Made by a program: the position numbers and the translations under genes
In this document: positions 1 to 64,000 of the stretch, one piece after another
Layout of the letters: the number at the start of each line of letters is the position of its first letter
Position numbering within the stretch: position 1 is the first letter of the stretch
Assembly: GCF_000022485.1 (NCBI RefSeq)
Contig: NC_012623.1
Location: 1,054,001-1,118,000 of the forward strand
DNA: 64,000 nt
DNA from: Sulfolobus islandicus Y.N.15.51
Lineage (GTDB): Archaea; Thermoproteota; Thermoprotei_A; Sulfolobales; Sulfolobaceae
Reading direction: 5' to 3'
The notes under the pieces: generated by a model
Databases searched by the model: none
Told to the model about the DNA's origin: nothing
What the model saw: only the letters and a program-made list of their open reading frames with translations

Positions 1-2
1 GG

Positions 3-629
3 TGTAACTCCATACGTAAGAATGAAGGTAAGAGCGATATTGTACTAAAGCAAGATATAATAAATGCATATGATAATATAGTGTATAGAAGAAAGCCTAA
101 TCCTTATGTCAAATTGATAAATGGAGATAAGATTATTGATGTAGGTTGTGGATCTGGTCAAAATTGTGACCAATTTAAGGGAAGACTAGTTATTTGCTTA
201 GATCTTTCACTAAATCAATTAAATCAAGCTCGTAAAAAAGGATGTCAAAATTTAGTACAAGCAGATATGGAATATTTACCATTTAGAGATTCATCAGTTG
301 ATTCTCTAGCCTATATAGCGTCTCTTCATCATTTGAGAGATCCATCTCAAGCTTTAGGGGAAGCTCAAAGGGTGCTAAAAGATAAAGGTGAAATACTGGT
401 TACTGTATGGTTAGTACAACTAAAGTTTTTCTTCTTAAGAAGATATATAATCAAGAGAAGTCTCATAAACGACAAAGAGGTTAGACGTTTCTATAGACTT
501 TATTACCCTTGGGAATTAAAGCGAATAATGGAAAGCAAGGGTTTCGTTACAAAAATCTATAAGTTATATAGAGTAAATAGTTTATTGCCAAATAATTCCC
601 TTTATTACGGTATCAAATCAACTGCTTAG
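3..629 (+). CDS. Trm9/ALKBH8-like SAM-dependent methyltransferase (5' end outside window)
   Basis: Class I SAM-dependent methyltransferase. Motif I reads [13 protein letters not shown], followed by the acidic LDLS strand end and a [11 protein letters not shown] segment typical of the Trm9/ALKBH8 methyltransferase group. Those enzymes methylate the carboxymethyl group on wobble U34 of tRNA. The first start codon in frame inside the window is GTG 81, but the frame stays open to the left edge, and its residues just before it (DIINAYDNI) look like a conserved family N-terminus. The true start is therefore probably upstream of base 1 and the gene is partial. It ends inside the 3' end of the convergent elp3 gene (17-nt overlap). 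Elp3 makes cm5U34, so the neighbour supports a tRNA role; the exact target is inferred. Confidence 0.75.
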
Positions 630-2034
630 ACATATAAGGACCTTCTTTTACATAGCCTCTTTTAGCATAGTATTCTCGAGCACCTATTCCAGATAAAACA
701 GAAATTTTCCGCATATCGAATTCCTCTCTCGCAATCTTTTCAGCTTCGCTTAATAACTTACTTCCATACCCCCTATGTTGGAAACCCAATTCATCCCAGC
801 TTCCTATAGGTACTTCTATCCCGTATACGTGAAGTTCTCTTACTATGGCCGTCTTTCCATCTATCTCTTTTCTATGAGCCTTATTTGATGTTATTCTTAA
901 TCGTAAATAACCTATTAAAATCTCTTTTTCATCCTCAAAAGATAGGAAAATTTCAGTACCTTCACTTGCTTCATAAACTTCCTTGTAAAGATGAATTTTA
1001 GTATGATCTGGTAATAATCCCCTATGTTGCCACATCATCCCAACTTCCCTAAATCTAATTTCATTAATCTTAATTCCTTTCTCCAAGACCTTTTTCTCTA
1101 CCAATTCTCTTAAGTTTCCCTTTTTGTTACCATCTAAGATTACATTAGCAGGAATATCTCTTTGTATTCTCATCACTCTAACCCATTTAGGAATATATCT
1201 ATACATTTCAGATATTAATTCAATTAAAGTCTCCGTACCATAAGGCTTATATAATCCCCTTCTCCATAAATTCGCTAACGGCGCAGTTTCAACTACTAAG
1301 GTAGGATATATTTTCAACATATCCGGCCTAAAATTAGGATCAGAAAATATTGTCTTAAATGCCTCCAGATCCTTATCAAGATCTGATTTAGGAAGACCAA
1401 GCATTACATGATAGACCACTTTGAACCCTGAATCCTTCAGTATTCTAGTAGATTCTATGGAATCTTTTACGGTATGACCCCTATTGGTGAACTTTAAAAT
1501 GTCATCGTATACAGTTTGCACTCCTAATTCAACTTTGGTTGCACCTAATCTTAGCATTTGATCTGCGTGCCACTCCTTAGCCCAATCCGGTTTCGTTTCA
1601 ATCGTCATTCCTACACAACGTACTTCTGCCTTTTCGTTTTTCACTTGTGCATCTTCTAAATATACAAAAGAAGGTTTATCATAACTAGGAAATCTATTCA
1701 TAGCCTCTAAGGCATAGGTCACAAACCAATCTTGATAATCTATGGGTAATGATAGGAAAGTACCACCCATTATTATTAACTCTACTTTACTTGGAGTATG
1801 TCCATTCTCAACATATTGTCTTAATCTTGACTGTACTTGATGGAATGGATCATAATCGTTTTCTATTGCCCTCATTAAAGTGGGTTCTCTACCATAGTAG
1901 CTTTGGGGGGTATCCACATCTACTCCTCCGGGACAGAATACACACTTTCCATGCGGACAAGAATGCGGGTGAGTCATTATCGATACTATCGTAACGCCAG
2001 AAAGCATTCTAGTTGGTTTCCTTATTACTTGCAT
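613..2034 (-). CDS. elp3: Elp3: tRNA U34 carboxymethyltransferase (radical SAM + GNAT)
   Basis: Elp3-type enzyme that uses SAM and acetyl-CoA to add a carboxymethyl group to C5 of wobble uridine in tRNA. The radical-SAM cluster motif CPHGKCVFC lies at residues 26-34, and the core continues through [13 protein letters not shown] and [13 protein letters not shown]. The C-terminal GNAT acetyl-CoA-binding segment reads [10 protein letters not shown], followed by YYAKRGY near the end. The start is well supported: an in-frame TAG lies 12 nt upstream, and a TATA-like element (taaatat) sits about 26 nt before the ATG, as expected for leaderless Sulfolobus genes. The 473-aa protein therefore lacks most of the N-terminal extension found in many other Elp3 proteins. 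It is convergent with the Trm9-like methyltransferase gene, a likely next step in the same modification. Confidence 0.92.
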
Positions 2035-2110
2035 TAAACTATACTACTCTTTATTCATATTTAGGACTTACTGTGTTAAAACTTTAATATTTCCAGTAAG
2101 GTTATAACTT

Positions 2111-2743
2111 ATGAGAAAAGCAGTAATATTTGACCTAGATGGCACTTTAGCGAATACGGATGAAGTTCACAAATTAGCTTGGGAAATTGCTTTACGAAAA
2201 CTGGGATATGACGTTAAAGTGGATATTAGATATTTGCTTGGTAGGAAAACGATAGACATAGCAAAGATTTTGATTGGGGAGAGTCATGCGGAAAAATTGG
2301 CTTCTGTAAAAACCGAAATTTATAACGAATTAGTGAAAACTTTGGCAAAACCTAAACCTTGCGTAATGGAGCTAATAAATCGTTTGAGAGATGTGGAAAT
2401 ACCTATTGCAGTGGTAACCTCGTCGATGCGTAACTCTGCTGTTCAAGTTTTAAAGGTAATTAATGTAGAACCAGATGTCCTAATTGCAGGGGATGATGTT
2501 AAACTAGGAAAGCCTAATCCTATGCCGGTAATAGAGGCAATTAAAAGATTAAATGTAGATCCTAATGAAAGCGTAGGAGTAGGAGATACAATCTATGATG
2601 TAATGGCATACTATTCAGCTGGAATAAGGGAGATTATAGTGGTAAGGAGTAGTGTTCCTCTAAATGTAGAAGAGGCAAGAAAGTACGATGCAAAGATATT
2701 GGATTCATTATGTGAAATATCGGATTGGTTTGAATTATTTTAA
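2111..2743 (+). CDS. HAD-superfamily hydrolase (phosphoglycolate phosphatase/PGM-like)
   Basis: Cytosolic HAD phosphatase, 210 aa. All four motifs are visible: DLDGT at residues 8-12 (nucleophile and acid Asp), VTSS (motif II), LGKPNP with the motif III lysine, and GVGDTIYD (motif IV). The helical cap between motifs I and II is of the subfamily I type found in phosphoglycolate phosphatase and beta-phosphoglucomutase relatives. The substrate cannot be read from the sequence. A TATA-like ctttaata centred near 2086 places transcription start at the ATG, so the gene is probably leaderless and independently transcribed. The tat operon follows on the same strand after about 75 bp. Confidence 0.85.
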   Translation: MRKAVIFDLDGTLANTDEVHKLAWEIALRKLGYDVKVDIRYLLGRKTIDIAKILIGESHAEKLASVKTEIYNELVKTLAKPKPCVMELINRLRDVEIPIAVVTSSMRNSAVQVLKVINVEPDVLIAGDDVKLGKPNPMPVIEAIKRLNVDPNESVGVGDTIYDVMAYYSAGIREIIVVRSSVPLNVEEARKYDAKILDSLCEISDWFELF

Positions 2744-2819
2744 TACTATCTAACCTCCCACTCGAATGAAAACAAAGTTTTTAATCTCACAATACGACTT
2801 TTCTTATAAGGATGGGAAA

Positions 2820-3104
2820 ATGTTAACAAACCCTTACGATTGGATCATAATACTAGTAGTAATTGCTGTACTATTCTTTGGAGCATCCAAAATACCAGAA
2901 CTATTTAGATCGATGGGGAGAGCTGTTGGAGAGTTCAAGAAGGGTAGAGTAGAGGCCGAAATGGAGTTGCAGCAAATGCAAGCACAAAACCTTCAACAAC
3001 CGTTAGTTCAACAACAGCAACCTAATGTTCAAGACCTAGAGAAACAAATAGCCGAATTACAGAAACAGTTAGAGGAGTTAAAGAAATCTAAGCAGAATCA
3101 ATAA
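2820..3104 (+). CDS. tatA: Twin-arginine translocase subunit TatA
   Basis: TatA-type pore subunit of the Tat pathway, which exports folded proteins across the cytoplasmic membrane. The N-terminal membrane helix (DWIIILVVIAVLFF) is followed by the FG hinge and amphipathic helix (FGASKIPELFRSMGRAV), then a Gln-rich region and a C-terminal coiled coil. I chose ATG 2820 over the longer ATG 2766, because the 18 extra residues would put a charged stretch before the helix, whereas TatA proteins begin almost directly with it. A T-run (3117-3123) follows. A second TatA-like gene and tatC lie immediately downstream, giving a tatA-tatA2-tatC cluster. Confidence 0.88.
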   Translation: MLTNPYDWIIILVVIAVLFFGASKIPELFRSMGRAVGEFKKGRVEAEMELQQMQAQNLQQPLVQQQQPNVQDLEKQIAELQKQLEELKKSKQNQ

Positions 3105-3140
3105 AATAATAAATACTTTTTTTACTTAGGTGAGATAGGA

Positions 3141-3458
3141 ATGATTAGCAACTTAAGTGACTTTTTAGTAGTGGTAGTTGTGTTTATACTGTTGATGGCC
3201 GGAGATAAAAATGCTGGAAATACCGCTAAGTCAATAGGGAGGTTTTTAGGTGAAATAAGGAAAAGACAAAACGAATTCAAGAACGAGTTAATGAGGGAAT
3301 TGAATAGTGTAGAGGCTACTAATAACACTCCTTTTACTGGGTCTAATTTCAAATACGTAAAGGTTACAAATCAAGAAAGAGTTAAAGAATTAGAGGCTCA
3401 AATAAAACGATTACAAGAGGAATTGGAGAGGCTGAAAGCTAGTGACGGAAAGAACTAG
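3141..3458 (+). CDS. Second TatA/TatB-like subunit
   Basis: Small protein with one N-terminal membrane helix (LVVVVVFILLMAG) followed by an amphipathic helix (AKSIGRFLGEIRKRQNEF) and a C-terminal coiled coil, the architecture of TatA/TatB. The canonical FGxxKLPEL hinge is not present: the segment reads MAGDKNAGNTAK. This suggests a divergent paralogue, possibly with a TatB-like role, an inference from divergence and position only. An AGGTGA Shine-Dalgarno sequence lies 7 nt before the ATG, indicating translation from a polycistronic or leadered transcript. The 3' end overlaps the start of tatC by 17 nt. Confidence 0.75.
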   Translation: MISNLSDFLVVVVVFILLMAGDKNAGNTAKSIGRFLGEIRKRQNEFKNELMRELNSVEATNNTPFTGSNFKYVKVTNQERVKELEAQIKRLQEELERLKASDGKN

Positions 3459-4326
3459 AGAGGTTGAAAAGCTTGAAGAAAGACCTTTAATAGAACATTT
3501 GAGAGAATTGGCGTACAGATTAAGGAGAATTTTAATTGCTCTCGCAATAACTTTTATGATATATTTCATGCTGGGTTTAGAATTAGTTAGAGTATATTTA
3601 CCTTATCCATTCTTTGGTCTTAAATACGTTTTAGCGGAAGTTCCCGTTTTATACCCATCTCTATTTGATAGTATATCTGTACAACTGACACAGCTTTTCA
3701 TATATAATGAGCTACCTAAAGGCGTGAAATTGATAATCATAAATTTGTTCGATCCACTTTTCGCATCCTTTTATATTTCCCTGTATCTGGCAATATTTAC
3801 TACAATCCCTATCATTGTAAGGGAAATTTGGGCATTTGTAGCTCCGGGATTATATGAACATGAGAAGAAACTTTTCAAGAGTATAATATTTCCTGCCTTT
3901 TTATTGTTTGCCTTAGGTTCTGCCTTTGCTTACTTTCTTCTTATTCCCTTAATGTTAAGAATAATACTCTTATATGCTACTGCTTTAGGTTCTGCAGTGG
4001 AGCCAACTTTAGGCCTAAGGTCCTTTGTAAGTACAGTAATGACATTGCTAATTGCTACTGGATTGTCTTTTGAACTACCCTTAATAATGGGCGGCTTAAC
4101 GGGCGTTGGAGTTGTAAAGTCAATTACGTGGCTTAAAAATTGGAGATGGGGAGTTCTAGTATCCTTTATTATCGCATGGATAATTTCACCAGGTACAACT
4201 GGAGGTATAATAGAAACAGTAATAGGAATAACCTTATCTACCCTATATTTTATTGGTGCATTAATAAGTAAGTTTATGGAAAAGGGTAGGAAGAAAGAAT
4301 CCCAGAAACCTTTGGAAAGAATTTAG
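3442..4326 (+). CDS. tatC: Twin-arginine translocase subunit TatC
   Basis: Polytopic TatC receptor that binds twin-arginine signal peptides. The N-terminal RPLIEHLRELAYRLRRI segment is the family signature, and FVAPGLYEHEKKLFKSIIFP matches the conserved second cytoplasmic region. The protein has several further hydrophobic helices and a short basic tail. It starts at GTG 3442 inside the end of the second TatA-like gene (17-nt overlap, different frame), which implies translational coupling. At 294 aa it is longer than bacterial TatC (about 250), with an expanded region after the first membrane helix. Confidence 0.93.
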   Translation: MTERTREVEKLEERPLIEHLRELAYRLRRILIALAITFMIYFMLGLELVRVYLPYPFFGLKYVLAEVPVLYPSLFDSISVQLTQLFIYNELPKGVKLIIINLFDPLFASFYISLYLAIFTTIPIIVREIWAFVAPGLYEHEKKLFKSIIFPAFLLFALGSAFAYFLLIPLMLRIILLYATALGSAVEPTLGLRSFVSTVMTLLIATGLSFELPLIMGGLTGVGVVKSITWLKNWRWGVLVSFIIAWIISPGTTGGIIETVIGITLSTLYFIGALISKFMEKGRKKESQKPLERI

Positions 4327-4438
4327 AAAAATTACGTGATTCGGTTTATGAAGTTTTAACCATACGACTAAGGCAGCCGATAGAATAAACTTCAATTTAA
4401 TATTTTCTTATTCTAACTGAGCCAAAAAATTTATAGTT

Positions 4439-4453
4439 TGGATAGTCTATCCA
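4439..4453. promoter_or_regulatory. 15-bp palindrome between TATA box and start of ABC importer operon
   Basis: TGGATAG-T-CTATCCA is a perfect inverted repeat with a 1-bp centre. It sits directly downstream of a TATA-like aatttatag (about 4428-4436) and 6 bp before the start codon of the substrate-binding protein gene, so it overlaps the expected transcription start. That position is typical of an archaeal repressor operator. A metal- or cofactor-sensing regulator of the DtxR/MntR type is an attractive but unproven guess given the transporter downstream. Confidence 0.5.
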
Positions 4454-4459
4454 GACATT

Positions 4460-5416
4460 ATGCCAAGCGTAAAAGCGATTGGTACGATAGTAGCTATAAT
4501 TATAGTAGTGAGTGTAATTTCCGTCTACTATTATTACAAGAGTTCTTCTACATTACAACCGGCTACTGTTAACAATAATCTTAGAATTGTATCATTAGCA
4601 CCTAGTGATACACAAATTCTAATAAGTTTAGGCTTAGGTAAATATATAGTGGGAACTGATTACTATTCATACCAGTTATTGCAATCTCTTAACCTCACAA
4701 AGGATATACCATCTAATATTACAGTGTTTTCTCAAATATCTCCTCCAAATATTTCTGGCCTGCTACTATTACATCCAACGGTTATTGTAATTGAAAAAGG
4801 GCTTATAGGAAGTTACATAGAGCAAATGAAAGAAGCTGGACTTAACGTCTTAATTACGAATAATGATTTTGCAAGTACCTATTCCCAGATAGAAAATTGT
4901 ATATTAAAAGTAGGAGAGTATTTTAATGTAACTAGTAAAGCTCAACAGTTAATAGATTGGATGAATCAGAAAATAAGCGATTTCTCTAATGTAGGAAATG
5001 TAAGCGTAGCTTATTTATTATGGATATGCCCAGATTTAAGTTTCTACACCGCTGGCGGGAACGTTTTTATAAATAGCATAATTGTTCAAGCGGGCGGTAT
5101 TAACGTTTTTGCGAACTACTCTGGCTATCCATTATTAACCCCGTCACCACTATTGATAATAAAACCCTCTGTCGTAATTGCGCAGGAAGTATATAATTTA
5201 ACTTACACCAACTACTTAATTTCCCAATATAAGGGAATAAATAGTAGTAATGTCTATATAATAGGAAATATAGCAACTAACCTATTAAATGAACCAGGAC
5301 CACTTTCGGTGTATTCCATACAAGTTATTAAACTCATAATTGAGGGAAAGGCGCCACATTTCATTTCAGACAATTGGGTGATAAACAATCTTAATATAAC
5401 TCTGCCGGTGTTTTAG
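4460..5416 (+). CDS. ABC importer substrate-binding protein (Fe-siderophore/cobalamin family)
   Basis: Extracellular, membrane-anchored binding protein of the BtuF/FepB/TroA-like fold. An N-terminal hydrophobic anchor (residues about 8-26) is followed by a mature domain beginning LRIVSLAPSDTQILISLGLG, the hallmark of cobalamin/iron-chelate binding proteins. Many Asn-X-Ser/Thr sites suit a glycosylated surface protein. The gene is first in a three-gene importer operon with no gap before the permease (stop at 5416, next ATG at 5417). The substrate could be a siderophore, cobalamin or haem; the sequence does not decide. Confidence 0.85.
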   Translation: MPSVKAIGTIVAIIIVVSVISVYYYYKSSSTLQPATVNNNLRIVSLAPSDTQILISLGLGKYIVGTDYYSYQLLQSLNLTKDIPSNITVFSQISPPNISGLLLLHPTVIVIEKGLIGSYIEQMKEAGLNVLITNNDFASTYSQIENCILKVGEYFNVTSKAQQLIDWMNQKISDFSNVGNVSVAYLLWICPDLSFYTAGGNVFINSIIVQAGGINVFANYSGYPLLTPSPLLIIKPSVVIAQEVYNLTYTNYLISQYKGINSSNVYIIGNIATNLLNEPGPLSVYSIQVIKLIIEGKAPHFISDNWVINNLNITLPVF

Positions 5417-6403
5417 ATGGTTCGTTTAAGTGGTATTTTTTTAATTATAGGATTTATTATTTCGTTTTTGCTTGGGTTACTCTACGGTGATGTTACTATA
5501 CCGATTAGCGAGATTTTCCATCCTAGCGGAGTTTACGCTTATATATTGCTTAACATAAGATTACCTACCTTAACTGTGGCAATTCTCATAGGTGCAATCT
5601 TATCCACATCTGGGGCAGTTCTTCAGATGTTATTGAGAAATCCACTCGTAGATCCCTATATAAGTGGGACAGCATCTGGTGGGGCTTTTGGGGCAGTTCT
5701 TACGTATTTACTGCTGATGCTTAATTTGCCCTTTTCATGGATAATATACTTCCAACCTTTGGTAGCATTCTTCACTGCAACGCTAGCAACCTTGATAACC
5801 ATAATGATTGGAAAGAAATCAGGATATCTTGGTCTTGTGATTGGTGGTGTTTTAGTCTCGTTCATTTTCTCATCTCTGGTAACGGTCATATTATCAGTAA
5901 TGAGCGCTAAATATCCTCAAATACCCCCACTTACCTTTTGGCTCTTGGGAGATATTAGCGTAGTTGGCTGGTTTAATGCCATAATATTATCATTATTTGC
6001 CATTCTCTTACTTTACTTTAGCCTATCAAATTCTAGATTGATAGACTTACTATCAATAAGTGATGAGATTAGTTATTCTCAAGGGGTAAATCCTAATAAG
6101 CAGAGAGTCTTCTGGCTATTATTCATAAGTCTTGTAGTAGCTTACTGTGTTTCAATAGCCGGTATTATAGGATTTTTAGGCATAATAGTTCCACATATTA
6201 TTAGGAGATTAATTGGAGGAAACACAAGCCAGGTAGTGATGTATTCCTCACTATTAGGTTCAACAATCTTAATTCTAAGTAACATTTTATCTCATGGTAT
6301 ATTTGGTTATTTTATTCCTCTAACTGCGCTTCTTTCAATCATGGGAGCTCCAATAATGATATTCGCGTTGGTGAGAAAAGATGTTAACGTTGAGGAATAT
6401 TAG
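5417..6403 (+). CDS. ABC importer permease (FecCD/BtuC family)
   Basis: Polytopic permease with roughly nine or ten hydrophobic helices. Family motifs include LRLPTLTVAILIGAILSTSGA and LLRNPLVDPYISGTASGGAFGA near the N-terminus and GIIGFLGIIVPHIIRRLIGG near the C-terminus, all characteristic of FecCD/BtuC permeases for iron chelates and vitamin B12. The length (328 aa) is normal. The gene abuts the binding-protein gene upstream and overlaps the ATPase gene downstream by 23 nt, so the three proteins are probably made from one mRNA. Confidence 0.92.
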   Translation: MVRLSGIFLIIGFIISFLLGLLYGDVTIPISEIFHPSGVYAYILLNIRLPTLTVAILIGAILSTSGAVLQMLLRNPLVDPYISGTASGGAFGAVLTYLLLMLNLPFSWIIYFQPLVAFFTATLATLITIMIGKKSGYLGLVIGGVLVSFIFSSLVTVILSVMSAKYPQIPPLTFWLLGDISVVGWFNAIILSLFAILLLYFSLSNSRLIDLLSISDEISYSQGVNPNKQRVFWLLFISLVVAYCVSIAGIIGFLGIIVPHIIRRLIGGNTSQVVMYSSLLGSTILILSNILSHGIFGYFIPLTALLSIMGAPIMIFALVRKDVNVEEY

Positions 6404-7040
6404 TGTAAGATTAGGAGGCAAATTAATTTTGTCAAGCATTTCTTTTAGTGCAGTAAAAGGTATTAATGTGATTTTAGGACCAAATGGAAGTGGTAAGACT
6501 ACGCTACTAAGAGCGATAATTGGGATGATAAAGTATGATGGTGAAATAAGAGTCGATGGTGAAATATCATACGTTCCAGCTGAGTTTTTCTCTCCTAGTA
6601 TGAAAGTTCTAGATGTATTAAAAGCAGGTAGAAAAAGGGCTAATTATGAATCATATATAAAGGAGTTAAATGTGGAGAAGTTTCTTGAGAGTGATTTCTC
6701 CACCTTAAGCTCTGGTGAAAGAAAACTAATCTTAGTAACAAAGGCTCTAGCTGAGGGAGACAATGTAATAATGGATGAACCTCTTTCAAATCTTGACATT
6801 AAAAATAAATTCTTTGTGATGAATATTTTAAAGAAGTTTAACCATAAGACCTTTCTGATTACTTCTCATGAGCTAGAAACTTTAAGGTATGCTGATAAAG
6901 CTATCGTGATCAATAAAGGAAAATTGGAATATGATGGAGGAGTTAGCGATCTTTCTGACGATCTACTTTCCAACGTATATGGTATAAAGTTCAAAAAAAT
7001 ACAAGTTGACGGTAAAACATTCTTTAATGTTACGGGATAA
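6381..7040 (+). CDS. ABC importer ATP-binding protein (FepC/BtuD-like)
   Basis: ATPase subunit that powers the adjacent permease. Walker A is LGPNGSGKTT (residues about 32-41), the signature is LSSGERK, Walker B/D-loop is VIMDEPLSNLD, and the switch histidine is in ITSHE. At 219 aa it is shorter than most FepC-type ATPases (about 250) but contains all catalytic motifs. The start codon ATG 6381 lies inside the permease gene, indicating translational coupling. Confidence 0.92.
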   Translation: MLTLRNISVRLGGKLILSSISFSAVKGINVILGPNGSGKTTLLRAIIGMIKYDGEIRVDGEISYVPAEFFSPSMKVLDVLKAGRKRANYESYIKELNVEKFLESDFSTLSSGERKLILVTKALAEGDNVIMDEPLSNLDIKNKFFVMNILKKFNHKTFLITSHELETLRYADKAIVINKGKLEYDGGVSDLSDDLLSNVYGIKFKKIQVDGKTFFNVTG

Positions 7041-7180
7041 TAAGCGTTTAAAGGGAGGCAGAGTAATTTGTATTTGTAGTTAAAGCTTATGTTTCGATTA
7101 GATCACGATGTAGTTAAGTTTTCATTAGGTTGCAAATTTTTATAACTTAACTATGTTTTCATCAAAGAAATTAATTAAAT

Positions 7181-7954
7181 CTAACTTATCCTACCTATAA
7201 CGTATTTTTCAGTTAACTCGTTTTTTGGCGAGGTAAATATTTCATTAGAAGATCCACATTCTACTAATTCTCCATTGTATAAGAAGGCTACATAATCAGC
7301 AACTCTTGCGGCTTGCTGAGGATTATGTGACACAAGAACTATAGTCATTTCTTTTTTTAGCTCCGTTATTAATTTCTCGATATCTTGAGAACTAACTACA
7401 TCAATCATAGATGTAGGCTCGTCCATTAAAAGTACTTTTGGCTTAAGCGCAAGTGCTCTGGCTATTGTTAATCTTTGTTGTTGTCCACCTGAGAGTTGAG
7501 AAGCTGGACTATTTAGCCTATCATGTACTTCTTTCCATAGCCCTACCTTTCTTAAGCTCTCCTCCATTATTTTCTTTATTTCCCTTTTATCTTTGATCCC
7601 GTGTGACTTTAGCGGATATGCTATGTTATCATAAATGCTAAGATGTGGAAATGGATTAGGCTGTTGAAATACCATTCCTACTTCTTTTCTAAGTTTTATA
7701 GCATCTATTTGAAAGATATCTTTGCCAAAATATAGAACCTTTCCATCAACCTTTATTTTACTATCATAGATCTCTATTAATCTATTCAAAACTTTTAATA
7801 ATGTTGACTTTCCAGAACCTGAAGGCCCCATTATACCAAATATTGAATTATTAGGTATTTTAACAGTGATATTTTTCAGTATAGCTTTATCGTCTATATA
7901 TAAATATAGTCTAGATATGTTAAATACGTCCTCTGCGCTTTTTCCAGCTTCCAT
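7181..7954 (-). CDS. pstB: Phosphate ABC transporter ATP-binding protein PstB
   Basis: ATPase of the high-affinity phosphate importer. Walker A is MGPSGSGKST (residues about 42-51), followed by a Q-loop in the VGMVFQQPNPFPHLSIYDN context typical of PstB, the signature LSGGQQQR, and Walker B LLMDEPTSMID. Unlike the usual pstSCAB order, it is transcribed divergently from pstS-pstC-pstA across a shared 144-bp promoter region. A minus-strand TATA-like element at about 7980-7990 places transcription start a few bases before the ATG. Confidence 0.94.
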   Translation of the reverse strand: MEAGKSAEDVFNISRLYLYIDDKAILKNITVKIPNNSIFGIMGPSGSGKSTLLKVLNRLIEIYDSKIKVDGKVLYFGKDIFQIDAIKLRKEVGMVFQQPNPFPHLSIYDNIAYPLKSHGIKDKREIKKIMEESLRKVGLWKEVHDRLNSPASQLSGGQQQRLTIARALALKPKVLLMDEPTSMIDVVSSQDIEKLITELKKEMTIVLVSHNPQQAARVADYVAFLYNGELVECGSSNEIFTSPKNELTEKYVIGRIS

Positions 7955-8098
7955 TGCGTTCTACTCATACTTCTGTTTTTGATATATAAAAAGATAATCT
8001 ATATAATCTATATATACTACTATATCCTATTAAGAATACTATATTTTATATACAATATGTTTATAATCCTACTCTAATAGTTAATCTCAAGATAGGTC
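7955..8098. promoter_or_regulatory. Divergent promoter region between pstB and pstSCA
   Basis: A very AT-rich 144-bp intergenic region with back-to-back promoters: tatata-type elements near 7980-7990 for pstB (minus) and gtttataatc near 8059-8068 for pstS (plus). Between them lie direct repeats of TAATCTATA (about 7996-8015) and two ACTATAT-containing copies (about 8020-8045). These repeats are candidate binding sites for a regulator that responds to phosphate and controls both operons; this is inferred from position only. Confidence 0.45.
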
Positions 8099-9316
8099 AT
8101 GAAAGGGTTTTCAACTTTGGCAGCTGTGATAATATTAATAATAGTTGTTATTGCAGTGGCAGGGATTTTTTTCGTGATATATTCCCAAGGTGGTCATAGC
8201 ACTACAACTACTTCAACAAGTTCATCTTTTTCTACTTCGTCACAAGCTTCATCATCTCAAACTACAGCCTCATCACAAATTTCGGCAAGTATTGTAGCTG
8301 GTGGTTCTACTTTTGTTAATCCAGTAATGCAAGTGTGGGTTAAAGATTTCCAGTCAAATTATAATGGAATCCAAGTAACTTATAGTTCAGTGGGTAGTGG
8401 AGCAGGAGTGAATAATTTCTTACTAGGTGCCTATGACATAGGAGCTACAGATGCTCCTCCGCCCAGTAATTTGTATCAGCAATTTACTCAAAAATATGGT
8501 GAAGTTCTCACAATCCCTGATGTTGTAGGTGCAGAGGATATAATATACAATATTCCAGGCTTTTCTGGTACCTTGAACTTAACAGCTGATGTTATAGCAA
8601 AGATATACTTAGGGCAAATTCAATATTGGGATGATCCAGCAATAAAAGCATTAAATCCTCACTTTAATTTCCCTCATCAAAAAATAATAGCAGTTCATAG
8701 AAGTGATGGAAGCGGCACTACCTTTATCTTTACATATTGGCTTTACACCTCATCTCAATCTTGGAGGAGTTCAAATGTTAGTTATGGTTATACCGTTAAC
8801 TGGCCGGTAGATAAACTTGGAAACGGATTAGCAGGTAAGGGAAATGATGGAGTTACAGCGTATGTATATCAAAATCCTTATTCAATAGGCTATGTTGAGG
8901 CACAGTACGCAATATCGAATAATTTAACTCCAGCGGCCGTATTAAATCCATCCACAGGCGAGTATGTTTTACCAACTCAAGCTTCAATTGAGACCGCAGT
9001 TCAAAACGCTAATTTATCTTCGCTTCCTTCTTCATTGACAGTAGATATGTCTCGATATCTTTCAGTCTTCTTAAACGTTAAAGCACATAACGCTTATCCT
9101 ATAGTGTCGTTTTCATGGCTAGTTATTAAGGTAAATTATACCGATAAGTCTAAGGCAGAAGCGATTTACTTATTTTTGAAGTATATTGTAACTACTGGAC
9201 AGACTGAATTACCATCGGGGTATATTGAATTACCATCAAATATTCAACAATTAATTCTACAAAATCTTAAGCTAATATCATATAATAATACGTCTGTTTA
9301 TACCTTGGTGAGCTAA
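8099..9316 (+). CDS. pstS: Phosphate-binding protein PstS
   Basis: Extracellular phosphate-binding protein of the Pst importer. An N-terminal membrane anchor (residues about 5-30) leads into a Ser/Thr-rich linker (about 33-65), common in Sulfolobus surface binding proteins and often glycosylated. The binding domain then begins AGGSTFVNPVMQVW and contains SGAGVNNFLLGAYDIGATDAP and HRSDGSGTTFIFT, the PstS phosphate-contact segments. There is no lipobox Cys, so anchoring is by the N-terminal helix. First gene of pstS-pstC-pstA; pstC follows after 2 nt. Confidence 0.93.
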   Translation: MKGFSTLAAVIILIIVVIAVAGIFFVIYSQGGHSTTTTSTSSSFSTSSQASSSQTTASSQISASIVAGGSTFVNPVMQVWVKDFQSNYNGIQVTYSSVGSGAGVNNFLLGAYDIGATDAPPPSNLYQQFTQKYGEVLTIPDVVGAEDIIYNIPGFSGTLNLTADVIAKIYLGQIQYWDDPAIKALNPHFNFPHQKIIAVHRSDGSGTTFIFTYWLYTSSQSWRSSNVSYGYTVNWPVDKLGNGLAGKGNDGVTAYVYQNPYSIGYVEAQYAISNNLTPAAVLNPSTGEYVLPTQASIETAVQNANLSSLPSSLTVDMSRYLSVFLNVKAHNAYPIVSFSWLVIKVNYTDKSKAEAIYLFLKYIVTTGQTELPSGYIELPSNIQQLILQNLKLISYNNTSVYTLVS

Positions 9317-9318
9317 AA

Positions 9319-10203
9319 ATGATAACAATTAAAAGAAAAAGAGAAAAAATTTTTTATTTTCTACTTATACCTTCATCTGTAGTAGTCTTTACTTTTATAT
9401 TGATACTGAGTGTATTAGTGTATAATTCTATTCCTGCTTATGAGAAAGTTGGTCTTTCGATTTATACTAAAAATATATGGAATCCTATTTACGATCAGTA
9501 TGGTGGTTTAGCAGCGATTTACGGTACGATAGTAACAAGTGTGTTAAGCGTAATGATATCTATCCCATTTGCTACTGCTTTTTCCATTTTTGTTAATGAC
9601 ATTTCTCCAAAAAAAGTTAAAAGTTTTCTAGTTAACCTTTCGGATCTTCTGGCGGCTTTTCCTACAGTGCTATACGGATTCTGGGGTCTTCTATCACTTG
9701 GCCCATTTTTATCTCGCACATTATTTACGTTTCTAAGCTCTCACGTTGGGCTTCACCAAACTACTAATGGACCTAGTATATTACTGGCCTCAATAATATT
9801 GGCAATTATGATAACACCTTTTGCATCTTCTCTCATAAGGGAAGTTTACTTTCAAGTTCCTAGGTCCTTTGAGGAAGCTGTGTATTCTCTAGGGCTAGGT
9901 AAGTGGGAGTTAATTACGCTGAAGTTTTCCTACATTAAAAAGGCTTTCTTGGGCGCATATGCATTAGCATTTGGAAAAGCAGTTGGAGAAACTGTGGCAG
10001 TAAGCCTTACAATAGGCAATGTATTAAACATTTCACCGAACATATTTGAACCGGGTTATACGATACCATCTTTAATTATTAGTCAGTTTGGAACTGCGTA
10101 TGGAATCCAGTATAATGCAATGTTTGCACTTGCGTTATTTCTTGTTGTAATAGGGTTCATATTTATAATAATCTCTAAATTAATCTTGAGGGTGAGATCT
10201 TGA
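9319..10203 (+). CDS. pstC: Phosphate ABC transporter permease PstC
   Basis: Permease with about six membrane helices. The EAA-type loop reads YSLGLGKWELITLKFSYIKK, and the conserved GKAVGETVAVSLTIGN segment near the C-terminus is the PstC/PstA hallmark. It lies between pstS (2-nt gap) and pstA (4-nt overlap, ATG/TGA type), so the three are one translationally coupled operon. I call it PstC rather than PstA by position and by the longer N-terminal region. Confidence 0.9.
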   Translation: MITIKRKREKIFYFLLIPSSVVVFTFILILSVLVYNSIPAYEKVGLSIYTKNIWNPIYDQYGGLAAIYGTIVTSVLSVMISIPFATAFSIFVNDISPKKVKSFLVNLSDLLAAFPTVLYGFWGLLSLGPFLSRTLFTFLSSHVGLHQTTNGPSILLASIILAIMITPFASSLIREVYFQVPRSFEEAVYSLGLGKWELITLKFSYIKKAFLGAYALAFGKAVGETVAVSLTIGNVLNISPNIFEPGYTIPSLIISQFGTAYGIQYNAMFALALFLVVIGFIFIIISKLILRVRS

Positions 10204-11018
10204 GAAGAAAAGATACTGTAATTGTCTCCCTTATAACATTATTAGTTATATTATTTTTACTTCCTATAACATTTCTTTTTTACACTGTAGTTGTAAATGG
10301 ATTAAAGGTTATAATTAGTTATGGACCTAGATTTTTTATAGATTTGCCTCCAAATCCTGGCGAGGGATTAGGCGGTATAGGTCCAGCTCTAGAAGGCTCT
10401 TTATACATGGTCTCATTAGCAGTGCTAATCTCAGCTCCTATCTCCGTATTTACTGGAGTTTTTTTATCGTTCTTCGAAAGGTCAAAAATAGCTAGTTTAA
10501 TTAGAGCAAGTTTAGAGCTAATAGTTGAATTGCCAACTATTGTCATAGGTATAGTCATATTCGCAATTCTAGTTCTAGAAATTGGTTTAGGATTAAATGG
10601 GATTACGGCCGCTATGGCATTAGCAATTGTCATGTTGCCCTATTCAACTATACAAATTAGCGAAGCCCTAAGAATCCCAAAGAAGCTTTACGAAGAGGTC
10701 GCCTACTCCCTCGGTTTAACCACCTGGCAAGTAATAAAATTAGTCATGTATATAGGAAGAAGAGGAATAATAAATGGTCTATTAATAGGCTTCGCAAAAA
10801 TAATAGGCGAGACTGCTCCCATAATTTTCCTCACTTCTTCCACTGCTAACCTTTATATAAAGACTTTTAATACACCTGTTACTGGAATTCCAGTAATGAT
10901 ATATAATTATGCGTTTAGCGGCTACTCAAACTTAAACGAAGTAGCTTGGGGAGCATCTTTTGTATTAATAATTCTTGTTACAATAATATTTGTCGTAGTT
11001 AGAAAAATGGCAAAATAA
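10200..11018 (+). CDS. pstA: Phosphate ABC transporter permease PstA
   Basis: Second permease of the Pst importer, about six membrane helices. It starts with TTG/TGA overlap at the end of pstC. Conserved features are the EAA loop (EEVAYSLGLTTWQVIKLVMY) and the GFAKIIGETAPIIFLTS segment, typical of PstA. It ends the pst operon, followed by about 210 bp of AT-rich sequence in which I see no gene other than the promoter of thrC. Confidence 0.9.
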   Translation: MRRKDTVIVSLITLLVILFLLPITFLFYTVVVNGLKVIISYGPRFFIDLPPNPGEGLGGIGPALEGSLYMVSLAVLISAPISVFTGVFLSFFERSKIASLIRASLELIVELPTIVIGIVIFAILVLEIGLGLNGITAAMALAIVMLPYSTIQISEALRIPKKLYEEVAYSLGLTTWQVIKLVMYIGRRGIINGLLIGFAKIIGETAPIIFLTSSTANLYIKTFNTPVTGIPVMIYNYAFSGYSNLNEVAWGASFVLIILVTIIFVVVRKMAK

Positions 11019-11241
11019 GTTCACATTGTCATCATTGACCTACAAATCAATTAATTTAATTAACCTTCAAGAAGAGAAGGCATTAAACTGATTTACTTAA
11101 TGTACGTTTAGTATATTAGGAAGAGAATTTATAGCTTAATAGTAATAATATGAATAAGTTTTATCATTTAACCCGTTCTTAGGTTCCTATATAATCAAAG
11201 CCAGCAAACTTGTTATATACTTTAGATTCGTGATTAGTAGT

Positions 11242-12267
11242 ATGGTAAAAGAGGTTTGTATGAAATGCAGAAAGGAAAGGGAAAGTATATACGAGATTAA
11301 GTGTAACAAATGCGGAGGACCATTCGAGATCCTGATAGATTTTGAATTTGATAAGAATTCTGAGAGAGGTTTTCCCTATAGTGAAAAGATTTTCCCTTAC
11401 ATCAAACATTTCATATCCCTAGGAGAGGGAAGAACTCCATTAATTAAAAAGGGGAACATATGGTTTAAACTCGACTTCTTAAATCCATCAGGATCATACA
11501 AGGATAGAGGAGCAGTGACTCTGGTCTCTTATCTTGCGGAAAAAGGTGTAAAACAAATTAGTGAAGACTCTTCTGGAAATGCAGGATCAGCAATAGCTGC
11601 GTATTCTGCAGCTGCTGGTATTGAGGCATACATTTTCGTTCCTGAAACGGCAAAAGGAGGAAAACTTAAGCAAATAGAATCCTACGGTGCTCACGTTGTT
11701 AGAGTAAGGGGGAGTAGAGAAGATGTAGCAAAAGCTGCAGAGAATTCTGGTTACTATTACGCATCACATGTTTTACAACCTCAATTTAGAGATGGGATTA
11801 GAACTCTGGCATATGAAATTGTAAAGGATTTAGATTGGAAAATTCCTAATTATGTTTTCATTCCAGTATCAGCAGGAACTTTACTTTTAGGTGTTTATAA
11901 GGGGTTCAAGCACTTGCTAGATTCTGGTGTCATATCGGAAATGCCTAAAATCGTAGCAGTCCAAACAGAGCAAGTTATGCCACTTTGTGCTAAATTCAAA
12001 AAGATTTCTTACACACCACCAGACAAGGTTACCTCCATTGCAGACGCTTTAGTATCAACTAGACCATTTCTACTAGATTATATGGTAAAGGCTTCTAGTG
12101 AATGCATAGTTGTAAGCGATAATGAAATAGTAGAAGCTTGGAAAGAATTGGCTAAAATGGGACTGCTGGTAGAATATAGTTCTGCTACTGTATTTGCTGC
12201 TTATAAGAAATACAGTGTTAACGATGCAGTATTAGTTTTAACCGGTAGCGGATTAAAGGTATTATGA
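11242..12267 (+). CDS. thrC: Threonine synthase
   Basis: PLP-dependent enzyme that converts O-phosphohomoserine to threonine. The N-terminus has a zinc-ribbon-like CMKC...CNKC pair followed by the fold type II core. The PLP lysine lies in [10 protein letters not shown], and the phosphate-binding glycine-rich loop and terminal VLTGSGLK are conserved. I chose ATG 11242 over GTG 11230: a TATA-like ttatatac at 11213-11220 is about 26 bp upstream of the ATG, predicting a leaderless mRNA. That gives 341 aa. The stop overlaps the start of the DUF72 gene (ATGA), so the two are probably co-transcribed. Confidence 0.88.
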
Positions 12268-12926
12268 AGATTTTTGTTGGAACCTCTGGCTGGACGTATG
12301 ACTGGAATGATGATGGTACTTTAGAGTGGTATGTTAAGAATAGTGGGCTTAACGCAGTAGAGGTTAATATGTCGTTTTATCGATATCCTACAAGAAAACA
12401 AGTTGAAAGGTGGAGTAAATTTAAGGAGATTAGATGGATAGTAAAGGTAAATAGGAGAATCACGCACATGAAAAGGCTAAAAGATTTTCAGTCTTGGAAA
12501 GAGTTTCAACAAATAGTTGACTCATTGAATCCAGATTTTTATTTGTTTCAATTACCACCAACTTTTAAGAGGAATTCAGAAAATGAGAAGAGAGTATTTC
12601 AATTTGCTGAAGTATTAAAGGATAAAATGGCCGTTGAGTTTAGGGACATTCAATGGTACTTAAAGCCCCTTAATGTTACTTGTGTAATTGTCTCAATAGA
12701 TTCACCAATAGGTACTTATGTTATAAAGAATAACGATTACATTTACCTAAGATTGCATGGAAGAGATGTTTGGTACACTTATGATTACTCTGAGAAGGAA
12801 CTAAAGGAGTTAGCAGATAAAATAATCTCGTTGAATCCTAAGTACGTTTATGTGTTCTTTAATAACAATCATTGGATGCTTGATAATGGTAGATATATGC
12901 TTAAAATTTTAACTGAGAAATCTTAA
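12264..12926 (+). CDS. DUF72 (YecE-like) TIM-barrel protein
   Basis: Member of the DUF72/YecE family, widespread proteins with a TIM-barrel fold and no firmly assigned activity. The start [12 protein letters not shown] is the family signature, followed by [19 protein letters not shown] and YLRLHGRD at the usual strand ends. Its length (220 aa) is slightly short for the family (about 240-280). It overlaps thrC by 4 nt, so it is translationally coupled to threonine synthesis here, although no functional connection is known to me. Confidence 0.88.
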
Positions 12927-12931
12927 AGTGT

Positions 12932-12980
12932 GTGATGATAAGGGACCACATGGAGTGGTGAAGATAACTTACCCGTCTGA
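12932..12980 (+). ncRNA. Probable C/D box sRNA upstream of proC
   Basis: Box C GTGATGA (12932-12938), a C'-like GTGAAGA (12958-12964) and box D CTGA (12977-12980) are spaced as in archaeal C/D box sRNAs (about 50-60 nt), which guide 2'-O-methylation. The guide before box D is 12 nt (12965-12976). Box D' is degenerate. It sits in the short gap between the DUF72 gene and proC, and overlaps the upstream edge of the proC promoter. Target not determined. Confidence 0.5.
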
Positions 12981-13010
12981 ATATTTAAGTTCCAGAGCAT
13001 TTTGAAAATT

Positions 13011-13835
13011 ATGCAAGATTTAACTATTGGAATATTAGGAGCTGGTAAAATAGGTTCTGCAATAGTAAGGGCAATAAGGCTAAAGTATCCTAGCATCCAC
13101 GTAATTGCTACTGCGAGAAAAGATGAGACTTTAAGAAATGTAAAAGATCTAGAGGTAGAGACTACTAAGGATAATAATTATGCAGTTAATAAATCAGATG
13201 TAATTATCTTAAGCGTTAAGCCTCAGCATTTTCCTACTGTTCTAAGGCAAGTTGGCATAGAGTCATGGAGAGATAAGGTAGTAATTTCAATAATGGCAGG
13301 AGTTAAGTTATCTACATTATCTACCCTACTTAATAATGCTGAGGTTTATAGAGCCATGCCAAACATTAATGCAATAGTATATAAGTCTACTACTACAATT
13401 GCTGAGAATAACGGGAAAAGTAGAGAATTAGTGGAGAACATATTTAAGACACTAGGTAACGTATACTGGCTTCCAGAAGAATACTTGGATATTTGGACTG
13501 CACTAGTAGGCAGTGGTCCAGCTTTTATATCTGAAATTATAGATGCGTTAAGTTTAGGTGCAGTTGCTTGTGGAATGCAAAGAGAGATAGCCTACAATGC
13601 GGTTTTGGATATGATAAGTGGAACTATAATTATGCTTAAGGAGGGTAAAATAGATCATCCTATGCTATTACGTGATCAAGTGACTACGCCAGTCGGTACC
13701 ACAATAAGGGGACTCATGGTTATGGAAGCTAAGAGCGTTAAGTCAGCGTTAATTGAGACAATAGAGGCATCATATAAGAGGGCAGTTGAAATAGGCAATG
13801 AGATTGACAAGAGTATTAGGAATAATAGCAAATAA
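13011..13835 (+). CDS. proC: Pyrroline-5-carboxylate reductase ProC
   Basis: Last enzyme of proline biosynthesis; reduces pyrroline-5-carboxylate with NAD(P)H. The Rossmann start is IGILGAGKIGSAIV and the C-terminal dimerisation/substrate domain has LVGSGPAFISEIIDAL and RDQVTTPVGTTIRGL, both P5CR signatures. I prefer ATG 13011 to TTG 13002 because a TATA-like atatttaag at 12981-12989 is centred about 26 bp before it (leaderless). Length 274 aa, normal. A strong GGAGGTGATG sequence follows the stop codon. Confidence 0.92.
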   Translation: MQDLTIGILGAGKIGSAIVRAIRLKYPSIHVIATARKDETLRNVKDLEVETTKDNNYAVNKSDVIILSVKPQHFPTVLRQVGIESWRDKVVISIMAGVKLSTLSTLLNNAEVYRAMPNINAIVYKSTTTIAENNGKSRELVENIFKTLGNVYWLPEEYLDIWTALVGSGPAFISEIIDALSLGAVACGMQREIAYNAVLDMISGTIIMLKEGKIDHPMLLRDQVTTPVGTTIRGLMVMEAKSVKSALIETIEASYKRAVEIGNEIDKSIRNNSK

Positions 13836-13889
13836 GGAGGTGATGATTAAGCTTAATAATAACATGCGAAAATAATTATTGCGCTCAAT

Positions 13890-16046
13890 ATGGATAAGCG
13901 TATAGCGACAATCATATTGAGTATAGTAAATATTATAGGTATATTTGAATTTCCATTATACGAATCGTTCATAGGGTTCTTCTTTATTTCCTCCGCCTTG
14001 TCTATCCTTTATGAATCTCAACTGTCCTTGATTGTACCAACAGTTCTATTCGCATCATTAGTTTTATTACATATTATTACTATCCAATTACAAAAACTGA
14101 TTATATTATCTATTCTGATGTTGATCTCGATTATTGGGAAAAATAATAAATGGATTTATTCAATTCTTATAACCCTTGCGCCGGGTTTAATTATAAATAA
14201 TCTCTACCTCTTATTAATTGTATTGGCATTACTGATTCCCCTATTAATAAAACTTGGAGGTGAACCAAGGACTATAATCATTTCGGGTATTTTATATTTA
14301 ATCTATTCCGGTATAATATTTCCAAATAATGAAGCACTAGCTAATCAGATTTCACAGATATCATACTTTTATCTAATGTTTGGAATAATAGGGATAATTG
14401 TTGAAGACAAAAGAATTACTAGAATTACGTTAAGAAAAATTCTCCCATATTTGTCTTTCATTCCCGCATCTTTTGCATCAATAATGTTAGGATACCCAAG
14501 CGATTCTTCCTTTATTTATTGGTCATTACACTCATTTTATTTCTCGCACTTATATTTACCTTGGATATACGAAATAGGTTATAATTCGAATCAGCACTTA
14601 ATCGCGGGCTGGTTTTTTGCTTATCTTTTAGCACTTCTCATAGAGAACCCTTTAATAACAGCGGAAGTATTTCTGTGGATTTTTACATTCTTATCCGGTT
14701 TAACGTCATATTATGTATTTAAGAGACTTAATTTGAAATATCCACTACTTTTCTCAGTGCTATATCAGATTAATATATTTAATCCCATAATATCTCACTC
14801 AATTTCAGTTTTTTCATACGCATTTCTACCTTTAGTCCTATTCTTTGCATATAATAAGAATAAAGTACTCTATTCAATTCTAACGCTAACTGCAGCATCT
14901 TCTATCCCGATCTTCATATCTACTCTGGTAATTCCATTAGTATACCGTAGGTATTACTTCCTATTATACGCCCTAGGTGTTAATGCGTTTTGGCTAATTC
15001 CCTTCTTAATCTTTGGTTATTATAGATTTACATTTAACGTATCTAACATAGAAGTTCTTATCTCAATTATTCTAGTTTCAATGTCTGTTCTTTTATATCA
15101 ATTGAGGCTTAAAAATATTGAGATAGTTTATATGATTTTTATATCATTCATTCTACAAATATTGGGAATAAATACGGGACCATTAATTCTTCTTGCTACT
15201 ATTTTAATATTTGGAAGCCTAAGAGACATCAGTGCTCTTTACTTGACCTTGCTTACTGGTCTAGTTATTCTATCTATTAGTAGTTTTTCATACGGCGTAA
15301 TTTCAAGTTACGCAAATACAGCGTTTTACACATACAATCTGCCTAATTTACCTAAACCTGGAGAGTATGGATTTGGAATTATGACGCAAGTTAACGATCT
15401 AAACCTAACTGCTAGTGGAATGCCAACACAATCAATATCCTATAATGTTAGGTACTTTATATATAACTCACGTGTTATTGAGAATCCCCTTTACTTTGGA
15501 TTTCCAATTCCAGCTATACCTAACTACACGCCACAATTAACGTTTTCTTACATTTACTCTAATTCTTCAGTTAAGGTAATTTACTCGCCCTTTGATAAAC
15601 CGTTAGGCCTCATACTTTACTCTAACGTGACACCATCAAAAATTGCAATAGTATTTCCAACGCAGATTGATAACATTAGTGGAATAAAAGGTCTGGTAAA
15701 GAACGATACAGTTGAGATTATTACTAATAGTTCCTTAACCATAATAGGAGGTAAAGTAACTGTAGATAATAGATCAATCTTTTCATCCTATTATAAACCT
15801 AAAATAACAACAAGTATAGCGATTGGCGAAATTACTGAAATTATAGAGTCGAATTATTCAATTTACCTTTCAATACACGAGAGCTTAACTATTAACGGAA
15901 AAGTAGTAAATCACTCAATAATTCTCCCTCCAGGCAAGTATACTATCGTGATTTCTGATGAAAAGATTGAATATGTAAGCTATGCTTCAATATTCCTTAG
16001 TGTAGCATCTTTAGTACTATTAATAAGAAGAGGGATGAGAGTATGA
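13890..16046 (+). CDS. Large polytopic membrane protein, unknown function
   Basis: 718-aa protein. Residues about 1-480 are a long series of hydrophobic helices (a dozen or more). The remaining part is a predicted outside domain with several Asn-X-Ser/Thr sites, closed by a final membrane helix (ASIFLSVASLVLLI) and a short basic tail. The layout resembles GT-C-type membrane glycosyltransferases or archaeal surface-assembly proteins, but I see no diagnostic catalytic motif. The gene overlaps the next one by 4 nt, and that product is also exported, so they probably act together at the cell surface. Confidence 0.7.
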   Translation: MDKRIATIILSIVNIIGIFEFPLYESFIGFFFISSALSILYESQLSLIVPTVLFASLVLLHIITIQLQKLIILSILMLISIIGKNNKWIYSILITLAPGLIINNLYLLLIVLALLIPLLIKLGGEPRTIIISGILYLIYSGIIFPNNEALANQISQISYFYLMFGIIGIIVEDKRITRITLRKILPYLSFIPASFASIMLGYPSDSSFIYWSLHSFYFSHLYLPWIYEIGYNSNQHLIAGWFFAYLLALLIENPLITAEVFLWIFTFLSGLTSYYVFKRLNLKYPLLFSVLYQINIFNPIISHSISVFSYAFLPLVLFFAYNKNKVLYSILTLTAASSIPIFISTLVIPLVYRRYYFLLYALGVNAFWLIPFLIFGYYRFTFNVSNIEVLISIILVSMSVLLYQLRLKNIEIVYMIFISFILQILGINTGPLILLATILIFGSLRDISALYLTLLTGLVILSISSFSYGVISSYANTAFYTYNLPNLPKPGEYGFGIMTQVNDLNLTASGMPTQSISYNVRYFIYNSRVIENPLYFGFPIPAIPNYTPQLTFSYIYSNSSVKVIYSPFDKPLGLILYSNVTPSKIAIVFPTQIDNISGIKGLVKNDTVEIITNSSLTIIGGKVTVDNRSIFSSYYKPKITTSIAIGEITEIIESNYSIYLSIHESLTINGKVVNHSIILPPGKYTIVISDEKIEYVSYASIFLSVASLVLLIRRGMRV

Positions 16047-17653
16047 AAGTATTGCTGGCATTAGCGATATTGTCACTTTCCCTTTCTACATTCGTAATCT
16101 CATCTTTCTCGATTGTGATAATATCGCCTAACATATTAAGGGTTTTATCGTATCAGCAAGTTGGAAATAGTGTTTCCAGTAGTCCATTATGGTCCAACGG
16201 AACCGCCATAGTGATTCACAATACGACTTATGAGTCAGTAATAGGTTCGCCTTATAGTTATGCTGTACAAGAGGTAAATTTTTCTAATTATTATAACTTC
16301 AACTATTCAACTAGATATAGTTACTTATCAGGTGTTCAAGCAGGCGCTATAATATTAGGTGGAAACGTAGATTTGAAAAAACCAGCAAATCAACAGCCGT
16401 ATGTGTTAATTTATTCTGTAACCTCCGGCCAATTATTAGTTAAGACTCCCAACACTAGTTTGCTAACTGTAGCAAATAATCTACCAATTAGCGTAAGTGG
16501 TTTTCTTTTAATTCAATTTTCAAATGTTGAAGGTAATTTAACAGTCGTCTATATTTCATTAAACGGTAACATTACCAGATTAGTATATATAACGCCTATA
16601 CCTTGGTCTGAGGTGAAATATGCTGGTTGGTTTCAAAATTATGGTTTTTCCTACGTATATTACGTTGCACTAGCTAAGTGTGTGGAAACTCAACCAATGA
16701 TAGCTGGAGAAACTTACTTATCGCCAGATATTGTTAGCTCTTCAACATGGAAACTTGGAGTTGCTAAAATTATTAACATAACTTCAACGTATGAGACAGT
16801 AGAAGGGCTAGTGGGTGGTAGTTATGTAGCTCAGTTCTATAATATATCACGATTGAATTATCTTATTTTAACGGTTAACTTTACGTATTATAATGGAAGC
16901 GATGTTGGGGTTGAACTTTTAGGAAGCAATCTAAATTTGATAAAGACCGATCTCTCACAAAAAGTTTATGCTTTGTTATATTCTGTAAATAATGGACAAT
17001 TACAAGTTAAGCTACCAAACTCAGGTTTTAGAATTATCAATAATACTTTGCCAGTTATTAGAGGAGGGTTACTGAGTATAGTGTTTTTGGATAATAATAA
17101 TAATATAAGTTTATATGAAATTATTAACGCTAGTAAAACATACTATTTAAACATTACTACACCTATACCTTGGTCGAATATAAGTTATATTGGATGGAGA
17201 ACCGATAATGGTATCTCAAAAATTTTCTTTGTTCTTCCAAATTTCATAATAGGATTACAAAGCATTCTAACGTTTGAATTTTTAGGAAATAACGCTACTG
17301 CTGTTCCGAATCAAGAATTCTACGTATATCTTGGCGATAATCTATCAAACTTGCAACTTTATTATAAAGGTCACACTGATTCCAATGGTCAATTTTCACT
17401 TCCATTACCCATAATATATCCCTCAACAACATCTTATGAATACGTAAGGATCGTTTGGGTTAATTCATCGACAAACGTAACCTTAATAATACCATTAATA
17501 AAAGGTGGAAGCAATTTATATATTCCTGCTAACGTCATATCAGTTGAGGAAAAAAGTATTGATGTAACTGTAGACTACTATACACTATTTTTATTTATTG
17601 TACTTTTGTTCTTATTGGTAGCGTATATTTTTGCTAGAGAAAAACGCTTTTGA
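16043..17653 (+). CDS. Exported surface protein with internal duplication, membrane-anchored
   Basis: 536-aa protein with an N-terminal signal/anchor helix, a long Asn/Ser/Thr-rich outside region with many glycosylation sites, and a C-terminal membrane helix (LFLFIVLLFLLVAYIF) before a basic tail. Two homologous segments are visible: one around residues 115-215 and one around 315-410. Each has a LIYSV..GQL.VK.P block and ends in TPIPWS..Y.GW. Its function is unknown. It is translationally coupled (4-nt overlap) to the 718-aa membrane protein, and its 3' end overlaps the convergent decayed gene by 20 nt. Confidence 0.7.
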   Translation: MKVLLALAILSLSLSTFVISSFSIVIISPNILRVLSYQQVGNSVSSSPLWSNGTAIVIHNTTYESVIGSPYSYAVQEVNFSNYYNFNYSTRYSYLSGVQAGAIILGGNVDLKKPANQQPYVLIYSVTSGQLLVKTPNTSLLTVANNLPISVSGFLLIQFSNVEGNLTVVYISLNGNITRLVYITPIPWSEVKYAGWFQNYGFSYVYYVALAKCVETQPMIAGETYLSPDIVSSSTWKLGVAKIINITSTYETVEGLVGGSYVAQFYNISRLNYLILTVNFTYYNGSDVGVELLGSNLNLIKTDLSQKVYALLYSVNNGQLQVKLPNSGFRIINNTLPVIRGGLLSIVFLDNNNNISLYEIINASKTYYLNITTPIPWSNISYIGWRTDNGISKIFFVLPNFIIGLQSILTFEFLGNNATAVPNQEFYVYLGDNLSNLQLYYKGHTDSNGQFSLPLPIIYPSTTSYEYVRIVWVNSSTNVTLIIPLIKGGSNLYIPANVISVEEKSIDVTVDYYTLFLFIVLLFLLVAYIFAREKRF

Positions 17654-18901
17654 AATATCCTAGTTTTACGTAATTGTTTAAGAATTCGTTAAGCTTGTTG
17701 ACGTATTCCGTAATAGGACAATTCGTACATATTTCGTCACTGTTCAAAATCTCCTTAGAGTACCAATATAGGATTGGATTCGCTAGTTCTATTCGATTCT
17801 CCATGGTTCTCATCACTATAGGTATCGAGTAGTTAACGTTAGTTTCTCTCTCTATTATATCTTTAGTCAACCTAGAGTAGTTACTCTTTGCAATGTAAGT
17901 GTTTAGTAACTTCATTAATATGTTATCAAAGAACGAGTAATCCTCATTTCTCAGTATATATAATGAAGAATATATATATATTCATTTACCGTAAATACGT
18001 TCTTCTCATGAAGTTCTCCAAGATTTATATCGCCGATCTGAACAATATTGTTACCATCACTTCCCAAGAATAAACCAACTTTGACATTATTTCTATCTAA
18101 ACTATTTTTATTGTTTAATATTTCAACTTCTTCGGTATGTAAACTACCTTTTTTACTTACTGAGAACATATTCACTTTATGCTTTACTAGTTTTAGATTT
18201 CTCTGCAACATACTGACGGAAGTCTGGCCTAACAACTCAACATCGTTGTATAGTGCAGTAAAGAAAGTTAACGATTTTCCATTTAAACTTGTGGTCGAGA
18301 AAGGATTAGAAGTATTAAATCTATCTAGTTTAAATAATGAAAGAACGTTATATACTGTTCTCATTTCTCTAATTTTATATGGCGTGACTTGATTTCTTTC
18401 GACGATGATTGGTGAGGAAGAAGGCAATTCCATAATATCTATCACACCCAATTCCAATGTTAAATACAAATACTTTTTCTCACCTAAATGCAATAAAGGA
18501 ATAATGTGTTTTTGTGGTATTTCAATTCTCTTGTATTCGTCAATTGAAGGTGGTTTTGGTCTTTCCCTTTTTCTTCTCTTTGATTTTTCTTCTTCTCCTC
18601 TTTCATCTATGCAATTCCCGAAAGAAACTCTTTGCGAAATCTTTAATTCCTCTATAGGTTGCGATATTATATCCTCTATCTAATCAATTAGCTCATATAT
18701 TGCCTTGGGAACCGTGGTTCTGGTAAATCTCTTTGTTATCCTTTTCGCTATTCCATTAATGCAGAGAATTGCAGTTAACGTATGAGGATCTTCCTTGACT
18801 AAAACGATTTGCGTTCCATTACTCGTCTCTAATGCAGTAAAAGTTCCTTCTAAACTGTGTTCTATAATATATTCAAGGAGTTGGTAAGATTCTTCTTTCA
18901 T
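17634..18901 (-). pseudogene. Decayed ~420-aa gene: in-frame TAG and TA-repeat frameshift
   Basis: Three consecutive minus-strand reading frames fit one broken gene. The 5' part (18901-18680, 73 aa from ATG) ends in TAG. The same frame then continues without any stop for over 700 nt to 17951, and has no usable start codon before TTG 18493. The charged segment in between (IEELKISQRVSFGNCIDERG) looks like real coding sequence. At about 17963-17976 an alternating TA tract shifts the frame; removing one TA unit joins it to the third part, which runs to 17634 and includes NEDYSFFDNILMKLLNTYIA. The product is unrecognised. It may instead be a split gene rescued by recoding, but two independent lesions favour a pseudogene. 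Confidence 0.65.
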
Positions 18902-18958
18902 TTTGCCCTTTTATAATTGCTAACCATTTTTATACATATTTTTCATAAACTCTTTTGG

Positions 18959-19204
18959 ATGGAAACAGCTTTACAGTTGGCGAGAAAAGGGAAGATATTA
19001 TATGCTCTAATGTTCCTAAAGGATTATGTAATAGAAAATCAAGAGAAATGGGATGATTCTGTGGAGTCTTGTAGGGAGCTTCTAAATGCAATAATGAGTA
19101 TGCCTTCACTTAATGACGAAAGTTGGAGAATCTTCGTACCAAGCATTACCTTAGAGGAGTTTGAAAAAATTACTTTTAGGGTAAGTGAATGTATGCGATA
19201 TTAG
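18959..19204 (+). CDS. Small hypothetical protein (81 aa)
   Basis: Unrecognised helical acidic protein beginning METALQLARKGKILYALMF. I chose ATG 18959 because a TATA-like ttttatacat (18928-18937) is about 26 bp upstream, giving a leaderless transcript; an upstream start at 18917 would lie within the promoter. It is divergent from the decayed minus-strand gene, and the two promoters nearly overlap. Its end overlaps the next ORF by 16 nt. The pair may have been functionally tied to the broken gene. Confidence 0.5.
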   Translation: METALQLARKGKILYALMFLKDYVIENQEKWDDSVESCRELLNAIMSMPSLNDESWRIFVPSITLEEFEKITFRVSECMRY

Positions 19205-19854
19205 CATATATTGACACTATAGTTTTTAATGTTGTTAGGAAAGCCGCTTACGAAAATTTTTGTACAGTGTATGCAATAAAATCCTATTCACCTTCGAAAT
19301 TAGTAGCTTTCGTGGGTAATATCATAATTGTCGTAAGTAGAAGTAATACGACTGTTAGAATAAGTGCAAAATGCGGAAACAAGAAAAAACCGTTTTATAT
19401 AAGAGTAAACAAGGATAGAATAACTTACGATGGAAATGAGATTGATGCAAATTCATTCATTTACCATATTGCATCGATAGAAAACAGATTATATGAATCT
19501 TTAGTACTAATGAGTGAAAATTGTAATACCCAAGAGATTTGCTACAAACAAAACAAGGGGATAAAGGAAATTTTAGTAGAAGGTAAAAAGATAAATATAA
19601 ATGAAGATATTAAACGTAATTTAGAACAACTTTTAACAATACTCTATAAGAGAGAAGTTTCTGTAGAATGCAATAAAAGTTCTTTATGTGTAAAGAAAGT
19701 TATAGCAACTAGAAGGAAAGTTTACGTGCAATTAATTGATGCTAAAAAGGAAAATTATTGGTACCTCGAGCTCAATGATTTAATAAATAAAATGCCAGAC
19801 CATGCTCAAGAAATTCTTAACATTATAAAGCAAATTCGTACTCAGTTAAGCTAG
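19189..19854 (+). CDS. Hypothetical protein (221 aa)
   Basis: No family recognised. The sequence alternates beta-like stretches (LVAFVGNIIIVVSRSNTTVR) with charged helices, and has seven or so scattered Cys residues. There is no signal peptide or membrane helix. The start ATG lies inside the previous small ORF (16-nt overlap), so the two are probably translated together. It is convergent with the MTHFR-like gene 38 bp downstream. Confidence 0.5.
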   Translation: MYAILAYIDTIVFNVVRKAAYENFCTVYAIKSYSPSKLVAFVGNIIIVVSRSNTTVRISAKCGNKKKPFYIRVNKDRITYDGNEIDANSFIYHIASIENRLYESLVLMSENCNTQEICYKQNKGIKEILVEGKKININEDIKRNLEQLLTILYKREVSVECNKSSLCVKKVIATRRKVYVQLIDAKKENYWYLELNDLINKMPDHAQEILNIIKQIRTQLS

Positions 19855-19891
19855 TTTTTCAGGCTTAAATCTCAAACCTTTTGCTATTCTT

Positions 19892-20581
19892 TCATAGTTT
19901 TGAGTATAGTCTTTCGAAGAAGCTCAAATCACCTAGAGATGAAATTAAGACTGCCTTTACTCCTAAATTATCAAGCGAATGGATAATTGAAAATATCTCA
20001 TTCTCTAAGAAATAAGGTTGATCAAGATTCTTTACTAGTTCTCTATTCTTTTCAGTTATCACTATTAAATAAGGGATTGCTCTATCAACAAGCTTTGAAC
20101 CATAATACTTAATCTGATCTACGTTTTTCATCCTAAGAACTAGGAAGAAATCAGCATTTGACTCCAATCTAGCCATAACTTCGTTGTCGTTTTTTCTTAA
20201 ACTTATCATCATTCCACTTTTCACACCATATTCCTTTGCCACATTTACAGCATCATCTGACGACAAATAACCCACTTCTTTGCCATATTTTGGTTTATCT
20301 CCTTTTGTAAAAGCTAGTTGGACATCTAACATCTTAGCAGTTATTGACAACGAACGAATAAATAATTCGTTAACATCTAATAGTCTTTGGTTTATAATTA
20401 TTGTTTTTTTATCTAGAGATAGAGAGTATCTAATTAACGAAGCTATAAATGATGGCATAGGCGATGGTATACCTAGAGGTGAGTCGGGTATATCAAATCC
20501 ATCAAATGGGGATAAAGTTTTTATTTCCTTTAGCAGTTTCTCGATTTTTTTCTTGGGATGTAGTTCTACTAATATTTGCAT
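19892..20581 (-). CDS. MTHFR (MetF)-like TIM-barrel protein, divergent
   Basis: 229 aa. The segment FDIPDSPLGIPSPMPSFIAS followed by a strand, KTIIINQRLLDVNELFIRSL and LAFTKGD, matches the order of motifs in 5,10-methylenetetrahydrofolate reductase-type barrels (substrate-binding D-x-P-x-G, helix after a catechol-like strand, GD at the next strand). The protein is shorter than bacterial MetF (about 290 aa), and the flavin-binding residues cannot be assigned with confidence. A role with the modified folate (sulfopterin) of Sulfolobus C1 metabolism is possible. It is divergent from PriX, with 59 bp between the start codons. Confidence 0.5.
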   Translation of the reverse strand: MQILVELHPKKKIEKLLKEIKTLSPFDGFDIPDSPLGIPSPMPSFIASLIRYSLSLDKKTIIINQRLLDVNELFIRSLSITAKMLDVQLAFTKGDKPKYGKEVGYLSSDDAVNVAKEYGVKSGMMISLRKNDNEVMARLESNADFFLVLRMKNVDQIKYYGSKLVDRAIPYLIVITEKNRELVKNLDQPYFLENEIFSIIHSLDNLGVKAVLISSLGDLSFFERLYSKL

Positions 20582-20640
20582 TTAGAGTAGTAGTACAGAT
20601 TTTAAGCTATATTTTTTTCCTTGAGTATCAATCATCTATT

Positions 20641-21105
20641 GTGAGCCAAGAGAAAAAAGTTAGAAGAATTATTCTTCACTACCCCGATGATACGCCTGCT
20701 GGACACATAGAGTATGCCGATGGTTTTTCCTCAATCTATGACAATGAGGGAAATTTCTTGTTTAAAGTGGAAGGAAAATTTCCACCTCCACCTAAAAAGT
20801 CGTCAGATTATTCGTGGATAGAGAAGGTTTTAGAAAAAGGATTACAAGACTCAAGGAAAAGATTTATACTTTATGTTGCATCCAGATATTTAGTAAATGT
20901 AAAAGGTATTGATGAAGATGTTGCATTAAATATCTTAAAGGAGTTCTACTATAAATTGCAATCTGGGAAAGTTTATGAAACTTGGTTAAAATCTGTACTA
21001 AATGGAGTTAAAAAGAAAGGATTGCTTCCTTGGTCATTAAAGAGAATAGAGGAAAGAGATAAGGAAATGTACAATGAGATAATGAAAGCATTAAAAAATA
21101 ACTAG
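20641..21105 (+). CDS. priX: DNA primase noncatalytic subunit PriX
   Basis: 154-aa protein from GTG 20641, matching in length and character the third primase subunit described in S. solfataricus. PriX resembles the C-terminal domain of PriL and is needed for efficient primer synthesis by the PriSLX heterotrimer. Visible features are a helical core (DSRKRFILYVASRYLVNV and ALNILKEFYYKLQSG) and the KKKGLLPWSLKRIEERD segment, where PriL-type domains bind primer 5' ends. I rejected the longer frame from 20464 because it runs antisense through the MTHFR-like gene. The assignment rests on recalled resemblance; there is no catalytic primase motif, as expected. Confidence 0.72.
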   Translation: MSQEKKVRRIILHYPDDTPAGHIEYADGFSSIYDNEGNFLFKVEGKFPPPPKKSSDYSWIEKVLEKGLQDSRKRFILYVASRYLVNVKGIDEDVALNILKEFYYKLQSGKVYETWLKSVLNGVKKKGLLPWSLKRIEERDKEMYNEIMKALKNN

Positions 21106-21187
21106 ATTTCATGAAAAAGATCCATTATGAACAATTAAATTGTTTTTATGGTTAATGCTTAAAACCCTAGTTGAAGTAAGATATATT

Positions 21188-21394
21188 ATGAAAGATAAGT
21201 ACTTTATTACAACTTGGCTGCTAATATTGGTTCCTTTAACAGTATTCCTCATAATAACAATATGGGTTGTTGATTTACTGTTTCTAGCTCCTCAATGGAG
21301 GCAAGCAATTCCAGCAGTTGTAGGATTTGCAGCAACATTCTTAGTATTGGGTGTATTTATAAGGGGAAAGTTTGGAAAATTGGTATTATTTTAA
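21188..21394 (+). CDS. Small two-helix membrane protein
   Basis: 68-aa protein from ATG 21188 with two membrane helices (TTWLLILVPLTVFLIITIWV and IPAVVGFAATFLVLGVFI) and a short basic tail. I chose this start because a TATA-like gcttaaaa is centred about 26 bp upstream; the longer frame from 21140 is less likely. Function unknown. It is followed directly by a T10 tract that should terminate transcription. Confidence 0.55.
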   Translation: MKDKYFITTWLLILVPLTVFLIITIWVVDLLFLAPQWRQAIPAVVGFAATFLVLGVFIRGKFGKLVLF

Positions 21395-21412
21395 TTTTTT
21401 TTTTAAAAAAAA
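21395..21412 (+). terminator. T-tract terminator (T10-A8)
   Basis: Ten consecutive T residues (21395-21404) follow the stop of the small membrane protein gene and are themselves followed by eight A residues. Poly-T on the coding strand is the usual archaeal termination signal; the T10A8 symmetry might act in both directions. Confidence 0.6.
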
Positions 21413-21498
21413 GTCATTACTTAAGACTTTCATCATTTTTTCAGACGCTGGCGAATCAATCATCTAACTTAGATTGTTGACAGAAAAATTTAAATTTT

Positions 21499-21515
21499 AT
21501 TAGGGTAACCCTAAT
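21499..21515. promoter_or_regulatory. 17-bp palindrome in promoter of NiCoT-like gene
   Basis: ATTAGGGT-A-ACCCTAAT is a perfect inverted repeat around one base. It follows the TATA-like tttaaatttt (about 21489-21498) and lies just before the start codon at 21527, thus over the expected transcription start. TTAGG/CCTAA half-sites are reminiscent of DtxR/IdeR-type metal regulator boxes, which fits the downstream metal-transporter-like gene. The regulator is inferred, not shown. Confidence 0.5.
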
Positions 21516-21526
21516 ATTGTGAGAAA

Positions 21527-22450
21527 ATGATAAGCCTATCCACACTACTAAATCCACCAGAAGGATTAACTCTATCAGAAATACTTGTAATCTCGTTAAT
21601 TTTAGGTATGCTTCATGGTGCAACTCCAGATGAGCATACATGGCCAATAACGTTCAGTTATGCGATAGGAAAATATAGTTCAAAAGAAGGAATGAAAGCT
21701 GGATTTTTATTTTCACTAGGTTTTACCATTCAGAGGGCATTTCTAACCACATTAGGTTTTATAGGTTTCGCAACTATCTACGAAAAATACAATTTGGATG
21801 GTCCAGTATATACTATAGTTGGAATCGTCATGGCTATTGCTGGTTCTTATATACTAAAAGGGAGATATCTGCATTTACCAATAGACGTTCTATTTAAGAG
21901 CAAACATCATAGTACCAAAACTAGTGGAGTAGAATTGTATGATATACCGTTAAAAATGACTATAGTTCATGGTCTAATTGCTGGTTTTGGGTTTGGAGCC
22001 TATGCTAGTATAATAACGTTTGTTTTAGCACCCCAGTTGCCCTCAATAGTTTATGCGCCGTTGCCAGGGCTAATGTTTGGAATAGGTACAATGATTATGC
22101 AGATGATATTTGGTGCAATGTTTGGCAATATATTGCGTACAAAAAGGTTAACAGAGGAGGAGATGTCATATGTTGCGAGGAAAACTGCAGGGAGAGTACT
22201 TTACTATGGCGGTTTGGTATTTACTATGGTGGGTTTGCTTATAATAGCGTTCCCAGTTATTGACAACTTTGCAATATCAACCGGAAATCCAATACCTAAT
22301 CTTGATGCTATAGATATAGGATTCTTATTAGTGCTTAGTGTTGTCGGTATAATAGGTATTAGTAGTATAATTCTAGGAATTAAAGAAGCTACTAGACTAT
22401 CTAGAACAAATCGGAAATCTGCTAACTTCTCTGCATATAAAAAGTCTTAA
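21527..22450 (+). CDS. NiCoT/RcnA-superfamily-like metal transporter
   Basis: 307-aa integral membrane protein with about seven or eight helices. The segment LGMLHGATPDEHTWPITFSY near the N-terminus contains an H-x4-D-E-H arrangement, close to the H-x4-D-H signature of nickel/cobalt transporters (NiCoT, RcnA, HupE). A second His-containing helix (MTIVHGLIAGFGFGAYAS) is also typical. The intracellular loop is His/Lys-rich (KSKHHSTK). Import or export and metal identity cannot be read. A 17-bp palindrome over the transcription start suggests metal-responsive repression. Confidence 0.6.
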   Translation: MISLSTLLNPPEGLTLSEILVISLILGMLHGATPDEHTWPITFSYAIGKYSSKEGMKAGFLFSLGFTIQRAFLTTLGFIGFATIYEKYNLDGPVYTIVGIVMAIAGSYILKGRYLHLPIDVLFKSKHHSTKTSGVELYDIPLKMTIVHGLIAGFGFGAYASIITFVLAPQLPSIVYAPLPGLMFGIGTMIMQMIFGAMFGNILRTKRLTEEEMSYVARKTAGRVLYYGGLVFTMVGLLIIAFPVIDNFAISTGNPIPNLDAIDIGFLLVLSVVGIIGISSIILGIKEATRLSRTNRKSANFSAYKKS

Positions 22451-22488
22451 GTTATAACGTTTTTAAGATTAGAAAGCATTTTAGTTTT

Positions 22489-25293
22489 ATGTATAATGAT
22501 TTCTTCAATTCCATAGCTTCTAAATGGCAAGCGGAATGGGAAAAAAGTAAGGTATTTGAAGCAAATATAGATTACTCTAAACCAAAATTTTTCATCACAG
22601 TTCCTTTTCCTTATACAAATAGCCCAATGCATGTTGGTCATGGGAGAACCTATGTTACTGCAGATGTTTACGCTAGATACTTAAGGATGAGAGGATATAA
22701 CGTACTATTCCCGTTTGCGTTTCAATTTACAGGTACTCCGGTATTGGCTATAGCCGATTCAATAAGAAGAGGGGATGTTGATATGATAGAGTTCTTTAAG
22801 AGCGTTTATGGAGTACCAGAAGATAAAATCAAGGAATTGGGGGATCCATATAAGTTGGCTGAATATTTTAAAGAAGAAATGAAAAATACGGCGAAATCTA
22901 TTGGAATGAGCATTGACTGGAGGAGATCTTTTACGACAACTGATACTAGGTTTGAGAAGTTTATTCATTGGCAATTAAGGAAACTAAAAGAACTGGGTTA
23001 TTTAGTTACTGAAGATGACGTTGTTGGCTATTGTCCTAATGATAATTTTCCAGTTGGCATGCATGATACAAGAGGTGATATAGAACCGGAAATCACCACA
23101 ATGAACGTTATCTTATTTGAGGGTAGTGAGTCCTATAATTTCATGGTAGCTACCTCAAGACCGGAGCTAATATTCGGGGTAGTCGCACTAATGGTAAACT
23201 CTGACGCGAATTACGTAGTGGTTGAATATGAGGGCAAGAATTTCATAATATCAGAGAAGGCCTACAAGAAATTATCCTATCAGAAGGATATGAAAATGAT
23301 AAAAACTATTTCTACATCAGATATCGTTAAATTATACGGTATAAACCCAGTAACTGGAAAAAAGCTTGAGATTATTAAAAGCAAACACGTTGATCCATCG
23401 CTAGGAACTGGAGTTGTAATGAGTTATCCAGCTCATGATCCATTTCATTATTTGGCAATTACTGAGGCTAATAAGGAATTTGAAATAATACCAGTAATAG
23501 AGACTGAAGAACTCGACGAGATCCCTGGTGAAAGTGCAGTTTTACAAACCAAAAACATTTATGCGTTAAAGGACTTCATGGAAAGTATCTACAGAACTGA
23601 GTACTATAAGGGATATATGAAGGATACAATATTATCTCTAGTTCCAGACTTCTTAAAACAATACGTAAAGGAAAACATCGTTGGGAAGCAAGTTCAAGAG
23701 GCAAGAAAAAATACAATAGAGTTATTGAAATCTCTAAACATATACGATACTATTTATGAAATCTCGAATGGTCCCATTTACTGTAGATGTGGAGCTGAAA
23801 TCGTACCCAAAAAGATAAAGAATCAATGGTTTATAGCTTATGATAATCCTAAGTGGAAAGCGTCAGTACTTAAGGCTATTAATAATATTGAGTTAATACC
23901 AAATCTAGCTAAAAGTGAACTAGAAAAAACTATATTCAATACTAGAAGAGAACCCATAGGGAGAAGTAGGGGTATTGGAGTTAAATTACCATGGGACGAG
24001 TCGCAGATTGTTGAAAGTTTGAGCGACTCCACATTGTACACTGTCCTATATACGATAATCTACAAGATGCCCGTCGACATTGATAATGAGCTCTTTGACT
24101 TTATGTTTCTAGGAAAAGGAGATACTAAAGAACTGGAAAAGAAGTACGGCGCAGATCTTGTCCAGCTAAGGGAAGAATTCTTATATTGGTATCCGGTAGA
24201 TCAAAGACATACTGGAAGAGATTTAATCCAAAATCATATACCATTTTATATTTATAATCATCTTGCAATTTTTGGTGAGAAATACCTTCCTAAAAGAATT
24301 GTAATCAATGGCTTTGTGAGGGTTGGAGGAAGAAAAATGAGCAAAAGTCTAAAAAATATTTATACACTATCAAAAGCAATCAAAGAATTTGGGGTAGATC
24401 CAGTGAGAATAACATTGACTTCAACTTCTGATCTACTGCAAGATTTAGACTTTAATGAAAATTTGGTAAACCCAATAGCTGAACAACTAAAGAAGGTTTA
24501 TGATCTAATTGATAGATTGTTAAGTATAAACACTGAGATTAAAGGGCTAAGAACAGCAGACGAGTGGCTTTCTTCTAAAATTAGGGAAATAGTAGAAAAG
24601 GTGAAGAATGACATCACATCTTTTGAATTTAGAGATGCTGTAAATTTTCTCCTTTATGAAATGTATGATGTTTTAAGAGATTATTTTGATCTAATTGAAA
24701 TACCCAATCAGGAGGTAATAAGGAAGATATCGTCCATATGGATAAGGGCTCTTGCACCATTTGCACCACATATTGCAGAGGAATTATGGCATAAAATCTC
24801 AAGCACTTTTGTCTCTTTAGAAAAGTATCCAGACCCAAATGAATTGGATCTGTACCCAGATGCAATTCTTGAGATATCCTATATTAACGAGATCATAGAA
24901 AATGTAAGGGAGCTGGAGGACCTTGTACATAAGAAAGCTGAAAAAGTAGTAATATACATTAATGAGAGTAAGAAAGTCAAAGAACTAATGAAAAACGCAA
25001 TAAGTGCAATTAATGACGGAATCTCTCTAAGGGAATTCGTTATGAAAACTGGAGATAAGATTGCTGAAAAAGTTTATGTCGTGGTCTCTAAATTAGACAA
25101 GTCTATAAGAGATTACCTATTGAAAAATGAGGTGGATGAAGAGCAAATAATAGTGAAGAATATGAATTTCTTATTAAAGAGATTGGCAGTTTCAGAGATT
25201 GTAATATACAACGCAGAAGACCCCACAGTACCAGACGTAAAAGGAAAGAAGTCTCAAGCATTACCTTTAAGTCCAGCTATTGTGATAGAATAA
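22489..25293 (+). CDS. leuS: Leucyl-tRNA synthetase paralogue with altered editing site
   Basis: Archaeal-type class Ia LeuRS, 934 aa. The catalytic signatures are intact: HVGHG in the HIGH position (residues about 46-50) and KMSKS in [12 protein letters not shown]. The CP1 editing domain has TSRPE and [13 protein letters not shown]; the position that is an invariant Asp in editing LeuRS proteins (PAHAPFD in archaea) is His, at residue 320. The C-terminal domain ending [10 protein letters not shown] is present. Sulfolobales carry two LeuRS genes, a fully functional LeuRS-F and a divergent LeuRS-I; the altered editing residue suggests this is the divergent copy, but the other gene is outside the window. 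The promoter TATA is about 26 bp before the ATG. The nucleoside hydrolase gene follows after 2 bp. Confidence 0.85.
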
Positions 25294-25295
25294 TC

Positions 25296-26231
25296 ATGAG
25301 ACATTTTATAATAGATTGTGATACTGCTGAAGATGACGTATTAAGCCTATATCTTTTGTTAAAGAACAACATTGACGTAATTGCATTAACTGTTGTTGAG
25401 GGTAATATATTATATGACCAAGAGATAAAGAATGCGCTATGGGCTTTGGAACAAGTTAACCGTGAAATTCCAGTTTACCCTGGTGCTAAAAAGCCATTAA
25501 TAAAAAATTACATGACAGTAGAAAAGGTTCATGGAAAAGGTGGAATAGGCGATATATTGGTAGAACCCAAGAGGTTAAAAGCCAAAGAGAAGCATGCTGC
25601 ATTAGCAATAATAGATTTGGCAAGCAAGTATGCGGGAGAATTGGAATTCTTAGCGATTTCGCCTCTAACTAACTTAGCTCTAGCTTACTTATTGGATAAT
25701 TCGATAATAAAGAAAATTAAGAAAGTCTGGATAATGGGTGGAGCAGTATTTGGAATAGGCAATATTACTCCAGTGGCAGAGTTTAATATTTGGGTAGATC
25801 CAGATGCTGCTAAAATAGTATTTAACGCTGGTTTTGATATTACCATGGTACCGTGGGACGTTATAATTAATTATCCAGTAACGGATGAAGAATGGAATCT
25901 AATTAAAAACATGAGGACCAAAATGAGCGAACTTTACGTTTTGATGTATTCACATTATAGGAAATACTCCTCAACAATTCAGAAGATAAATGGACATCCA
26001 CACCCTGATGCAATTACTACTGCAATAGCTATCGATGAGAGGTTAGCAACAAGGAAAGAGAAAAGGTTTGTGGCAATAGACAACACTGATAATATTACAA
26101 GAGGTATGACACTAGTAGATAGATTCGATGCCGACACTAGCTGGTCTGACAAACCTAATGCTGAAATAGTTTATGAAATAAATAAGAGGATGTTCATGGA
26201 AAAAATATATGATTTATTAAATTGGTTTTAG
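25296..26231 (+). CDS. Ribonucleoside hydrolase (IunH family)
   Basis: Hydrolyses the N-glycosidic bond of ribonucleosides for base salvage. The calcium-binding signature lies at the N-terminus as DCDTAEDD (residues 6-13), and later conserved blocks are [24 protein letters not shown] and [16 protein letters not shown]. solfataricus has two characterised enzymes of this family, one purine-specific and one acting on cytidine/uridine. I believe this neighbourhood corresponds to the pyrimidine enzyme, but that is from memory. Two bases separate it from leuS, so they are likely co-transcribed. Its stop overlaps that of the convergent AbrB-like gene. Confidence 0.88.
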
Positions 26232-26383
26232 CTCTTTAAAATCTGAATCTTTACAACTCCTTCGTTTTCATCGTAAATTACCTTAACTAAATCTCCTTCC
26301 TTTACTGGGAATTTCTGTCTTACTTTTGCTGGTATTGTTACTTGATAGTTACGAGAAACCTTTACAACTTCTTCAACTGGCAT
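26228..26383 (-). CDS. Sso7c4-like SpoVT/AbrB-domain DNA-binding protein
   Basis: A 51-aa protein, [20 protein letters not shown] at the start and ending KIQILKS. The [22 protein letters not shown] core is a swapped-hairpin AbrB domain and closely matches Sso7c4, a small abundant DNA-binding protein of Sulfolobus thought to bend DNA. It is probably a dimeric chromatin protein or regulator rather than an antitoxin, as no PIN-domain gene adjoins it. It is convergent with the nucleoside hydrolase (4-nt overlap at the stops). Confidence 0.8.
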
Positions 26384-26552
26384 AAAAATGTATTAGTAAA
26401 AGAAGGTTTAAATATTTTATCAAACTCTAAGAAAAGACAATCCTTGAAACTATTAAGGACTATTAAATATATAATGCATTAATTATACAGTTATATGAAA
26501 AATACTAATGTTTCCATAATAATTTTATGCCTCCTTTCCTAATTTTACGAAA

Positions 26553-27539
26553 ATGGAAAGAATAGCAGAGCTTGAAGAACAACTAAAAAAGGAGAAGAAC
26601 AAGGAGAAGAGAAATATTCTATATACTACACTTATTCAAGAATATTATAATCTTTATAAAAAATATAAAAATATGGAGTTCCTAGATAGAGCATTATCTA
26701 TAGCAAATGAAATTGAGAAGAAAAACCCTACTATCCTAAATTTTTTGGGGCTGATATATCTAGAGAAAAGAAAGCCAGATATTGCAATTTTAACCTTTAA
26801 AGAATTACTTAGCGAGTATAATCTAAATAATGAAGATAAAAATATCATTCTATATAATTTATCTTTAGCTTATTTTCAAAAAGGGGAGCTATCAAACGCG
26901 TATAACACACTAAAAAGCTTAGTATTAAACTCGAAAGAAGAGATAAATGCGCTAAGCAAAAAACTATTGGCGAAAGTTTGTCTAGCATTAGGGGAAATCA
27001 AATATGTAGAAGAAGCGAGAGAATTGTTGGAAGAATTCGAAATTCCCTCTGAGGATCTCGCAATAACATATGCTGCATTAGCTAAATATTATAATGACAC
27101 TAAACTACTAGAAAAGGCGAAAAGTATTGCAACAGTTTTAGGAAATGAAAAAATTCTAGCGGATATACTTTCAATATCAGATAATGAGGAAGATCTAAGA
27201 AAAGCTATCCAAATTTATGAAAAACTTGGAGATTACAATAGTCAATTAAAACCACTATACAAACTATCGAATAGAGACCCATCTTTGCTTGTGGAAATAT
27301 TAGAAAAGATAAAAAATCTTGAGGATAGTAAAGACAAGCTAAACATCCTCTATGACATTTACAAGAGGACGAAGATAGTACAATTTCTTAAAGAGGCAAT
27401 AGAAACTGCTGAAAAACTTCAAGACTACATTTTCCTAGCTAGGGCTTATTCAGAGCTAGCCAGTTATGAGGAAGAGGTGTCTAATCTACGAAAAGCAATC
27501 TCGTTCTATGAAAAGTACATTCAGAAGAATCAAGAGTAA
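26553..27539 (+). CDS. TPR-repeat protein
   Basis: 328-aa all-helical protein composed of tetratricopeptide-like helix pairs. Examples are LDRALSIANEIEKKNPTILN, YNLSLAYFQKGELSNAYNTL and AYSELASYEEEVSNLRKAIS. Such proteins are scaffolds for protein complexes. No catalytic domain, signal or membrane helix is seen. A TATA-like attttatgc about 26 bp before the ATG predicts a leaderless transcript. A small acidic protein gene follows 31 bp after the stop. Confidence 0.75.
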   Translation: MERIAELEEQLKKEKNKEKRNILYTTLIQEYYNLYKKYKNMEFLDRALSIANEIEKKNPTILNFLGLIYLEKRKPDIAILTFKELLSEYNLNNEDKNIILYNLSLAYFQKGELSNAYNTLKSLVLNSKEEINALSKKLLAKVCLALGEIKYVEEARELLEEFEIPSEDLAITYAALAKYYNDTKLLEKAKSIATVLGNEKILADILSISDNEEDLRKAIQIYEKLGDYNSQLKPLYKLSNRDPSLLVEILEKIKNLEDSKDKLNILYDIYKRTKIVQFLKEAIETAEKLQDYIFLARAYSELASYEEEVSNLRKAISFYEKYIQKNQE

Positions 27540-27570
27540 AAATATATTCACTCTCTCTTCTTATTATTTC

Positions 27571-27903
27571 ATGATAAAACATGCTGAATACACTAGGCAT
27601 GGAATCACAGAACCCCTAATGTTAATAATGCTCTATAAAAAAGTTGAAGACGGCAAGATAATATCTGCGTTTAGATTTTCCGTATATAAAAACATGATAA
27701 TAATCGTATACGAAGAGGATAAATTATCTGGAGGAGAAGTTCTAGACTTCGATATATATAACATGACAAATCTGATAAATAAAATTAAAAAGTATTATGA
27801 TGAAGCAATTGATGATATAGTTATATTTGGAGAGAAACAATATGTGGACGAATTTCTAAATAAATTCCTAAGTGATGAGGAAGAAGAAACAGAGAAAAGA
27901 TGA
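27571..27903 (+). CDS. Small acidic hypothetical protein (110 aa)
   Basis: 110 aa from ATG 27571, mostly beta-strands (KIISAFRFSVYKNMIIIVYE) then helix, with an acidic tail (SDEEEETEKR). The start is chosen because a TATA-like aaaatatatt is about 26 bp upstream; the longer frame from 27466 overlaps the TPR gene. Its function is unknown; it may be a partner of the TPR protein. It is the last conserved-looking gene before the accessory region. Confidence 0.55.
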   Translation: MIKHAEYTRHGITEPLMLIMLYKKVEDGKIISAFRFSVYKNMIIIVYEEDKLSGGEVLDFDIYNMTNLINKIKKYYDEAIDDIVIFGEKQYVDEFLNKFLSDEEEETEKR

Positions 27904-28119
27904 CGAGCCATTCATGCACTGATTACAATATTAATATGTGTTTTCTATCTTATTTTAGAATCATATTCTACCATCTACGTAACTGATTGTTAAAAATTCC
28001 CATAATGGATCAGTAACGTTAATCAATTCTTGTCCAATCCAATTTTGAAACTTTACATTTTCAGAATTCTATGTAATCTTATCATGTTATTTAAGAGCTC
28101 CGGCGAAATTGGGTGAATG

Positions 28120-28151
28120 GGGCGATTCAAGTCTCTTTTGCGAATTGTAAT
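28120..28151 (+). repeat. Degenerate ~30-bp repeat, copy 1
   Basis: Pattern GGGNGATTCA, then six or seven variable bases, then CTTTTGCGAATTGTAAT. It is similar to the inverted copy at 28256-28283 and the direct copy at 30881-30912, with mismatches. Together the three copies bracket the cupredoxin gene. Relation to a known IS end or MITE not established. Confidence 0.45.
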
Positions 28152-28255
28152 TTATGAATAATATGGATAAAACAAAGTAAACTACTGAGCGTGGATCTCC
28201 ACCTAGTCAGTGGGGTGGTGTTTGATTAAATTCATTACGATTCTTTAAATAAACT

Positions 28256-28283
28256 GAATTCGCAAAGGATGCGTGAATGACCC
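28256..28283 (-). repeat. Degenerate ~30-bp repeat, copy 2 (inverted)
   Basis: Read on the minus strand this is GGGTCATTCA, a short variable part, then CCTTTGCGAATTC, matching copies 1 and 3. With copy 1 it forms terminal-like inverted repeats around about 105 bp. Confidence 0.45.
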
Positions 28284-28305
28284 AAATACAAAGTGAATTG
28301 TTCCG

Positions 28306-28328
28306 GGTTTACCAAACTTTGGTAAACC
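28306..28328. promoter_or_regulatory. Perfect 23-bp palindrome before cupredoxin gene
   Basis: Two 11-bp arms (ggtttaccaaa and its complement tttggtaaacc) around a single C, followed within a few bases by a run of eight T. It could be a repressor operator, or an RNA hairpin plus T-run acting as attenuator/terminator. The downstream copper-protein gene makes metal-responsive control plausible; this is inference. Confidence 0.5.
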
Positions 28329-28374
28329 TAATATTTTTTTGTATCTACTAGTAAGTCGCTTTAAGGAGAAAGAA

Positions 28375-30000
28375 ATGAAAACCAGAACGCCTAAAGGAAG
28401 ACGATATATTGAAACTAAATACCTTCTAGTAATACTGTTAATGGTTGGGCTATTTATATATTATAGTAACTCGACGCAACAAACTTTAAGCCATGCAAAT
28501 AGTAGTGTTTATAGCAATCGAGAATGGATAGTTTATGTTGGTGGTGGTACCCCCGATATGTCTGTCATGAGTATGGGATTCTTCCCTGAAATAATAACAA
28601 TCGATGCTGGAGATAACATTACTTTTATAAACAATTCTAGTGAAGTTCACACGGTAACGTTTCTTAGTGGAAATCCACCAATTAATCCATTTTCTCCAGA
28701 GGCTAATATGAGAATAGGTGGAAATATATACAATGGATCTGGTATAGTTTCATCTGGCATGTTACTACCTGGTGAAAATTATACTCTAACCTTTACTACA
28801 CCTGGTGTATATATTTATAGATGTATTTATCATGCAGGAATGATGGGAGTAGTAATAGTAAATCCAAAAGGAACTCCATATCCTATGACACAAGCTCAGT
28901 ATAATGTAATAGGACAACTTGAAGAATCACAATCAATAGCACAAGGGGAATCATTATTTCAACAAGTAAATTTACCTGCAACTTCAGGTCCTAACGGAAC
29001 TACAATATGGCATATAGACGCAGGAGTAATGACACCTGCAACCACGTTAGCAAATCTAAATTCAGTTTCAAGTGATAATGTTAGTGGGTTCGCTCAATTA
29101 TCAATAATATCGCCTGGATTAATGAAAGTTGAAGTGAATTTAATAGGACTTAAACAAGGCGTTAAATATAATGTGCAAATATTTACCGGTGCTGCGGAAG
29201 CTGGAGGCAAAATGACTTATACTCTAAATCCAATAATTGGTAACTCTAACGGTACTGGATCCTCGATAACTATGTTAAAGATAGATCCCTTAGATCCTTA
29301 CATCCCTACTAGCTATGATATACCCGCTGCAGGCTGGTACATAAACATAAGTAACGATAAGGGTACATTAGCTTTAGGTGATATAATAGCGCCTTCTGCA
29401 AGTTTAATGAGATTCCTTCCAACTACTTTAACAATTCATGTTGGTGATACTGTAGTGTGGACAGTAGATGCACCAGACGAAGTTCACACTATAACCTTTG
29501 TGCCTCAAGGCATGGAAATACCAGAGTTCGGAAGTCCTTTAAGCCTCATTCCAATTGGTGGAAATATATTTAATGGTTCAGGATACTATAATTCTGGTCC
29601 TCTAATAGCTGGACAGTCATATAATTTAACGTTTATAACTCCAGGGATATATACTTATGTCTGCCTAATACACGATAATATGGGGATGGCAGGAACAATA
29701 ATTGTTCTGCCTAAAACCTTTACAAACAATCAAAGTATATCAGTTATACTAAATCGAATGACAAATATGTCTAATCAAATTTTCCAATTAAATTCAAAAA
29801 TTAATTATATGGATAATAAAATTACTCAGTTTAATTCTACTATTAATGGCTTAGAAAATTCCAATAATCTTATTATGTTAGTTCAACAAGGAATAAATAA
29901 TAAGATTTCTACATTAAATACAGCAATATTGATTCTTGTAGTATTAGTTATAATATTGATATTAACAAATATTGCTCTGATATTTAGAAAAAGATTATAA
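28375..30000 (+). CDS. Membrane-anchored protein with two type 1 copper (cupredoxin) domains
   Basis: 541-aa exported electron-transfer-type protein. An N-terminal anchor helix (YLLVILLMVGLFIYY) precedes cupredoxin domain 1, with ligands His92 in EVHTVTF and Cys150/His153/Met156 in RCIYHAGMMG. A beta-rich central domain follows, then cupredoxin domain 2 with EVHTITF and VCLIHDNMGMAG, a coiled-coil stretch, and a C-terminal membrane helix. The C-x2-H-x2-M spacing in both domains resembles amicyanin. I chose ATG 28375, which has an AAGGAGA Shine-Dalgarno sequence upstream, over TTG 28339. It probably works outside the membrane in respiratory electron transfer or copper handling. Confidence 0.82.
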   Translation: MKTRTPKGRRYIETKYLLVILLMVGLFIYYSNSTQQTLSHANSSVYSNREWIVYVGGGTPDMSVMSMGFFPEIITIDAGDNITFINNSSEVHTVTFLSGNPPINPFSPEANMRIGGNIYNGSGIVSSGMLLPGENYTLTFTTPGVYIYRCIYHAGMMGVVIVNPKGTPYPMTQAQYNVIGQLEESQSIAQGESLFQQVNLPATSGPNGTTIWHIDAGVMTPATTLANLNSVSSDNVSGFAQLSIISPGLMKVEVNLIGLKQGVKYNVQIFTGAAEAGGKMTYTLNPIIGNSNGTGSSITMLKIDPLDPYIPTSYDIPAAGWYINISNDKGTLALGDIIAPSASLMRFLPTTLTIHVGDTVVWTVDAPDEVHTITFVPQGMEIPEFGSPLSLIPIGGNIFNGSGYYNSGPLIAGQSYNLTFITPGIYTYVCLIHDNMGMAGTIIVLPKTFTNNQSISVILNRMTNMSNQIFQLNSKINYMDNKITQFNSTINGLENSNNLIMLVQQGINNKISTLNTAILILVVLVIILILTNIALIFRKRL

Positions 30001-30224
30001 AACATTTTAGGTAAATTATTTTTTATTAAGTAAATTTTTTATTAAATAGTATCTTAGTCATTTTACATTGGGTTAGTATTTAGCGGAAAATCACTTAACA
30101 CTATAATTTCTCATAAATATTATTTAAAAAATTTACTCTATTTTTCAACTAAAAATTAAATATAAATAAACTAAAATTAGATATTTTTGAGGGTATTAGG
30201 TTGGGTTATTTAGAAGACTAGTTA

Positions 30225-30680
30225 TGTTATAAGAGTAAGTAAGCAAAATAGCTGCTTAGAAGGATAGTAGGAGCAGAAAAGAAGAGAATAGCAAAGCAGT
30301 AAGAGAGTAGAGCTGCTAAGCAGAGAGTAAGCAAAGATAGAGTTTAGGAGCAGAGAAGAGAGTAAGTAGTAAGCAGTGCAGATTAAGCAAAAAGTAGAGT
30401 AAGCGGAAGAATAAGAAAAGCTAGTTAGAAAGAAGCGAAGCAAAGATAATAGTAAAGCAAAAGAAGTGTTTGTTAGGTAGACAGAAAGCAAGGCTGCTAG
30501 AGTATAAGTTAGTAAAAGCTGCTTAGTAAGAAAGGAAGCAAATTAGTAGAAAAGAAGAGAGTTTGAAGTTAAAGCAGCAGAAAAGAAGAGTATGGCAAAG
30601 TGAAAGTTAGAGAGTTTAGAAAAAGAGTTAGAGTAAGCAAAGCTGCAAAGAATAAGCAAAAGCAGAAAGCAAATTAGGGC
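30225..30680 (+). repeat. Purine-rich degenerate repeat tract (~450 bp)
   Basis: The plus strand is strongly purine-biased, by eye about four-fifths A+G. It is built from recurring words such as AAGCAAA, AGCTGCTTAG, GGAGCAGAAAAGAAGAG and GAGAGTAAG. A period near 63 bp is visible at its left end, where AGCTGCT recurs at about 30247 and 30310. It is full of TAG/TAA on the plus strand. The minus-strand ORF inside it is low complexity (Ser/Leu/Tyr/Phe) and probably not a gene. Confidence 0.6.
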
Positions 30681-30880
30681 GGGCCCTGGCCCGGGGGTAT
30701 AGAAATTTGTTTAAGATTATAAGCAAAAAAAGAGGGGTATAGAAATGAAATACGTGCAATGCCCTGGCAAATATATATATAATAACGTAGCAATAATATA
30801 CAGTAACATAGTCTTAGTATTATTCTAGCTAGCAATAATATATTTGATTAAGCTATTCCAAACCTTGAGAGGGTTTTTAA

Positions 30881-30912
30881 GGGTGATTCAGGGCTCCTTT
30901 GCAAATTGTAAT
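30881..30912 (+). repeat. Degenerate ~30-bp repeat, copy 3
   Basis: GGGTGATTCA, GGGCTC, then CTTTGCAAATTGTAAT: the third copy of the repeat that flanks the cupredoxin gene, in the same orientation as copy 1. Confidence 0.45.
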
Positions 30913-31106
30913 ATATCTCTCGGTTTAGACTTATTCAATGAAGGAATTACTGAATATATTTGATCATATCACGAAGAAATAAGGGTTCTTGTAATATTAT
31001 TACAATGATGAGATAACAGGTCGAGAGGTTGTAGTTGAGGGCTATGGCCCGGGCGATCTGGAGTATCCTCCAGGGGGAGTGGCACTTCCCGAACCTCCTC
31101 CTCTCC

Positions 31107-32328
31107 CGGTAGACCCAAAATCACCTCCTTGAAAATAAATCTATATTATTAATAAGCGGTTCTATTGATTTAAATAGAAAATCTTTTAGATAGAATAAAT
31201 CATCAGAAAACAAGAGTATTAGGAGTATCCTGAACTGCTCCCTCCTCACCTCCCCCTTGAACACGGTGTACAGGGAGTAGAAGGCCACGGCCAGCACGAA
31301 GATCAACGTGCGGAAAACAAACTTAGTAGAACTAGTAAATGGAAGAAAAGCCTTAATGTTCCTATAAGAGGTCTCTATGGGACCCCTTACCTTATTGTAC
31401 AAATCCAACACCTCCCCCTTCGGTAGGTCTAGATTAGTAGCCCTAGCAAAATAAACAACACTCTTCTTCTTTCTCCTCACTTTTTCCTTGCTGTACACGA
31501 GAAGCCTGAACTTGACCTGCTCATCCCTCCTATGCCTCTTACTATTAGTTGCGTAATCCCCGTCAAACTCCTCATAAACCTTAACATCCCCAACAGGCAC
31601 AGCAACTATATACTTAAACTGTGAAATGAAGTTGAGCACATCAACAGTATAGAAACCTGCGTCAAGAGTTATCAACCTTATCTTGAACCCCATCGCGACG
31701 ACTTGCTCCACGAGGGCCTTCACGATCTCTTCCTTAGTCATCCCCTTGACTTGAGTGACGAAGGCCAGTAGGAGCACTTTCCCATTAAACTTTGTCGTCG
31801 CAGTTGCGTAGTTCCAAGAGTTTCCCTCCTCCGAACTCCCGAGCCCTCCCACCGGTCTCCCGTACCAGGTCTTGGTTGTCCAGTCTATTGAGACGTCTAT
31901 CTCCTTGACTCCCTTCAGTACCTTCAAGGATATCTTCCTGGCGCTTTCCAAGAGTTTCTCAATAACTTCCATCCCTTGCTCCTCCACGTAATTCCTCACG
32001 GTCTGTGGGGACACGCCATACGCCCTCGACTTGCTTTCCACCGAATCGTTCCATAAACACGCTGAGATGAGGGTTCTCGCCACCTCTTCCCCTTTCTTTC
32101 CCTTGAAGTTCAGCATGGAAAGTAATTTATATCCTATTTGTTGAATGTTATTTTGGTGAGGGAGTACCGGTGTTACCATCTCACTTACTCACGTGGTAAT
32201 ACCACATCTCCCTCAGCTTAAACCTTTCTTCAACTGAATTCTTAATACTCATATAAATCCTGTTATCTATCATGAATCGATATTATTCTGTCAGAATTAT
32301 TTTTCATAATACGATTTTGGGTCTACCG
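31107..32328. mobile_element. ISC1225-like insertion sequence (ISH3 group), complete
   Basis: Bounded by 16-bp perfect terminal inverted repeats: CGGTAGACCCAAAATC at 31107-31122 and its complement at 32313-32328. The 1222-bp length fits ISC1225 of Sulfolobus (about 1225 bp). It contains one intact transposase gene on the minus strand. I see no matching target duplication in the immediate flanks, so the copy may have been rearranged. A solo third end lies 151 bp to the right. Confidence 0.8.
31121..32179 (-). CDS. DDE transposase, ISH3 group (ISC1225-like)
   Basis: 352-aa transposase, apparently intact. The DDE core shows VSIDWTTKTWYG (first D), LITLDAGFYTVDVL (second D) and YNKVRGPIETSYRN (E), the pattern of IS4-superfamily/ISH3 enzymes of Sulfolobus. 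The codon usage and GC content are higher than those of neighbouring genes. The stop lies inside the left inverted repeat region, and the start ATG is 149 bp from the right end. It should catalyse cut-and-paste transposition of its own element. Confidence 0.85.
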   Translation of the reverse strand: MVTPVLPHQNNIQQIGYKLLSMLNFKGKKGEEVARTLISACLWNDSVESKSRAYGVSPQTVRNYVEEQGMEVIEKLLESARKISLKVLKGVKEIDVSIDWTTKTWYGRPVGGLGSSEEGNSWNYATATTKFNGKVLLLAFVTQVKGMTKEEIVKALVEQVVAMGFKIRLITLDAGFYTVDVLNFISQFKYIVAVPVGDVKVYEEFDGDYATNSKRHRRDEQVKFRLLVYSKEKVRRKKKSVVYFARATNLDLPKGEVLDLYNKVRGPIETSYRNIKAFLPFTSSTKFVFRTLIFVLAVAFYSLYTVFKGEVRREQFRILLILLFSDDLFYLKDFLFKSIEPLINNIDLFSRR

Positions 32329-32440
32329 TCAAGGGGGAGGTGGGGAGAGAGGAGTTTAGATTATTATTAATTCTTTTATTTCCTGATTTATTCAATCCAG
32401 AGAATTTTACATTTAATATAATTGAAACACTTATTTACAC

Positions 32441-32479
32441 TATAGATTTATTTTTAAGGAGGTGATTTTGGGTCTACCG
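32441..32479 (+). mobile_element. Solo ISC1225 end (39 bp)
   Basis: Identical, with one mismatch, to the reverse complement of the first 39 bp of the neighbouring ISC1225-like element (31107-31145). It is thus the transposase-3' end of a second copy whose rest has been lost, and indicates a deletion or nested insertion here. Confidence 0.75.
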
Positions 32480-32612
32480 TTCTGGAGGAGGGAGAGGCTT
32501 CAGGGCTACCTCACGATCTTCACGTGACCAACGTCGTCAGGGAGCTGGTGGGGGCGCTGAACCTTAGGAGCGTGGAGGCGTTCCTCAGGTTCGTTGAACG
32601 TCATTTAGGCTG
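32480..32612 (+). pseudogene. C-terminal remnant of another IS transposase
   Basis: GC-rich sequence, unlike its surroundings, that reads HVTNVVRELVGALNLRSVEA and ends FVERHLG before TGA. The preceding bases read sensibly (WRRERLQGYLTIFT) only in another frame, so it is frameshifted. The style is that of a Sulfolobus ISC transposase C-terminus; the family is not certain. It begins exactly at the solo ISC1225 end. Confidence 0.45.
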
Positions 32613-32738
32613 ACCACCCAGGCTGATGAAAATCTTTAAGTTACGTTAAAGTCCCATAACTGCTGTACTTAACTCTTATTTTAGATAGGGAACAGCACCT
32701 ATATAAATTTATTAGCTACATTTATAATTAAATATTAC

Positions 32739-35249
32739 TTGATAAAAGTGAGTTATAAAAAGACTATTAAAAAAGGGCTTAGACATGATATTAAAGATCG
32801 AGAGATCTTGGATATTATATCTGATGAAATAAATCTCACTATAATAACCATGTTAAGAGCTGAACCAACTTATGTCAGAAAAATCGCTCAGCAATTAGGT
32901 ATGAAAGAATCTCACGTTTCTGATAGGCTTAGGAAAATGGAGAAAGCCGGACTTGTATCAAGCTCTTGGAAGAGAGTTGGCAACAAAAACGTAAAACTCT
33001 ATTACCCCATGCTAGATCGCTTAGAGATAAATTTTACCCCAATGGGATTCGTTATCAGAGGTAAAGATATAGAATCGGAGATAATTATACCTCATAAACT
33101 ATTAGAAAATATGATACCTATAGTAACATCTTTTATAGGAAGAAGAGCTGAATTAGAACTTATACGTTCTTGGAAAGGTCCAATAATTATCTGGGGTATG
33201 CCTGGTATTGGAAAAACTACATTAGTAGCAAAATTTATATGGGATAGTGGACTAGAAAACAAAACTTTTTGGTATAATTGCAAAGAAATAGATACTTTTC
33301 AATATTTCGTAAATAAACTAGCGACATTTCTTTTTTTAAAAGGATATAGGACCTTACCAGATTATATTATAGCTGGAGTAAAGGATTCTTCAATCCTTAT
33401 CGATATAGCAGTTGGCGAGATTATTAATAATAATATACTTTTGGTTCTAGATAACTTTGATCTATGTAAAGATGACTCAATTAAATTATTGGTTAATCAA
33501 TTGATTGAAAAAGGAGAAAGCTTATTTGTGATTTCGCGTAAACAGATTAAAAATCTTTATAAATCATATAGTATACATCTTCAAGGAATGAGTGAAGAGG
33601 AAGTTAAGGAATTTTTGGCTATAAAATGTAACAAATCTTTTAATAATGCTTCTACATATGTATCAAAATTGGATGGTAATCCATTAGGTCTTTATTTTTT
33701 ATGCATTTCTAAAGCAACTGAAAATGAGGGATTGCTTGTAAAATCCTTTAAGGAATGGTTAATAATGGAGCTTAGAAAAATGCTTACTAGTGAGCATATG
33801 AAAATCTTAGAACACTTATCTGTTTTTGACTCCCCTATAAATTTAGATTCTTTAAGGCGTTTAACTCGCATTAAAGGTCTTATAAATTATTTAAGAGAAT
33901 TAGAAAATATGTCATTAATTGAGAGTTATGGTGAAAATTACTGGCTTTCGAATACTCTTAAAGATATAATCTATGACAATTCATCCTCTCAAGAAGAGCT
34001 TCATAAAAAAGCCGCTCATTACTATCTAAAACTATTGGATCCTTTTTCTACGTTGAAGGCTGTGTATCATTTTATCAAGGCAGGAGAGGAAGAAGAAGCC
34101 TTATCTTTAGTAAAATACTTACCTAGATTAGCTAATGCAGGTTTACTGGAGAAAGTAAATGAATTATTTAAAGATGTGATAGAAGAAGAACTTTCTCCTT
34201 ATGGAAGAATTAAATCTAAGTATTTTAAAGGATTATATTTGCATCTTTCTGGAAAAATTAATGAATCTCTCAGTATATTTGAGGATATAGAAGGTGTAAT
34301 CAGATCAGCAAAAGATTGGGAAACTTACGCACAATTATTATATTTTCTTTGTTCATCATATATAGTAATAAATAACTATGATAAGGCTAAACAAGTATGT
34401 GAACAAGGTATGAAAATTTATGGAAAGAGAAATTCAATATGGTTTAGCAGAATGGCAACCTTAATGGCTGAAGTTTATGAAGAAATGGGACAATTGGATA
34501 ACTCGTTAGATCTTCTTCAAAGAGCCCTTGATAGTATAGATGAACTAGATATAGAGAATAGAGCACCTATTCTTCATCAAATGGCTATTGTATTATATAG
34601 AAAAGGAGATCTAAAAAAGTCTAGGATACTAGCTGAAAATGCGTTAGAAATTTTTAGAAAAATGCACAATTTATTTGGTTTAGGTCATTGTGAATGGGGA
34701 ATAGCTAGTATGCTTATTGAGGAAGGTGATCCGATTTTAGCAATGGAATATTACAATAAAGCTATTGAAGATTTAGCTAGATGCATGCGATTTGGCCATT
34801 TAATGGTATGCTTATCTGAGAGAAGTGTATTAAATCTTAGATTGGGAAATATAGAAAAAGCTAGGGAAGATATGGAGAAAGTTGAATCATTAATGGGAAA
34901 AAAAATCCAAGGACCTTTATTACAAGGCGTAGCATTAAGGGGGATGGGTATTTATGTAGCTGAAGTGGAAAAGAATATAGGAAAAGGTATCTCGTATTTA
35001 ATGAAGAGTCTTGAATTAATAGATGATTTAGTAATAGATGAAAAGGCTCTTACTCTATGGGCTCTTGGATTACTTGAGTTAAAATCTGGTATGAAGGATC
35101 AAGGATTAGCACACCTTAAGGAAGCTGAAAAAATATTAAGAGAAGTTGGTTGGGAAACTAGAGCAATAGAGTTAAAAAAGGCTATAAATGCAGCCATAAA
35201 TGATGATTTGAATAACTTATATCCTAAAACAGCTAGAAGTTATTTGTAG
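32739..35249 (+). CDS. HTH-STAND NTPase-TPR signalling protein
   Basis: 836 aa with three parts. Residues about 28-100 are a winged helix (KIAQQLGMKESHVSDRLRKM) of ArsR/MarR type. About 130-400 is a STAND (NB-ARC/AP-ATPase-like) module, with Walker A GMPGIGKTT at 153-161, Walker B ILLVLDNFD near 235, and the LDGNPLGL motif. About 430-825 is a TPR-type helical array. STAND proteins are ligand-gated switches used in transcription control and in defence. With a DNA-binding N-terminus this one is more likely a regulator, but an immunity role is possible in this IS-rich setting. Start TTG 32739 or GTG 32748 is uncertain; a TATA-like tttataat is nearby. Codon use is AT-rich and normal. Confidence 0.8.
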   Translation: MIKVSYKKTIKKGLRHDIKDREILDIISDEINLTIITMLRAEPTYVRKIAQQLGMKESHVSDRLRKMEKAGLVSSSWKRVGNKNVKLYYPMLDRLEINFTPMGFVIRGKDIESEIIIPHKLLENMIPIVTSFIGRRAELELIRSWKGPIIIWGMPGIGKTTLVAKFIWDSGLENKTFWYNCKEIDTFQYFVNKLATFLFLKGYRTLPDYIIAGVKDSSILIDIAVGEIINNNILLVLDNFDLCKDDSIKLLVNQLIEKGESLFVISRKQIKNLYKSYSIHLQGMSEEEVKEFLAIKCNKSFNNASTYVSKLDGNPLGLYFLCISKATENEGLLVKSFKEWLIMELRKMLTSEHMKILEHLSVFDSPINLDSLRRLTRIKGLINYLRELENMSLIESYGENYWLSNTLKDIIYDNSSSQEELHKKAAHYYLKLLDPFSTLKAVYHFIKAGEEEEALSLVKYLPRLANAGLLEKVNELFKDVIEEELSPYGRIKSKYFKGLYLHLSGKINESLSIFEDIEGVIRSAKDWETYAQLLYFLCSSYIVINNYDKAKQVCEQGMKIYGKRNSIWFSRMATLMAEVYEEMGQLDNSLDLLQRALDSIDELDIENRAPILHQMAIVLYRKGDLKKSRILAENALEIFRKMHNLFGLGHCEWGIASMLIEEGDPILAMEYYNKAIEDLARCMRFGHLMVCLSERSVLNLRLGNIEKAREDMEKVESLMGKKIQGPLLQGVALRGMGIYVAEVEKNIGKGISYLMKSLELIDDLVIDEKALTLWALGLLELKSGMKDQGLAHLKEAEKILREVGWETRAIELKKAINAAINDDLNNLYPKTARSYL

Positions 35250-35372
35250 TTTAATGAAAAATACTAGTAGTACAAATAATTGATCTTTTTATGGTTTATA
35301 GTCTTTTTCATAATAGGTGCAAAGGGGACTAGGAAGGTACTATCTCAAACTTAGCGGGGAGACACTGAGAAA

Positions 35373-35830
35373 TTGGCGAAGTTAAGGGAATTAAAAAGGG
35401 GGATAAGGAAGCTAACTAGCAAGAAGGCTAAAAGTTTAAACGAGACTAAGGCTAGAGGAATACTATTACACTTGGAGGGGATGAAAACTAGGAAAATAGC
35501 TAAAATACTACAAGTACACCAACGAAAAGAAGATAAGCCCACAAGAACTTCAAGGCAAGAAAATATGGGAAGCAAAAACATAGAAGAGAAGTTCAACGTT
35601 AAGCCACATAACAGCTTGGAGAATAGCGAGGAAGAGATTGAGAATCCCCTACACAAAACCCTATAAGTTCAACAAGAAGGCCCACTGCTTAGCCTCTAAC
35701 AAACCTACTGAAACAACAAGTCTAGTACATCACCCACATCAACATCCTTGACATCAACTTGCCTACCTTTAGATACCCTAAAACTCTTCTGAGTGTGGCG
35801 TTCAGTAATAAATCTTTCGGTTGAACTTCA
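35373..35830 (+). pseudogene. Degenerate IS630-family transposase
   Basis: The first 50 residues (ETKARGILLHLEGMKTRKIA) are the helix-turn-helix of an IS630-type transposase. The frame then loses the expected catalytic sequence through deletions, ending HKTL at 35666. Decayed coding sequence continues to about 35830 (YKFNKKAH). No intact catalytic triad remains. A remnant only. Confidence 0.6.
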
Positions 35831-35898
35831 AGCATAATATTAACTAAGATTGCCACGTGAATCCTTTCAACCCACGTGGCGATTGGGGGAGTGATCAC

Positions 35899-36062
35899 CT
35901 ATTTAGGCTCATAAGGCTTATTATTATACCACACGCTCCACACAACCTTAGCCAACTTCCTTGCAAGAGCAGTGTACAACTTCCAACCGTGAAGCTTATT
36001 CTTGTGAGACTCGTATAACTTCAACAAGGTAGCTTCCGGTATAAAAGCCTTTCCATGAAAAA
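35899..36062 (-). pseudogene. C-terminal remnant of an IS110-type transposase
   Basis: On the minus strand this reads LLKLYESHKNKLHGWKLYTA and ends VWYNNKPYEPK followed by TAG. It parallels the C-terminus of the adjacent intact IS110 transposase (AVLYYNKPFDASE). The 5' part is missing, so an older IS110 copy lies directly downstream of the intact one. Confidence 0.65.
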
Positions 36063-36105
36063 TCGAGCATAGTCCACACTACTTACGCAAGTGATGAAAC
36101 CTGCT

Positions 36106-37050
36106 TTACTCACTAGCATCAAAGGGCTTATTATAATACAGCACAGCCCAAGTAATAACAGCCAATTTCCTTGCACAAGCAGTAATCAACTTCTTACCCT
36201 TTAACCTACCCTTATGATCCTCATAAAAACGCTTGATAACAGGATCAACCTTAATGGCAGTCAAAGCTGCAAGATAGAAAGCCCTCCTCAAAACAGCATC
36301 ACCCCTCTTGGATATACCTCTCGATACAACACTCTTACCACTAGACTCAACAACAAGACCACAATAAGCAACAAACCTCTTCTTATCACTAAAGCGCCTA
36401 ACATCACCAACCCTAGCCAAAATAATACAACCCAAGGTTTTACCAATACCAGGAATAGTGAAAATCAAACTATCCTTGGGAACAAAATCCTCAAGCTCCT
36501 TCTCAATCTCCCTCTTCCTACCCTCAAGCCTCTCAAGCTCCTCCAAAAGAAACCTAACCTCAGCCAAGACAACACTATCCCCACCCCTCAAAACCTCCTC
36601 CAAGTTTTTCTTAGACAAACTATCCCTATAGCCTAAAAGTACCAAATCCCTCCTCAACCTATTCTTAACCCTAGCAATACTCCTAGTAACAAAATCCCAC
36701 TGGCTAGTCAACTCCCTAGCATCACTTGTTACAAACCCACTACCCATACTTACAACTATTTCTGCTAGCTTTTTAGCATCATTCTTATCACTCTTCTTAC
36801 CCCTAAAACCCTTGAACTTCTTGAGAATAAAGGGATTAATGATCCTAACATCATACTCACTCATCAAGTACTTTGCTAGGTTAACGTGGTAAACTCCAGT
36901 ACTCTCAATACCCACTTTGCAACCCTTAGGTAAGATCTTCCTTATCTCCTCATAACCTCGCTTATCATTAGTAAACTCGTAGAGTTTACCTTGAAAATAC
37001 ACGATTAATTTATCTTTTGATACATCTATTCCTGCAACTGGGGCCTCCAT
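36106..37050 (-). CDS. IS110-family transposase (DEDD), apparently intact
   Basis: 314 aa. The N-terminal DEDD catalytic domain has GIDVSKDKL, GIESTGVYH and KSDKNDAKKLAE. The C-terminal transposase_20 domain has FTIPGIGKTLGCI, the catalytic-serine region SSGKSVVSRGISKRGDAVLR, and the final ITWAVLYYNKP. IS110 elements lack terminal inverted repeats and use an RNA guide (bridge RNA) transcribed from the element end, so the flanks (36063-36105 and 37051-37160) may include non-coding ends. The gene is GC-richer than neighbours. Confidence 0.88.
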   Translation of the reverse strand: MEAPVAGIDVSKDKLIVYFQGKLYEFTNDKRGYEEIRKILPKGCKVGIESTGVYHVNLAKYLMSEYDVRIINPFILKKFKGFRGKKSDKNDAKKLAEIVVSMGSGFVTSDARELTSQWDFVTRSIARVKNRLRRDLVLLGYRDSLSKKNLEEVLRGGDSVVLAEVRFLLEELERLEGRKREIEKELEDFVPKDSLIFTIPGIGKTLGCIILARVGDVRRFSDKKRFVAYCGLVVESSGKSVVSRGISKRGDAVLRRAFYLAALTAIKVDPVIKRFYEDHKGRLKGKKLITACARKLAVITWAVLYYNKPFDASE

Positions 37051-37164
37051 GTATACTCACCCTTATGTTTTATTCGGGCTTTTTGCCCAACTTCCGGTCC
37101 GAATTGGAGGAGGCCAAGCTCCCCGTCGAGCTTTACGCTCAGTGTTCTCAACGGCCTACACCCC

Positions 37165-37193
37165 AGTCAGATCTGTGTAATACAGATCTGACT
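37165..37193. repeat. Inverted repeat, 12-bp arms
   Basis: AGTCAGATCTGT and its complement ACAGATCTGACT separated by 5 bp (gtaat). It lies at the 3' end of the IS110 remnant on the minus strand and may be a terminator-like hairpin or IS junction. Confidence 0.5.
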
Positions 37194-37575
37194 AATATGT
37201 TTTATATAAGTGTTCTTAGAATAATTCATCTGCGCAAGAAAGTAGAAAAGGCTGCGCAAGTACTTGTTACCCCTCCTTGAGATTCCCTTACTTACCACTG
37301 CCTTACCGCTCCTCTCCACTACCGGATCTAGACCGCAATAAGCTACGAAAGTCTCCGGCTTGGGGAAGCGTCCAATATCACCTACAACGCCAATGATTAT
37401 CCCTGCTGCAAGCTTCCCAACTCCCGGAATCGTCAGTAGGACGTGGTCTTCCGGTACTTGACTCCCTATCATCTCCTTGACCTCTTTTAACTTCTCTTGC
37501 GTCTCGAGGATGGCCTTAGCCAGTATTTTTACCTCTTCAAGTACTATTGGTGTTGTAAACAACAGGATGCATAGG
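37194..37575 (-). pseudogene. C-terminal part of a second IS110-family transposase
   Basis: The minus-strand frame encodes a transposase_20 domain (LLTIPGVGKLAAGIIIGVVG, then ERSGKAVVSKGISRRGNKYL) but lacks the entire DEDD domain. Its 5' end is fused to integrase sequence at about 37575-37600. A different IS110 type from the intact copy. It truncated the integrase gene. Confidence 0.75.
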
Positions 37576-38736
37576 AGCGAAGTTATTAGAGAAGCTATTG
37601 AAACATACCATGATCGGCGATACTCCATTTTTGATCAAATAGCTGGCAAAGAAGGACCGCAGGTCGTAAAGCCTGAACTCTTTTCCTAAAACCTTTTCCA
37701 TCCCTTCTTTTATTGAAGATCTTAAGTCCGCTAACTGAAAAGGGAATAGTTTCTGCTTCCACGCTTCCACATCAGCTCCTATTTGACTTACAGCGTGTTC
37801 ATACGTCTTTATAAACTCTTCTCTATATGGAAAATAAACTTCTTGCAACCACTTCTTAGTTTCTGTATGGATAAAGGAAATATAGGCCCTCTTGGTTTCC
37901 GATTCCTTCATTACTTTTATTATTCGGTTTTCTAGGTCTAGTTGGTCCATCTTAAGTGAGTATACCTCTCCTACCCTGAGTTCGCTCTCTGCTAAAAGCA
38001 AGAAAAACGCTTTGGCGCCTAGATGGTCTATGTTATTAAATATTTCCCTTAAAGTGTCAAGGGAAAGGGGTTGTGGTTTATACTTATACCTGGATTTAGG
38101 CACTTTAAAGGAGTTATAAAGTAGTTGCGCCAACTGGATGTTTTTCTCTTTTATTATAGTCTTTATGAATAGTTTTAGGGAATTCGCGGTATGTCTGGCT
38201 ATATTGCAGCTATCTTCAGATAACTCTGCTATTAAGTCTCTGAAACTGTCCGGACTTAACTCATATCCCAACTTTGTAAGCGCTATCCCCAAATACCTCA
38301 TCCTCATATCGATAATACTTTTAGTCTTTTCTTGGAGTGACTTTTCAAACTTCTTCACGTCTTCTTCAGTAACAATGTATGTCGATGATACGTTCTTCAA
38401 ATAATCTCCTAGATATTGATAAAGGATAGAAACGAAAAAGTTCTGGAACTTCTCATCTTTCATGGCTTTAATAACTACGGATAATGCAGTAGTAGCGTCA
38501 ACTTCTACAACTTTCAACCCGTAAATAGCGTCTGAAAGTTCATCTTGAGCTAACATTTCTGCAGCTTTTTAACTACCTCCAAAGGAATGTTCTGGTCATT
38601 GTTAACGTATCTATATAAAGTACTCCTACCGACATCCAGTATTTTGCAGCTTGAGATATAACCCCAACTTCTCTACTAACTTCTTAATAATTCTCTTCCT
38701 TTGTTGCTCGTCCAGTTTATAAACGTCAATTAGCAT
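37576..38736 (-). pseudogene. pNOB8-type tyrosine integrase, frameshifted and 3'-truncated
   Basis: Reading from ATG 38736, residues MLIDVYKLDEQQRKRIIKKL are followed by a frameshift, then SCKILDVGRSTLYRYVNND (a helix-turn-helix), then a second frameshift, then the long frame from 38556. That frame holds the tyrosine recombinase core, with the first Arg in ESELRVGEVYSLK and the box II segment LYDLRSFFASYLIKNG (Tyr where His is usual). The catalytic Tyr and C-terminus are replaced by IS110 sequence. This is the integrase type carried by conjugative plasmids of Sulfolobus. It lies just beyond the 3' end of tRNA-Glu, its probable target. Confidence 0.75.
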
Positions 38737-38849
38737 ATATTTCTACCCTACTTATAAGAAAGTGACGCTGTTCCAAAAATAAGGATTGCTGTTCCATTTA
38801 CGCCTTTATAAAGAGAACGTTACTCTCTTTCAATTTAATTAAAAATCAG

Positions 38850-38939
38850 TGCCGCGGCCGGGATTTGAACCCGGGTCACGGGCTCGAAAGGCCCGCATTC
38901 TTTCGGTGCCTGCGCTTGACCGGGCTAAACCACCGCGGC
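38850..38939 (-). tRNA. tRNA-Glu(UUC) with 17-nt non-canonical intron
   Basis: The acceptor stem GCCGCGG/CCGCGGC, T arm GGGTTCAAATC and anticodon stem CGGGC/GCCCG with loop CTTTCGA give anticodon TTC (Glu). The discriminator is A; CCA is not encoded. Between the D stem (GTTT/AAGC) and position 26 are 17 extra bases (38897-38913), an intron at the non-canonical 25/26 position. The 3' end faces the integrase remnant. Confidence 0.85.
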
Positions 38940-39013
38940 ACGTCCTCATAAAATAAGTAAAGGGTGAAATTTAAAGTTTTTTGGACAAAGGTCTTGAATT
39001 TATCTCATGCTAT

Positions 39014-39043
39014 CGCGGGGATTTGAACCCCGGACAACCGGAT
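39014..39043 (-). other. Attachment-site remnant: partial tRNA-Met 3' half
   Basis: Thirty bases are identical to the 3' half of the tRNA-Met gene at 47367-47458 (anticodon-stem 3' side, variable loop, T arm and start of acceptor). No 5' half is present. The flanking sequence (tctaaaaaattaaatt, then an inverted repeat ATTAAAT/ATTTAAT) is related to that next to the copy at 41468. Interpreted as an att site left by integration. Confidence 0.65.
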
Positions 39044-39524
39044 CTCTAAAAAATTAAATTAATAGTTTCGATTTAATGCCTTTACGTTAAAGAGTTTTTT
39101 CATTCCAATACTATAATTTTAGATTAATTATTAGATGAAAGAATCTACATAATATGAGACGTTAGACCCTAAAATACCTCAATTACCTTGCAAACTCTCC
39201 TCCTTTTTAGCGTATAAATTCTGAACTTCTTACCATAATATTCTATCTATAAACTGAATATTATTTCCTGTTTGATTTTAGAAAATTTTGCTAAAAAAGA
39301 TTTTTGTCGCATTCAAGCTTTTACATTAAATAATCGTATAGTATACTAACTTTTTCCAGCTAATATTGCTATTATCGTCTCATAACACTTATTTCCCTAA
39401 GTGAAAGCACATTTTAATCTTTTAAATACTAAAAGGACAAGCACGTCTCTAGTTCAAAAATTTGAAACAATAGAGTGCAGCAGATAAAGTTATAGTTCTA
39501 CAAGTTTATATTTAATTTGAGAGC
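39044..39524. other. Gene-free AT-rich stretch
   Basis: About 480 bp next to the att remnant. Apart from the att-flanking inverted repeat at its left end and a tttatattta promoter-like element at its right end, I see no gene or clear structure. Confidence 0.5.
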
Positions 39525-39692
39525 ATGTCTGAGAACATTAAGCTCGTAAGAAAGTATTTGGCGATAGATGAGAATAGAAACATAGTGGCTGAGGGTAATT
39601 CGTGGGAGGAAGTCGAGGAAATAATGGAAAAGAAGGGGTATAAAAGGAGTCAGTATGATATTTTAACGGTAGTGAAGCAAGAAAAGAGTTAG
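39525..39692 (+). CDS. Small DUF5678-like protein (55 aa)
   Basis: Begins MSENIKLVRKYLAIDENRNI and continues with AEGNSWEEVEEIMEKKGY. The pattern of a strand, DENRNIVAEG turn, helix and strand is that of the small archaeal family I know as DUF5678. It ends one base before the start of the retropepsin-like gene, so the two are certainly co-transcribed and probably function together, perhaps as inhibitor or substrate and protease. That relation is inferred. Confidence 0.55.
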   Translation: MSENIKLVRKYLAIDENRNIVAEGNSWEEVEEIMEKKGYKRSQYDILTVVKQEKS

Positions 39693-39693
39693 T

Positions 39694-40116
39694 ATGGGTA
39701 AAGAAATAGAGATCCCTTTTATTAACGCCGAAGGTTACTCAGTACCTTTAATAAAAGTAAGGATGGAGTGCCCTAAGTCTGGGGAAGATGTTTTGATATA
39801 CGCATTACCAGATAGCGGTAGTAGATTTTCTTTAATAAATAGGAGAACGTTAAACGAGTGTTTTGATAATCTAGAAGATCATTACTTTGATATCATTATA
39901 TTAACCAATCTAAATTTACATGCAAAAAGGTACAAATTAAAATTTCATTTCGTAGAGCTAAATGAAAATTTTGAAATACCAGTTGCAATAGCCGATTTCG
40001 GCGTTTATGAAGGAGTTTTTCCAAGCCTTATTTTAGGTAGGGAAGATTTCTTTTCAAGAACGATGATATGCTTTGACAGGGACATAAGATTAATTATTAA
40101 GGCTGATAGTCTTTAA
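39694..40116 (+). CDS. Retropepsin-like aspartic protease-fold protein
   Basis: 140-aa beta-rich protein. YALPDSGSRFSLINRRTL contains the D-(S/T)-G-S catalytic loop followed by the typical S-L-I strand, and FPSLILGREDFFS corresponds to the ILGRDFL flap/dimer motif of retropepsin and Ddi1-type proteases. A homodimer would provide the second Asp. No membrane segment. It is translationally linked to the preceding 55-aa ORF. Substrate and biological role unknown; location inside an integrated element suggests an accessory function. Confidence 0.6.
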   Translation: MGKEIEIPFINAEGYSVPLIKVRMECPKSGEDVLIYALPDSGSRFSLINRRTLNECFDNLEDHYFDIIILTNLNLHAKRYKLKFHFVELNENFEIPVAIADFGVYEGVFPSLILGREDFFSRTMICFDRDIRLIIKADSL

Positions 40117-40357
40117 CTTAACTATATATAAGAATATTGAAAATTTTCTTAAATGTACAGAGAGCTTTTTACCCCATCTTCTTACGTGAAAATTTTTCGC
40201 CCCTCGATTATCCTTAAGTAATTTATTGGAACGGCTACGGTATTTGAACTAGTTTTATCCTCTTTAACTCCAGTGTAGTAATAATCCCGAGATGTTTAAG
40301 TAAATACTTCTGTTAAAATATTCGGAATTTATAAAATTTAAGTTTTTTATTATTGTA

Positions 40358-40786
40358 TTATATTTCATCAATAAAACTAATAATATCTCCGAATTCTTTT
40401 CTAATTTCGTCCAAGACTTGAACTATTTCCTTCTCTCTTTTAAAGAGAGCCTTATCTTTTAAATAGTCTGCAGTAGCTATTACATAACAGTCTGGCAAAG
40501 CTATCCCGTATTTTTTCTTTATTTCCCCTGCTTTTATTACTATTTCGTGGTTAATCTCCGTGACTTTCAGTTTAGCTGATAGCCACTCTACAAATTCCTT
40601 TGCGTAATTGTTGGCATTACTTAACCCAGCTGTTATGTAAACCCTATAACTTACGTATAATACTTCACTCAAAGTGATTGGTGTGACATAAAGTGGTGTG
40701 TAGCTCTCAATTAGCTTCTTAACCTTTTCATGGTATGTACCAGCCTCATTAATGTACTCTATTAGAACTCCCGTATCAACTATCAT
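40358..40786 (-). CDS. vapC: VapC-type PIN-domain ribonuclease toxin
   Basis: PIN-domain protein of 142 aa from ATG 40786 (MIVDTGVLIEYIN, first acidic residue of the PIN site). The later acidic residues appear in TLSEVLYV and ALPDCYVIATADYL, which is the usual D-E-D-D arrangement of VapC toxins that cleave RNA. The longer frame from 40861 would start inside the antitoxin gene without similarity to the family. The start overlaps the end of the antitoxin gene by 11 nt, the typical vapB-vapC arrangement. Confidence 0.88.
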   Translation of the reverse strand: MIVDTGVLIEYINEAGTYHEKVKKLIESYTPLYVTPITLSEVLYVSYRVYITAGLSNANNYAKEFVEWLSAKLKVTEINHEIVIKAGEIKKKYGIALPDCYVIATADYLKDKALFKREKEIVQVLDEIRKEFGDIISFIDEI

Positions 40787-41015
40787 TAAATATTTCCTCC
40801 TCTTTCCTCCTTTCAGCCTCACCTTCTTCCTTAAGGATCTCTTCCACCATTTTGGGATCAACCCTTACAATTTTAGGTTTTAAGGGACGTAAAACTAACT
40901 CCCCACCTTTCATTTCACCTAACAGTATATCGTTTTCTTTTATCCCGAGTTTTTCCCTAACATCTTTTGGTAAGATAATTACACCTTTCTTCCTTAACTT
41001 TATTTGATAAACCAT
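40776..41015 (-). CDS. vapB: VapB-type AbrB-domain antitoxin
   Basis: 79 aa. The N-terminal SpoVT/AbrB swapped hairpin reads LRKKGVIILPKDVREKLGIK and is followed by a charged tail (EEILKEEGEAERRKEEE) that should wrap the toxin. The promoter and start lie near 41015, and the product probably represses its own operon with VapC. One of the many VapBC pairs of Sulfolobus, here within the putative integrated element. Confidence 0.88.
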   Translation of the reverse strand: MVYQIKLRKKGVIILPKDVREKLGIKENDILLGEMKGGELVLRPLKPKIVRVDPKMVEEILKEEGEAERRKEEEIFNDS

Positions 41016-41175
41016 ATAATATAAGTTAAACTAATGTCTAAAGAGTTTAACCATTAACCGAGAGGAGTATAGCACTACGAATAGTTTAAAGAATTATGAG
41101 GATTGTTGCTGAAGTAGATTCTGAAGAAGATATTGATAGGAGTACGTCTAACAATTTCAATTAGATATAGTTGCT

Positions 41176-41358
41176 ATGGTGTATTTGCAAAACAGTGTAG
41201 CTTATGACAACAAGGATTTGTACTTGAGGGCTAAGGAGTATCTGGCAAGGGCTGAGGAGGCTATGGATGGGAAGAGTGTAAGCTTTGAGACTAAAATGTG
41301 GGTTGACAGTTTAAGGAGTAAGATCGAGACATATAAGAATCGTTTCGGAGAAAGATAA
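41176..41358 (+). CDS. Hypothetical short ORF (60 aa)
   Basis: Helical, charged peptide MVYLQNSVAYDNKDLYLRAK with AKEYLARAEEAMDG following. No family is recognised; the helix pattern is faintly like HEPN/PaREP1-type small proteins. A short in-frame-independent ORF (ATG at 41096) precedes it. It may be the remnant of a larger element gene. Confidence 0.35.
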   Translation: MVYLQNSVAYDNKDLYLRAKEYLARAEEAMDGKSVSFETKMWVDSLRSKIETYKNRFGER

Positions 41359-41467
41359 AAGCTTAAACTTATACGATGTTATTAATGTTGTTGTAAAATC
41401 CTTACTCTTTTGGTAGTTATTCTTATCGAGAAAACTGTCCGAAATTATTCGCAAATGTAGTTAAGGT

Positions 41468-41536
41468 GCCGCCGCGGGACTTGAACCCCGGACAACCGGG
41501 TGTCTAAAACGTTAAATTGGCCGTTTCAATTTAACG
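41468..41536 (-). other. Attachment-site remnant: partial tRNA 3' half plus inverted repeat
   Basis: Bases 41468-41500 are nearly identical to the 3' end of the tRNA-Met gene at 47367, including the full acceptor 3' strand, but without a 5' half. A few positions differ, including one missing base in the T stem. Directly beyond it is a 10-bp inverted repeat CGTTAAATTG/CAATTTAACG with a 7-bp loop (41510-41536), related to the flank of the copy at 39014. It probably marks the far end of the element integrated at tRNA-Met. Confidence 0.65.
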
Positions 41537-41822
41537 CGATTTGTTAAAGGCATAACAATATACGTTATTTTATTATTGCAATGAATATCTGATTTTCACA
41601 TCTACTGCGCATAACACGTTAAACCGTTAAACTCCTCAGTTAACGCATTTCAAAGTTCATCTCTATATAAGACAATACTCTCTTATCTTATACTTTGTCA
41701 GACCTTAAAGGGCAAGATTTATGTTTCATGAGTAATACTAAATTGTATGCCGAAATCTAGAATGCATGTATAAGTCTCAACAAGAAACAAGAGGAAGAGA
41801 GGAGAATTAGCGTATAAAAGAC
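41537..41822. other. Gene-free AT-rich stretch beside att remnant
   Basis: About 285 bp with no supported gene. The last 90 bp may be the degenerate 5' end of the IS630-type transposase that follows. Confidence 0.45.
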
Positions 41823-42200
41823 GTGAAGAACGATATGAGAATAAAGGACGTGGTCAAGAAGTATAATGTCTCCGTCTTTACCGTGTGCAAACAGTTAAGA
41901 AAAGATGACTGGAGCGCTAAGCCGAGGGAGGGACCCACGAAACTGAAGGAAGAGAAAAAGCTCGTCCAAATCTTAGAAAAGAGTCCAAGAGATTTCGGCT
42001 TGAACTACGACTTCTGGACCTTGAAGCTCATAGCCTATATACTTAAGAAGTAATATGGAATGAAATACAACCCAAGGAGTTTAAGCCCAGTCCCCAAGAA
42101 GTTGGGCTTCAAGTATAAGAAAGGAAAAAAGGACTTACGTGAGAGACAAGAGGACAGTAAAAGATGGGTGAAGGAACAAGGGGAGAAGCTTTTATAACTT
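41823..42200 (+). pseudogene. IS630-family transposase remnant
   Basis: The frame from ATG 41823 gives a helix-turn-helix (KYNVSVFTVCKQLRKDDWSA) and the following ILEKSPRDFGLNYDFWTLKL, typical of the N-terminal region of Sulfolobus IS630 transposases. A stop at 42053 is followed in the same direction by more homologous-looking sequence (KYNPRSLSPVPKKLGFKYKK). The DDE domain is absent, so it is a broken copy. Confidence 0.6.
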
Positions 42201-42206
42201 GTCTGG

Positions 42207-42389
42207 TTGAAAGATCATACGGTTATCTCACCCGTTAATCCTAACGAATCGCTGCACTCTTCATTGAGGGATAGGCTCGTACGTTTTAAGAGGACTACTA
42301 AGACAGTAAATAGGAGCATTAGTACCATGATGTACTACATAGTCCTAGTCTTGTGGGAGAGAATGTTAATTCCAGAATTTGTAGGTTAA
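42207..42389 (+). pseudogene. C-terminal fragment of an IS1-like transposase
   Basis: Sixty residues (VNPNESLHSSLRDRLVRFKR, then MYYIVLVLWERMLIPEF) match the style of the C-terminal end of Sulfolobus IS1-type transposases. The N-terminal part is missing. A matching N-terminal zinc-finger fragment lies at 46786-46930, on the other side of the QueC operon and the TnpB element. Confidence 0.5.
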
Positions 42390-42549
42390 TTACGACACTA
42401 TCTCCAGACTGTTGTAACTTCGGCAAAAATATATTATATAGAGTAAGATCGGAAAAAACTTAATATAATATACATTTTCTACATATTCCTCTATATTCTA
42501 AATACAGTATCTTTATTAAACATATATGAAATAATCTATCCAGGTAAAG

Positions 42550-43386
42550 ATGGAAATAAGTTCTAAAGTTGAATACATAATAGGGAAAAACTTAATACCC
42601 AAAATAAAGTTCATTGTTTCTAATATTGAGATAAAAATTGAAAATAGTGAGTTAGAAGATAAACAATTCAAAGATTTTCTAAAATCGTATTATAACTTTT
42701 ATGATAGTTCCAAGATAGATACCATTTTTATTATTGAAGTTAATTTAAATGATGAAACTTATAGAGGACTTGGCATTGGTTCATACGATACAAAGACTAA
42801 TATCTCGTCTCTCTATTTCGAGTGGGAATCATTAACTAAATATGAAGTGCAAGCTGCTAGTGGTGGCTCCATAATTTGCTGGGATTATTCTACTTATTCA
42901 AAAGCTTATCAAGGTGCGGTTAACATAAGTTCTGTCGCGGGAACATTAGAAGGTTTTCCATTAGAAGCAAATGTTACATATTTAACCCTAAACGACGAGG
43001 GTGAGATAGTATTCCAAGGATATCAGAAAGGTATAGTTAAGACTATTAACGGGGTACGAGTTGGTAAAGTTAAATTAGTTGGGTTTATTGATGAAAAATT
43101 CCGGTTGAATACTTCGCCGGGTTATGCAGTATATCTGACACAGAAAAATGACAATATAATATCTGGAGTTTATAATCAGATACAAGTAGACTCCATGGGT
43201 AGAATGTATTACGAGGCCGCCATTAGAGAATATAAAATATATGGTGGCAGAAAATTACCATTTGATGAGGTTATGATATTTAAATACAAAGATGCTAATT
43301 TCAATCAGATAAAGAATAATAAAAGAATAGATTCAATGTCACATATAGCATATTATATGCCGGCAAAAGACCCTTACGGGAAATAA
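42550..43386 (+). CDS. Unknown beta-rich protein, first gene of QueC-like operon
   Basis: 278 aa, no family recognised. Predicted mostly beta-strand (GLGIGSYDTKTNISSLYFEW, GKVKLVGFIDEKFRLN), with a central GGSIICWDYSTYSKAYQG stretch and the tail MPAKDPYGK. There is no signal peptide, membrane helix or catalytic motif that I know. A TATA-like element about 26 bp upstream (catatatgaa) predicts a leaderless start at ATG 42550. It is separated by 2 nt from the QueC-like gene, so the products should act together. AT-rich codon use resembles the host. Confidence 0.65.
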   Translation: MEISSKVEYIIGKNLIPKIKFIVSNIEIKIENSELEDKQFKDFLKSYYNFYDSSKIDTIFIIEVNLNDETYRGLGIGSYDTKTNISSLYFEWESLTKYEVQAASGGSIICWDYSTYSKAYQGAVNISSVAGTLEGFPLEANVTYLTLNDEGEIVFQGYQKGIVKTINGVRVGKVKLVGFIDEKFRLNTSPGYAVYLTQKNDNIISGVYNQIQVDSMGRMYYEAAIREYKIYGGRKLPFDEVMIFKYKDANFNQIKNNKRIDSMSHIAYYMPAKDPYGK

Positions 43387-43388
43387 TC

Positions 43389-44123
43389 ATGGTTGAGGAA
43401 GCTATTATTCAACTTACTGGAGGAATAGATTCCACAGTGTTAGCGTATTATCTTAAAGATAAATATGTGTTGCATGGAACTTTCATATATTACGGCTATC
43501 CTCCCCAGATAAGAGAATTAGAGTTAGTCAAAGAATTATCTAAAAAGCTCGATGTCCCTCTAAAGATTATTGATTTTTCCTCTTATATTAAGTCTTTCGA
43601 TCTCCCTCCAATAGATTCTATACAATATATAATTAAGTATCAGTTTGTGATAGAAATCCTAGCATCTTTTTCAGCTTATCCGAATCTAAATACCATGTTT
43701 GTGGGCTGGCTTAAGGATGAGTGGAGTAATAAAATGAGTATCTTAAAAGGTATTGAATCTCTTATGGGTTTTAAGGTTATGGCACCTTTTCACACAATGG
43801 TAAAAAGTGAAGTTATTAAGTTGGGTAATGAATTAGGCGTAGATTTTACAAAAACTCATAGTTGCATTGTATCTGGAAAAATGCATTGCGGCATATGTAT
43901 GCCGTGTAGATCTAGAAGAAGAGCTTTTGAAGAGGCAAAAGTTAAAGATCCCACCATCTACTACTTTAATTTGCCCCTTGCTGAGATAGATAAGTTATCA
44001 AGAGAACTAAGCCTGGAAGAGTTAGTAGAGAGGTATTTTAAGCCATTCTTGCAGTATACTGGAGAATATCCTAAAGACTTCGTGGATAACTTAGTCAACA
44101 TTTTGAAAAAATATAATGGATGA
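43389..44123 (+). CDS. QueC-like ATP-dependent deazaguanine nitrile synthase family enzyme
   Basis: 244 aa, full length for QueC. The PP-loop ATP site is LTGGIDSTVLAYYL (residues about 8-21, Thr replacing the usual Ser). The C-terminal zinc site is HSCIVSGKMHCGICMPCRSR, a C-x8-C-x2-C-x2-C arrangement as in QueC, which converts 7-carboxy-7-deazaguanine to preQ0. It might be the cell's archaeosine-pathway QueC, but no other que gene adjoins it. Being in a mobile region between an unknown protein and an MFS transporter, it may be a specialised paralogue. QueC homologues elsewhere have been recruited into defence systems and natural-product clusters. Confidence 0.8.
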   Translation: MVEEAIIQLTGGIDSTVLAYYLKDKYVLHGTFIYYGYPPQIRELELVKELSKKLDVPLKIIDFSSYIKSFDLPPIDSIQYIIKYQFVIEILASFSAYPNLNTMFVGWLKDEWSNKMSILKGIESLMGFKVMAPFHTMVKSEVIKLGNELGVDFTKTHSCIVSGKMHCGICMPCRSRRRAFEEAKVKDPTIYYFNLPLAEIDKLSRELSLEELVERYFKPFLQYTGEYPKDFVDNLVNILKKYNG

Positions 44124-44129
44124 ATCTAA

Positions 44130-45203
44130 ATGAAGAATTATTACTTAGCATATAAGTCAATTATCTCATTTTTCATAGGTTTCATGAGTTTTGCGTTCCT
44201 AGCTTTAATGAAAATATCAGGCTTAAATGACTTTCAAATAGGGTTAATATTAAGTACTATATCAATATCTCAGTTTATCACATACATTATTCTGGTGTCT
44301 TTCTCGATAAAGAGGAATCTCTTGGTCTCAGCGGCATTAGAACTTCTTATACTAATAATCTTAATTATCCAAAGATCCTTCCTTACTTTCACCCTCTCTG
44401 CAATTTTTATGGGTATCTCCAACTCTATAAATTCCTCAGTTATAATACTTCAAAAAGGATTTACGAGAAAGGATTATTCAATAATGATGACCTTAACTTA
44501 CACCCTCAGCTTAGCAGGATTAGGAATATTCTACTTAAGTAGAATAATAGGGATAAAAATTCTCCTCATATTATTTATTCCTCTATTGTTTGCAAACCTA
44601 GTATTATCATCAATGCTTAGATATGAAGAGAATAAAGAGAGTTTATCGGAACTCTACTCTTGGTTAAAAAACGTCGGGAAGTTAGTTTTATTCTTTGGCT
44701 TCTTTGCAAGTTTAAGAAGAGTTGCAATCACAAGTTATATACCTTTAATTCTGCTTACAGTATTTTATACATATACCCCGCAGGAAATAAGTTTATACCT
44801 CATGATAATTCAAGTTCCTCTAATTATTTTCGTTTATATAGCCCATAAAATAAGTGAGAAAGTTTTCATAATATTGTGTATAGCAGAATTAATTCTTTTC
44901 TTATCACTTTCTATGTTTTACCGGGAATCGATATTTCTCTTCTTATCCCTAATACTCTTAGCCAACATATCCTCATCCTTAAGGGCACCAGTCGTTGAAG
45001 AAACAGTAGTCAAATTGTTAAATTTTAGCACAAAAATTTCTTCATTTTACCACTTGATGGATACTATCTTCTCAGCGTTAGCGTCAATCTTACTTGCATT
45101 TATCGTAAAACTGGATTTGTTTTATGGAATTTTTATAATAGCAGGGTTATCTTCACTCTTGCCGTCTTTGTTTGTATACAAGGTTATAGTAGAAAGGAAA
45201 TAG
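44130..45203 (+). CDS. MFS-type transporter, third gene of QueC-like operon
   Basis: 357-aa protein with about ten to twelve membrane helices in two halves (first LAYKSIISFFIGFMSFAFLA, second half starting near NVGKLVLFFGFFASLRRV). The arrangement and basic loop after helix pairs suggest the major facilitator superfamily. Six nucleotides separate it from the QueC-like gene. It could export a product made by the two upstream genes or import a precursor. It is shorter than typical MFS proteins (about 400 aa). Confidence 0.75.
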   Translation: MKNYYLAYKSIISFFIGFMSFAFLALMKISGLNDFQIGLILSTISISQFITYIILVSFSIKRNLLVSAALELLILIILIIQRSFLTFTLSAIFMGISNSINSSVIILQKGFTRKDYSIMMTLTYTLSLAGLGIFYLSRIIGIKILLILFIPLLFANLVLSSMLRYEENKESLSELYSWLKNVGKLVLFFGFFASLRRVAITSYIPLILLTVFYTYTPQEISLYLMIIQVPLIIFVYIAHKISEKVFIILCIAELILFLSLSMFYRESIFLFLSLILLANISSSLRAPVVEETVVKLLNFSTKISSFYHLMDTIFSALASILLAFIVKLDLFYGIFIIAGLSSLLPSLFVYKVIVERK

Positions 45204-45567
45204 TAAATAATGTAGTGTTTAATATATCTTGAATTACTTATTGAGTCAGTGTGAGCATAGTGCAGTCATTAAGCTATGTATATTTTGTATAACCAGAATT
45301 ATTTATGAGCAGAAGGCTTGCAATTAGAGTTCAGCCTTCATCGTGACTAATAGTCACTTTTCGTGACTATTAATCACTTAGCCTCATCACTCCTTCTCCC
45401 TCCCCATGCCGTCTACGGGAGCGGTAGTTAAACCACTCCCTTCAAGGACATGGGGAGTTTCATCGTGTGCCTTCCTCCACCTCGCGACTGCTCATAGACT
45501 TCATAGTGGCACCCTCCAAATTAATGTTAGCATAAAAGTTTATAAATTTTTCCGCTACTTACAACAT
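45204..45567. other. Gene-free region with hairpins, left end of TnpB element
   Basis: About 360 bp. At 45348-45372 there is a 10-bp inverted repeat TAATAGTCAC/GTGACTATTA with a 5-bp loop, partly overlapping the imperfect palindrome GTGACTAATAGTCAC (45343-45357). Subterminal hairpins of this type are usual for IS200/IS605-class elements. The rest, including a GC-rich stretch around 45390-45500, shows no convincing gene. Confidence 0.45.
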
Positions 45568-45732
45568 ATGGAGCAGATAGTTTTCAGAGGTGTCATATCC
45601 TCAGCTGGTAGTGATAAGTATGGTGAGAAGAGGTATGCAATATACATCCCTAAGAGCGTGAAAGAGAAGGCTGGGAAAATTGCTGGAAAGGAGGTGATAG
45701 TAATTGTCATCCTACCAGATGATGAGGAGTAA
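45568..45732 (+). CDS. Small AbrB-like protein of TnpB element
   Basis: 54 aa from ATG 45568, MEQIVFRGVISSAGSDKYGE, with YAIYIPKSVKEKAGKIAGKE following: a SpoVT/AbrB-type DNA-binding hairpin. The longer frame from 45406 runs through GC-rich sequence that does not resemble the family. Its end overlaps the start of the TnpB-like gene by 29 nt. In some Sulfolobus elements (ISC1316 type, from memory) such a small ORF precedes tnpB; it may regulate transposition. Confidence 0.65.
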   Translation: MEQIVFRGVISSAGSDKYGEKRYAIYIPKSVKEKAGKIAGKEVIVIVILPDDEE

Positions 45733-46774
45733 ATTAATTGGCTCTAAGGAAGCAATTGATAACTTCCAATTCGTGACTATAAATGGTAGGGTTGAGTTTG
45801 AAGACGTTGAAAGAATCTCAAGAATTGCTTATTATTACTCAAAGGCTGTGAAGGCTGGGATTGACTTGGCTTTAAAAGGAGTTTCATTAAATGATGCTGT
45901 TAAGGAGTTGTATAATATCATCCCTTACGCTTTTTATGCAGAGACTGCTTATAAGCAGGCTTTAGCTCTTGTTAATGGTAATAAGGTTGAGATTAAAAAG
46001 AGATGGATCGCTTGTAGGGGTAACAAAAGCGATAATGGTAATAGGGGGATTAAGTTTCACGTTTTGGAAGACCACGTGGAAATTAAAGTTAAAGACCTAT
46101 GGGGTAAGTGGGTTCACGGGAAGGCGTACTTCGGCAAGGAGTACTTACCATTACTTTCTGAGCTAGAGGAGTTATCTCGAAGGAAGGAGGAGGGTTACGG
46201 TGCTGTAGTAAGTTTCAAGCATTACCCCATGATCCACCTCCAAATCCCACTCTGGTTGTACTTAAAGCACTTCTCTTCACCAAAACCTGTGGGTTACGGT
46301 TTGGTTGCTGGTTTTGATTTGAACAGTGATAGGTTGAACGTTGTTGTAGTTAATAAGGATGGTAAAGTTATTGCCATTAAGACTTTTTGGTATTCAGATG
46401 TTACTAGACCAGGTTTTCCTAAAGGGAAAGCTATGGCTTTGCGTTTGAATGCTCTTTCACAAGCTCTTAATTTCCTATCAAGGGTTGGTGTTGATTACGT
46501 TGCTTTTGAGGACTTGTTCCTAGTTAAGAAGAGGAGATTCACTAGGAGTAAGAGCGGTAATAGGAAGGTTTCACGTTTCGCTAAGAGGCAAATGTTAACT
46601 CACGGTGTTATTAAAGCACTTAGGTTGGGTTTCGACGTTGTGTTAGTTAATCCTAAGGGTACTACAAATTCTGAGGGTCACGATAGGATAATGAGGGAGA
46701 AGGGTTTCGATAGGCATACAGCCTCAGCTTACTTAATAGCATTAAAGGGATTAGAAGTAATTAAAAATAACTAA
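45704..46774 (+). CDS. TnpB-like RNA-guided nuclease of an IS605-class element, zinc ribbon absent
   Basis: 356 aa. The RuvC-like nuclease core is present: first Asp in GFDLNSDRLN, Glu in VAFEDLFL, and last Asp in GFDRHTASAYLIA. The usual CxxC...CxxC zinc ribbon between the last two motifs is missing; the corresponding region reads VVLVNPKGTTNSEGHDRI and has no Cys. TnpB proteins use an RNA from the transposon right end to cut DNA. No tnpA gene is nearby, so the element would depend on a TnpA in trans. Resembles ISC1316-type TnpB. Confidence 0.78.
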   Translation: MSSYQMMRSKLIGSKEAIDNFQFVTINGRVEFEDVERISRIAYYYSKAVKAGIDLALKGVSLNDAVKELYNIIPYAFYAETAYKQALALVNGNKVEIKKRWIACRGNKSDNGNRGIKFHVLEDHVEIKVKDLWGKWVHGKAYFGKEYLPLLSELEELSRRKEEGYGAVVSFKHYPMIHLQIPLWLYLKHFSSPKPVGYGLVAGFDLNSDRLNVVVVNKDGKVIAIKTFWYSDVTRPGFPKGKAMALRLNALSQALNFLSRVGVDYVAFEDLFLVKKRRFTRSKSGNRKVSRFAKRQMLTHGVIKALRLGFDVVLVNPKGTTNSEGHDRIMREKGFDRHTASAYLIALKGLEVIKNN

Positions 46775-46785
46775 TAGTTACGTAA

Positions 46786-47004
46786 ATGTGTTACAGACAA
46801 GACCTAGCACGTCCTTCTTGTAGTAGTCATCATGTTGTCAAGTGTAGTAGGCCTTTGGGTAGGCAGAGGTATTTGTGTAGGGACTGCGGTAGGTATTTCC
46901 TCGGTAATGCTTCTTATTATCATCGCTCTAGCTCTAATTCTTTCTCTGTGATTAAATTGAAAGAAGAGGTAATAATAGGGAATTTAGTCCATTCAAATTC
47001 ATAG
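46786..47004 (+). pseudogene. N-terminal fragment of an IS1-like transposase (zinc finger)
   Basis: Encodes CSSHHVVKCSRPLGRQRYLC followed by RDCGRYFLGNASYYH, the InsA-like Cys-containing N-terminal domain of Sulfolobus IS1-family transposases. After about 45 residues the sequence loses similarity and ends at 47004. The complementary C-terminal type fragment lies at 42207-42389. Confidence 0.55.
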
Positions 47005-47366
47005 ACCTCAGGCTTTCGTGAGATATTAATATAACTCTTCTCTGCTTGACTTAACAATACTGATATCTTTCATTTTCATATTGCAGTCCTCTGGAGTCAA
47101 TAGAAAGAATGGAATTCCTTCCAGACTATAGTTACCTCGTTTATCCTTCTTTGTCTGATAAGCTCTTCTCCAGTGTCCTCTCTAAGATTTTGATCTTCTG
47201 ATACTCCGTCAGCCCGAAAATGTCTATTATTCCTACCCCTCTTCTAATAAATACGTCAGAGACCTAATTGATATTATGCGTTTCCAGTTTCTTCCTCAGA
47301 CGTTTCCAATCATACTCCCTCATAAGAACGTAAATCTCTTTCAATTTATGATAAAGATTAGGGAGA
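47005..47366. other. Region without intact genes; decayed minus-strand ORF
   Basis: About 360 bp next to the att side of tRNA-Met. On the minus strand a frame from about 47345 to 47155 reads KLKEIYVLMREYDWKRLRKK, is interrupted by one TAG, and continues VFIRRGVGIIDIFGLTEYQK before TAA. It has real coding character and may be the remnant of an element gene adjacent to the attachment site, but no family is recognised. Confidence 0.4.
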
Positions 47367-47459
<93 letters not shown>

Positions 47460-47501
47460 CTTATAAGATCTTTCGTCATTTACCTAAAAAGTTTTTCTTA
47501 T

Positions 47502-48320
47502 CTATCCCAAGGTTACCGTGAAATAACCTTGATATTTAACTCCTTGACCTTGTAAAATCACTGTCATATTGAAGTCTGCCATGGGCACTGGTAAGTAGAA
47601 ATATGCTGGAGCACTTCTTGGAATATTAATTAAGAAGGAGTTGATATGATCTAAGTAACTAAATGTTACGTTGTAGTTTCCTGGTTGAAGATATTGGTTA
47701 CCCAATGGCGATATGGTGAACTTTGTAAGTAGGAATGAAGTATTCGAAGTATAATTGTATTGATAATATACTATATTATAACTGTAGTTGAAATTCGCAG
47801 TTGGAGTAAAGCTTCCCACTATTGAAAAATATGGGAATTGGTTTTGATTAATTCCCATAAATATTGCCATACTTCTAGTTAAGTCTGTAGTGTAAATCGT
47901 ATTCACATTACCAAATTGTTTTGAATAGCCGTAAAGTCCGTGTACTAATACTGTAAACTTCTCTATCTCTGGAAGTAGTGTTGAAGAAGAGAAAGCTAAA
48001 TAAATTATTGTTGTTGAGGAAGAGTGTGGTTTTACGATTATTGTTGTTGAGTTGGCTAGTGGCTTTAATACTCCATTTGATCCTGGAATGAGATAAAGTG
48101 ATAATAGCGTTATATTTAGCGTTTGGGTTAATGGAGCGTTGTTTATAGCTGTTATCGAGAACGCTATCACTTCGTAACTATTTGAATATATTCTCCAATA
48201 TAGCGGATTTATTGAAATATTAACATCAGTGTTCTCAAGATAAAATATTGTTGCAACAGATCCAATTATAATTATACTTATTATTATCAAAATGGTTCCA
48301 ATCCCGATACTTTTTGTCAT
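47502..48320 (-). CDS. Exported membrane-anchored protein, unknown function
   Basis: 272 aa. An N-terminal hydrophobic helix (ILIIISIIIIGSVATIFYL) acts as signal/anchor. The rest is beta-rich and aromatic, with many Asn-X-Ser/Thr sites (for example NYTSNTSF), typical of secreted Sulfolobus proteins. No enzyme motif is visible. It is divergent from the arginine decarboxylase gene, and its 3' end lies 43 bp from the tRNA-Met gene. Confidence 0.65.
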   Translation of the reverse strand: MTKSIGIGTILIIISIIIIGSVATIFYLENTDVNISINPLYWRIYSNSYEVIAFSITAINNAPLTQTLNITLLSLYLIPGSNGVLKPLANSTTIIVKPHSSSTTIIYLAFSSSTLLPEIEKFTVLVHGLYGYSKQFGNVNTIYTTDLTRSMAIFMGINQNQFPYFSIVGSFTPTANFNYSYNIVYYQYNYTSNTSFLLTKFTISPLGNQYLQPGNYNVTFSYLDHINSFLINIPRSAPAYFYLPVPMADFNMTVILQGQGVKYQGYFTVTLG

Positions 48321-48387
48321 TACGTGTACTACTTATTAGCTAGTTATAACGTTTATCCTAAGGTTTATGGGGATAGATACACTTATT

Positions 48388-48407
48388 ATTCTCATATTGT
48401 TGAGAAT
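48388..48407. promoter_or_regulatory. Inverted repeat upstream of arginine decarboxylase gene
   Basis: ATTCTCA and TGAGAAT separated by 6 bp, 24 bp before the start codon of the decarboxylase gene. It could be a regulator site or a 5' hairpin; no direct evidence. Confidence 0.3.
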
Positions 48408-48431
48408 GAGATGGGGGCATAAGAAAGAAAG

Positions 48432-48836
48432 ATGTCAGAACAGGAGGTATTACAAAAAAATAATTCCCCCGAAGGCAAAGAAGACAGAATAATAGGAAAA
48501 CATGTGTTTGGCAACCTATATGACATCGATGCTGAGAGACTTAACGACAAGGAGTTTCTAGAGAAGCTAGTCCTAGAAGCTGTAAATATAGCTCATATGA
48601 AGCTAGTGGAAATTAAAGCTTGGTCTTTTGGTGGTAAAAAAGGAGGGGTTTCGGTTATAGCCCTAGTGGAGGAGAGTCATATAGCGCTTCACACGTGGAA
48701 TGAGTATAACTATGCTACTCTTGATGTTTATACATGTGGTGAAGATAGTGATCCACAATCTGCATTTGCTCACATAGTAAATGCCCTCAATCCCAAACGT
48801 TATCAAATGTTTTATGCCGATAGGAGTTCACAATAG
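48432..48836 (+). CDS. Pyruvoyl-dependent arginine decarboxylase (AdoMetDC-fold)
   Basis: 134-aa proenzyme of the archaeal/bacterial AdoMetDC fold. Self-cleavage is expected at the Glu-Ser bond in [12 protein letters not shown], making an N-terminal pyruvoyl group on the alpha chain. [18 protein letters not shown] and [16 protein letters not shown] are strongly conserved. Crenarchaea have two paralogues: one decarboxylates S-adenosylmethionine, the other arginine to agmatine, the first step to polyamines. The extended N-terminus (about 25 residues) and recalled resemblance to S. solfataricus ArgDC favour arginine, but AdoMetDC cannot be excluded from sequence alone. Confidence 0.78.
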
Positions 48837-48937
48837 TTTTTTATATTAATCTCTATTTGTTTTTTAATTCATTCGTCAACTGTCTATAGGCTCATAGACA
48901 AAAATCGAAAACCTTATATTTGATTAAAGCAGTTTAG

Positions 48938-49995
<1,058 letters not shown>

Positions 49996-49996
<1 letters not shown>

Positions 49997-51075
49997 TGAC
50001 AGAGGTTTACATTAATTCCTCATCAATGATACCAATTGATAGATATTATGAGTATGACATTTATGATTTAGTGATTGAGGCTTATAAGAACTTTGAAGGA
50101 GAATATGATGTAAATAACATTGATTTAATTGTAGTCGCTAACGCCTATTCACAAAAACTGAATAACGCATCCTTGATTGCACCAAAGATTGCAGAAAAGA
50201 TAGGGAAACCTAATGTACCCGCTATTAAGGTGGACAATGCCGATGCCAGTGGAGGTGTCGCTTTACTTACCGCTTATTCAATGATTAAGAGCGGTATGGT
50301 AAATTCAATTCTAATAATAGGAGTTGAAAAGCAATCAGATTACCCTTCCAAGTATCTTTATGATGCAATAGCTACAAATTTGGATGACTATATGTATTAC
50401 AATGGTATCTCTTCCCACTCAGTAGCTGCCTTATTAATGAAACAATATATGAAAAAGTATAATGTTGATGGAAATTATTTTGCAAATTGGGCTATTAAGA
50501 TGCACAAAAACGCGGCAGAAAATCCTTTCGCGTATTTAAGATTCCCGGTGGACTTAAATACTGTAATTAATTCGCAGATAATCTCAGATCCTGTAAGATT
50601 ATTCGACGTTGGCGCTAGAGCAGATGGGGCTGCAATAGTCTTACTTTCAAGCAACAAGACTGAGTCCTCTGTTAAGATCAATCGGATCGTCTCCGCACAA
50701 GCTAGGTATGAATTTTCTCCATCTTTGCCTTCTGTAAAAATGTTAAGGAACAAGCTAGGTATGAGACTCACTGAGAAGACTGGAATTGATATTCATGATT
50801 CCTATAGTATTATGGCTGCATTAATGTTAGAGGAATCGGGAGTATTTGAGAGTGGCAAGTCCCTTTATAACTTAGATAACGTTAATGTCAATTTAAGTGG
50901 AGGGCTTAAAGCCAGAGGACATGCTGGTGGAGCTACTACCTTATATCAACTCGCTGAGGCTCATATGCAACTAATTGGTTCGTTCAAAGGCAAAAAGGCT
51001 AATGTTGATGATTATCTCGTAATTTCCTCAGACGACTTAGGTATAGTAAGTTATGGTATTAGTTTATCGAGGTGA
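49996..51075 (+). CDS. Acetyl-CoA acetyltransferase (thiolase)
   Basis: Thiolase-fold enzyme, 359 aa, supplying acetoacetyl-CoA to HMG-CoA synthase. Archaeal-type features are VDNADASGGVALLTAYSMIK (nucleophile region with atypical surroundings), DIHDSYSIMAALMLEESG and the terminal GGLKARGHAGGATTLYQLAE motif. It overlaps the HMG-CoA synthase gene by one base and precedes the DUF35 gene. In archaea these three proteins form a stable complex that channels acetoacetyl-CoA. The usual nucleophilic Cys is not evident in the ADASGG segment and may lie elsewhere. Confidence 0.88.
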
Positions 51076-51080
51076 TCTAA

Positions 51081-51479
51081 ATGAAGATAGCTCCTCCTCA
51101 AGTTTGGAGAAACAAAAGATTCATGTACAAGCTAACAGCGAGCAAGTGTGAAAGTTGCGGACATATAAGCTTTCCTTATTCATCATATTGTACTAAATGC
51201 GGTAGTAAAAACGTTAAGAAGATTGAGATAAGTGGTAAGGGGATCTTAGAATCCTATACTGTTTCATATCAATCTAGAGATGGACATGAAAAAGGACTTC
51301 CAAGCGTTATTGGGCTAGTTAGATTAGACGAGGGTGTAGAAATAGTTGCACCTATAGTAGATGCAGATTTGGATAAACTAAAAGAAGGAGTTAAGGTAGA
51401 AGCTACATTAAGGAGAGTCTACACGGATTCATATAATGGTTTAATACAGTATGGCATAAAGTTTAGGGTAGCTGAATGA
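51081..51479 (+). CDS. DUF35 Zn-ribbon/OB-fold protein of the HMG-CoA synthase complex
   Basis: 132 aa. A rubredoxin-like zinc ribbon ([20 protein letters not shown]) is followed by an OB-fold ([15 protein letters not shown], then [18 protein letters not shown]). DUF35 proteins bind thiolase and HMG-CoA synthase and bridge the two active sites, holding the CoA intermediate. Its position between the thiolase and HMG-CoA reductase genes is the conserved archaeal arrangement. The 3' end overlaps the reductase start by 4 nt. Confidence 0.9.
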
Positions 51480-52708
51480 TGAAAATTGACGAAGTCGTAG
51501 AAAAACTAATAAAGGGAGAAATTTCTTTTCACGAGATTGACAATTTATTAGAAGCAAATGCTGCGATGGTTGCAAGGAGACTTGCGTTAGAGAAAATCTT
51601 AGGAATTGGCCTTCCCTCAATCGGTTCTACAGTTATTGATTATAGTGAAATAAAAAATAAAAATGCAGAAAATGTTATTGGAGCAGTTCAAATACCACTA
51701 GGTATAGTTGGACCGATTAGGGTTAATGGTGATTACGCCAAGGGTGATTTTTACGTCCCTCTAGCAACAACAGAAGGTGCACTAATAGCGAGTGTAAATA
51801 GAGGTAGTAAGGCTGCGACGCTGAGCGGAGGAGTTAGGGCTAAGGTTTTAAAAGATGAAATGACCAGAGCTCCTGTCTTTAGGTTTGATTCAATAGAAGA
51901 AATACCAAATTTTCTAAAGTTTATAGAGGAAAATGTGGAAAAGATAAAGAACGTAGCAGATTCTACTTCCAGTCACGGCAGATTAAAATCTATCACACCT
52001 TTCGTACTGGGCAATAACGTTTGGTTAAGATTCTCCTTTGAAACTGGTGATGCCATGGGGATGAACATGGTTACTATAGCCGTTGAAAAAGTGTGTGAAT
52101 TCATAGAGGAAAACTTTCCATCAGCTGACTGTTTAGCTGTGAGTGGAAATATGTGCAGTGACAAGAAACAGACCAATGTCAATAGCCTCTTTGGTAGAGG
52201 TAAAACTGTCGTGGCAGAGGCACTCATAAAGAAAGACGTTATAAAAAATGTATTACGCTCTAACGCACAACTAATTCACGATATAAATCTGCGAAAGAAT
52301 TGGCTCGGAACAGCAAGAGCAGGATCCTTATCTCAATTTAATGCTCATTTCGCGAATATAGTTACAGCGATCTTTATTGCTACTGGTCAAGATGTAGCCC
52401 AAGTAGTTGAGAGCAGTTCTGGATATACGTGGACTGAAGTAAGAGGAGAGGACTTATACATATCAGTTACATTACCCTCATTAGAAGTAGGGACTGTAGG
52501 AGGAGGTACTAGATTACCTACACAGAAAGAGGCACTATCAATTATGGGAGTTTATGGTAGTGGAAATCCGCCAAGCTCTAACGCTAAGAAATTTGCAGAG
52601 ATAATAGCTTCTACTGTATTATCTGGAGAACTTAATCTTCTTGCAGCTTTAGCTAACAGAGAGTTAGGTAAGGCCCATGCTAGACTTGGAAGAGCAATGA
52701 AAGTTTAA
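51476..52708 (+). CDS. hmgA: 3-hydroxy-3-methylglutaryl-CoA reductase
   Basis: NADPH-dependent reductase that makes mevalonate, the committed step to archaeal ether lipids. 410 aa, class I. Motifs: [18 protein letters not shown] (catalytic Glu), [10 protein letters not shown] (cofactor), [10 protein letters not shown] (catalytic Lys region), and [13 protein letters not shown] near the end. The start overlaps the DUF35 gene; ATG 51476 and ATG 51479 are both possible. Last gene of the mevalonate operon. Confidence 0.94.
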
Positions 52709-52750
52709 TCTTTTATCAAAATTTAAATATTCTGTAACTACTTTACTCTT

Positions 52751-54052
52751 ATGTCATTTCCTAAAGAATTGGAGAAAGTTCTTGAAATTACTAAGGCACA
52801 AAACGTATGGAGAAGAACACAAACTTTGAATCTTATTGCATCTGAAAACGTAATGAGTCCATTGGCTGAAAGTGTATATATGAGCGACTTCATGTCTAGA
52901 TATGCAGAAGGCAAACCTTACAAGAGATATTATCAAGGGACTAAATATACGGATGAAATTGAAACTCTTGCTATGGATTTGATGAATGAGATAACAAACT
53001 CGAAGGATTGTGATCTGAGACCTACTAGTGGTACTATAGCAAATGCTGCTGTGTTTAGAGTTTTAGCTGAGCCAGGAGATAAGGCATTAATAGCTCCAGT
53101 TCAAGCTGGTGCTCATGTCAGCCATACTAAGTTCGGAACATTAGGAGCTTTAGGTATTCAACACATTGAAATGCCATTTGATGAAGAAAACATCAATGTG
53201 GATGTTGATAAAGCAATAAAGATGATAGAAGAAGTTAAACCGAAATTTGTAGTACTTGGAGGTAGTCTTTATCTATTTCCTCACCCTACTAAAGAACTAG
53301 CTCCACATGTTCACGCTGTTGGAGCTAAATTGGTTTACGATGCAGCTCACGTATACGGATTAATAGAAGGCAAAGTCTGGAGTAGTCCGCTAAAAGAGGG
53401 GGCAGACATTATGACTGTATCAACTCATAAGACTTTTCCTGGTCCGCAAGGTGGGGCTATTTTCTCTGATGGTTCGGAAGTTTTTAAACAAGTTTCAAGG
53501 ACAATATTCCCATGGTTTGTTAGTAATCATCATTTGCATAGATTGCCGGCAACCGCAGTAACAGCAATCGAGATGAAGTACTTTGGTGAGAGCTACGCTA
53601 ATCAGATAACGAGGAACTCAAAGGCTTTAGCAGAGGCCTTAGCTGAAAGAGGATTTAAGGTAATTGGTGAGAATTTAGGCTATACTAAGAGTCATCAAGT
53701 TGCGGTAGACGTAAGACAATTCGGTGGAGGGAATAAGATAGCTAAATTATTAGAAGATGCGAATATCATAGTAAATAAAAACTTGTTGCCTTATGATAAG
53801 CCAGAAAACGTTTCCGATCCTAGTGGCTTAAGAATAGGTGTACAAGAGATGACCAGATATGGGATGAAAGAAAGTGAAATGGAGGAGATTGCTGAGTTGT
53901 TTAAGAAAGTGATTATAGACAAGAAGGACGTTAATGAAGTTAAAAAAGAGGTAATCGACATGAGGAAAAATTTCTTAGAGGTTAAGTATACATTTGACGA
54001 TATGAAAGATCTAGAAAAATATTCTTCTAAATCATTAAAATTAATCATCTGA
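52751..54052 (+). CDS. glyA: Serine hydroxymethyltransferase GlyA
   Basis: PLP enzyme interconverting serine and glycine with a pterin C1 carrier. 433 aa. Conserved segments: [12 protein letters not shown], the PLP lysine in [13 protein letters not shown], and [13 protein letters not shown]. Sulfolobus SHMT uses a modified folate (sulfopterin) as acceptor. The leaderless promoter has TATA-like atttaaatat about 26 bp before the ATG. Its 3' end overlaps the convergent usp gene by 8 nt. Confidence 0.94.
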
Positions 54053-54455
54053 CTAATATTACAGAGACTGGAGCATTGATCGATATTGCTAGAGCTGTAG
54101 AGCCTATATTTATATCACTATTCAATGAAGTTCCTCTTGCACCCATTATTACTGCATCATAAGGTTCCTCATTTATTACTTTCAAAATTTCATTTGAAAC
54201 ACTGGACTCTTTAATGTTGATCTTAACTATTTTTAAATTATATTCGATCTTGTTATTTACCCTTTTTTCAATAAGCGATTGTATATCGTTGGTATTGTTA
54301 CAGTCACTACATATATGTATTATGGTTATCTTTGAACCGTATCTCATACCGAAGTCTACTGCAAGATCCAGAGCTCTTAAACTGTTCTCAGAACCATCTA
54401 CTGGTACTAGTATTTTTCTTAACCAAAAGCTTACGAAATAGGATGGTTCGCTCAT
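54045..54455 (-). CDS. Universal stress protein (UspA family)
   Basis: 136-aa alpha/beta nucleotide-binding protein. [20 protein letters not shown] is the UspA start, and [20 protein letters not shown] carries the ATP-binding G-x2-G-x9-GS motif, so it is probably of the ATP-binding class. It is the last gene of a pgk-gap-usp operon: its ATG overlaps the gap stop by 4 nt. A link to glycolytic or energy status is suggested only by the operon. Confidence 0.88.
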
Positions 54456-55474
54456 ATTAGGTACCCCTTTAATATTCCTAAACTTTCATTTGTAATTCTT
54501 ATTGAGTCTTCTGCACTCATTAATCTAGTGGAGGCCCTTATTGCATCCACATTTTCTGGTACCACTATTGATTCTTGATGCACTGCATACATTAACATAA
54601 CCTCGTTATCCTTAACATAAACAGAGTCATCGAACACCATCACCTCTGGAATATCATTTCTTTCCCTTTTCAGATCTCTTGCTACTTCTACTAATTCTGC
54701 TGTAGCTTCTGCATCATACTTTGAGGAGATTAGGACTATCCTAGGAGTGTTCTCCAGAACGCTAAGTACATCTTTTTTCTCTACCTTATCCTTTAAGGTT
54801 ATGTTAATAAAGTGCATATGCATTAACGTTGTTGGAGCTATTACTGCCATTGTAACTATATCTAAATTTTTAATGACACTGTTAACGTCTTTTGCATGAT
54901 GACTTGGTACAGTTGCAGGGTCTGGTACTAATGAATTTATAGGACCTTTCTTAACTTCCTTTTGATCTGCAGCTCTTCTAACTATTGTTGCCCTAACTTT
55001 TTCAACTTTAGTGACCTTATTTATTGTGCATATTGTTCTTAGTAGTGCTGTAGTATTACATGACACGACTCTAATGTACTTTTTGCCAAGGGCCTCATCG
55101 TAATTGCATAAGGCTGAGAACGAAATATCAGCAACTTCCGCTTTTTCTCCACCTTGGAATATAGCGTTTCTTTGGAATTGTTGGTAAATTGGCTTATATT
55201 GTGCACCAACACCATTGGGCGTAGTATCTACTACAATATCAGAGGCTTTTACTAGGTCCTCTATTGTGCCAGCAACTGGTATTCCAGATTCTTCGAATTT
55301 CTTAATAGATTGTTGTGGGACGTAAATCTTTATCCCCTTACGATGTGCTATAAACGCTTCGTAATTTGGAGATGTCTTTGCAACCCCTACTAGTCTCATA
55401 TCTGGTTGTTTAAGGATAGCATCAGCAACTCTCTTACCTATAGTACCATATCCATTAACAGCTACACTAATCAC
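54452..55474 (-). CDS. gap: Glyceraldehyde-3-phosphate dehydrogenase (archaeal type II)
   Basis: 340 aa. The Rossmann start [17 protein letters not shown] and the catalytic Cys in [13 protein letters not shown] mark the phosphorylating archaeal GAPDH, which interconverts GAP and 1,3-bisphosphoglycerate; in Sulfolobus it is thought to work mainly in gluconeogenesis. The start overlaps the end of pgk by 8 nt and the stop overlaps usp by 4 nt, so the operon is translationally coupled. Confidence 0.94.
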
Positions 55475-56693
55475 TACTATTCACCACCGACATTGATAAT
55501 GCTTCTAATGCGGGTAACCGTTCTCCAGATAAGAATAAGAGAAGAGCTCCTCCACCAGTAGATATATGAACTTTACTACTATCGATCTTCATATCCTTAT
55601 CTAAAGCACTTATCATATGTCCACCTCCTATTATAACATAACCTTGACCCTCCAATGACGCCTTCAAGACGCTTTTACTTCCACTCTTAAATCTTTCATC
55701 CTCGATTACTCCCATTGGTCCCCTTAAAACTACTACTTTAGCATCTTTTATAAATGATGAGTATATTTCCGCAGTAGTAGATCCGATATCCTTTATCACA
55801 CCAGTAATCTTGCTAGCTGGTTCCTCCATTACGTTTCCGTTTATTTCTACCTTGTAATCAACTGGTATTTCGATGGGAGCCCCGCTTAGAAGTAGTTTTC
55901 TAGCTCTAGGAATTAAGCTCAAAATACCTAATTTTTCCAAAATTTCCATATTCTTTGGATTTAGATTTATTCCCTTAGCAACAGAAAACAGTTCTGCAAC
56001 GAGACCACCAGTAAGTATTCTATCTGCTATCCTTTTTCTCACTAGATTTTCAATTATTCTAATAGTGTCGTGAACCTTCCCGCCACCTAATGTAAATATT
56101 TTTGGTGTATCTTCAGCATTAAAAATTCTAGCTAAAGCTGAAACTTCCCTTTCCATTACTCTTCCTGCAGCTGATGGTAAAGCTAGAGGAAAGCCTACAA
56201 TACTCGGCTGACTTCTATGTGAAGTAGCAAATGCGTCATTGACATAAACGTCAAAAAGTGGGGCTAATTTCCTTACTAAAAAGGTTTTTACATGTTGTTG
56301 TGGCGGAGCCTCTATTAACTCCTCTGAGATTAGTCTTATATTATCTAAAAGCAAAATTCCATTATTTTCTAGTTTTTTGATCATTTCTCTAGCATATGGA
56401 CCTATTACGTCTTCTACGAAAACTACTTCTCGATCTAAATACTTTGAGATTAATTTAGCATGCTCCTCTAGACTTATGAAATCCTTATCCCCAGGCCTAC
56501 CTTGATGTGAAATTAGCACGACAGAGTTACCCTTATCTGCTAGTTCCTTTATAGTCCCAATATGTGCCTTTATTCTAGAGTCATCGATTATTTTGCCGTT
56601 TTCATCGACAGGCGAATTTATATCAATACGTAATAGAACTTTCTTAGATCTTATATCTATATCGTCCATTGTGGGTATAGTTAGATCTCCCAC
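55467..56693 (-). CDS. pgk: Phosphoglycerate kinase
   Basis: Transfers phosphate between 1,3-bisphosphoglycerate and ADP. 408 aa from GTG 56693. Signatures are [13 protein letters not shown] (residues about 17-29), [11 protein letters not shown], and the nucleotide loop [12 protein letters not shown] prefer GTG 56693 over TTG 56714, because a TATA box (tatataa, 56715-56721) lies about 26 bp upstream of the GTG and would overlap the TTG. First gene of the pgk-gap-usp operon. Confidence 0.92.
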
Positions 56694-56743
56694 TTTGATC
56701 AGAAAGATCCCCAATTATATACTGAATTTTAGGGTAATAATTT

Positions 56744-57529
56744 TTAGCAACGCAGAGAATCGATAATAAAACGATCCCAAATTAGAGGTATTAATGTCTT
56801 AGTCTTTAACTGATTTATAAAGATCTGCAACTCAATTTGCTTGACACTCGTCCTATTTAAGGAAATCTTAGGCTCAGAAAGGCTAAAATATTCTAATGCT
56901 TTCCTTAATGGTTCAATTGACTCTAAGGTCTGTTGTATCCTACACTCAGCTATTGCCTTAAGTCTGGTACCATCGCCAGTATCTATTTCAGAAACACTAC
57001 AACTAATCCCAAGGGTTTTTTCTATTACGTTCTTTATTAGTGATTGGAGAGTGTAGGGTATCTCATATAAGTTTACACCCATTGGTGGAAAGAGGAGTTT
57101 TACACTACCTCGTGTTTCTTTCAGATTTCTAACTATAACGTCTATATAGAAGAATATAAAGAGAATGCCACAAATCTTCAATTTAAATATTTTCATTTCG
57201 CCAACTGTAAGATTATTGCTCAAGGAATTTTTTATTGCATTAGCCAAATCAAGCTCTTTTACATTGCCATTGCTACAAATCATGCTCTTCAGACTAACTA
57301 AATTTCTTATTTTTTCATCTTCAGTATATTGAATCACGTATAAATCATGGTTCTTTAATCCAGCTTTCTTGATTGATTTCTGTAAAATATTTGAAATATA
57401 TACTAATGGTTTATTATGAGAGACGACTAACCATTCTCCGTACTCATCAGCGTAAAATGGCTCCTTAACCTCCTCACTTTTGTCTTTCCTAAATATGTCA
57501 AAGATCAATTTTTGAGCCTCTAATAACAT
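56744..57529 (-). CDS. Hypothetical protein (261 aa)
   Basis: No family recognised. The protein begins MLLEAQKLIFDIFRKDKSEE, has a hydrophobic stretch (ICGILFIFFYIDVIV) that may be a buried strand or a weak membrane segment, and a C-terminal helical part with six scattered Cys. It lies upstream of the pgk promoter on the same strand and has its own promoter region shared with the divergent MscS gene. It may be cytosolic; function not inferred. Confidence 0.6.
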   Translation of the reverse strand: MLLEAQKLIFDIFRKDKSEEVKEPFYADEYGEWLVVSHNKPLVYISNILQKSIKKAGLKNHDLYVIQYTEDEKIRNLVSLKSMICSNGNVKELDLANAIKNSLSNNLTVGEMKIFKLKICGILFIFFYIDVIVRNLKETRGSVKLLFPPMGVNLYEIPYTLQSLIKNVIEKTLGISCSVSEIDTGDGTRLKAIAECRIQQTLESIEPLRKALEYFSLSEPKISLNRTSVKQIELQIFINQLKTKTLIPLIWDRFIIDSLRC

Positions 57530-57657
57530 TATGCTGTTGAAGTTTAAATCCTTAACAATTAGCAGTTGCTAAGCTTTATGCTCAAAAATCTCGTTGAATA
57601 ACGTTATAACTTTCCAGTGTGTATACATTTAAATCTAGGTGGAAGTAGTAAATAGAG

Positions 57658-58602
57658 ATGCGATTAAGTTTACGTTTTGCCATACTAATATTTTTGTCCT
57701 TTTTAGTAGTTGTATTAAACTTTATAATTCCATACATTTTACAAGGACTTGGAATAACCAACCAATCGACGATCAGTTCGGTAATTTTCTATCTTAGGAT
57801 AGTCTTATACATATTTATAGGCTTATGGATAGTCTCGTCCATAGCAGAAGCCATAAGGGTTTATTCGCAAAAGAGACTCGGCATAAGGGCTAATGTAATA
57901 GCAAACAGTGTAAAGTACTTTGGGTATGTGCTTGTTCTACTATTAATACTATTGCCCTTAGGAGTTAGTTCTTCTACACTGATTGCCGGAAGCACTTTTG
58001 CTGGTCTAATTGTAGGTCTTGCTCTACAACCAGTCTTGAGTAACTTTTTTGCTGGTTTATTAATAATGTTAACTGGATATATTACTGTTGGGGATAAAAT
58101 AAGGATTGTTTCCACACAAGTACCATTCTATCCCGCACAATTCCCAGCATATAAGTATTTTTCAACAGACTTTATAGAACAAGGATATAAAGGTACAGTC
58201 GTCGAGATAGATTTATTTTATTCCAGAATTCTATTAGAGAATTTAAGAGAATTAAGAGTACCAAATATTGTATTACTGAACTCAGCAGTTCTGGATTACA
58301 CTTCGAAATACTCTGAAGAACAAGTTATTAATGTGAGGGCAGAGTTTCCGTTAACTTTCGTAGATATCAGTAATTTAGAAAATCTAGTTAAAGAGGAATT
58401 GAAAGACTTTAACGTAATAGAAGGACCGTATATAAATGAGCAAAGCGATAAGGATCACGTAATAGTATTAGCAAGATTAAAAGTTGGCATAAACGAGGAT
58501 TGGAGAAAAATAAAATCGGATGCATTAAAAAGGTTATTAAAACTAAGACAAGAACTTATAGTTAAGAAGCAACAAGATTCACAACAAATAAAGAATTCAT
58601 AG
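57658..58602 (+). CDS. MscS-family mechanosensitive channel
   Basis: 314-aa membrane channel. Three N-terminal helices are followed by the pore-lining TM3 and beta domain: STFAGLIVGLALQPVLSNFF, then AGLLIMLTGYITVGDKIRIV, the MscS signature. The cytoplasmic part contains GTVVEIDLFYSRI and a C-terminal alpha/beta domain. An acidic/basic tail rich in Gln and Lys ends the protein. It probably releases solutes on hypo-osmotic shock. A TATA-like atttaaatc about 26 bp before the ATG supports the start. Confidence 0.9.
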   Translation: MRLSLRFAILIFLSFLVVVLNFIIPYILQGLGITNQSTISSVIFYLRIVLYIFIGLWIVSSIAEAIRVYSQKRLGIRANVIANSVKYFGYVLVLLLILLPLGVSSSTLIAGSTFAGLIVGLALQPVLSNFFAGLLIMLTGYITVGDKIRIVSTQVPFYPAQFPAYKYFSTDFIEQGYKGTVVEIDLFYSRILLENLRELRVPNIVLLNSAVLDYTSKYSEEQVINVRAEFPLTFVDISNLENLVKEELKDFNVIEGPYINEQSDKDHVIVLARLKVGINEDWRKIKSDALKRLLKLRQELIVKKQQDSQQIKNS

Positions 58603-58762
58603 TCTCTCTCAACTTAATTGTGATATTTTGCTAAAATACTCTTCTAATACAAGATACTACTAACAAAGATTTATCTTAATATAGAATTTTAGAGTAGAAT
58701 CAAACTCGTGAAGTTCGCTATATTTATTAATATAGGGAAACAAAAATTCACTTAGGAAACCA

Positions 58763-59263
58763 ATGAAGGTATATGTTATAGACTATCATAAAGATGATCC
58801 AAAGAAATGTACCGGTAGGAAGTTAGTCAAACTTAAACTTGCTGAACTTACGAGAGTAGGTAGGGGTATAATTCTTAATCCCTTCTCTGAAAGAACCTTA
58901 TCCATAAATGACAAAGATATATTAATAAAGAGTGGTATAACGATTATCGACACTTCATGGAATAATACATCACAAAACGAATTTAAAAATGTAAGAGGAG
59001 AGCATAGGAGATTACCAATTCTGTTTGCCGGAAATCCAATACATTATGGTATAGCCTACAAACTGTCATCTCTCGAGGCGTTAATGGCTACATTATATAT
59101 TCTTGATGAGGTGAAAGAGGCTATAAAGTTCTCTAATGTAGTAAAGTGGGGTCATACTTTCATAGAATTGAATAAGGAACTTCTGGAAGCATATAGAAAT
59201 AAAGACGAAGAGGAAATAAAGAAGATCGAGAAGGAAATTATCGAAAAAATCCTCAGAAAATGA
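58763..59263 (+). CDS. tsr3: Tsr3: rRNA aminocarboxypropyltransferase
   Basis: 166-aa SPOUT-like-fold enzyme that transfers the aminocarboxypropyl group of SAM to a hypermodified uridine near helix 31 of small-subunit rRNA. The N-terminal [16 protein letters not shown] with the preceding DDPKKC is the family signature, followed by [16 protein letters not shown] and [15 protein letters not shown]. Length is normal for archaea. It ends 7 bp before the tRNA-Arg 3' end on the other strand. Confidence 0.9.
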
Positions 59264-59269
59264 CTTGTG

Positions 59270-59344
59270 CGGACCCGCCGGGATTTGAACCCGGGATCGC
59301 CGGCTCCGCAGGCCGGCGCTCCGTCCTGGCTGAGCTACGGGTCC
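59270..59344 (-). tRNA. tRNA-Arg(GCG)
   Basis: Cloverleaf: acceptor GGACCCG/CGGGTCC, D arm GCTC/GAGC, anticodon stem CCGGC/GCCGG with loop CTGCGGA (anticodon GCG), T arm CCGGG/CCCGG. The discriminator is G, there is no intron, and CCA is not encoded. Confidence 0.93.
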
Positions 59345-59792
59345 TCAAAGTATTATACTGTATCTGGTGTTTCCTTTCTCATGCATATTAATAATGTTTA
59401 CTAAGATCTAAGATGCATCTCTTAAGAAATAATGAGATGAACGTGACTGTAACCTCATAAAATTTGGAAATCTTTAGACTCACATTCTTCATGAAATGAA
59501 TATTTAGCGTTTCCCTACTCACGGTGTTTCCAATTGGTTCTCAATATTTCTAATTCTGTGACTTGAGGTTAGCTCCTTGTGAGGGATCACTAGCCTAACC
59601 CTTTGGGGCTCTGTCGAGGACAACGCTACGGCCATCCCATTTGATTGCTTTCATCATCTCACCACAATGCGAATCACTGAGTGATTATGAATTAGAAACG
59701 ATTAAAATTATCTAAAGGTATGATTAAACTTTAATCGGCCTTCCGCATTAAAACTTATAGCGTATTTCTCAGAAAATTATATATGTTAGAAA
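59345..59792. other. 450-bp intergenic region with GC-rich structured segment
   Basis: No ORF of note. AT-rich except for 59560-59640, which is clearly GC-richer and contains a nested hairpin: GGTTAG (59567-59572) with CTAACC (59595-59600), inside it GTGA (59579-59582) with TCAC (59587-59590). In AT-rich thermophile genomes such GC islands often mark structured RNAs. The polB1 promoter lies at the right end. Confidence 0.5.
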
Positions 59793-62444
59793 ATGAGTAA
59801 GCAACTTACCTTATTTGATATTCCTTCATCTAAACCCGCCAAGAGTGAACAAAATACTCAACAATCGCAACCTAGCCCTCCCGTTGAGGAAAAAAGAATA
59901 ACTAGAAGGGAATGGCTTAAAGAGGCTCAAGAAAATAAGATATATTTCCTATTGCAAGTAGATTATGATGGTAAGAAAGGTAAGGCTGTATGTAAATTAT
60001 TCGATAAAGAAACTCAAAAAATCTATGCCTTATATGATAATACTGGGCATAAGCCATACTTTCTAGTAGATCTTGAACCAGATAAAGTAGGTAAAGTACC
60101 AAAAATAGTTAGAGATCCATCATTTGATCATATAGAGACTGTGACTAAGACAGACCCATATACTTGGAATAAATTTAAATTGACTAAAATTGTTGTTAGA
60201 GATCCCTTAGCGGTAAGAAGATTAAGGAACGATGTTCCAAAAGCATATGAGGCTCACATAAAATATTTCAATAATTATATGTATGACATAGGTCTAATTC
60301 CAGGTATGCCTTATATTGTTAAGAACGGAAAGTTAGAAAGTATTTCTTTGTCTTTGGACGAAAAGGACGTTGAGGAGATTAAGAAAGCCTTTGCTGATTC
60401 AGATGAGATGACTAGACAAATGGCAGTTGATTGGCTTCCCATATTCGAAACTGAAATACCTAAAATAAAGAGGATTGCCATAGATATTGAGGTGTATACA
60501 CCAGTTAAGGGTAGGATTCCAGATTCTCAGAAAGCAGAGTTTCCAATTATAAGTATTGCGTTAGCAGGAAGTGATGGGTTAAGAAAGGTTCTTGTATTAA
60601 ATAGAAACGATGTTAATGAAGGAAATGTAAAACTAGAAGGAATATCAGTTGAGAGATTCAATACAGAGTATGAATTATTAGAGAGATTTTTTGACATATT
60701 GCTAGAATACCCAGTAGTTCTTACATTCAATGGAGATGATTTCGATTTACCCTATATCTACTTTAGGGCGTTAAAGTTAGGCTATTTCCCAGAAGAAATC
60801 CCCATAGACGTTGCCAGTAAGGATGAAGGTAAGTACTTAGCCGGTCTTCATATAGATTTATATAAATTCTTCTTTAACAAGGCAGTAAGAAATTATGCGT
60901 TTGAGGGTAAGTATAATGAATATAATTTGGATGCTGTAGCGAAGGCCTTATTGGGTATATCAAAAGTTAAGGTGGATACGCTAATATCTTTCTTGGATGT
61001 AGAAAAATTGATAGAATATAACTTTAGGGACGCTGAGATAACACTTCAGCTTACAACATTTAATAACGACCTAACTATGAAGCTAATCATACTATTTTCA
61101 AGGATTTCCAGACTAGGAATAGAGGAATTAACGAGAACAGAAATCTCTACATGGGTAAAAAATTTATACTATTGGGAACATAGAAAAAGAAATTGGCTAA
61201 TTCCCCTTAAAGAAGAAATATTAGCAAAATCCTCAAACATTAGAACCGCTGCACTAATAAAAGGGAAGGGTTATAAAGGCGCAGTAGTTATAGACCCTCC
61301 AGCTGGAATATTCTTTAACATAACCGTTTTAGATTTTGCCTCACTATATCCATCAATAATTAGAACATGGAATCTTAGTTATGAGACTGTAGACATACAA
61401 CAATGCAAGAAACCTTATGAAGTAAAAGATGAAACCGGTGAGGTACTACATATAGTTTGTATGGATAGACCAGGTATAACTGCAGTAATAACTGGGTTAC
61501 TAAGAGACTTCAGAGTAAAAATATACAAAAAGAAAGCGAAGAACCCTAATAATACTGAGGAACAGAAACTACTCTATGATGTGGTACAGAGAGCAATGAA
61601 AGTCTTTATAAACGCTACTTATGGTGTATTTGGGGCTGAGACATTTCCGTTATATGCACCAGCCGTAGCAGAGAGTGTTACTGCGTTAGGCAGATATGTG
61701 ATTACCAGCACTGTGAAGAAAGCTAGGGAAGAAGGTTTAACTGTACTATATGGTGATACTGATTCGTTATTTCTCCTTAATCCTCCTAAGGATAGTCTAG
61801 AGAATATTATAAAATGGGTTAAGACTAATTTCAATTTAGATTTGGAAGTTGATAAAACCTATAAGTTTGTTGCGTTTTCTGGACTGAAGAAGAATTACTT
61901 TGGAGTATATCCAGATGGGAAGGTCGACATAAAGGGGATGTTAGTGAAGAAGAGAAATACGCCAGAATTCGTAAAAAAGGTATTTAATGATGTAAAGGAG
62001 CTAATGGTTTCAATAAACTCGCCAAATGATGTAAAGGAGATTAAAGGGAAAATAGTAGACGTAATTAAAGGATCATATGAAAAGCTAAAGAATAAGGGAT
62101 ACAATTTAGATGAATTAGCATTTAAGGTGATGTTATCCAAGCCTTTAGATGCGTATAAAAAGAACACTCCCCAACATGTAAAAGCAGCTCTACAACTTAG
62201 ACCTTTTGGAGTTAACGTCCTACCCAGGGATGTGATATATTATGTTAAGGTTAGATCAAAAGATGGAGTAAAACCAGTGCAACTAGCTAAAGTTACTGAA
62301 ATAGATGTGGAGAAATATTTAGAAGCTTTAAGAAGTACATTTGAACAAATCCTAAAAGCATTTGGAGTATCTTGGGATGAAATAGCAGCTACAATGTCGA
62401 TAGATTCGTTCTTTTCATTCACAGGAGGAAAAGGGAATAATTAA
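59793..62444 (+). CDS. dpo1: DNA polymerase B1 (replicative family B polymerase)
   Basis: 883 aa, the main replicative polymerase of Sulfolobus. The N-terminal PIP-like QLTLFDIP binds PCNA. The exonuclease motifs are DIEVYTP (Exo I), [11 protein letters not shown] (Exo II) and YNFRDAEIT (Exo III). The polymerase motifs are [10 protein letters not shown] (motif A), [10 protein letters not shown] (motif B) and [10 protein letters not shown] (motif C). It is almost identical to S. solfataricus PolB1 but differs near both termini (for example [10 protein letters not shown] at the end), suggesting S. islandicus or a relative. Confidence 0.97.
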
Positions 62445-62471
62445 CAAACCTAGAAGGTTTTTACGATAATG

Positions 62472-62526
62472 CCCTTCTTTAACCCTTTAAGGTAGGAAGG
62501 GTTAGAAAATTTTAACTCATTTTTTT
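62472..62526 (+). terminator. Hairpin and T-run between convergent polB1 and DUF2286 genes
   Basis: CCCTTC (62472-62477) can pair with GAAGGG (62496-62501), with an alternative AACCCTT/AAGGGTT pairing, followed by a T-rich stretch ending in seven T near 62520. Probably terminates polB1 transcription; A-rich in the other direction. Confidence 0.45.
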
Positions 62527-62959
62527 ATTCTTCCTCTAAATCTTCCTCTTCTTCTAGTTCTTGTTTCTGCTCACTAGTCATTTGAGCTGCATCGTTTAAT
62601 ACACCTTTCGTTATTTCGTCATTAATATAAAATGACACAACATAGATCTTCTTATCTTGAAAATCGCTTTCTTTCCATTCATTCTCATAGCTTATTATGT
62701 ACACTGGAATTTTTGCAATGGCTTCTTTTTTATCCTTACCAATAAGAAAAGTCTTTATTGCTTCATAAACGTCAGGTTTTAACGGAAGGGGTAATCTTAC
62801 TTCTTGATTATCACGCATAATTATAAAATCTGAAGCTAGTTCATTCCATTCTTCCAATGCCTCTTTAGCAACATCTCGTAATACTTTACTAATTTCCCCT
62901 TCAGTTATCTTTTCCGATGTCACCTTTCCATTCTCACTTTTTACTATCAAAATTTTCAT
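62525..62959 (-). CDS. DUF2286-like crenarchaeal protein with acidic tail
   Basis: 144 aa. It begins MKILIVKSENGKVTSEKITE and ends in an acidic tail (EQKQELEEEEDLEEE). Conserved-looking blocks are LPLPLKPDVYEAIKTFL and DKKIYVVSFYIND. I place it in the crenarchaeal family DUF2286 from memory; function unknown. Its ATG overlaps the stop of the aKMT gene by 4 nt, so the two are co-translated. It is convergent with polB1, and the acidic tail recalls polymerase-binding proteins, but no link is shown. Confidence 0.6.
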   Translation of the reverse strand: MKILIVKSENGKVTSEKITEGEISKVLRDVAKEALEEWNELASDFIIMRDNQEVRLPLPLKPDVYEAIKTFLIGKDKKEAIAKIPVYIISYENEWKESDFQDKKIYVVSFYINDEITKGVLNDAAQMTSEQKQELEEEEDLEEE

Positions 62960-63441
62960 TTATGTTCACCAATTACATAGAGATACACTGTATGGTTCAT
63001 ATTTCCATCTTCAACTTTTATTACTTCCTTTGGATTCCAACCCCTTATTTCAAATTCGTGGGAAACCACTCTAGTTCCGGGTTTAAGCTCTTTCTCGAGC
63101 TTTGGTTTTAGCATCTCATTAACATTTGTTAAAAGGAACATTGTAACTACAGTAGCCTCCGAAATATCGACCTCGAAGAAATTACCTTTTACTATTGAAG
63201 CTCTTCCCGTTACACCATTTTTCTCAATGTTAGCTAATGCCTCCCTTATTCTCTCATCGTTAATTTCTACACCTACAGCCTTCTTTACGTTAAAATCTTT
63301 TGCTGCTGTTATTATTATCCTTCCATCTCCACATCCTAAATCATATACTATATCGTCTTGAGAGACTTTAGCTATTTCTAGCATTCTTCTTACAACTTTT
63401 TCTGGCGTTGGTACATAAGGAACATGCGGTACGTAACTCAA
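62956..63441 (-). CDS. aKMT: archaeal protein lysine methyltransferase
   Basis: 161-aa SAM-dependent methyltransferase. PYVPTPEKVVRRMLEIAKV precedes motif I DLGCGDGRIIITAAKDF, then GVEINDERIREAL and VVTMFLLTNVNEMLKP. This is the small lysine methyltransferase of Crenarchaeota, reported to methylate chromatin protein Cren7 and many other proteins with broad specificity in Sulfolobus. The gene lies between a 103-aa ORF and the DUF2286 gene on the same strand. Confidence 0.85.
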   Translation of the reverse strand: MSYVPHVPYVPTPEKVVRRMLEIAKVSQDDIVYDLGCGDGRIIITAAKDFNVKKAVGVEINDERIREALANIEKNGVTGRASIVKGNFFEVDISEATVVTMFLLTNVNEMLKPKLEKELKPGTRVVSHEFEIRGWNPKEVIKVEDGNMNHTVYLYVIGEHK

Positions 63442-63468
63442 AACTTCTCACTTCAAAATAATCCTATC

Positions 63469-63780
63469 TCATTCTAGGTTTTTAATTTTTTTAATAGCCT
63501 CTTCTTTTCCTGCTTTCTTATCCGGCTTTAGGCTAGCATCGAATGGCATCTTAGTTAGTATGGGGATTATTTTCCCATCGTCTGTTTGGACTAATAATTG
63601 GGGAAGAAATGGCATATCGAATTCGTCCTTTTCGCCATAATCCGCTAGAAATGCGTAATCTTCCGTTTTAACTTCTTTTTCTAAGTTTAGTTCCTTTGAG
63701 AGCTCATCCAAAGTTTCCATAAATACTTTGTGTAAGGGGTGGGATTCAGAGGTTACCAGAATCAATTTTTTAGCTGTCAT
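63469..63780 (-). CDS. Conserved hypothetical protein (103 aa), thioredoxin-like pattern
   Basis: Begins MTAKKLILVTSESHPLHKVF and contains MPFLPQLLVQTDDGKIIPIL, where a strand after a cis-Pro-like PQLLV resembles thioredoxin-fold proteins; it has no Cys and no CxxC site. Probably a structural or regulatory protein. First gene of the minus-strand cluster ending with the DUF2286 gene; 27 bp separate it from aKMT. Confidence 0.55.
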   Translation of the reverse strand: MTAKKLILVTSESHPLHKVFMETLDELSKELNLEKEVKTEDYAFLADYGEKDEFDMPFLPQLLVQTDDGKIIPILTKMPFDASLKPDKKAGKEEAIKKIKNLE

Positions 63781-63823
63781 CCCGTATCACTAGTTAAAAG
63801 GGTTTAAAATAGTAGTGGTTACC

Positions 63824-64000
63824 ATGTTAACCAGAATAAGGAGGCAAATAAAAAGAATAATAGAACCGTTAGCGAAAACATTAGCCAAATTTGGGGTAGG
63901 CGCAAATGTTATTACGTTACTAGGATTAATATTTGCAATCATATACTACTTTGAAATCATGAGAACTAATACTGCATTAGGAATAGTATTTTTGGTAATT
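63824..64000 (+). CDS. CDP-alcohol phosphatidyltransferase, N-terminal part
   Basis: Partial gene running off the right edge; 59 residues are visible, [20 protein letters not shown] with [20 protein letters not shown] following. The PLA..L...GV.AN.ITLLGL pattern is the start of CDP-alcohol phosphatidyltransferases, in archaea most often archaetidylinositol phosphate synthase. The catalytic CDP-OH motif is outside the window. Divergent from the 103-aa gene with 43 bp between. Confidence 0.75.

Follow-up and report, generated by a model that had tools for sequence, protein, structure and literature searches.

Members of the QueC family have been co-opted for defence and for other kinds of chemistry. 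The locus analyzed here raises the question of what a QueC-like enzyme does in an archaeal operon that lies apart from the deazaguanine pathway genes. The operon occupies positions 42550-45203 of a 64,000-nucleotide stretch of the Sulfolobus islandicus Y.N.15.51 genome (the window) and consists of three plus-strand genes. The first (42550-43386) encodes an orphan protein of 278 amino acids, the second (43389-44123) a QueC-like PP-loop protein of 244 amino acids, and the third (44130-45203) a transporter of 357 amino acids with a predicted major facilitator superfamily (MFS) fold. A preliminary description of the window had reported this head-to-tail arrangement with 2 and 6 nt between the genes, and the open reading frames are present as claimed. 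We infer that the three genes are co-transcribed. The arrangement is more than chance, since a 4.2-kb stretch with the operon has a counterpart of 93% DNA identity in another genus and since dN/dS values of 0.08-0.28 for the QueC-like and MFS genes indicate purifying selection.

The second gene product is clearly a member of the QueC superfamily, as it scores 79.7 bits with the Pfam QueC family (PF06508), for which the cut-off is 22. It forms a clade with orthologues in four other Sulfolobaceae genomes, and the clade was thus found in five of the 31 genomes of the family: that of the window, G136 (same genus), and G066, G090 and G096 (other genera). The PP-loop TGGIDST (residues 10-16; 43416-43436, plus strand) and the complete zinc site CX7CXXCXXC (residues 159-173; 43863-43907, plus strand), both pointed out in the preliminary description, are common to all five orthologues, the PP-loop being invariant except for an I/L exchange. 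The QueC domain begins at residue 3, and no glutamine amidotransferase domain is fused to it as in GAT-QueC. The score against the equivalog profile of canonical QueC (TIGR00364), however, is only 60.3 bits (67.4 for the G096 orthologue), far below the cut-off of 150.3.

Mutational analysis of E. coli QueC identified four essential residues, Y35, R99, Y131, and Y189 (Libby et al. 2026, PMC13329287). The five clade members were aligned with canonical, GAT-, phage, and Streptomyces QueC using E. coli residue numbering. Like canonical QueC, all five retain Y35, the PP-loop, a conserved lysine, and the four cysteines. Unlike canonical QueC, they have K-Y or K-H in place of R99-N100, lack the YPDC motif, and carry isoleucine at the position of Y189. 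Y35 is thus the only one of the four essential residues retained throughout the clade, whereas R99, Y131, and Y189 are retained by GAT-QueC, QueT-linked QueC, phage QueC, and most of the other QueC proteins compared. A further difference is a C-terminal extension of about 45 amino acids (43983-44120, plus strand), which reaches past the end of the other aligned QueC proteins and persists also in the genomes without the 278-aa gene. In the phylogenetic tree, the clade is supported at 100/100 and sits on a long stem of 1.46 changes per site, and long branches meet near its sister node. The best PDB match of the family profile is Cap9 of type IV CBASS (9nto, E 3.1e-9), and similarity to ThiI-type proteins is weak. 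Libby et al. (2026, PMC13329287) mention archaeal QueC clusters 7, 8, and 10 but leave them unanalysed. The present clade should probably not be annotated as "7-cyano-7-deazaguanine synthase".

If the operon held the only QueC of the genome together with a known component of the archaeosine pathway, it would simply be housekeeping, as the preliminary description had remarked. Instead, the search for a second QueC that it had proposed found a GAT-QueC of 464 amino acids elsewhere in the 2.85-Mb genome (G000:C1:631608), with a TIGR00364 score of 163.9 bits, above the cut-off. GAT-QueC is a known crenarchaeal archaeosine enzyme (PMC5485725). It shares the QueC domain with the operon enzyme but also has the amidotransferase domain and retains the VPARN, YPDN, and CY motifs. 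The genome also carries one QueD-type (PF01242) and one TGT gene, and all of these lie far from the operon; canonical pathway genes are not found near it. A role as the housekeeping QueC is rejected because these genes are located elsewhere and the essential residues are lost. The enzyme might still serve as a spare preQ0 synthase for archaeosine, in keeping with its above-cut-off Pfam match. This is highly improbable, given the GAT-QueC already present, the lost residues, the TIGR00364 score of 60 versus 150 bits, and the same-genus genomes G050 and G146, which match GAT-QueC and no other QueC.

The third gene had been described as an MFS transporter. The proteins of the window, G090, and G096 all lack a Pfam match. 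The predicted fold nevertheless agrees with the description. The AlphaFold2 model is all-helical and has 198 PDB matches at E <= 0.001; the best 50 of these 198 are nearly all MFS proteins, with TM scores of 0.53-0.66, and matches include NorA, MdfA, VMAT2, and SPNS2 at E values of about 1e-5 and TM scores of 0.55-0.66. We assign a predicted twelve-helix MFS fold to this protein with moderate confidence, because the pLDDT of the model is 67. The MFS gene lies directly 3' of the QueC-like gene in all five genomes that carry the latter. The transporter itself is more widespread, being intact in seven and fragmentary in one of the 31 family genomes. Two Sulfurisphaera-like genomes of one genus, G131 and G119, have it without the QueC-like gene; therefore, the transporter does not need the enzyme.

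The first gene is less constant. Searches of Pfam, NCBIfam, PADLOC, and the PDB gave no significant match for its product, and plasmids and phages had none either. The preliminary description had called the protein unrecognised and beta-rich; the label of "beta-rich" is not established, as the structure model has a pLDDT of 28. The gene is intact in three of the five genomes, and the G136 and G066 proteins are 94-95% identical to that of the window. In G090, the first approximately 80 codons remain together with the last approximately 16 in another frame, which we read as a relic, and G096 has no trace of the gene. The dN/dS values of 0.23-0.50, which come from few changes, suggest that the protein still works where it is intact. 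In the comparisons with G090, where only the relic is left, dN/dS is 0.08-0.11 for the QueC-like gene and 0.15-0.20 for the MFS gene. The pairing of the enzyme with the 278-aa protein, on which the preliminary description had built its proposal, is therefore doubtful as an obligatory partnership, since the enzyme and transporter persist without it. The stable unit is the QueC-like enzyme plus the transporter, and the 278-aa protein is accessory to it and not central, because its gene is intact in three genomes, decayed in one, and absent in one.

This distribution bears on defence. For a QueC-family enzyme accompanied by an orphan protein, QatBC (PMC13279940, PMC13329287) is the strongest precedent. 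In a QatBC- or Cap9-like system, the enzyme would modify the 278-aa protein with a deazaguanine or a similar group. An orphan protein does adjoin a QueC-family enzyme on a mobile islet here, and the enzyme resembles QatC in having a QueC scaffold without the QueC motifs, a C-terminal extension, and profile similarity around the zinc site. That similarity amounts to 25.7 bits, however, against a QatC equivalog cut-off of 280, and the N-terminal domain of QatC is missing. QatB and CD-NTase require Gly2, and the partner in QatBC needs an N-terminal Met-Gly motif (PMC13279940). The 278-aa protein begins with MEISS instead of MG in all three intact copies and has been lost from G090 and G096, where the enzyme is retained. 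The constant partner is the transporter, which takes the place of QatA and QatD; neither of their genes is in the operon. As for Cap9, the best PDB match of the family profile, it retains the QueC signature (RN, YxDC) and has a CD-NTase partner. The clade has lost this signature, and PADLOC and Pfam found no CD-NTase among the three operon proteins. The preliminary description had noted that the gene set matches no known Qat or CBASS system, and comparison with NCBIfam and PADLOC bears this out. Membership in either system is rejected by profile cut-offs, gene content, and the missing N-terminal glycine, and we consider protein modification of this type improbable.

The ATP and zinc sites are intact and the deazaguanine residues are gone, which is most simply read as related chemistry with a different substrate. 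In this enzyme group, which includes QueC, GMP synthase, NAD synthase, Cap9, and ThiI, a substrate oxygen is adenylated and ammonia, an amine, or sulfur then attacks. Our preferred reading is a horizontally moved operon in which the stable core consists of an MFS transporter and a PP-loop enzyme of the QueC family; the substrate pocket of the enzyme, as judged from the alignment, is changed, and the pair would handle a small molecule other than 7-carboxy-7-deazaguanine (CDG). We give this reading about an even chance. The enzyme would use ATP to adenylate a carboxylate or similar group of that molecule, and ammonia or another nucleophile would then attack the adenylated group. The transporter would import the molecule or export the product, the direction being a guess, and the 278-aa protein would act as an accessory. 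Both the QueC-type chemistry and the small-molecule nature of the substrate are inferred.

The preliminary description had suggested a deazaguanine-type product, which is doubtful since three of the four essential QueC residues are gone in all five clade members. It could nevertheless be that CDG or a close relative is the substrate and is accommodated by the diverged pocket of the enzyme, with the transporter importing a precursor or exporting the product. The enzyme is of QueC ancestry, and CDG is likely available because the genome has QueD-type, GAT-QueC, and TGT genes. MFS proteins can carry preQ0, and QueT transporter genes adjoin canonical QueC genes in other Thermoproteota. The QueC of these QueT pairs, however, is canonical (TIGR00364 195 bits), retains R99, Y131, and Y189, and is paired with QueT (PF06177) instead of an MFS protein. 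The loss of the three residues argues against a deazaguanine substrate, although the argument is tempered by QatC, which has a deazaguanine role despite losing the same motifs. On balance, this is unlikely but deserves more weight than a defence role. The QueT gene lies directly beside canonical QueC in three Thermoproteota genomes (L070:7020-8155, L071:7261-8467, and L072:4443-5623).

For a substrate other than CDG, our best guess is a nucleobase- or nucleoside-like compound that would be taken up and processed. Three hints lead towards nucleobase-like compounds, though none is strong. In G090, the neighbors of the operon copy include urease, xanthine-dehydrogenase-like, and amidohydrolase genes. 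G096, G131, and G119 each have a single PF04185 phosphoesterase gene, and the transporter gene lies no more than approximately 3.1 kb away from it; this counts as at most two independent observations because G131 and G119 belong to the same genus. In Bartonella, an MFS protein is known to transport preQ0 and preQ1 (PMC11130926). These hints come from few genomes, and the copies in the window, G136, and G066 have no nucleobase-catabolism context. With a little less confidence than in the general reading, we propose that the clade is an undescribed branch of the QueC superfamily that abandoned carboxy-deazaguanine, adopted a new substrate with a dedicated MFS transporter, and spreads among Sulfolobaceae genera as a small tRNA-associated cassette. 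If true, this would be a natural QueC in which the ATP and zinc machinery persists while residues essential for preQ0 formation are lost, and its tie to a transporter would show other uses of the fold. The operon also offers a testable archaeal enzyme-transporter pair.

Divergent QueC-like proteins occur elsewhere. The best plasmid match of the enzyme, with 31% identity, is encoded on the Bacillus glycinifermentans plasmid NZ_MF996511 (L069:13535-14203). It has lost the same three residues, and MFS genes lie within a few kb of it, in two MFS/TPR gene sets. Unlike the operon enzyme, it is bacterial and lacks such a C-terminal extension, its MFS genes are not adjacent, a HIT-domain gene is nearby, and its placement in the tree is unsure. 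A second divergent clade, of proteins with approximately 200 amino acids and TIGR00364 scores of 90 versus 150 bits, is found in other Sulfolobaceae (L039:8361-8969 and orthologues in L040-L048). Its genes adjoin TusA, GCV_H-like, and lipoate-ligase genes, and the proteins retain YGQ and HRN and lose YPDC and Y189. These enzymes may have been drawn from the QueC family into sulfur oxidation or lipoate metabolism. By analogy with these sulfur-oxidation clusters, the operon enzyme might be a sulfur- or lipoate-related PP-loop transferase, to which its weak ThiI-type similarity would also point. The two clades are separate, however, each with 100/100 support, the other clade keeps HRN and YGQ, and no sulfur gene lies beside the operon. 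We regard such a role, too, as improbable.

The reading of a mobile enzyme-transporter cassette agrees with its genomic setting. No close relatives of the QueC-like clade beyond the five genomes were detected in the rest of the phylum sample, plasmids, phages, or viral contigs; the viral contigs held no relatives of any operon protein, and the transporter had no plasmid match. A peptide-pattern search of GTDB contigs also returned no relatives of the operon proteins, but this search has limited sensitivity, as a whole-genome search does find the orthologues. Positions 41158-45328, which also take in a decayed transposase and an att-like fragment of a tRNA, match G066, a genome of a different genus, with 93% identity across 4.2 kb; the part shared with G136 is 41688-45210, likewise at 93% identity. 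The transposase remnant (about 41700-42400, plus strand) travels with the operon, being 90-95% identical beside it in G066 and G136. On the other side, there is a TnpB-related gene (45704-46774) that scores below curated cut-offs. The preliminary placement of the operon between IS fragments is thereby borne out. So are the tRNA att remnants: two fragments (39008-39046 and 41467-41499), which appear as direct repeat families D1 and D2, duplicate the 3' end of the intact tRNA at the right border (47365-47459, minus strand; Rfam tRNA 61.4 bits). Together with the IS remnants and the block common to other genomes, they mark the setting as an integrated, IS-rich islet, as had been described. ARAGORN labels the intact gene as tRNA-SeC, which looks wrong, since the G136 orthologue is called as an intron-containing tRNA-Met.

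Several neighboring features were recorded in addition. Genes for 140/143-aa, 134-aa, and 195-aa proteins near three of the copies were set aside as parts of the operon, because both the window and G066 have them in a separate inter-att segment. Two genes close to the G136 copy, one for a radical SAM/SPASM protein and one for an MFS_1 transporter, were likewise set aside, being absent beside the other copies; the two adjoin each other on the opposite strand (L035:3887-6172). Just upstream of the TnpB-related gene, Rfam finds an Sso133 sRNA (45400-45473, minus strand, 87 bits), possibly an IS-associated RNA. The 140-aa protein (39694-40116), of no assigned family, is encoded between the two att-like copies, and related proteins are encoded next to the operon in G136 and G066; the 140-aa protein carries a DSG motif that is reminiscent of retropepsin-like proteases.
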